The notes under the pieces are model-generated. The model had not been told where the DNA came from. It ran no database searches and was given only the letters and a program-made list of their open reading frames with translations. From the IMG/VR virus record IMGVR_UViG_3300042292_000279, positions 1 through 23,618 of that record: a DNA stretch of 23,618 nucleotides; one strand, given 5' to 3'. This stretch comes from a virus. Shown here piece by piece: positions 1 to 23,618 of this stretch. Every line of letters starts with the position of its first letter. Position 1 is the first letter of the stretch. Made by a program: the position numbers and the translations under genes.

Positions 1-113
1 TGTGTTAAATGACGTAAAAACGTACCATTAGCTCTACAGTATGTTTCACCATTCAAAGGAGATACAACATATTTTTGTGATAACATTTCACTAGTTTCTT
101 TGTAACATTTCAT
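1..113 (-). CDS. 5' end of an ORF overlapping the end of terL-N; possible homing endonuclease (partial)
   Basis: In the +1 frame relative to terL, an open frame runs from ATG at 113 (or, more likely, ATG at 86) to the window edge without a stop. It covers 28 to 37 codons. From the second ATG the protein begins MLSQKYVVSPLNGETY and continues CRANGTFLRHLT. I see no strong ribosome binding site; there is only a purine-rich AAAGAA stretch before the ATG at 86. It starts inside the last codons of the split terminase, which suggests translational coupling. Free-standing homing endonuclease genes are known to sit between the halves of phage genes broken by split inteins. The segment C..NG.F.RHL loosely recalls the zinc-finger-like N-terminal part of such enzymes. 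That reading is an inference from position and about 30 residues. The alternative is that this is the continuation of a contiguous intein after a frameshift. Confidence 0.4.
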   Translation of the reverse strand, partial: MKCYKETSEMLSQKYVVSPLNGETYCRANGTFLRHLT

Positions 114-189
114 ATAAATCTTTAATATGTATTTTTACAATTTCGTTATCGTTAATTAGAACTTCAACTAGACTATCACCACGCAAACA
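91..189 (-). other. Short N-terminal split-intein fragment (32 residues)
   Basis: Residues 261-292 of the terminase fragment begin with Cys1 followed by LRGDSLVEV. This fits the intein block A pattern (Cys-x-x-Gly-Asp-[ST]-x-Val) that carries the N-S acyl shift nucleophile. The piece continues to IKDLYEML and ends at TAG (91-93). Usual split inteins divide after roughly 90-120 residues. The AceL-TerL intein, as I remember it, has a 25-residue N part that likewise ends in an EDLYKRL-type helix and likewise sits in a phage TerL. The match in host gene, length and ending is what supports the call. The C-intein is not in this window. Confidence 0.8.
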
Positions 190-969
190 TTCATATTCTT
201 GTTCCCATTTTTGAACACCAATCTTACCAATCTCTTGCTGTTTAAACTCTTCATCGCGTCCTGGTACAGTATCCCATTGTACAAAGAATGGAACAAACCC
301 GTTATTCTCTTGTTCAGCGCCTCTCCATAGTTCAGCAAATTTATTATCATCGCCGTTCGGTGTGCTAGCAATGATACAACTACCACCGGTTGATAATGTA
401 GGTGAGATTGAGGTCCAAAATTCTTCTGCAATTGACGGTTCAACAAACGCAAATTCGTCTGCAAAAAGTAACGATACGGACATACCCCGTCCACTTTGTT
501 CTGTGGTCGATTCTGATACAATACGGTTTTTATTAGCAAACTCAATTTCTAATTTATTCCAGTTATTAGGATTGATTGCAGGTTTGATCCAATTAGGTAA
601 ATTTTCATACATAAAGACGATACGTTTTACCATATCTTTAGCACTTTTAGCTTTATTAGATATAATTAAGATTTCTTTATGTTTTTGAAAGCATGCGTAC
701 CATAATAAAAAACCACATGATGTTTGTGATTTACCTACCTGTCTACTAGCACATACAATAGTATTGCGGTTCTCATGAAACGATTTAACTAAATCACACT
801 GAAAATCATATAATGTAAAACCAACCATCCCTTTTGTAGGGTGGGTAATTTTACAATACGTTTCAATAAAATATACCGGGTCTTGTATACATTTTAACAA
901 CTCTAATGCTTGTTCAGGGGTATACTCTTCAGGTGGACCGGGCATTTTTAATCTGGTATTTTTAGCCAT
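91..969 (-). CDS. terL: Terminase large subunit, N-terminal (ATPase) half fused to a split-intein N fragment
   Basis: This is the packaging motor ATPase (T4 gp17 type), which pumps DNA into the prohead in complex with the portal. The translated 292 residues contain the Walker A loop CASRQVGKS (residues 73-81), the Walker B region LLFADEF (167-173) with catalytic Glu172, and the coupling motif ASTPNG (201-206). At QEYE/C (260/261), where the linker to the nuclease domain should follow, the protein changes to CLRGDSLVEV and stops after 32 more residues. The RNase H-like nuclease domain is absent. Residues 261-292 look like an intein N-terminal segment, so this polypeptide is probably one partner in protein trans-splicing, with the nuclease half encoded outside the window. 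The start ATG at 969 has AAGGA ten bases upstream and overlaps the end of terS by 8 bases. T4 gp17 is about 610 residues. The terminase identity is very secure; the split reading is likely. Confidence 0.92.
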   Translation of the reverse strand: MAKNTRLKMPGPPEEYTPEQALELLKCIQDPVYFIETYCKITHPTKGMVGFTLYDFQCDLVKSFHENRNTIVCASRQVGKSQTSCGFLLWYACFQKHKEILIISNKAKSAKDMVKRIVFMYENLPNWIKPAINPNNWNKLEIEFANKNRIVSESTTEQSGRGMSVSLLFADEFAFVEPSIAEEFWTSISPTLSTGGSCIIASTPNGDDNKFAELWRGAEQENNGFVPFFVQWDTVPGRDEEFKQQEIGKIGVQKWEQEYECLRGDSLVEVLINDNEIVKIHIKDLYEMLQRN

Positions 970-1387
970 CTAAAGTTTTTCCTTGTAACATACTAATAAG
1001 ATCTTCACGATCCATAATTAAATTATTATTGGTAACATTAGTAGGAGAAACATTTTTTGTAGTAAGCTTATCTTTTTTATGTTTAAGTTCAGCTTTTTCT
1101 TTGACAGCATCTAATGCAGTTGACAGGAATTTAGCAGCAGCTTCTAAATTCTTACCGTGGTAACCTGGATCAGTACCTCTTTGCGCTGACATTACCTGAT
1201 CAGTAAAAGCTGCAAAAGCTGCTGAATATATTGTTTGGTATTGTGCTTCTATTTCCTGTTCTTTTTCATCGTACGATTCATAATTAACCATGCCGTTATC
1301 ATCAAATACCGGTCTATTAACTAATGTTGTACCAGGTTCAATATCAAACATTCCTTCAAACGGATGTTCTATAAATTCCTTTGTCAT
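962..1387 (-). CDS. terS: Terminase small subunit (T4 gp16-like)
   Basis: It recognises phage DNA and stimulates the large terminase. The 141-residue product lies directly upstream of terL and overlaps it by 8 bases, the classic gp16-gp17 pairing. It has an acidic N-terminal part, a central helical segment (about residues 65-110, with Lys/Glu/Ala-rich stretches suited to a coiled coil or oligomerisation helix), and a short C-terminal segment (MDREDLISML). That segment resembles the terminal peptide of T4 gp16, which has a similar length (164). I chose the ATG at 1387 rather than the one at 1393: AGAGGA at 1395-1400 is 7 bases from the former but only 1 from the latter. A late-type promoter lies 31 bases upstream. 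The assignment rests on position, size and pattern rather than strong residue identity. Confidence 0.75.
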   Translation of the reverse strand: MTKEFIEHPFEGMFDIEPGTTLVNRPVFDDNGMVNYESYDEKEQEIEAQYQTIYSAAFAAFTDQVMSAQRGTDPGYHGKNLEAAAKFLSTALDAVKEKAELKHKKDKLTTKNVSPTNVTNNNLIMDREDLISMLQGKTLDG

Positions 1388-1397
1388 TAACATATCC

Positions 1398-1414
1398 TCT
1401 TGTAATATACAAGA
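1398..1414 (-). promoter_or_regulatory. Hairpin in the terS leader abutting the ribosome binding site
   Basis: TCTTGTA-ATA-TACAAGA is a perfect 7-bp inverted repeat with a 3-base loop. On the minus-strand mRNA it sits at the expected 5' end of the transcript from the promoter at 1418-1425. Its 3' arm overlaps the AGAGGA ribosome binding site by about 3 bases. It could affect transcript stability or terS/terL initiation. The repeat is directly visible; its role is inferred. Confidence 0.5.
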
Positions 1415-1417
1415 AAA

Positions 1418-1425
1418 TATTTATA
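1418..1425 (-). promoter_or_regulatory. Late promoter of terS-terL
   Basis: The minus strand reads TATAAATA, an exact match to the T4 late promoter octamer that gp55-type sigma recognises. It lies 31 bases upstream of the terS ATG in a 131-bp intergenic spacer (1394-1524). The rest of that spacer is AT-rich and holds no ORF and no convincing GC-rich terminator. Confidence 0.72.
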
Positions 1426-1524
1426 ACTAATAATTCAAAGTAATATTATTAATAATAGAATAAAACCATAATAAACAGTTTAACTCTATTCTATAATATC
1501 AAAAAGGGCGGATATATAAGGGGG

Positions 1525-1998
1525 TTACTTAGTTTTATTGAGTTTACGTTTTGTAGGTTTTTTATCTCCCCACAAAGTTTTTTCTGTAACGATACGAAAG
1601 GTTATACCGTACTGTGTGCAGAACTGCTGACAAGCATTCCATTTAGCTACATTAACAGCAAACTGAACATCTTCATACAGTTTATTTTTAGCAGATTTAG
1701 CTCTTGAGAATTTTGTTTGTTTTTCAGGTTTTACTTCAATAATTTCTTTTTGTATAAACCCATCTTTAGTAGTATATTCGATATAATAATCAGGGTAATA
1801 TCGATGCATTCTACCGTCAGTTGGTTTAATATAAGGTATAGCTATACCCTCTGACGACCATTTTAAAATATTAACATTATTATCAAAGAAGCTATGAACT
1901 GATAGTTCCCAAGATGACATATATCTTATTTTATTAACATCACCGATATATTTTTCTGGAAAATTAGGTTTATATAAACCTTGTGTGAATCTAGCCAT
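1525..1998 (-). CDS. Head completion protein (T4 gp4/gp50-like)
   Basis: In T4, gp4 (genes 50/65) finishes the filled head before the tail joins. The 157-residue product follows the same order of motifs as I remember for T4 gp4 (150 residues). These are an N-terminal Y-x-G-D/K-I-x-Y-x-S-x-W-E segment (about residues 17-31), then I-x-x-W-S-S-E-x-x-x-I-P-Y (44-56), a YYPDYYIEY strand (67-75), EIIEVKP (86-91), and a C-terminal KW.A.Q....GI.FRI.TE segment (119-139). The D-(x)n-E-V-K pattern recalls restriction-endonuclease-fold proteins such as TnsA. The start ATG lies one base after the TGA of the upstream gene, so it is probably translationally coupled. The tail is very basic (KPTKRKLNKTK). It is likely the last gene of the tube operon, as no promoter is seen in front of it. 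Confidence 0.82.
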   Translation of the reverse strand: MARFTQGLYKPNFPEKYIGDVNKIRYMSSWELSVHSFFDNNVNILKWSSEGIAIPYIKPTDGRMHRYYPDYYIEYTTKDGFIQKEIIEVKPEKQTKFSRAKSAKNKLYEDVQFAVNVAKWNACQQFCTQYGITFRIVTEKTLWGDKKPTKRKLNKTK

Positions 1999-1999
1999 A

Positions 2000-3508
2000 T
2001 CATGAATCGAATTTAGGTGTTAGTGATAACGCTACTTGATCAACGTTAAGACCAGGTATAGTAGGGTTAGTAGCTAATGGTTTTGCTAATTCTTCTGCTA
2101 AAGGTAAAGTAACAGGTTCATTTTTAATGATATTCAGATTATTAATATCTTTACCAAACGTAAACGGTTGTGAAGAAATAGTGTTTAATTGGTCAGTAGA
2201 TAATGTATCTTCACCAACTTGTCCATCTTGTACATCTTGTGCTACATTAACATCGAAATTACTAGCGGGGTCTTGTACTGTTGGGTCTTTTTCATTTACA
2301 GATAGCAAATTAGTATATTTTTTATCCCACCCTGCCCCAGCTGATGTTAGAACTTGTGTATTAGATGCAGCAAGTTCCGATAAACCTAAGGTATTAGTAG
2401 GTATTTTAGGTTCAACACCGGTATCCAAATACCAATTATCATACACTAGATTAACTGTAATAATGCTCCCACCACCGTCTTCCATGTTCCACTGACTCAT
2501 ATCAATACTTGTTATTTTTGGATTGTTGAATGTATAAACATCCATCGTTCGATTACCATTAAAAATATCAAATATTTTTATTGATTGAATAATATTAGTA
2601 TTGCTTGTAGTAGTATGTAGCCCGTACGAACTATTTGCATTATCAAAGTTCATACCATTTTCTTCAAAACCCATTGCCTGTTCTTGATTAAAGATAGGGC
2701 AAACACGACGCAAATAAGAAACAATAAAATTCATTGATTCGTTTTTTATATCGTTATGTAATTCAAAGGATACTTGTTCAAATTTAGACCGTTTTGGTAC
2801 TTGTGAAAAGAAGTTATAAAAATTAACTTCTTCATACTCAATTGATGTTTTTGGTTTATCAAACTGTTTAATCAAAAAAGTACAAGTATTAGGTACATCT
2901 TGCTGATATTCACCATACATTGTCATTTGAGCAATGTACGTATATCTTATTTTTGGTTGATATGGAATAAGGTCATAAGCATAATAATTAGGACTAGTTA
3001 AAGTGCTAATATTACCTGGGTTTCCACCATTTACCTGAGTGTTACCTGAATTAGCACCTTGTTGCGCTAAAGCTTCAGCTGTCGTTGTTGGAGTATATGT
3101 ACTAGATAAAGCGTCAGTGACGACTGTATTAGAGGGACCTAATATCTGACTAGCTGCTTCGTCATAAAGTGTGTTAAACGCATTCGCAATATCGCCGTAG
3201 GGTGAGGTATTACCACCTGTTGATAAATTACTATCGTACGATTTAAAATCACTAACGTTAACATCACGCAACGTACCGTTAGATATATTATTAACAATGA
3301 TTGATGCAGCAGTTAACGATCTATCATTAACATCAATGCCGAGATTAGACAATAAAGATTGTCCATCTGTCGCTAATGTATTGTTTGTAATTGGGTTAGT
3401 GGCGGATACTAACGGGTAGGTACCCCCGATAGTATCAGACACAATACTGTTAATACGGTCAGAGACCGCATTACCATCCGCGACATTCAGTGCGTTAAAA
3501 GTACTCAT
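2000..3508 (-). CDS. Tail-tube-fold structural protein, candidate baseplate-tube or tube-terminator protein
   Basis: The product has 502 residues in three parts. Residues 1-175 are rich in Ser, Thr, Asn and Gly and look extended or weakly folded. Residues about 185-363 alternate beta strands in a pattern like tail-tube proteins, with PKIRYTYIAQMTMYGEY at the start and ITSIDMSQW then IITVNLVYDNWY at the end, matching the closing strands of tube monomers. Residues 365-502 are again low-complexity. It sits 9 bases after the tail tube gene and 1 base before gp4-like. T4 encodes several tube-fold proteins (gp19, gp3, gp48, gp54); I cannot say which one this replaces. The spacer upstream lacks a clear Shine-Dalgarno, so translation probably depends on the tube gene. 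The tube-fold assignment is pattern-based. Confidence 0.6.
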   Translation of the reverse strand: MSTFNALNVADGNAVSDRINSIVSDTIGGTYPLVSATNPITNNTLATDGQSLLSNLGIDVNDRSLTAASIIVNNISNGTLRDVNVSDFKSYDSNLSTGGNTSPYGDIANAFNTLYDEAASQILGPSNTVVTDALSSTYTPTTTAEALAQQGANSGNTQVNGGNPGNISTLTSPNYYAYDLIPYQPKIRYTYIAQMTMYGEYQQDVPNTCTFLIKQFDKPKTSIEYEEVNFYNFFSQVPKRSKFEQVSFELHNDIKNESMNFIVSYLRRVCPIFNQEQAMGFEENGMNFDNANSSYGLHTTTSNTNIIQSIKIFDIFNGNRTMDVYTFNNPKITSIDMSQWNMEDGGGSIITVNLVYDNWYLDTGVEPKIPTNTLGLSELAASNTQVLTSAGAGWDKKYTNLLSVNEKDPTVQDPASNFDVNVAQDVQDGQVGEDTLSTDQLNTISSQPFTFGKDINNLNIIKNEPVTLPLAEELAKPLATNPTIPGLNVDQVALSLTPKFDS

Positions 3509-3517
3509 ATTGTACTA

Positions 3518-4162
3518 CTAAAAACCACCAAGAGCAGTACCGTAATTGGTATTTTCAATAATTTGATAAGCATGATCATATCTCATTGAGATATCAATCG
3601 TAACTTGATCACCAGCACCATAATCAACATCACCGTAGTTAACTGATTTAAACCAGCAACCTTGTAAAACCCAAGTTTCGAGAATTTGGTCACCACCATC
3701 AAGCATTGCTAATTCGCAAGCAAACTTATATTCTTGAGCTGTAGCAGCTGGTTGCAAGAAATTAGGATTACTTTGAATAGCTCCACCAATTGTACCGTTC
3801 ATACCACCGATTAACAATTGTTGTTTTTCAAGTTGGTTTTGAATTTGTAATGTAGCGCGACTGTTAACGTCGTCTTCTAATGTGATGCTAATTGGATCCC
3901 AAGAATGCTTAGCAGCAACATAAGTAATTGAGTTGTAGCGTTGAATGGTATTATCTTCCCAAGATAAATTAGGACGAGCCATTTTTACAACTTGCATTGT
4001 TACAGCGTTAGCAATGCCAACACTGGTGATTCCAGCAGCTGGGTTAGGTAAGATACGATTACCACCTAAACCGGTAAATGTAGCTTTCCATCTATTTTTA
4101 TGTTTTGGGTGATAAATGCCTTGGTTAGCAATATCAATACCCATATCATGTATAGTAGCCAT
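3518..4162 (-). CDS. Tail tube protein (gp19-like)
   Basis: It forms the inner tube through which DNA passes, polymerising as hexameric rings inside the sheath. The 214-residue product is close in size to T4 gp19 (163) with extra loops. It shows the expected tube pattern: NRWKATFTGLGG near the N-terminus (23-34), a central W-D-P-I-S-I-T-L-E-D-D strand pair (88-98), then MLDGGDQILETWVLQGCW (153-170) and the final VTIDISMRYDHAYQ (186-199), which is the conserved closing beta strand. AGGAG lies upstream of the ATG but 12 bases away, longer than usual. It is divergent from the sheath gene, with a shared promoter region at 4200-4223. In T4 genes 18 and 19 are co-linear, so the local order differs. 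Confidence 0.85.
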   Translation of the reverse strand: MATIHDMGIDIANQGIYHPKHKNRWKATFTGLGGNRILPNPAAGITSVGIANAVTMQVVKMARPNLSWEDNTIQRYNSITYVAAKHSWDPISITLEDDVNSRATLQIQNQLEKQQLLIGGMNGTIGGAIQSNPNFLQPAATAQEYKFACELAMLDGGDQILETWVLQGCWFKSVNYGDVDYGAGDQVTIDISMRYDHAYQIIENTNYGTALGGF

Positions 4163-4199
4163 TTTAGTAAGTTACTCCTAAATTGTATTCGATATCAGG

Positions 4200-4207
4200 T
4201 ATTTATG
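4200..4207 (-). promoter_or_regulatory. Late promoter of the tail tube operon
   Basis: The minus strand reads CATAAATA, one base from the T4 late octamer. It lies 38 bases before the tail tube ATG at 4162 and probably drives tube, tube-fold protein and gp4-like. Confidence 0.65.
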
Positions 4208-4215
4208 GTTATTTG

Positions 4216-4223
4216 CATAAATA
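4216..4223 (+). promoter_or_regulatory. Late promoter of the sheath gene
   Basis: The plus strand reads CATAAATA, 41 bases before the sheath ATG at 4265. It is the mirror image of the tube promoter. Confidence 0.65.
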
Positions 4224-4264
4224 CAATATCTCACAGAATTGACGTCGAATTAGGAGTTTATAAT

Positions 4265-7200
4265 ATGGCATTACTTAGCCCAGGCGTACAAGTCACAGTA
4301 ACTGACAAATCGATATATTTGCCAGCCGCTGAGACTACCGTACCATTATTTTTCATTGCTACCAAATACGGAAAACTGCTTCCCAATTCAAATGCAGTCG
4401 CACAAGGTACAATTGAAGCTGGTGTACCAAGATTGATTACATCGTTACGTGAAAGTATCGATGCATATGGCATTCCAGTTTTTTATCGTGACGTATATGA
4501 CCAACCACAACATGGTGATAGTCGTAACGAATACGGGTTGTTAGCTTTAAACCAATTTTTAAAATTAGGTAACCGCGCTTATGTTATTCGTGCGGATATT
4601 GACTTAGACGACAACATCGAAAGTTTACAAGACAAGTGGTCATTAGCAACAGATCGTGTTGTTAACTCTGCAGCTGCAATGTTTAGCGCTTATTTAGCTA
4701 GTGTTGATGATGTTATCCCAGATTCTGTAACAACATTAGGTGGTTTTGTTGAACCTCCAACTATACCAGCTGGTTCATCAAATGCTGCTATTCTTGCGCT
4801 TACAGATGCGTATTATGAAAAAGTAAACCGTGCTCATGGCGAAAATGCTAAATTAGCAGAAATTGTTAAATCAGCGACATCGCAACTTATTAAAGAAACC
4901 AGTACATTTGGAAACAAATTTCCAAATTCAAAAATGTACAACATTTCTGATATATTGGCAGGTAATTTTGTTGATGTTGAATCAAGTTTGATTGAATATG
5001 ATGTAACAGGTAAAAGCCACGAAGTATACGTTTATGAACCATATGTAGAAACAATTGACTCGGTTGTAGCGGGGAAAGATTCATATTATAATTTGTTAGT
5101 TTCAAGTGGCGCAAGAAAAGTATTAGCAACTGCACCAACCGCTGCTTCACTATATAACCCATTAGCGCAAGAACCCGATTTAAGTCAACTTTTTGTTGGT
5201 ATTGCGGGAAAAATTCAACGTGCATTAGTTGATCAAAACTCTTTGATTGGTGGTTCAGTTGTTAAGTATGATGCATCTACATTATCATCTAAATTTACAA
5301 CATTACCGACAGACATCACATTCCGAACAACTGGTTCAGATAATTTCGTTATTTCTGGTAACATTACAGGAATCACACCACAAATTGATGCAACTACAAA
5401 AGCGGTTATTTCGTATAAATGTCGTACTGATTTTACAATAACTGGTAATGTACTTAAAACTGTAGCTGGTACAACACCAACTATCTATAGAGGTACAATA
5501 TTAGGTACAGCAAGCGGTTATATTAACTATACACCAGCTAGTGGTACAGGTTTAACTGCTGTTGCTAGCACCGCTAGATTAATGCAAGATATTATCTTTA
5601 ATTTAACACTATCTGTTCAAGGTGCAACATCTACCTTAACATATATGTTAGATGCAGCAACATCGTTCGAACATATTGCTGTACCAATTATAGCTAATAC
5701 AATGACGTATACGATTGATCCTGCAGCGTTGACGCAGTTTACATTTGTGCCAGTATTAGCTACAGGTGTAGCACTAGATAATACCACTACAAAAAAATGT
5801 ATCATTACAGGTAGAATACAAAAAGCTATTCCATTCCTAGATACAAATAGCAATACAAAGTACAATTTGCATACAAAATTTGATTTAGATGGAACAGTAA
5901 CACAAACAGTTGGTGCAACAGTAACGACTGGTACATTAAAAAGTTCATCTTCTTGCTACGCAATCGTTCAGTACGATCCAACAACTGGAACATGTATATT
6001 AGATCCATCGACAGTAATTGAGTTTGATGCGTTATTAACAATAGGTGCTACACCAAGTACAGTACAAAAAATTACCGTTACCGCTACTGTTGGCAGTCCT
6101 GTTACGTTCTTGCATACAGCTAACGCAGCTGAAACGGTAGTATTAGGACTACCAAAAGTAACAATTAACACAGCTAATAAAGCATCAATTACTGCGACAT
6201 TAACAAACCCATTGGGCGGCATTGACGTTAATACATTCAAAGCGATCGTTCGCGAAGGTTGTGATGAATACTTAAAAACTTACAGTTGGTACAACAGTAC
6301 ACACCCAAAAGGTAAAGTAACAACATCTTCAAATGTGGATGCGGTACGTAGACAAGCGATTGTATTAAAATTAAGTCAAATTATTAAAGCGAACACCACT
6401 ATCAATTACGATATAACTGGTGAATTTGATGATGTTAGTGATATTACTTCTGAAGCGTATGAATTTAACGTGATTTTAACACCTGGGTTCCCAGAACTAG
6501 CTGATGAAATGTTAGAGTTAGCAGATCGTGTTAAACAAGAAGCATTTGTTATCGCTGATACACCATATTGGTTGTCACCTCGCGAAGTAATTCAATGGGG
6601 ACGTTCAGTAGATCAAAGTACTGTTGTTTCAGCATCTGCTAATATCAGATCTGATAACGGTGGTAAAATTGCTTATTACTACCCACATGGGTTAGTATCA
6701 AATCTTGATGGTTATGATGTATTCGGTGCAGCGTCTGGTCTTGCATTAGCAGCATTTGCGTATACCGATAAAAACGGTAACATTTGGGATGCACCTGCTG
6801 GTCCTAATAGAGGTGTTGTATCGAGTTACGTTGGTGTTACCCGCGTTGGTTACGTTGATCAAGCAAGTTTAGGTACATCATTAGCGCAATTCCATATGGT
6901 AAGATTGAATGATGGTATGCGTGATAGTTTATACAACTTGTGTAATATTAACCCAATTCAAGATTCAATACAAAATGGTATTGCTGTCTGGGGTCAAAAA
7001 ACACGTGTAAGTGTTAACTTTAACTCAGCTTTAGATCGTATTAACGTGTCACGTATGGTAATGCATACACGTCGTATGATCAGAAAAATGTTAGTACAAT
7101 ATTTGATGCAACCAAACGTTGCTAGTACACGTAAAAATGTAACATCATTAGTGACCGGTTTCTTAAACAATATTCGTGTCAATAATGGGTTATATGATTT

Positions 7201-7351
7201 TGCGGTATTATGTGATGAAAGCAACAATACATCAGATCGTATTGATCGCAATGAATTGTATGTCGAAATTGCGTTGAAACCAGTAAAAACAATTGAATTT
7301 ATCTATGTACCAATGTCTTTGGTAAAAACAGGTGATACAATTACCGGTTAA
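4265..7351 (+). CDS. Contractile tail sheath protein (gp18-like), with a large internal insertion
   Basis: It builds the contractile sheath around the tail tube. The product has 1028 residues, against 659 for T4 gp18. The N-terminus MALLSPGVQV is the typical sheath start. The C-terminal block (about 764-1028) carries conserved sheath features: PREVIQWGR, the polymerisation region ending in GLYDFAVLCD, and the final beta strand TIEFIYVPMS. Residues roughly 340-650 form an extra stretch rich in Thr, Val, Ile and Ala with beta character, as expected for surface-exposed added domains. The start was set at 4265 because AGGAG (4252-4256) lies 8 bases upstream and the protein start matches the family. 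The frame stays open farther upstream only inside the opposing tube gene. It is transcribed from the promoter at 4216. Confidence 0.92.
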   Translation: MALLSPGVQVTVTDKSIYLPAAETTVPLFFIATKYGKLLPNSNAVAQGTIEAGVPRLITSLRESIDAYGIPVFYRDVYDQPQHGDSRNEYGLLALNQFLKLGNRAYVIRADIDLDDNIESLQDKWSLATDRVVNSAAAMFSAYLASVDDVIPDSVTTLGGFVEPPTIPAGSSNAAILALTDAYYEKVNRAHGENAKLAEIVKSATSQLIKETSTFGNKFPNSKMYNISDILAGNFVDVESSLIEYDVTGKSHEVYVYEPYVETIDSVVAGKDSYYNLLVSSGARKVLATAPTAASLYNPLAQEPDLSQLFVGIAGKIQRALVDQNSLIGGSVVKYDASTLSSKFTTLPTDITFRTTGSDNFVISGNITGITPQIDATTKAVISYKCRTDFTITGNVLKTVAGTTPTIYRGTILGTASGYINYTPASGTGLTAVASTARLMQDIIFNLTLSVQGATSTLTYMLDAATSFEHIAVPIIANTMTYTIDPAALTQFTFVPVLATGVALDNTTTKKCIITGRIQKAIPFLDTNSNTKYNLHTKFDLDGTVTQTVGATVTTGTLKSSSSCYAIVQYDPTTGTCILDPSTVIEFDALLTIGATPSTVQKITVTATVGSPVTFLHTANAAETVVLGLPKVTINTANKASITATLTNPLGGIDVNTFKAIVREGCDEYLKTYSWYNSTHPKGKVTTSSNVDAVRRQAIVLKLSQIIKANTTINYDITGEFDDVSDITSEAYEFNVILTPGFPELADEMLELADRVKQEAFVIADTPYWLSPREVIQWGRSVDQSTVVSASANIRSDNGGKIAYYYPHGLVSNLDGYDVFGAASGLALAAFAYTDKNGNIWDAPAGPNRGVVSSYVGVTRVGYVDQASLGTSLAQFHMVRLNDGMRDSLYNLCNINPIQDSIQNGIAVWGQKTRVSVNFNSALDRINVSRMVMHTRRMIRKMLVQYLMQPNVASTRKNVTSLVTGFLNNIRVNNGLYDFAVLCDESNNTSDRIDRNELYVEIALKPVKTIEFIYVPMSLVKTGDTITG

Positions 7352-7359
7352 TTAACCAA

Positions 7360-7389
7360 GTAGGGAAGAGCTTAACCGCTCTTTCCTAC
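7360..7389 (+). terminator. Long hairpin after the sheath gene
   Basis: GTAGGGAAGAGC (7360-7371), loop TTAACC, then GCTCTTTCCTAC (7378-7389) form a 12-pair stem with one G-T pair, starting 9 bases after the sheath stop. The following bases (CGTTTGATC) lack a U tract, so it may be a weak terminator or an mRNA-stabilising 3' end. Confidence 0.6.
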
Positions 7390-7391
7390 CG

Positions 7392-7501
7392 TTTGATCGA
7401 GGATATTAGAGAACATTGGAGAATCGAGGAGATCAAATGACTATATTATATGATATCTAGATATTAAAAAAATATTCTCTAATGTTCTCCTTAAGGAGAA
7501 C
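7392..7501 (+). promoter_or_regulatory. Nested, competing inverted repeats in the sheath-gp15 spacer
   Basis: Three pairings are visible. First, TTTGATC (7392-7398) pairs with GATCAAA (7431-7437), which covers the first base of a mini-ORF start. Second, 7409-7424 pairs with 7474-7489 in a 16-pair stem with one G-T. Third, GTTCTCC (7484-7490) pairs with GGAGAAC (7495-7501) around TTAA. The second and third share bases and exclude each other. The layout is like an attenuator or RNA switch, but no function is proven. Confidence 0.45.
7437..7460 (+). CDS. Possible seven-codon leader peptide
   Basis: AGGAG (7427-7431) is followed after 5 bases by ATG and an in-frame stop at 7458-7460, encoding MTILYDI. 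It lies in the loop between the arms of a long hairpin in the spacer upstream of the gp15-like gene. Its start is overlapped by another inverted repeat. The spacing is ideal for translation, but an ORF this short can occur by chance. Confidence 0.3.
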   Translation: MTILYDI

Positions 7502-7526
7502 AAAGAATTTGCATATGATCTTATAT

Positions 7527-7534
7527 GATAAATA
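7527..7534 (+). promoter_or_regulatory. Late promoter of the gp15-like gene
   Basis: GATAAATA, one base from the T4 late octamer, lies 25 bases before the ATG at 7560. The ribosome binding site AGGTGA is at 7551-7556. Confidence 0.6.
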
Positions 7535-7559
7535 AATGATCATAAGAATGAGGTGATTT

Positions 7560-8291
7560 ATGGCATATTTCTGTCAACAACAGTTTAAAAAGCATATTGT
7601 ACAATTTATGGAAATATTCCGTGAATTGGAAGTTATGACCGGTATTAACGCTTCAGGTGGGATTGAAACAATATCAGTGCCAATTATGTACGGTTCAATA
7701 GACCGTGTAGCTGGTTCAATATTAGCTAAAAACACGCAAAACAATCCATTGCGGTTACCAGTAATGTCAGCAAACATGGCTGGATTGGATTTAAGTACTG
7801 ATAAATTAAAAGGTATTGATACTGAAAAGATAATGGCATACACTCCATTGGGTGGTGTATTTCCAAACGACACCGTTACAGTTAGTCAAATAATGGCAAT
7901 ACCATTTAATATGACAATGGAATTGCATATCTTTTCAAACAACAACGATGTAAGATGGCAAATTTTAGAACAGATATTAGTACTATTTAACCCAAGTATA
8001 CAAATTCAAATCAGTGATTCAAAATTCGATGGTAGTAAAATCACAAAAGTCGACTTAACTAGCATTACAAGTAGTGAAAACCTACCATTAGGTACTGATA
8101 GAAGAATCATAACTGATACATTATCGTTTACAGTGACAATTTATTTGGTTGCGCCATCACAAGTTCGCGATGATCGAATTAAGGATATACGGGTACGTAT
8201 AGCAAAAGTTAACGATGTAACAGCATTATCAGAATTACCAGATTCAGAATTTGATGTAACTAATATTAATGTAATGGAAACATTAGTATAA
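7560..8291 (+). CDS. Tail completion / sheath stabiliser protein (T4 gp15-like)
   Basis: In T4, gp15 caps the finished tail, stabilises the sheath and connects to the neck (gp13/gp14). The 243-residue product (T4: 272) begins MAYFCQQQFKKHIVQFMEIF, like the aromatic N-terminal helix of gp15. It then has ISVPIMYGSIDRV (38-50), corresponding to the conserved VPITYAS strand. Further on are IPFNMTMELHIFSNNND and WQILEQILVLFNPSIQIQI (about 134-152), matching the gp15 segment that contains QIVEQILPYFQP, and then a DRRIITDTLSFTV strand near residues 179-191. It is the last plus-strand gene before a bidirectional terminator and has its own promoter at 7527. The gp13- and gp14-like genes lie just beyond, on the other strand. 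Confidence 0.83.
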   Translation: MAYFCQQQFKKHIVQFMEIFRELEVMTGINASGGIETISVPIMYGSIDRVAGSILAKNTQNNPLRLPVMSANMAGLDLSTDKLKGIDTEKIMAYTPLGGVFPNDTVTVSQIMAIPFNMTMELHIFSNNNDVRWQILEQILVLFNPSIQIQISDSKFDGSKITKVDLTSITSSENLPLGTDRRIITDTLSFTVTIYLVAPSQVRDDRIKDIRVRIAKVNDVTALSELPDSEFDVTNINVMETLV

Positions 8292-8296
8292 ACGGT

Positions 8297-8323
8297 AAAA
8301 AAGCGCACTCAGTGCGCTTTTTC
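8297..8323. terminator. Bidirectional intrinsic terminator
   Basis: AAAAAGCGCAC (8298-8308), loop TCA, then GTGCGCTTTTT (8312-8322). The stem is GC-rich and flanked by an A tract and a T tract, so it works in both directions. It lies between the converging gp15-like and gp14-like genes. Confidence 0.92.
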
Positions 8324-8325
8324 TT

Positions 8326-9831
8326 TTATCCTTTTAACTTACTAACGTCAACATTGCCTTTAATATGCTCTTCTAATGTTGGTTTTTTAGAATTATCAGC
8401 GAGTCTTAAATCTGTTTCTAGGTATATCCAACGAGATTTCAATATTGAATATTGGTACAGTCTTGGAGGTATTGGATCTGATACTCTGCTATAAGTTAAC
8501 CGATGATAATCTTTATCGTTTGGAGATTCAGGAAACGTATCACCTTCGGTATATGGCAATCCATTAGGTGGCATAGCATCTTCAAACGGATATTGTTTAG
8601 CATTTGAATTTAAATGACTATAATTTACACCGTGTTTGAGACCTTTTTTAATAATATCAGGTGGTATTTCATACGAGTCATTCATACTAGCACCAAATTC
8701 CGGTACTAAAGTATTAGATTCAGCACGTATAGCTTTATCAGCTTGTAGCGCTGTAGTATCAAAGTTGTTAGTTAAAGTATCAAAGAAATTATTATTCAAT
8801 TGACCAACAATATCTCTTGTCTCTTGGCTAGCGATCATTGGCTGTGCTGTAACTGTATACAGAGTTGGTTGCCAGTTAGGTGTAAACCCGCTAGCTGTCC
8901 AAGTTACATCAGTCACTTCAAGATATTTTTTAACAGGGTTTAAATTTGTATCAAATTGTATTTCAGCTAGTACATCTAAAATATCACCAATAACGATAGG
9001 TCGTTTAATTTTTTGCAGTGTTAAATTAAATCCAAATTTAAAAGTATAAGAATCATTTAAATTGATACCAAATTGTGAAAAATCAGTTGATACATCTGTT
9101 TGATCAAAATAAGCTTTAACTGGAATTGGATCGACAGAATAATTTCTATCTCTATTTTCAATAAAAATATAGTCCTGGATGTTGTCTAATTGGGTTTTAT
9201 TAAATTCCGAAAAAGCTAGCTTTTTAATAGCCCACAGCCCGTCACCGACGTAAGATATTGGAATTAATCTCCAATATCTCGATGGGAAGCTAGCTTTAAT
9301 ATTCAACCAATGTTCAACATCATCGTTCGGCAATTCTAATAACGCGACACCTTTCCAATCTACACCATTATCAGAATTTTCAATACGTACTTTAGATACG
9401 CGATTTTTTTCTAATGAACTTTGTTGGATAAGAACCGTTCTAATATGATATTTAACTTCGGTTTGGATTGCGTATTTGTCTTGACCGGTAGACAATTTAA
9501 TAGGACCAAAATCATAACCAATGAAGGTATTAGGATCACGTTGTCCGCAGTGTTTAATAGAATGCCATTCATACTCATTATTCTCGCTAATGTTAGTTAC
9601 TGGAAATTCAGGGTACTGTCCATTGCAAATAGGTGTTCCTTCCAATTGCGACAAAGTTTTTTGTTCGTGGACACCTAATAGTTTATGAACGTTAACTACA
9701 CAGCCACCGATATTCAAATTCTCGGTAACGTAATCGTTCATTAACCTATTCGATAATGGTTCGTCCCATAATTGAAAAGAACTATTATTAAGAGTTTCTG
9801 GAGGTATTACTCGATTTGGATTATATGTCAT
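8326..9831 (-). CDS. Neck protein (T4 gp14-like) with an inserted discoidin-like domain
   Basis: The product has 501 residues, against 256 for T4 gp14. Residues about 225-345 follow the gp14 core. They run from PIPVKAYFDQ, through IVIGDILDVLAEIQF (a P..GD strand) and KKYLEVTDVTW, to PTLYTVTAQPMIASQETRDI, parallel to the gp14 stretch FELTNVEYDV...RKITAQKFIYSGEDI. Residues about 45-208 look like an F5/8-type (discoidin) galactose-binding fold: a GYDFG strand, then VRIENSDNGVDWKG, and a late SRYWRLIPIS strand. The rest is a Pro- and Asn-rich tail. It is the last gene of the operon with the gp13-like protein, keeping the T4 pairing gp13-gp14-gp15. gp14 forms part of the neck between portal and tail; the extra domain might bind sugar, or only bind protein. 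Confidence 0.62.
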   Translation of the reverse strand: MTYNPNRVIPPETLNNSSFQLWDEPLSNRLMNDYVTENLNIGGCVVNVHKLLGVHEQKTLSQLEGTPICNGQYPEFPVTNISENNEYEWHSIKHCGQRDPNTFIGYDFGPIKLSTGQDKYAIQTEVKYHIRTVLIQQSSLEKNRVSKVRIENSDNGVDWKGVALLELPNDDVEHWLNIKASFPSRYWRLIPISYVGDGLWAIKKLAFSEFNKTQLDNIQDYIFIENRDRNYSVDPIPVKAYFDQTDVSTDFSQFGINLNDSYTFKFGFNLTLQKIKRPIVIGDILDVLAEIQFDTNLNPVKKYLEVTDVTWTASGFTPNWQPTLYTVTAQPMIASQETRDIVGQLNNNFFDTLTNNFDTTALQADKAIRAESNTLVPEFGASMNDSYEIPPDIIKKGLKHGVNYSHLNSNAKQYPFEDAMPPNGLPYTEGDTFPESPNDKDYHRLTYSRVSDPIPPRLYQYSILKSRWIYLETDLRLADNSKKPTLEEHIKGNVDVSKLKG

Positions 9832-9832
9832 A

Positions 9833-10342
9833 TTATTCTTTTGAAAACCACTTATACTTGTATGAATACGTATCTATTTTTCCATTAGGTTTTAAAAATT
9901 TCTTATTACCTATACGCAGAGGTGTAAATTCAACACGGGTGTATGGTTTTTCATGCACCTCAATTTTACCTAGTAGCTGTACTGTTACCTCATCAAGACA
10001 CCACCATTCTTTCGTGACAGCGGAATCAAATATCAATTTGTGTTTATTTAACTCGTTATTAGATATCATTTGAGAATTCTTAGTGGGTTCATAGACATAA
10101 AACCTACATTTACCACCCAAAAAATCTTTTTCACCTAATTGAAGACCTAAAATACAACCTTTAATTGATTCACTAAATGAAACTCTTGGGATCGTGTTAT
10201 CTTCAAACGCTTGACGTCTATTAACTACATCTCTAGGTATTTTAGGTGTTAATTTAGTTAACGTTTTACTTGTTGATAAATGATATAGTTTTGGTACACT
10301 ACTACTAACGTTAAGGTTATTGATGATTTCAAAAAGCTTCAT
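9833..10342 (-). CDS. Unknown protein in the neck operon
   Basis: I do not recognise this 169-residue product with confidence. It has LYHLSTSKTLTKLTPKIPR (19-37), then a DNTIPRVSFSES segment (48-59), FYVYEPT (81-87), a KEWWCLDEVTVQLLGKIEV block (111-129) and a basic, aromatic end. The order of an N-terminal YH-x-S/T, a central Ser-rich strand and a later acidic EVTV strand resembles small phage proteins and, loosely, ADP-ribosyltransferase folds (H-Y-E type). I cannot assign a catalytic triad. It is tightly packed between the gp13-like and gp14-like genes (3 and 1 bases), so it may assist or decorate the neck. GGGGA lies upstream of the ATG. Confidence 0.7.
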   Translation of the reverse strand: MKLFEIINNLNVSSSVPKLYHLSTSKTLTKLTPKIPRDVVNRRQAFEDNTIPRVSFSESIKGCILGLQLGEKDFLGGKCRFYVYEPTKNSQMISNNELNKHKLIFDSAVTKEWWCLDEVTVQLLGKIEVHEKPYTRVEFTPLRIGNKKFLKPNGKIDTYSYKYKWFSKE

Positions 10343-10345
10343 GAA

Positions 10346-13141
10346 TTATCCCCAAACTAACGTGCTTTCTAAACCGATATTTTCTGGTTCATTAGCAATA
10401 TAGTTATCAATTTCATAATGACATCTTTCAAATAACGCATCAGCACGAGCTTGCATTTCACCAGCATTCATTGTTACACTACCGCCCGCACCTGGTACAG
10501 AACTATACTTACCGCGGATATTAGCTAATATATGACTTGCTTCAGCGCAAGCCCAGTTCAATATCCATTTACTAGTCATACGATCTGTAAATAATTCTTG
10601 TTCGGTGCGTTCAATTGTACAATCAACAAGAACACGTTCTGGTACACCAATGTTTTGATAAAAATCTAAACGTCTGCTACGTTCGTTAAACCTATGTACT
10701 AAACGTACCGCAAATAAAATTTCCATCGTTTCAATATATTGTGAAATAATATGGTAAGATGTTAAATCCATTTGCGCACTCGGAGCATACAACCATTGCA
10801 AGAATTGTTGTGCGTAAATTCCGTTACCAGCACTAGCACTCATAAAAGAGCTATTACGTCTGTAAACAGCTTGAATATCGACGATTTTGTTTAAACCTAC
10901 GGTACCGTCAGTTAAGAAGTATTGCTGTTTATTAGGTTCAAGATCTAAGAAAAATACAGCTCTTTCATATGCACTTGATGACATTTTTCTAAACGATGTT
11001 AATGCCATATCAATACAAAAATCTACTTGTGCTTTATCTAACTCAACTTGTACAGAAGGGTACCCGAGATACATTAACAAGTTATTAGCCATTGCACGAC
11101 GTTCATCTTGTGTACCGTCAGTCCCTACACCTACTTGTTTATATAAAGGAATAGTTGAAACATGATCAGTACCAATTACATGGTTATCAAATTGCCCTAC
11201 TGGTGAGGTGTAATTGAATGTATTAGGAGAGTTAGCATCATCATATTCATAGATAACAAATTTTGATTTACTCCCGACTGATGTACTTGAAAACAGGATA
11301 TCGCCATTAATTAGTTCAGCAATAGCTTTAGGTTTTACATCAATCCAATCTGAACCATTCCATTTACGCATATCGTTCATATCGTACCACAATGTACCAA
11401 CATCTGGTGCAACACTAACAGGTGAATACATTAATGGTACCCAATTTGTACCGTTCCACATCGATAACAAGTCTACACTAGTATCAAACCAGAATTGACC
11501 AATTGTTAATGTGGTGAAAGTTGATGTTAAAGACGTAATAACATCAATAGTTTCCCAACTGAAGCTATCCCATCGACGGAATGTTGAACCATCATACCAA
11601 TGCATTCCAATATCTAATGTAGGTTCAACAGTTTGATTAATATATCGTTGGATGTCAACCCACTGGCTACCATCCCACTGCTTAAGTGCAGTACCATTAA
11701 GCCAAAATTCATTAGTTTTAACAGAACTTAAATTAGGGTCAGTAGCACTTGTTAAAACGTTTGTTACAACGACCCAATCATTATTAGTTTCATCCCAAGT
11801 ATGCAAATCGGTTTCGTCATACCAATACCAATCACTTGGAATCAACACATCAAACGACACATTAATAATAGTAGCAGGTATAACGACCCAAATATTATTA
11901 GCTGATTGTCTAAACTGGTTATCAGATGGCTTATACCATGTAGATGCTAAATTAGTTGGTTCTGTTTCTGAAATAACAACAACAATATCTGTCCAGGTAC
12001 CATTAACTAATTGAGAAATTCTATTATTATGATACCAGTAATAGCCATTATAGTAGGTAATAGGGTCGACAGTTGATGTAAAGACTTTTAATTTATTCCA
12101 CGTTCTTTTATATTTGTAATAATCGGTACCATTAAACCATATATCTTTGCAAGTAGATGTTATACAAAGACTTGGATCTTTGATAGTTACGTACGTTTTA
12201 AATTTAGACCAACTATACCCTGTCCAAGTATGAGATAATGATTTGTCTGGATCATACCAAACATCACCACAAACTAAATTATCAACAGAATGAATAAATT
12301 TATATAAGTCTACAGAAGTCCATGAACCCTGAGACCATTGCCATAGTGTACCACCACTATACCAATATGTACCATCTGGAACAAAATCAGGTGATGTATC
12401 GCCAAAATAGCACTCTAATGGGATTGAGCGTGAGCCGTTCCATTTAGCTAATTGACCACCGATAACGGTATAACTGTTAGTATTAGGTGGACGTGAAATA
12501 ATGAATGGGTTGCTCAGCATAGCTAATCTTAAATTAAACTGATCGATAAGATCAGCATAATCAATAGAAGGTGGAATAGTCATGGTATAAAATGTACCAT
12601 CGATATCTACCTTTAATGTTGTATCATCTGTTAACCCTGTTGCATCATCAGGTAAAACACCTAATTTTATTTTATGGTAGCCAGCTGTATCTAATGATAA
12701 GTTTTTTTGTTCGTACGGAATTGAATAACTAAACACACCTGGTCCATATCTACGAACGTTATCAGATGCAAATGCAGCTACATAATAATTTGTGTTTGGT
12801 AGTAGATCAGTTATTTGAACTGAATTTGTTTTTTTATCATTATACAATGCAGCGACAACTAGACCTGAGTCTAGTTTATCACCTACATGTTTATTTGTAT
12901 CAACGGTAGTATCAGCTTGATAGAATTTACTATTAGCTGGTTTTAATTCTATTGGTTTTGTATCAACAACCAACAAAATACCGTCATACTCGTCAGGTAA
13001 AAACGCGTCAGAATTTATATTCTTAGGTATGGACCAACTAATAGTACCTATTGATCCTGTAACAGATAATTCCACCGAGATCGTATTAGCATCACGAATA
13101 ATTGCATTTGGTGAATCTTTATGTGGTCCATAACTCGACAT
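10346..13141 (-). CDS. Neck protein (T4 gp13-like) fused to an FN3-like domain and ten aromatic beta repeats
   Basis: The product has 931 residues, against 309 for T4 gp13. The C-terminal part (about 676-931) has the neck pattern: ERRAMANNLLMYLGYPSVQV, then ELDKAQVDFCIDMAL (700-714), FFLDL and KIVDIQAVYRR, matching gp13's [22 protein letters not shown] and NIFAVTRIVRT. In front lies an FN3-like domain (about 20-140, with SVQITDLLPNTNYYVAAFAS) and ten repeats (259-602) of a W-Y...L..W.g..W..v hairpin with a period of 33-41 residues. The gp14-like gene is in the same operon and gp15-like is adjacent, as expected for the neck module. The gp13 link is good in pattern but not tested by search. A possible start at 13141 has AAGGGT upstream. 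The fusion is unusual and may form a collar fibre or propeller-like decoration. Confidence 0.7.
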   Translation of the reverse strand: MSSYGPHKDSPNAIIRDANTISVELSVTGSIGTISWSIPKNINSDAFLPDEYDGILLVVDTKPIELKPANSKFYQADTTVDTNKHVGDKLDSGLVVAALYNDKKTNSVQITDLLPNTNYYVAAFASDNVRRYGPGVFSYSIPYEQKNLSLDTAGYHKIKLGVLPDDATGLTDDTTLKVDIDGTFYTMTIPPSIDYADLIDQFNLRLAMLSNPFIISRPPNTNSYTVIGGQLAKWNGSRSIPLECYFGDTSPDFVPDGTYWYSGGTLWQWSQGSWTSVDLYKFIHSVDNLVCGDVWYDPDKSLSHTWTGYSWSKFKTYVTIKDPSLCITSTCKDIWFNGTDYYKYKRTWNKLKVFTSTVDPITYYNGYYWYHNNRISQLVNGTWTDIVVVISETEPTNLASTWYKPSDNQFRQSANNIWVVIPATIINVSFDVLIPSDWYWYDETDLHTWDETNNDWVVVTNVLTSATDPNLSSVKTNEFWLNGTALKQWDGSQWVDIQRYINQTVEPTLDIGMHWYDGSTFRRWDSFSWETIDVITSLTSTFTTLTIGQFWFDTSVDLLSMWNGTNWVPLMYSPVSVAPDVGTLWYDMNDMRKWNGSDWIDVKPKAIAELINGDILFSSTSVGSKSKFVIYEYDDANSPNTFNYTSPVGQFDNHVIGTDHVSTIPLYKQVGVGTDGTQDERRAMANNLLMYLGYPSVQVELDKAQVDFCIDMALTSFRKMSSSAYERAVFFLDLEPNKQQYFLTDGTVGLNKIVDIQAVYRRNSSFMSASAGNGIYAQQFLQWLYAPSAQMDLTSYHIISQYIETMEILFAVRLVHRFNERSRRLDFYQNIGVPERVLVDCTIERTEQELFTDRMTSKWILNWACAEASHILANIRGKYSSVPGAGGSVTMNAGEMQARADALFERCHYEIDNYIANEPENIGLESTLVWG
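11336..12367 (-). repeat. Ten tandem aromatic repeats in the gp13-like protein
   Basis: Repeats begin near residues 259, 294, 334, 367, 401, 438, 479, 515, 550 and 584. Each has an aromatic pair (W/Y-W/Y/F), a short turn (often D/N-G or S/N), then W-x-G/S-x-x-W-x-x-V/I. Examples are YWYSGGTLWQWSQGSWTSV and LWYDMNDMRKWNGSDWIDV. The DNA is not strongly conserved between repeats, so they are old. Confidence 0.8.
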
Positions 13142-13161
13142 TATAATTATACCCTTGGTGT

Positions 13162-13377
13162 TTAAAGTGTTCGTCCCACTGAAAAATCTTCAAGGGACAT
13201 AAAAAAAGGTTGTTCGACAGATTCTGCAAATACAAGAACATCGCCAACGACTGCTGTTGAATGTACTGAATACTGACTACCTTCACTGTCAGTTACTATA
13301 ACGGTATTAGGAAGAATTACATCTTCTATAACGGTGTACTGGACAGTTTGTGAGTTGTTTGTTGCTATTTTTTTCAC
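13162..13377 (-). CDS. Small unknown protein, GTG start
   Basis: The product has 71 residues and is beta-rich: VQYTVIEDVILPNTVIVTD, then YSVHSTAVVGDVLVFAES. It starts at GTG 13377, with AGGAG 8 bases upstream, so it is probably translated. The C-terminal half alternates hydrophobic strands like a small SH3- or OB-like barrel, which is only a guess. It lies between the gp13-like gene and another small gene and has its own TAAATA promoter-like box. A small head or neck decoration protein is possible. Confidence 0.68.
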   Translation of the reverse strand: MKKIATNNSQTVQYTVIEDVILPNTVIVTDSEGSQYSVHSTAVVGDVLVFAESVEQPFFMSLEDFSVGRTL

Positions 13378-13409
13378 GTTTAAAACTCCTTTTTTAACGT
13401 ATGTTGATA

Positions 13410-13417
13410 TATTTAGT
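13410..13417 (-). promoter_or_regulatory. Late promoter-like box upstream of the GTG-start gene
   Basis: The minus strand reads ACTAAATA, two bases from the T4 late octamer with its TAAATA core intact. It lies 33 bases before the GTG at 13377 and just after the stop of the next gene. It may also serve the downstream neck operon. Confidence 0.45.
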
Positions 13418-13418
13418 G

Positions 13419-13808
13419 TTACCGGTTTACATAATCCTGATACTCTGAAAACAGCAACCCGACTGCAGCTTTACCTTTTTCAGACTTAAAAAATAATGGC
13501 AACCCGCTAATAATAGTAGGATCACTTAACCAGCTGATTTGCTCAGTAGTGAGTAATATTTCAGCAAATTGATTTATTTTTGTCTCTAATTGACTTGGTT
13601 CAGGGGTGGTCGCTAATTCTTGCTCTGTTATTATACGTGTACTAGCTATATTTTCAAGAGATTTAGCTACAGCTGAATCAATCATTTCCTGAAAGTTGTT
13701 TGGAAATGGTGCATTCACTGATGGTGTTTGTGAATGTGCAACCGTTTTAAGGTTACTCAATAAAGATTGGATTGATGAGATTGTCGTGTCAATATTTGGA
13801 TTATACAT
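13419..13808 (-). CDS. Unknown 129-residue protein
   Basis: I do not recognise this product. The N-terminal half is helical and Ser/Asn/Thr-rich (SIQSLLSNLKTVAHS, then FQEMIDSAVAKSLENI). A more compact hydrophobic C-terminal part (about 82-129) holds EILLTTEQISWLSD and IISGLPLFFKSEKGKAAVGLLFSEYQDYV. There is no membrane segment or signal peptide. AAGGGA precedes the ATG at a usable distance, and a late-type octamer lies 29 bases upstream, so it is likely a real late gene. It is perhaps a minor virion or assembly protein. Confidence 0.65.
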   Translation of the reverse strand: MYNPNIDTTISSIQSLLSNLKTVAHSQTPSVNAPFPNNFQEMIDSAVAKSLENIASTRIITEQELATTPEPSQLETKINQFAEILLTTEQISWLSDPTIISGLPLFFKSEKGKAAVGLLFSEYQDYVNR

Positions 13809-13836
13809 AAAAATTCCCTTTACTAATCAAATATGG

Positions 13837-13844
13837 TATTTATT
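13837..13844 (-). promoter_or_regulatory. Late promoter upstream of the 129-residue protein gene
   Basis: The minus strand reads AATAAATA, one base from the T4 late octamer, 29 bases before the ATG at 13808. Confidence 0.6.
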
Positions 13845-13869
13845 ACATGTGTTCAATAAGTCATATAAC

Positions 13870-13898
13870 GATGATTAAGCGCAAGCTGCTTAATCATC
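13870..13898. terminator. Stem-loop after the coiled-coil structural gene
   Basis: GATGATTAAGC (13870-13880), loop GCAAGCT, GCTTAATCATC (13888-13898) form a perfect 11-bp stem. It lies 66 bases past the stop of the minus-strand gene ending at 13964. No clear U tract follows, so termination may be weak. A 12-bp palindrome GAAAGATCTTTC (13953-13964) touches the same stop codon. The rest of 13809-13963 contains nothing I recognise. Confidence 0.5.
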
Positions 13899-13963
13899 TC
13901 TGGCATATTATCCTAACAGTCGCAACCCATACTTAGCTTTAGGGTGACCTGTGAAAGATCTTT

Positions 13964-14911
13964 CTATACTTGCACCGGTGTTAAAGCATTACCACGCATT
14001 GTACCAGTATTAACAACTGTTTGACTAATAGATTGAATATGACCTAAAAGGTTACTCAATGTACCAGTTACAGATGCTAATTGTTGTTGCTGTTGTTGCT
14101 GCTGCATCGCTGTAGCAACTGCATTAGCATTGTTGTTGTTATTGATAATAATATCAGCTGTGCTTCTTGCATGACGGTTATCACCTAATAATTCAGCAAC
14201 GCGGTTTTCAGCAACTATGATTTGGCGATTTAGGTCAGCAACATTATAACCATTGATCAAATCACGAGTTTTTGAACCATCGTTAGTAATAGCTGTTTGA
14301 ATACCATAAGCAGAAGTTAAAGTAGCAACTTCATTAGCATGTGACGCTTGTAAATTTGCTAAAGTAGAACGATTCAAGTTATCAGTAATCGATCCAAAAC
14401 CAGCAGTCATGGCACTAGCTATACCGTGTAAGTCAGCATCAAGCATATTTGTTGCTTGATTCACTGCATCGATAACACCATTACGTGAATTGTTAACGTT
14501 TGCTGTTACATCAGCAGCTGCGTTTGCAATTGAACTTGTAATACCGTTTTGACCTTGAAGAGCCGCAACAGTAGAGTTTAAAGTACTAGCAGCAATAGCA
14601 GCTTGAGTACCAGCAGCACTGTTTGCAACATCTCTACCTAAACGGTTAACATCTTGTGTGATGATTTGCGTTGATGTAGCGTTTTGACCTTGATTTAAAG
14701 CTTGTAAGATTTGGTTAGTTCCAGCATTGTTTTGTGAAGCTGCAACTGCAGCTGCATCAGCGCCGTTACTAGTTAAACGAGGTAATAATGAACCTAAAAG
14801 AACAGCACCTAAAGTGCCGCCACCGAACATACCATCTTGTGGTTGTGCTATAACTGTATCGACCATTTTATCAACTCCATGATTAAATTTTATTGGTTCG
14901 TCCCATGCCAT
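13964..14911 (-). CDS. Ala/Asn/Gln-rich coiled-coil virion protein
   Basis: The product has 315 residues. The N-terminus is MAWDEPIKF, followed by a glycine-rich hydrophobic stretch (GMFGGGTLGAVLLGSLLPRL, 27-46). A long Ala/Asn/Thr-rich helical region (about 55-210) follows with repeated heptad-like spacing. Next is NDGSKTRDLINGYNVADLNR (210-229) and a helix with AENRVAELLGDNRHAR. This end block is typical of a widespread family of phage structural proteins of unknown role. A low-complexity stretch (five Asn, then eight Gln at 270-277) precedes the C-terminus. AAGGA precedes the ATG. The name coiled-coil virion protein is an inference from composition and from its place between neck and fibre genes. 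Confidence 0.7.
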   Translation of the reverse strand: MAWDEPIKFNHGVDKMVDTVIAQPQDGMFGGGTLGAVLLGSLLPRLTSNGADAAAVAASQNNAGTNQILQALNQGQNATSTQIITQDVNRLGRDVANSAAGTQAAIAASTLNSTVAALQGQNGITSSIANAAADVTANVNNSRNGVIDAVNQATNMLDADLHGIASAMTAGFGSITDNLNRSTLANLQASHANEVATLTSAYGIQTAITNDGSKTRDLINGYNVADLNRQIIVAENRVAELLGDNRHARSTADIIINNNNNANAVATAMQQQQQQQQLASVTGTLSNLLGHIQSISQTVVNTGTMRGNALTPVQV

Positions 14912-14991
14912 AATATAATCCTTAATATTATTGTTTTGGAAGGGGGATTTTAAATTGTTGTATAAGTTTAATTTTTAAACGAATACGTATC

Positions 14992-14999
14992 TATTTAGT
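14992..14999 (-). promoter_or_regulatory. Possible late promoter of the coiled-coil gene
   Basis: The minus strand reads ACTAAATA, identical to the box at 13410. It is 81 bases before the ATG at 14911, farther than at the other genes, which lowers confidence. Confidence 0.35.
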
Positions 15000-15003
15000 A
15001 TTG

Positions 15004-15037
15004 AAAAACTATTCTGTAGTGTGTAACCACTACAGAA
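15004..15037 (-). terminator. Intrinsic terminator of the tail-fibre operon
   Basis: TTCTGTAGTG (15012-15021), loop TGTAAC, CACTACAGAA (15028-15037) form a perfect 10-bp stem. Read on the minus strand, the stem is followed by TAGTTTTTC, a U tract. It lies 12 bases past the adhesin stop codon. Confidence 0.85.
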
Positions 15038-15049
15038 CTAAAAACAATA

Positions 15050-16444
15050 TTAAAAACTTTCAACAGTACCAATAATAGTACCTGTATCGATTAAGGTATA
15101 AGTATATTCTGTTTGAATAGCATAACCAGCCTTGCCTCCATTTGCAGGTAAATAATTGACACTAAATCCATCGTAACCATCTAAACCAACATTAACCCCC
15201 ATGCCGCCCACTGAAGCATCAGTACCTGTACCAGCACCTCCGTGTCCACCTTGACCTGATATTAACCCGTCAGTCCCGGAGTTACCTGGTTCATCACCAT
15301 CTTGTTCAGAGCCCCAACCACCAGCACCACCCCCGCCACCTCCACCTATGGTACCGTGGTTATACACTATAACGTTCTGTGATCGGATATCGATAGCCGC
15401 CCCACCCATTCCACCAGCACCAGGATCATTACGACCAAAATACGTAATACCGCATCCACCAGCTCCACCACCGCCTGCACCGCCATATATTGTACCAGAG
15501 TTTATTATAGTGCACGGTGACCATAACTGTAACGCTATGCCACCATTTAAACCGCTTAACGACATTGAATGTTTATATTGAAACAATTCATTATCAGAAT
15601 AATTTTCGCCTTTATGTCCCCACGGTCCAAAAACATCACCTGATATTTTTATTACTAAATCGCAATGACGTTTTACATCGACGATAACAGTAGGAGCGTT
15701 ATTGATTCCCTGACCTTCTGTATCGGTACCATCTTTAGGGTAATATCTAGAACCAATATTAACACTAACGTTTGAATATAGCCCATCCCATCCATTGCTT
15801 ATTAACCAAGCGTCGTCTATTATAAACGAGCCTTTATTATATCCAAATGTATCGATCGTATTACAGGTAGGTAGATCGTATTCTAGAACATTAGGTGATG
15901 CACGTAATGTAAATTGTTTTGTTACACGATAAACACCATCATCAATTTGTACTACAAAACTCGATAATGAGTTATCAAACGGGTTGGTACCTATTATACG
16001 TCCATCTTTTGTTAATAATAAGGTGGTTGGCAACTCTCCATCTATAATAGTATAGATATCCGTTTCTCGAGGTTCCATTATTATTAATTGATAATCAATT
16101 TCAGTTGACGTTGACAATTGAATAATATCTTCTGTAACAAACTTAGGTTCTGTACGTTTAGCAATAAACTTAAAAGTCCTAACGGAAGATAATACACCGG
16201 ATTTTGCAAGGATTGAATACGTGTATTCATTATTATCTTTAGGGTTACCCATATACAGCACATCACCTAAGATGAATGGGGCAACAATATCTATACTACC
16301 GAATAAAATAATTTCGTAAGTACACGGTAAGTTGGTGCTTAGCGACACAAAAATTTCATCGCTAGATATTTCACCTAAATTATTAGGTGTGTACCAAATT
16401 ATACCAGTAGGTAAAGATGTCCCAAAAAACCCAGTCGTGATCAT
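15050..16444 (-). CDS. Receptor-binding adhesin with glycine-rich motifs (gp38-like)
   Basis: The product has 464 residues and is the last gene of the fibre operon, the position of gene 38 in T2-like phages. Residues about 128-181 resemble a putative-Ig/cadherin-like domain: IIDGELPTTLLLTKDGRIIGT, then FVVQIDDGVYRVTKQFTLR. From about 263 a beta region leads into glycine-rich motifs at 320-332 (GGAGGGGAGGCG), 341-349, 366-378 (GGGGGGGAGGWG), 397-407, 411-418 and 435-440. In T2/S16 gp38, such motifs form a polyglycine-II sandwich that displays receptor-binding loops between them. Here the loops would be near 333-340, 350-365, 379-396 and 419-434. It probably sits at the fibre tip. T4-group gp38 adhesins are usually shorter (around 260) and lack the extra N-terminal domains. 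The receptor cannot be told. Confidence 0.8.
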   Translation of the reverse strand: MITTGFFGTSLPTGIIWYTPNNLGEISSDEIFVSLSTNLPCTYEIILFGSIDIVAPFILGDVLYMGNPKDNNEYTYSILAKSGVLSSVRTFKFIAKRTEPKFVTEDIIQLSTSTEIDYQLIIMEPRETDIYTIIDGELPTTLLLTKDGRIIGTNPFDNSLSSFVVQIDDGVYRVTKQFTLRASPNVLEYDLPTCNTIDTFGYNKGSFIIDDAWLISNGWDGLYSNVSVNIGSRYYPKDGTDTEGQGINNAPTVIVDVKRHCDLVIKISGDVFGPWGHKGENYSDNELFQYKHSMSLSGLNGGIALQLWSPCTIINSGTIYGGAGGGGAGGCGITYFGRNDPGAGGMGGAAIDIRSQNVIVYNHGTIGGGGGGGAGGWGSEQDGDEPGNSGTDGLISGQGGHGGAGTGTDASVGGMGVNVGLDGYDGFSVNYLPANGGKAGYAIQTEYTYTLIDTGTIIGTVESF

Positions 16445-16445
16445 A

Positions 16446-17603
16446 TTAGAATATACTTCCAGTTAATATAGCTGATGTAGGAGTGTAAAACAAAATTGTG
16501 CACATACCTTTGGCAGGTACGCTAACAGATTGTTTTGCTGTATTAGAACCTGCAATATAACCTGTAATCGCTGAACAATCAACTGTAATTACCTCACTAC
16601 CAGTATTTACCAACAGAACTGTATCTCCAATACCAAAAACTCCACTTGGTACAGTAACGTTATGTCCTGTAGCAACATGTTTACCTGTATCAGTTGAAAG
16701 TAACGTATAAGCAACTGTTTGTAAATTTTGAGGAACTGTACGTATACTACCTTTACTATCAGTATAATTATTAGCAGTTACAGATCCGTTAATTGTTACA
16801 GCCCCACTAATAGACGGGTTATTATTAGATAATTTACTATTCAATTGACCTTGAATAGAAGCTGTAACACCAGATAAGAAACTTAGTTCGGTATTATTGG
16901 CACCACATATTGTATTATTTGTCGTGATAGGACCAGTAAATGCTGCTCCAGTTAGATTAGCTTTTAATAAAAATGCGTCTGTAGTAGCGGAACTAATAGG
17001 TTTATCATTATCGGATGTATTATCAACATTTGATAAACCTATATCTGATTTTGTTAAAGATACATTACCAGTCTTAGCGTTAACAGAATTAACACCAAAT
17101 ACCCAAGTTAATGTATCCCATGTTGTACCGTTACTAATAGCCCAATCACCGTAACTATAACCATTGTTAGGAGCACTATTGCTTGCAATATAAAAATTAC
17201 CAATATTACCTGCACTAGCTGCAGGTAACGATAGTGTCATATCATGCATACCTTTATAAGTCAATTGACCTAATAATGAACTAGGTAATTGGCTAGTAGG
17301 TACTGTACCATTAACAAGATCTGCTTTACTGGTTAACAGAGTAGTTGTTTCTGTTTTAGTATATGCATCTGTAATTTGGTATTGTGATAAAGTAGCTGGA
17401 CCTGTTTTGTTACCTATTTGAAACCAACCTGTACCGGTATAAATGTATATGCCGGGTGTGCTGTTATTGTAGGTATCATTTTGATAAACAATTTCACCTA
17501 CTTCCAAATTTGTTAATGCTGTTCTGGTTGCATATGTTACGTTAGAGCAAACTATATTAGCGTTCGCTGAACCAGATATAATTGTTATCCCATCTAAAAT
17601 CAT
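16446..17603 (-). CDS. Tail fibre protein, paralogue with C-terminal module A
   Basis: The product has 385 residues. An N-terminal module (1-60) contains ISGSANANIV and LEVGEIVYQND and ends in YIYTGTGWFQIG. The shaft carries the fibre repeats KADLVNGTVPTSQLPSSLLG and VNSVNAKTGNVSLTKSDIGL, then NVDNTSDNDKPIS, typical of phage tail fibres. The C-terminal module (about 285-385) begins GSIRTVPQNLQT and ends in VPAKGMCTILFYTPTSAILTGS. The same C-terminal module is in the genes at 17615-18094 and 20223-21323. The gene is 1 base from the adhesin and 11 from the next fibre gene, so all are one operon. It probably trimerises and forms part of a side fibre carrying the adhesin. Confidence 0.82.
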   Translation of the reverse strand: MILDGITIISGSANANIVCSNVTYATRTALTNLEVGEIVYQNDTYNNSTPGIYIYTGTGWFQIGNKTGPATLSQYQITDAYTKTETTTLLTSKADLVNGTVPTSQLPSSLLGQLTYKGMHDMTLSLPAASAGNIGNFYIASNSAPNNGYSYGDWAISNGTTWDTLTWVFGVNSVNAKTGNVSLTKSDIGLSNVDNTSDNDKPISSATTDAFLLKANLTGAAFTGPITTNNTICGANNTELSFLSGVTASIQGQLNSKLSNNNPSISGAVTINGSVTANNYTDSKGSIRTVPQNLQTVAYTLLSTDTGKHVATGHNVTVPSGVFGIGDTVLLVNTGSEVITVDCSAITGYIAGSNTAKQSVSVPAKGMCTILFYTPTSAILTGSIF

Positions 17604-17614
17604 TATTACACCGA

Positions 17615-18094
17615 TTAGTTAACGTTACCAGAAATTACTACTTTATTAGGTTCATAAAACAATATCTCACATCTACCACGAGTAGCTAATGTTACGGTTG
17701 TTTTAATTGTGTTGGATCCAGCAATATACGCCGTGACGTTTGAACACAGTATACTAACGTTATACTGCGTATTGCTTACTATTTGTATGTGATCCCCAGT
17801 ATTAAAAATACCCGCAGGTATTGTTATAGCATCACCTGACATGATAATAATTTTACCATTATCAGACACATTTGGTGTATACAATGTTGTTTGTACATTT
17901 GGTGTTAAACTACCTTTAAAAGAGTCCCAACTCGTACCATTATATATTTGCATACCAATATTATTATCGGTTTGATAAACGGTTTCACCTATTTCAAGGT
18001 TTGGTAGAGCGTCTTTTTGTGCTTTTGTTACTTTTGTAAGCAATACATTAGCATTTACAGAACCTTCAATCAATGTTAAGGTGCTTAATGTCAT
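17615..18094 (-). CDS. Mini tail-fibre protein (N-terminal module joined to C-terminal module A)
   Basis: The 159 residues hold only the shared N-terminal module (1-60: LIEGSVNANVLL, LEIGETVYQTD, MQIYNGTSWDSF) and the C-terminal module A (about 68-159: AITIPAGIFNTGD, VTAYIAGSNTIKTTVTLATRGRC, ILFYEPNKVVISGNV). The fibre shaft repeats present in its neighbours are missing. It may be a natural internal deletion, a short accessory fibre or a tip protein. GGAG precedes the ATG at 18094. It lies 11 and 12 bases from its neighbours, so it is co-transcribed. Confidence 0.78.
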   Translation of the reverse strand: MTLSTLTLIEGSVNANVLLTKVTKAQKDALPNLEIGETVYQTDNNIGMQIYNGTSWDSFKGSLTPNVQTTLYTPNVSDNGKIIIMSGDAITIPAGIFNTGDHIQIVSNTQYNVSILCSNVTAYIAGSNTIKTTVTLATRGRCEILFYEPNKVVISGNVN

Positions 18095-18106
18095 AATTAC
18101 TCCGTG

Positions 18107-20176
18107 TTATAATGCGTTAGATGGCATAGTATAAGATACAACTGAGCCATTTGCTTTACGTATAGTAAGCGGTAATGAATCGTACCCTGCGAGAGCTGAT
18201 ACTGGTAAATTATATGTAGCTGGTGCTAAATTTCTGCGAATAACTCTAACCGGTAGTAAATCGTGAGTATTTCCAGCAACAACTCTACCTTTATTATCAA
18301 CAGTGACATTATTATATGTTCCAGCTGTAAGCCCATTAATAGGTGTTAAATATAATTCATTTGTTGTAGGCGTTAAAGTGACATCACCTACAAAGGTTGG
18401 TAACCTCGCGCTATTTACGGTACCTGATGATAACAAGCTTGCATCCGTTGTTGTATATTGAACAGATGTACCAGCTGTAACACGTCCTTTTGTATCTACT
18501 GTAACACTATTATATGTACCAGCTGTAAGGCCAGTTATAGTAGATAAGTTTAGAGATGTTGTCCCACCCGGTGATGTAATATCTCCTGTAAATACAGGCA
18601 TCATACTCGACAGTATATTACCACTAACACTATCAAACACACCAGCGATATCGGTCGGTAATATCTTTTCAATTGAACCTGATTTACCGTTAATAGTGGT
18701 TACAACATCTAATGCAATATTACCGGTGGTGCTATTTGGCCGCACATTATTAACAGATAAAATATTTGTCAATGATATATTATGAGCACTATCCGGAGCA
18801 GTACCGTTAATTGTAGCTATATACGGGGTAGCAACATTACCGGTAAGGTCAGGTGTAAAACCATTTACTGTTAGTACAGTTGATGCTACAACACCCGCAC
18901 CTTGTGGACCAGCCGCAAGTATTCTGCTATCAACGTATGTTTTAACAGCACGTTGTGATGGGTATTTGTAATCACTATTTGATAATAATGAACCATCCGG
19001 GTCTTTATTAGCTAAAACTTCAACTTCCGTACCAGTTGCTACAGCTAAATCTATTTTAGATAAAATTTGGAAAAAGGTCGCTGGTTGACCAATAGACGTT
19101 GGTTTATAAATAGCCCAATTTCCTGTACCATCATCTTCAACAAATACCGTAACAGATGTGGTAGTGATATTTAAACTATCTCTATCTCCAATAGTATTAA
19201 CAACTAACTGAGTATTACCAGCTACAATCAAATCATACAATTTATTAAGAGTGTTACCGGTAGTAGGAACACCATCTAACAACCTATTAGTAGTTAATTG
19301 TGTAGTAGAAGCAACAAGGTCTGTTGTTTTAGATATAAAATCAGATATGTCAGTTGATATGTGTGTATGTGTTTTTGGAGTTCTTGAATCCAATAACCGT
19401 GTATCATTCCCCATCACGATTTGAGCGCTTGTTGCGTTACCTGAAGGTAATAAACTAGCACTAATACCGTCTACAACTCCCATACCTGCTAAAGTGTTTT
19501 CAAGCGATCCACTTGTTACTAAACCTTTCGAGTTAATTGTGATTTTATTATATGTACCTGCGACAGATACATCTTTTAATAAAATATCAGTTGAAGAAGT
19601 GGAGTTAGTGATATCACCCGTAAATACTGGTATTACAGATAATGGTAACTTACCAGTTGTGATATTTGCTGCATTAGTTGTATCGGTGGTAGCACTAAGA
19701 GCTAAGCCGGTAATATCAGTTGGTGCTAATTTTGTTATAATCCCTGTTTTACCATTGATAGAAGACACTCGTGATGAACTATCAATTTCTGTTTTTGTAT
19801 AGACGTCGGTTATACCTTGTCCAGAAGCTGTTGTTGGTGAAAAGCCAGCTGTAACACGACCCTTTTCATCAACCGTAACCCGAGAATATGTACCTGGTGT
19901 AACAACTGTTTTGAGGGTAAGGAAATTTGAACCGAGTGTCGAAGTTACATCACCTGCAAAAACTGGTAATTCTAAAGTACCACTGCTAGTTGAGGTAGCT
20001 GTTTTTAACCAACTGGTACCATCGTATACGTATAGCCCAACAGGGTTAGAGGTTTGATAAACAACTTCACCAACATTAGGAAACGGTAACGCAAGCCGTT
20101 GCGCCTCCGTAACATTGGGCATAACAAGGTTAGAGATCGATGAACCTTCAAGAATACTAAGATCATCTACTAGCAT
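18107..20176 (-). CDS. Large tail fibre protein with repeats, C-terminal module B
   Basis: The product has 689 residues. It has the shared N-terminal module (1-60: SILEGSSISNLV, VGEVVYQT, LYVYDGTSWLK). Four repeats of the form P.F.GD.T...L.L..v..GTY..vtVD.KGRVtaG lie near 71-111, 183-223, 527-568 and 593-635. Two or three VNG/INGKTG..-type beta repeats are present, as is an HTHISTDISDF motif (270-280). HxH motifs in fibre shafts can bind metal, as in the T4 long-fibre tip. The C-terminal module B (about 640-689: RVIRRNLAPATYNLP..., TIRKANGSVVSYTMP) resembles the end of the gene at 21385. GGAG and a late-type box lie upstream. It is a structural, receptor-facing protein; its exact place in the tail is unknown. 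Confidence 0.82.
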   Translation of the reverse strand: MLVDDLSILEGSSISNLVMPNVTEAQRLALPFPNVGEVVYQTSNPVGLYVYDGTSWLKTATSTSSGTLELPVFAGDVTSTLGSNFLTLKTVVTPGTYSRVTVDEKGRVTAGFSPTTASGQGITDVYTKTEIDSSSRVSSINGKTGIITKLAPTDITGLALSATTDTTNAANITTGKLPLSVIPVFTGDITNSTSSTDILLKDVSVAGTYNKITINSKGLVTSGSLENTLAGMGVVDGISASLLPSGNATSAQIVMGNDTRLLDSRTPKTHTHISTDISDFISKTTDLVASTTQLTTNRLLDGVPTTGNTLNKLYDLIVAGNTQLVVNTIGDRDSLNITTTSVTVFVEDDGTGNWAIYKPTSIGQPATFFQILSKIDLAVATGTEVEVLANKDPDGSLLSNSDYKYPSQRAVKTYVDSRILAAGPQGAGVVASTVLTVNGFTPDLTGNVATPYIATINGTAPDSAHNISLTNILSVNNVRPNSTTGNIALDVVTTINGKSGSIEKILPTDIAGVFDSVSGNILSSMMPVFTGDITSPGGTTSLNLSTITGLTAGTYNSVTVDTKGRVTAGTSVQYTTTDASLLSSGTVNSARLPTFVGDVTLTPTTNELYLTPINGLTAGTYNNVTVDNKGRVVAGNTHDLLPVRVIRRNLAPATYNLPVSALAGYDSLPLTIRKANGSVVSYTMPSNAL

Positions 20177-20206
20177 TAGACATAACTCCTATAATTGCGT
20201 TTTTAA

Positions 20207-20214
20207 TATTTAGA
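20207..20214 (-). promoter_or_regulatory. Late promoter-like box of the 689-residue fibre gene
   Basis: The minus strand reads TCTAAATA (TAAATA core), 31 bases before the ATG at 20176. GGAG follows near 20190. Confidence 0.5.
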
Positions 20215-20222
20215 TATGTATC

Positions 20223-21323
20223 TTAGGAAACATCACCCGATATTACAATTTCATTTGTTTTATAACACATTATAGTAGCGATACCTCTTGCAGCAAGTGT
20301 TATAGAAGCTTTAACAGCGTTTGTACCACTAATATAAGCTGTAAGAGCTGAACAAGTTATAGGTTGCGATGCTGAACTATCATTATAAATTACAACACTA
20401 TCTCCAACGACAAACACGCTCGTTGGTATAGTAACACCGCCGGTAGTGATACTAATATGCTTACCAGCATCTGTTGATGCTAATATATACGCCGCTGTTT
20501 GTAAATTTTGAGGTAATGATCTAAGGTTACCTAATGAATCTGATACAGTCCCTGTAGCAGTTACATTTCCTGTAAATGCTGGACTCGATTTAGTAGCTTT
20601 TAAATCTAAAGCTGCTTGTTGAGCGGTACTAACAGGTTTATTAACATCAGATGTGTTATCAGCATTTGTTAAACCAACATCAGATTTAGCTAACACTACA
20701 ATCCCTGTGTAGCCATTTACAGATGTGATATTAGCTGATTTGCCAATTTTAGTCCAAGCTGTACCGTTACTGACTATTTGGTCACCGATTGCATAAGTTG
20801 TACCACCGCTCGTTCCAGCTATAGATACAACATAATACCAACCATTATTGCCAGTTGCAGCAGTGGGTGGTTGAGTTGTCGATAAATCTAGTGTACCTTT
20901 AAACGTCATTTGACCTAATAATGTATCGGGTAATTGTGCCGTTGGTACTTTACCGCTAACTAAATCAGCTTTTAGTGTTAAATCTGGCTTACTGGTTAAA
21001 TCTGTATAACTACCGCTAGTCGCAACTGTAGCTAATGATGAAATAGCTGCCTTTTCGGTATCTAATTCAGCTATAGCTGTTTGAATGGTTGCTGCTGCAA
21101 TACCACCAGTAGGTGCAAACGGTATATTAGCAGCAGATGTACCTAATGGTATCCACGCTGTACCGGAGTACACTTTTAATCCTGGGTATGTACCATCGGT
21201 AACATAAATAATTTCACCGGTTTCGAGTGTTGTTAATGCTGATACTTGCGCTGATGTAATAGTAGTAGCGACAATATTATAATTAACTGAACCTTCAATA
21301 AGCTTAAAGCTATCTAAACTCAT
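20223..21323 (-). CDS. Tail fibre protein, paralogue with C-terminal module A
   Basis: The product has 366 residues. The shared N-terminal module (1-60) has KLIEGSVNYNIV and LETGEIIYVTD, then LKVYSGTAWIPLG. Shaft repeats are TAIAELDTEKAAI, LKADLVSGKVPTAQLPDTLLGQM and VNGYTGIVVLAKSDVGLTN, plus an NADNTSDVNKPVST motif. C-terminal module A (about 264-366) has GNLRSLPQNLQTAAYILAST, VTIPTSVFVVGD, and ITLAARGIATIM ending VISGDVS. It is closest in layout to the gene at 16446-17603, so the two are likely duplicates separated by other fibre genes. It has a promoter-like box at 21362 and GGAG before the ATG. Confidence 0.82.
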   Translation of the reverse strand: MSLDSFKLIEGSVNYNIVATTITSAQVSALTTLETGEIIYVTDGTYPGLKVYSGTAWIPLGTSAANIPFAPTGGIAAATIQTAIAELDTEKAAISSLATVATSGSYTDLTSKPDLTLKADLVSGKVPTAQLPDTLLGQMTFKGTLDLSTTQPPTAATGNNGWYYVVSIAGTSGGTTYAIGDQIVSNGTAWTKIGKSANITSVNGYTGIVVLAKSDVGLTNADNTSDVNKPVSTAQQAALDLKATKSSPAFTGNVTATGTVSDSLGNLRSLPQNLQTAAYILASTDAGKHISITTGGVTIPTSVFVVGDSVVIYNDSSASQPITCSALTAYISGTNAVKASITLAARGIATIMCYKTNEIVISGDVS

Positions 21324-21361
21324 TCTGTTATTTCTCCAACTTTATGATTGTTTGTAACGTA

Positions 21362-21369
21362 TATTTAAT
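21362..21369 (-). promoter_or_regulatory. Late promoter-like box of the 366-residue fibre gene
   Basis: The minus strand reads ATTAAATA (TAAATA core), 39 bases before the ATG at 21323. Confidence 0.45.
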
Positions 21370-21384
21370 GAATGAATATGATGA

Positions 21385-23618
21385 CTATAAAGATGCATCA
21401 TACGATACAATAGTTTTATCACGTTTATAGAATGATAATGTAATAGAATTAGGTGCACCCGCTGCTGCTGTAACAACAGCAGTGTCGTGAGTTGCAACAG
21501 TTTTATTACGTTTAAAGATATTCATTGTAATATTGTTTAATTTACTACCACCTACAACACGACCGGTATCATCAGCTACAACTGATAAGTATGTACCTGC
21601 ACTACCGATATTAGGTAATCTTGCTGCTGGTAATGTACCGGTTGTTAATGAACTAGCAGAAACACCTGTAGCTGGCAATCTCGCAGGATCTAATGTACCA
21701 GATGATAAATCACTCGCATTAGTAGTACCTGTAAAATAGGTTTGCCATGAACCAGCTGATGTTGACGATGCAACAAATACTTGATTAGCAGTTGGGGTAT
21801 TAGTAGCGGAAACACCACTAGATACCCTACCTTTTGTATCTACGGTTACTTGATTGTATGATCCAGCGATAACTCCAGTATTAGATAATGTTAATGAAAC
21901 AGATGTTGTACCTGATCCAGTGGCATCACCAGTAAATGATATCGATTGATTACCGGTCAGATATGTATTGGTATCAAAGCTTGCTACACCATTTGTTAGT
22001 TTTACTAGACCTGTGGATGAGTTGGACAACTCACTAACAGATGTTAATTTTGAATTTAATGGTTGTGCATCTGTTATACCATAGCCACTAATTGTAGTAG
22101 GAGTTGATGTAATGTTACTCCAAGCTGGGGTTATTAATGATGTACCAGCAGCAGTCAACCTACCTTTACTATCTACGGTAAATGTACTTGCGTATGTTGC
22201 AGAACCATACGAACTAGCAGCAACCCCGCTATTAGCTAAGGTTAACGAGGATGATGCGTTCGCTGAACCATCGAATGCTACCGACCATGTTGCGTCCCCT
22301 GTTAATGATATAGTTCTTGATGTTACTAATTTTGTAGCTACATCTGCAGATCCAACTGATGAAGCAATTTCAATATAAACACTACCGGACCATCTATACA
22401 CTTTGTTGGTATCTAACGCTAGATATAATTTACCTGTTTCACCTGTTGCTGGAAGCCCTGCGTAATTAGCAAATTCCAAGATATCATCAACATATGATGG
22501 TAACTGCGTGGATGGAACTTTACCGTCGCTACCTAATGTTGCAACACCGTTTGTTGTACCTAATAACGAGGAATTTACAGCATCTGTAATCCCATAGCCG
22601 CTAATAGTAGTAGGTTTACCTGTGATACTATCCCAAGCAGGGGTTATAGTGACATTAGTTCCTGTACTTGTAATACGACCCTTCGTATCAACAGTCAATG
22701 GTGTGATAGCAGTTGCACTGTTATTGTAAGTTCCAGATGTCACACCTGAATTAGCTAAAGTTAATGCAACCGATGTTGTCCCAGACCCGGTAGCATCGCC
22801 AGTAAACGATATCGATTGATTGCCTGTTAGGTATACATTAGTATCATAGCTTGCGGTACCATTAGTCAATCTTAATATACCAGATGATGAATCTGAAAGA
22901 CTGCTAATTGACGTTAATTTAGTTTCTAACGGCTGTGCATCTGTTATACCGTAACCACTAATAGTAGTAGGTTTAGAAGTAATATTACTCCAAGCTGGGG
23001 TTATTAATGATGTACCAGCAGCAGTCAACCTACCTTTACTATCAACTGTAAAAGTACTTGTACGTGTAGCTGTTCCGTAAGATCCAGCTGATACGCCTGA
23101 GTCTGATAATGTTAATGCGGAAGATACATTAGCAGAACCATCAAATGATGTACTCCAGGTAGCATCACCCGTTGCAGCAATTGTTCTAGCGGTTACTAAT
23201 TTTACAGCAACATCTGCTGACCCGACTGATGTAGCTATTTCAATATACAAGCTACCGGACCATCTATAAATTTTACCAGAGTCTAAGGTTATGTATATTT
23301 TACTAGATTCACCCGTCGCTGGTAATGCAGCTAAGTTAGCAAATTCTAAGACATCATCAACATATGATGGGAGCTGTGTAGTTAAAATCTTACCATCGCT
23401 ACCTAATGTTGCAACACCACTCACTGCACCCAACAACGATGAATTTACCGCATCTGTAATACCATACCCGCTAATAGTAGTAGGTTTACCTGTGACATTA
23501 CTCCATGCAGGTGTTATTGTAACAGTTGATGCGGATGTTACACGACCTTTATTATCAATGTTAAGTACGCTTGACTCAGTACTAGAACCGTATGTGCTAG
23601 CTGTCACCCCAGATGTCG
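21385..23618 (-). CDS. Repetitive tail fibre protein, C-terminal part (5' end outside the window)
   Basis: At least 743 residues are visible. The frame stays open to the window edge, and the residues just before the first visible GTG (TSG-VTASTYGSS) continue the repeat, so that GTG is not the real start. The shaft is built of W..ITGKPTTISGYGITDA, LPSYVDDILEFANYAGLPATGETGK, KVYRWSGSVYIEIA, GDATWS..FDGSAN and SGV..GTY....VDSKGRLTAAG elements, repeated with a 290-residue period. The C-terminal module B (KRNKTVATHD..., FYKRDKTIVSYDASL) resembles the 689-residue fibre. SGYGITDA is a classic tail-fibre repeat. It is probably the shaft of a long or side fibre. Confidence 0.85.
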   Translation of the reverse strand, partial: TSGVTASTYGSSTESSVLNIDNKGRVTSASTVTITPAWSNVTGKPTTISGYGITDAVNSSLLGAVSGVATLGSDGKILTTQLPSYVDDVLEFANLAALPATGESSKIYITLDSGKIYRWSGSLYIEIATSVGSADVAVKLVTARTIAATGDATWSTSFDGSANVSSALTLSDSGVSAGSYGTATRTSTFTVDSKGRLTAAGTSLITPAWSNITSKPTTISGYGITDAQPLETKLTSISSLSDSSSGILRLTNGTASYDTNVYLTGNQSISFTGDATGSGTTSVALTLANSGVTSGTYNNSATAITPLTVDTKGRITSTGTNVTITPAWDSITGKPTTISGYGITDAVNSSLLGTTNGVATLGSDGKVPSTQLPSYVDDILEFANYAGLPATGETGKLYLALDTNKVYRWSGSVYIEIASSVGSADVATKLVTSRTISLTGDATWSVAFDGSANASSSLTLANSGVAASSYGSATYASTFTVDSKGRLTAAGTSLITPAWSNITSTPTTISGYGITDAQPLNSKLTSVSELSNSSTGLVKLTNGVASFDTNTYLTGNQSISFTGDATGSGTTSVSLTLSNTGVIAGSYNQVTVDTKGRVSSGVSATNTPTANQVFVASSTSAGSWQTYFTGTTNASDLSSGTLDPARLPATGVSASSLTTGTLPAARLPNIGSAGTYLSVVADDTGRVVGGSKLNNITMNIFKRNKTVATHDTAVVTAAAGAPNSITLSFYKRDKTIVSYDASL
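21880..23618 (-). repeat. 870-bp tandem repeat inside the fibre gene
   Basis: Two copies lie about 21880-22749 and 22750-23618, offset by 870 bases. Identical stretches include the 59 bases 22115-22173 and 22985-23043. Related pairs are seen near 21929/22799, 22383/23253 and 22601/23471. The homology reaches the window edge, so more copies may follow. Divergence elsewhere shows it is not an assembly artefact of identical copies. Confidence 0.85.

What the first reader, a model, noticed from the sequence alone, without database searches (positions are those of the whole stretch)
91..189. Terminase broken by an atypically split intein with a 32-residue N fragment
The ATPase half of TerL stops 32 residues after switching to an intein block A (Cys-Leu-Arg-Gly-Asp-Ser-x-Val). 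Split inteins with such short N parts are rare. AceL-TerL, also in a phage terminase, is the one I recall, with 25 residues and a similar DLYxxL end. This would be a new, longer and divergent member (LRGDSLVEV and an extra NDNE loop).
Basis: partly seen in the sequence, partly recalled or inferred. Interest (0 to 1): 0.9.

Follow-up and report, generated by a model that had tools for sequence, protein, structure and literature searches.

The report
Split-intein phage terminase with nested endonuclease
A phage's DNA-packaging motor gene is cut in two by a self-splicing protein element whose short first part (32 residues) and longer second part flank a DNA-cutting 'homing' enzyme gene; this is a new member of a known kind, and related phages show that the arrangement is common and that one close relative carries the same element in one piece.

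Summary
On the minus strand, a 292-codon gene holds 260 residues of a T4-type terminase ATPase and then 32 residues of an intein N part, ending in a stop (189..91). The window is a complete 23,618-base IMG/VR record that stops at position 1, so it lacks the second half. Four near relatives (93% identical protein, L002-L005) have the same stop; three extend past it. They show: N part, an overlapping 301-aa HNH-type endonuclease gene (its first 37 codons lie at window 113..1), then an overlapping gene with a 109-aa intein C part ending His-Asn, then Cys and the terminase nuclease. Intein-free relatives read straight across the joint. Best explanation: protein trans-splicing of an atypically split (AceL/GOS/Cat-TerL-type) intein with a homing endonuclease nested in the split. 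It is not rare: 36 short-N split terminase inteins were tabulated, N parts 29-47 aa, 28 with a nested ORF. Most useful extra: L011, a near relative with the same intein at the same site in one piece. The insert is almost identical between window and L004 (1/189 differences against 95/780 in the extein), suggesting recent cassette transfer. Splicing and cleavage are untested.

The parts
190..969 (-). N-extein: ATPase half of the phage terminase large subunit (260 aa), with Walker A ASRQVGKS and Walker B SLLFADE
   Evidence: T4 gp17 E 1e-37; Terminase_6N E 4e-17
91..189 (-). Intein N part, CLRGDSLVEVLINDNEIVKIHIKDLYEMLQRN (32 aa, 189..94) plus stop TAG (93..91); insertion between Glu260 and the Cys that begins the C-extein in relatives
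   Evidence: CatN E 0.004; profile E 8e-6; splice joint aligns gap-free to intein-free relatives
1..113 (-). First 37 codons of the nested HNH-type homing endonuclease ORF (ATG at 113..111, alternative ATG at 86..84), overlapping the end of the intein N part and running off the record
   Evidence: translation MKCYKETSEMLSQKYVV...; 301-aa ORF in L003/L004; the same 37 codons open the ORF of L095
1..215 (-). Tract nearly identical to L002-L005 (1 mismatch, at 128) while the extein upstream differs at 12% of bases; likely recent cassette transfer, possibly an assembly join
   Evidence: 1/189 against 95/780 mismatches, Fisher p 1.5e-8

Best explanation
The terminase large subunit is encoded in two pieces joined by an atypically split, class 1 type (Cys1, Cys+1) intein. 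Piece 1 is the ATPase half ending in a 32-aa intein N part; piece 2 starts with a 109-aa intein C part followed by the nuclease half. After translation the N part docks onto the C part, completing the intein fold; Cys1 forms a thioester, Cys+1 takes over the ATPase half, the final Asn cyclises and a 524-aa seamless terminase results. Between the halves lies an overlapping 301-aa HNH-type gene, a homing endonuclease that would cut intein-free terminase alleles in a co-infecting phage so that the whole 1.3-kb cassette is copied in. Shown from sequence: the two halves, the motifs, the nested gene, the empty site in relatives, the near-identical insert in diverged phages. Inferred: docking, splicing chemistry, cleavage and homing. 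The C half is seen in near relatives, not in the window itself.
For: N part: CatN match E 0.004 and independent profile E 8e-6. C part: CatC match E 6e-9, motifs TDSH, VYDVVE, HTFYANDILSHN|C. Same architecture in three contigs that extend past the split, with the same stop in L002. L004 N260+C264 joined aligns without a gap across the joint to intein-free L006, L010 and XacN1. Nuclease residues conserved with intein-free relatives (IAIDP/IAVDP/VGVDP, ENNG, DDT). Nested ORF: phrog_5104 E 3e-16, phage endonuclease VII family E 9e-5, HNH-like core LDHII...NLQMLTW.EN shared with L094. C-part start has AAAGGA just upstream of ATGATG. 36 tabulated loci share the layout or its form without nested ORF. 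Insert 1/189 mismatches against 95/780 in the extein. No Rfam intron match.
Against: The window itself has no C half; it is taken over from relatives about 82% identical in DNA over the shared 7 kb. No splicing or cleavage has been measured. The nested protein reaches no curated Pfam HNH cut-off, and AlphaFold models of it and of the L011 intein failed (pLDDT 34 and 36). The near-identical insert could be an assembly join, since window and L002 end at the same base.
Confidence: 0.92

Rival explanations
1. The terminase is a pseudogene or carries a sequencing frameshift: a contiguous intein was broken by an error or mutation near 91-113.
For: The next ORF begins in the overlapping +1 frame.
Against: Same stop and frames in four other contigs; the +1 frame leads into a 301-aa endonuclease, not into the intein C part; a complete C half with its own start follows; 71 of 95 extein differences from L004 are at third positions, so the gene is under purifying selection.
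Confidence: 0.02
2. The insert is an RNA intron with an intron-encoded endonuclease; the terminase is joined at RNA level.
For: Terminase RNA introns with neighbouring endonucleases exist in other phages (ICP1, PMC10448857).
Against: No Rfam group I or II match; both insert ends code for intein motifs that match CatN and CatC; near relative L011 has the same insert as one open intein reading frame.
Confidence: 0.01
3. The halves are no longer spliced and the two terminase polypeptides work as separate subunits, the intein remnants being inert.
For: Genes-in-pieces caused by homing endonucleases are known, as in a phage ribonucleotide reductase (Friedrich et al., cited in PMC10448857).
Against: Splicing residues are kept on both halves (Cys1, block A, TxxH, His-Asn, Cys+1), and the contiguous sister in L011 keeps the same residues with 79-81% identity of the C part.
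Confidence: 0.05

Closest known systems
AceL-TerL, GOS-TerL and Cat-TerL atypically split inteins (S2 split, after the first helix)
   Same: Same host gene, short N part (25, 37 and 30 aa published; Cys1 in AceL and Cat, Ser1 in GOS), long C part (104-115 aa), Cys+1 (PMC11766414); sequence matches to both Cat chains
   Different: Only distantly similar in sequence; N part 32 aa; carries its own HNH-type nested endonuclease. Whether the published natural loci carry one could not be read (papers not held).
Fractured genes with split inteins and free-standing homing endonucleases (Dassa et al. 2009); phage MIJ3 PolB (PMC6892783)
   Same: Two extein-intein genes with an endonuclease gene between them
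   Different: MIJ3's N-side blocks include A, N2, B and N4, i.e. the usual late split; here the split is near the N end. Dassa 2009 itself was not held and is cited from memory and from other papers' reference lists.
Contiguous terminase inteins of Ackermannviridae (e.g. Salmonella phage CRW-SP2)
   Same: Intein in the terminase large subunit, matching the L011 intein over its full length (29% identity)
   Different: One uninterrupted terminase gene with a 159-aa intein, no nested endonuclease gene annotated
L011 contiguous intein (IMGVR_UViG_3300042505_000794)
   Same: Same site, C part 79-81% identical, flanking terminase 83-87% identical DNA
   Different: 142 aa in one frame; no stop, no endonuclease

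Membership tests
Intein (class 1) | Nucleophile at position 1 with block A motif | tested here: met
   CLRGDSLVEV from position 189; profile E 8e-6
Intein (class 1) | Block B TxxH, block F, His-Asn end and Cys/Ser/Thr +1 | tested here: met
   Met in near relatives L003-L005 (TDSH, VYDVVETESHTFYANDILSHN|C); not present within the window, which ends first
Intein (class 1) | Removal restores a continuous host protein | tested here: met
   L004 joint aligns gap-free to L006, L010 and XacN1
Intein (class 1) | Protein splicing activity | not testable with these tools
   Needs expression
Atypically split TerL intein (AceL/GOS/Cat type) | Short N part (15-37 aa published) and about 100-aa C part on separate genes in TerL | tested here: met
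   32 aa in the window, 109 aa in L003-L005; literature range PMC13014065
Atypically split TerL intein (AceL/GOS/Cat type) | Sequence relationship to both Cat fragments | tested here: met
   CatN E 0.004; CatC E 6e-9
Atypically split TerL intein (AceL/GOS/Cat type) | Split after the first helix (S2) | tested here: inconclusive
   Matches CatN almost to its end in sequence; structure prediction failed
HNH homing endonuclease (nested ORF) | HNH catalytic core | tested here: inconclusive
   LDHII..NLQ..EN pattern conserved with L094, PHROG endonuclease VII E 9e-5; no Pfam HNH hit
HNH homing endonuclease (nested ORF) | Cuts the intein-free allele and spreads the cassette | not testable with these tools
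   Indirect only: near-identical insert in diverged phages, empty sites in L006-L010

The most novel reading that the evidence does not exclude
The atypical split point near the N end of terminase inteins is a recurrent landing place for unrelated endonuclease genes, and splitting is part of a life cycle (endonuclease enters or leaves, intein becomes split or one-piece again). The window/L004 versus L011 pair would be a close natural snapshot of that conversion, and in some phages several such cassettes break one terminase into four pieces.
Probability: 0.45. Interest if true: 0.7.

Novelty: new member of a known kind. Interest (0 to 1): 0.5.

Why it matters
Only a handful of short-N split inteins are described and they are prized for protein labelling; this survey tabulates dozens of candidates in phage terminases. 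The close pair of a split and a one-piece intein at the same site (C parts 79-81% identical) makes the origin of atypical splitting directly testable: split the one-piece form or fuse the split form, and measure splicing.

Tried and rejected
AlphaFold2 models of the L011 one-piece intein (pLDDT 36) and the nested endonuclease (pLDDT 34) failed, probably for lack of alignment depth, so no fold search was run. Pfam's best hit of the nested ORF (NPC1_MLD, below its cut-off) is judged chance. Sequencing error, pseudogene and RNA intron were considered and rejected (see rivals). The window's own second half was sought: no viral contig with the insert sequence or a near-identical C half was found beyond L002-L005 and L011. 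The placing of the L003/L104 pair next to Walker-B-site inteins (94/78) was not kept when rows were dropped, so a jump between sites is not claimed. A first alignment of the 32-aa N parts with the whole intein misplaced them and was not used for the N part. Dassa 2009 and Aranko 2014 are not held, and no paper on nested endonucleases in AceL-type loci was found in the held library; absence there is not evidence of novelty.

Full report
What is there. The window is a whole IMG/VR record of 23,618 bases. On its minus strand the last long gene before the end of the record is a 292-codon ORF, 969..91. Residues 1-260 are the ATPase half of a T4-type terminase large subunit (T4 gp17 E 1e-37; Pfam Terminase_6N E 4e-17). 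Residues 261-292, CLRGDSLVEVLINDNEIVKIHIKDLYEMLQRN, are an intein N part: they match the solved CatN fragment (E 0.004), and a profile made from 22 other short-N terminase inteins finds exactly this stretch among all reading frames of the window at E 8e-6, with the next best at 0.35.

What follows the stop. A second ORF starts inside the N part in the +1 frame (ATG at 113..111, or 86..84) and runs off the record after 37 codons. A search of IMG/VR gave four contigs whose protein is 93% identical (L002-L005). L002 ends at the same base as the window; L003, L004 and L005 continue. They show that the second ORF is a 301-aa gene (L004 6857-7762), overlapping the N-part ORF (stop included) by 23 nt, and that a third ORF (L004 7749-8870) overlaps its end by 14 nt. 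The third ORF begins with 109 residues of intein C part, ending FYANDILSHN, followed by Cys and the terminase nuclease domain (CatC E 6e-9; Terminase_6C E 2e-9). An AAAGGA motif precedes its ATGATG start.

Evidence of insertion. Relatives L006-L010 (58-70% identical) have no intein and read ...QEYECEFIS... across the site. Joining the L004 exteins (260 + 264 residues) gives a protein that aligns without a gap at the joint to L006, L010 and Xanthomonas phage XacN1. The nuclease half keeps the acidic motifs of intein-free relatives. So both halves look functional and the cassette (L004 6781-8075, 1,295 nt) is a clean insertion between Glu260 and Cys.

The nested gene. It matches phrog_5104 (unknown function, E 3e-16) and the phage endonuclease VII family (E 9e-5). 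It shares an HNH-like core (LDHII...NLQMLTW.EN) and some N-terminal cysteines with an ORF in L094. T4-like and Campylobacter phages carry relatives of its C-terminal part. Its role as a homing endonuclease is inferred from family and position.

Sign of mobility. Between the window and L004 the terminase extein differs at 95 of 780 bases (71 at third positions), but the shared 189 bases of the insert differ at one (Fisher p 1.5e-8); the near-identical tract starts 26 bases upstream of the insertion. This is what homing with co-conversion would leave. An assembly join at a shared sequence cannot be excluded, because the window and L002 end at the same base.

How unusual is it. A profile search for related C parts returned mostly short-N split inteins in T4-type terminases, at Walker A, at or near Walker B, and at the window's site after the ATPase domain. 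Of 36 such loci tabulated (not dereplicated), N parts are 29-47 aa where the length could be read (34 loci), 28 have a nested ORF and 25 of these overlap the start of the C part; 8 have no nested ORF of 60 aa or more. Of 21 nested ORFs scanned one by one, Pfam recognises HNH_3 (L040, L105, L117), HNH plus NUMOD3 (L123), GIY-YIG (L124, L125, L170, L180) and, more weakly, DUF559 or TnsA-like nucleases (L112, L158, L128); the others have no clear nuclease hit in Pfam. So the window's N part of 32 aa is ordinary for its kind. Published natural examples have N parts of 15-37 aa, with AceL-TerL and GOS-TerL split after the first helix (PMC13014065; PMC11766414).

The instructive relative. L011, from a 79-kb contig with about 87% identical terminase DNA to L004, carries the same intein at the same site in one uninterrupted reading frame of 142 aa, without endonuclease. 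L003 and L104 (the same contig as L011) are sisters with 100/98-99 support. On that tree the split/contiguous state changes at least five times, three forced by well-supported branches. Which way the change went in this pair is not settled: most of the tree is split, which favours re-fusion in L011, but repeated splitting of one-piece inteins is also possible.

How it most likely works. Inferred steps: the two precursors are made from one message; the N part docks on the C part (as described for Cat, PMC11766414); Cys1, Cys+1 and the terminal Asn carry out class 1 splicing; the ligated terminase packages DNA. The nested enzyme cuts intein-free alleles and recombination copies the cassette. Shown here: sequence anatomy, empty site, conservation of splicing motifs, near-identity of the insert. 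Not shown: splicing, cleavage, and the window's own C half.

Verdict. New member of a known kind. Interest lies mainly in the split/one-piece sister pair and in the scale of the nested-ORF pattern.

Noticed in passing
L186 366-6243 (IMGVR_UViG_3300022187_001873): One terminase gene apparently broken into four pieces by three short-N split inteins, each with a different ORF nested between its halves (257, 401 and 296 aa open frames; the first looks like GIY-YIG by eye)..
   Followed up: partly
L129 1-4247 and L184 2374-5509: A terminase piece of only 11 residues (CLVIDEMAFIE) lies between two inteins: intein C part, mini-extein, next intein N part on one ORF. L129 has three short-N split inteins plus a further intein at Walker A cut by the contig end..
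   Followed up: partly
L011 6001-9597: Terminase with two inteins: a split one at Walker B (30-aa N part, nested ORF of about 400 aa) and a one-piece one at the window's site, so one trans- and one cis-splicing would be needed..
   Followed up: partly
L134 3956-4001 and L108 3983-4001: Split inteins whose halves overlap or nearly touch with no ORF between them, although relatives have one: the split persists without the nested gene..
   Followed up: partly
window 1: Window and L002 end at exactly the same base inside the nested gene, pointing to an assembly branch point there..
   Followed up: partly
window 16446-23616: Several neighbouring minus-strand ORFs look like related repetitive tail-fibre-like proteins (motifs such as GYGITDA, VDTKGRV), suggesting tandem duplication..
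   Followed up: no
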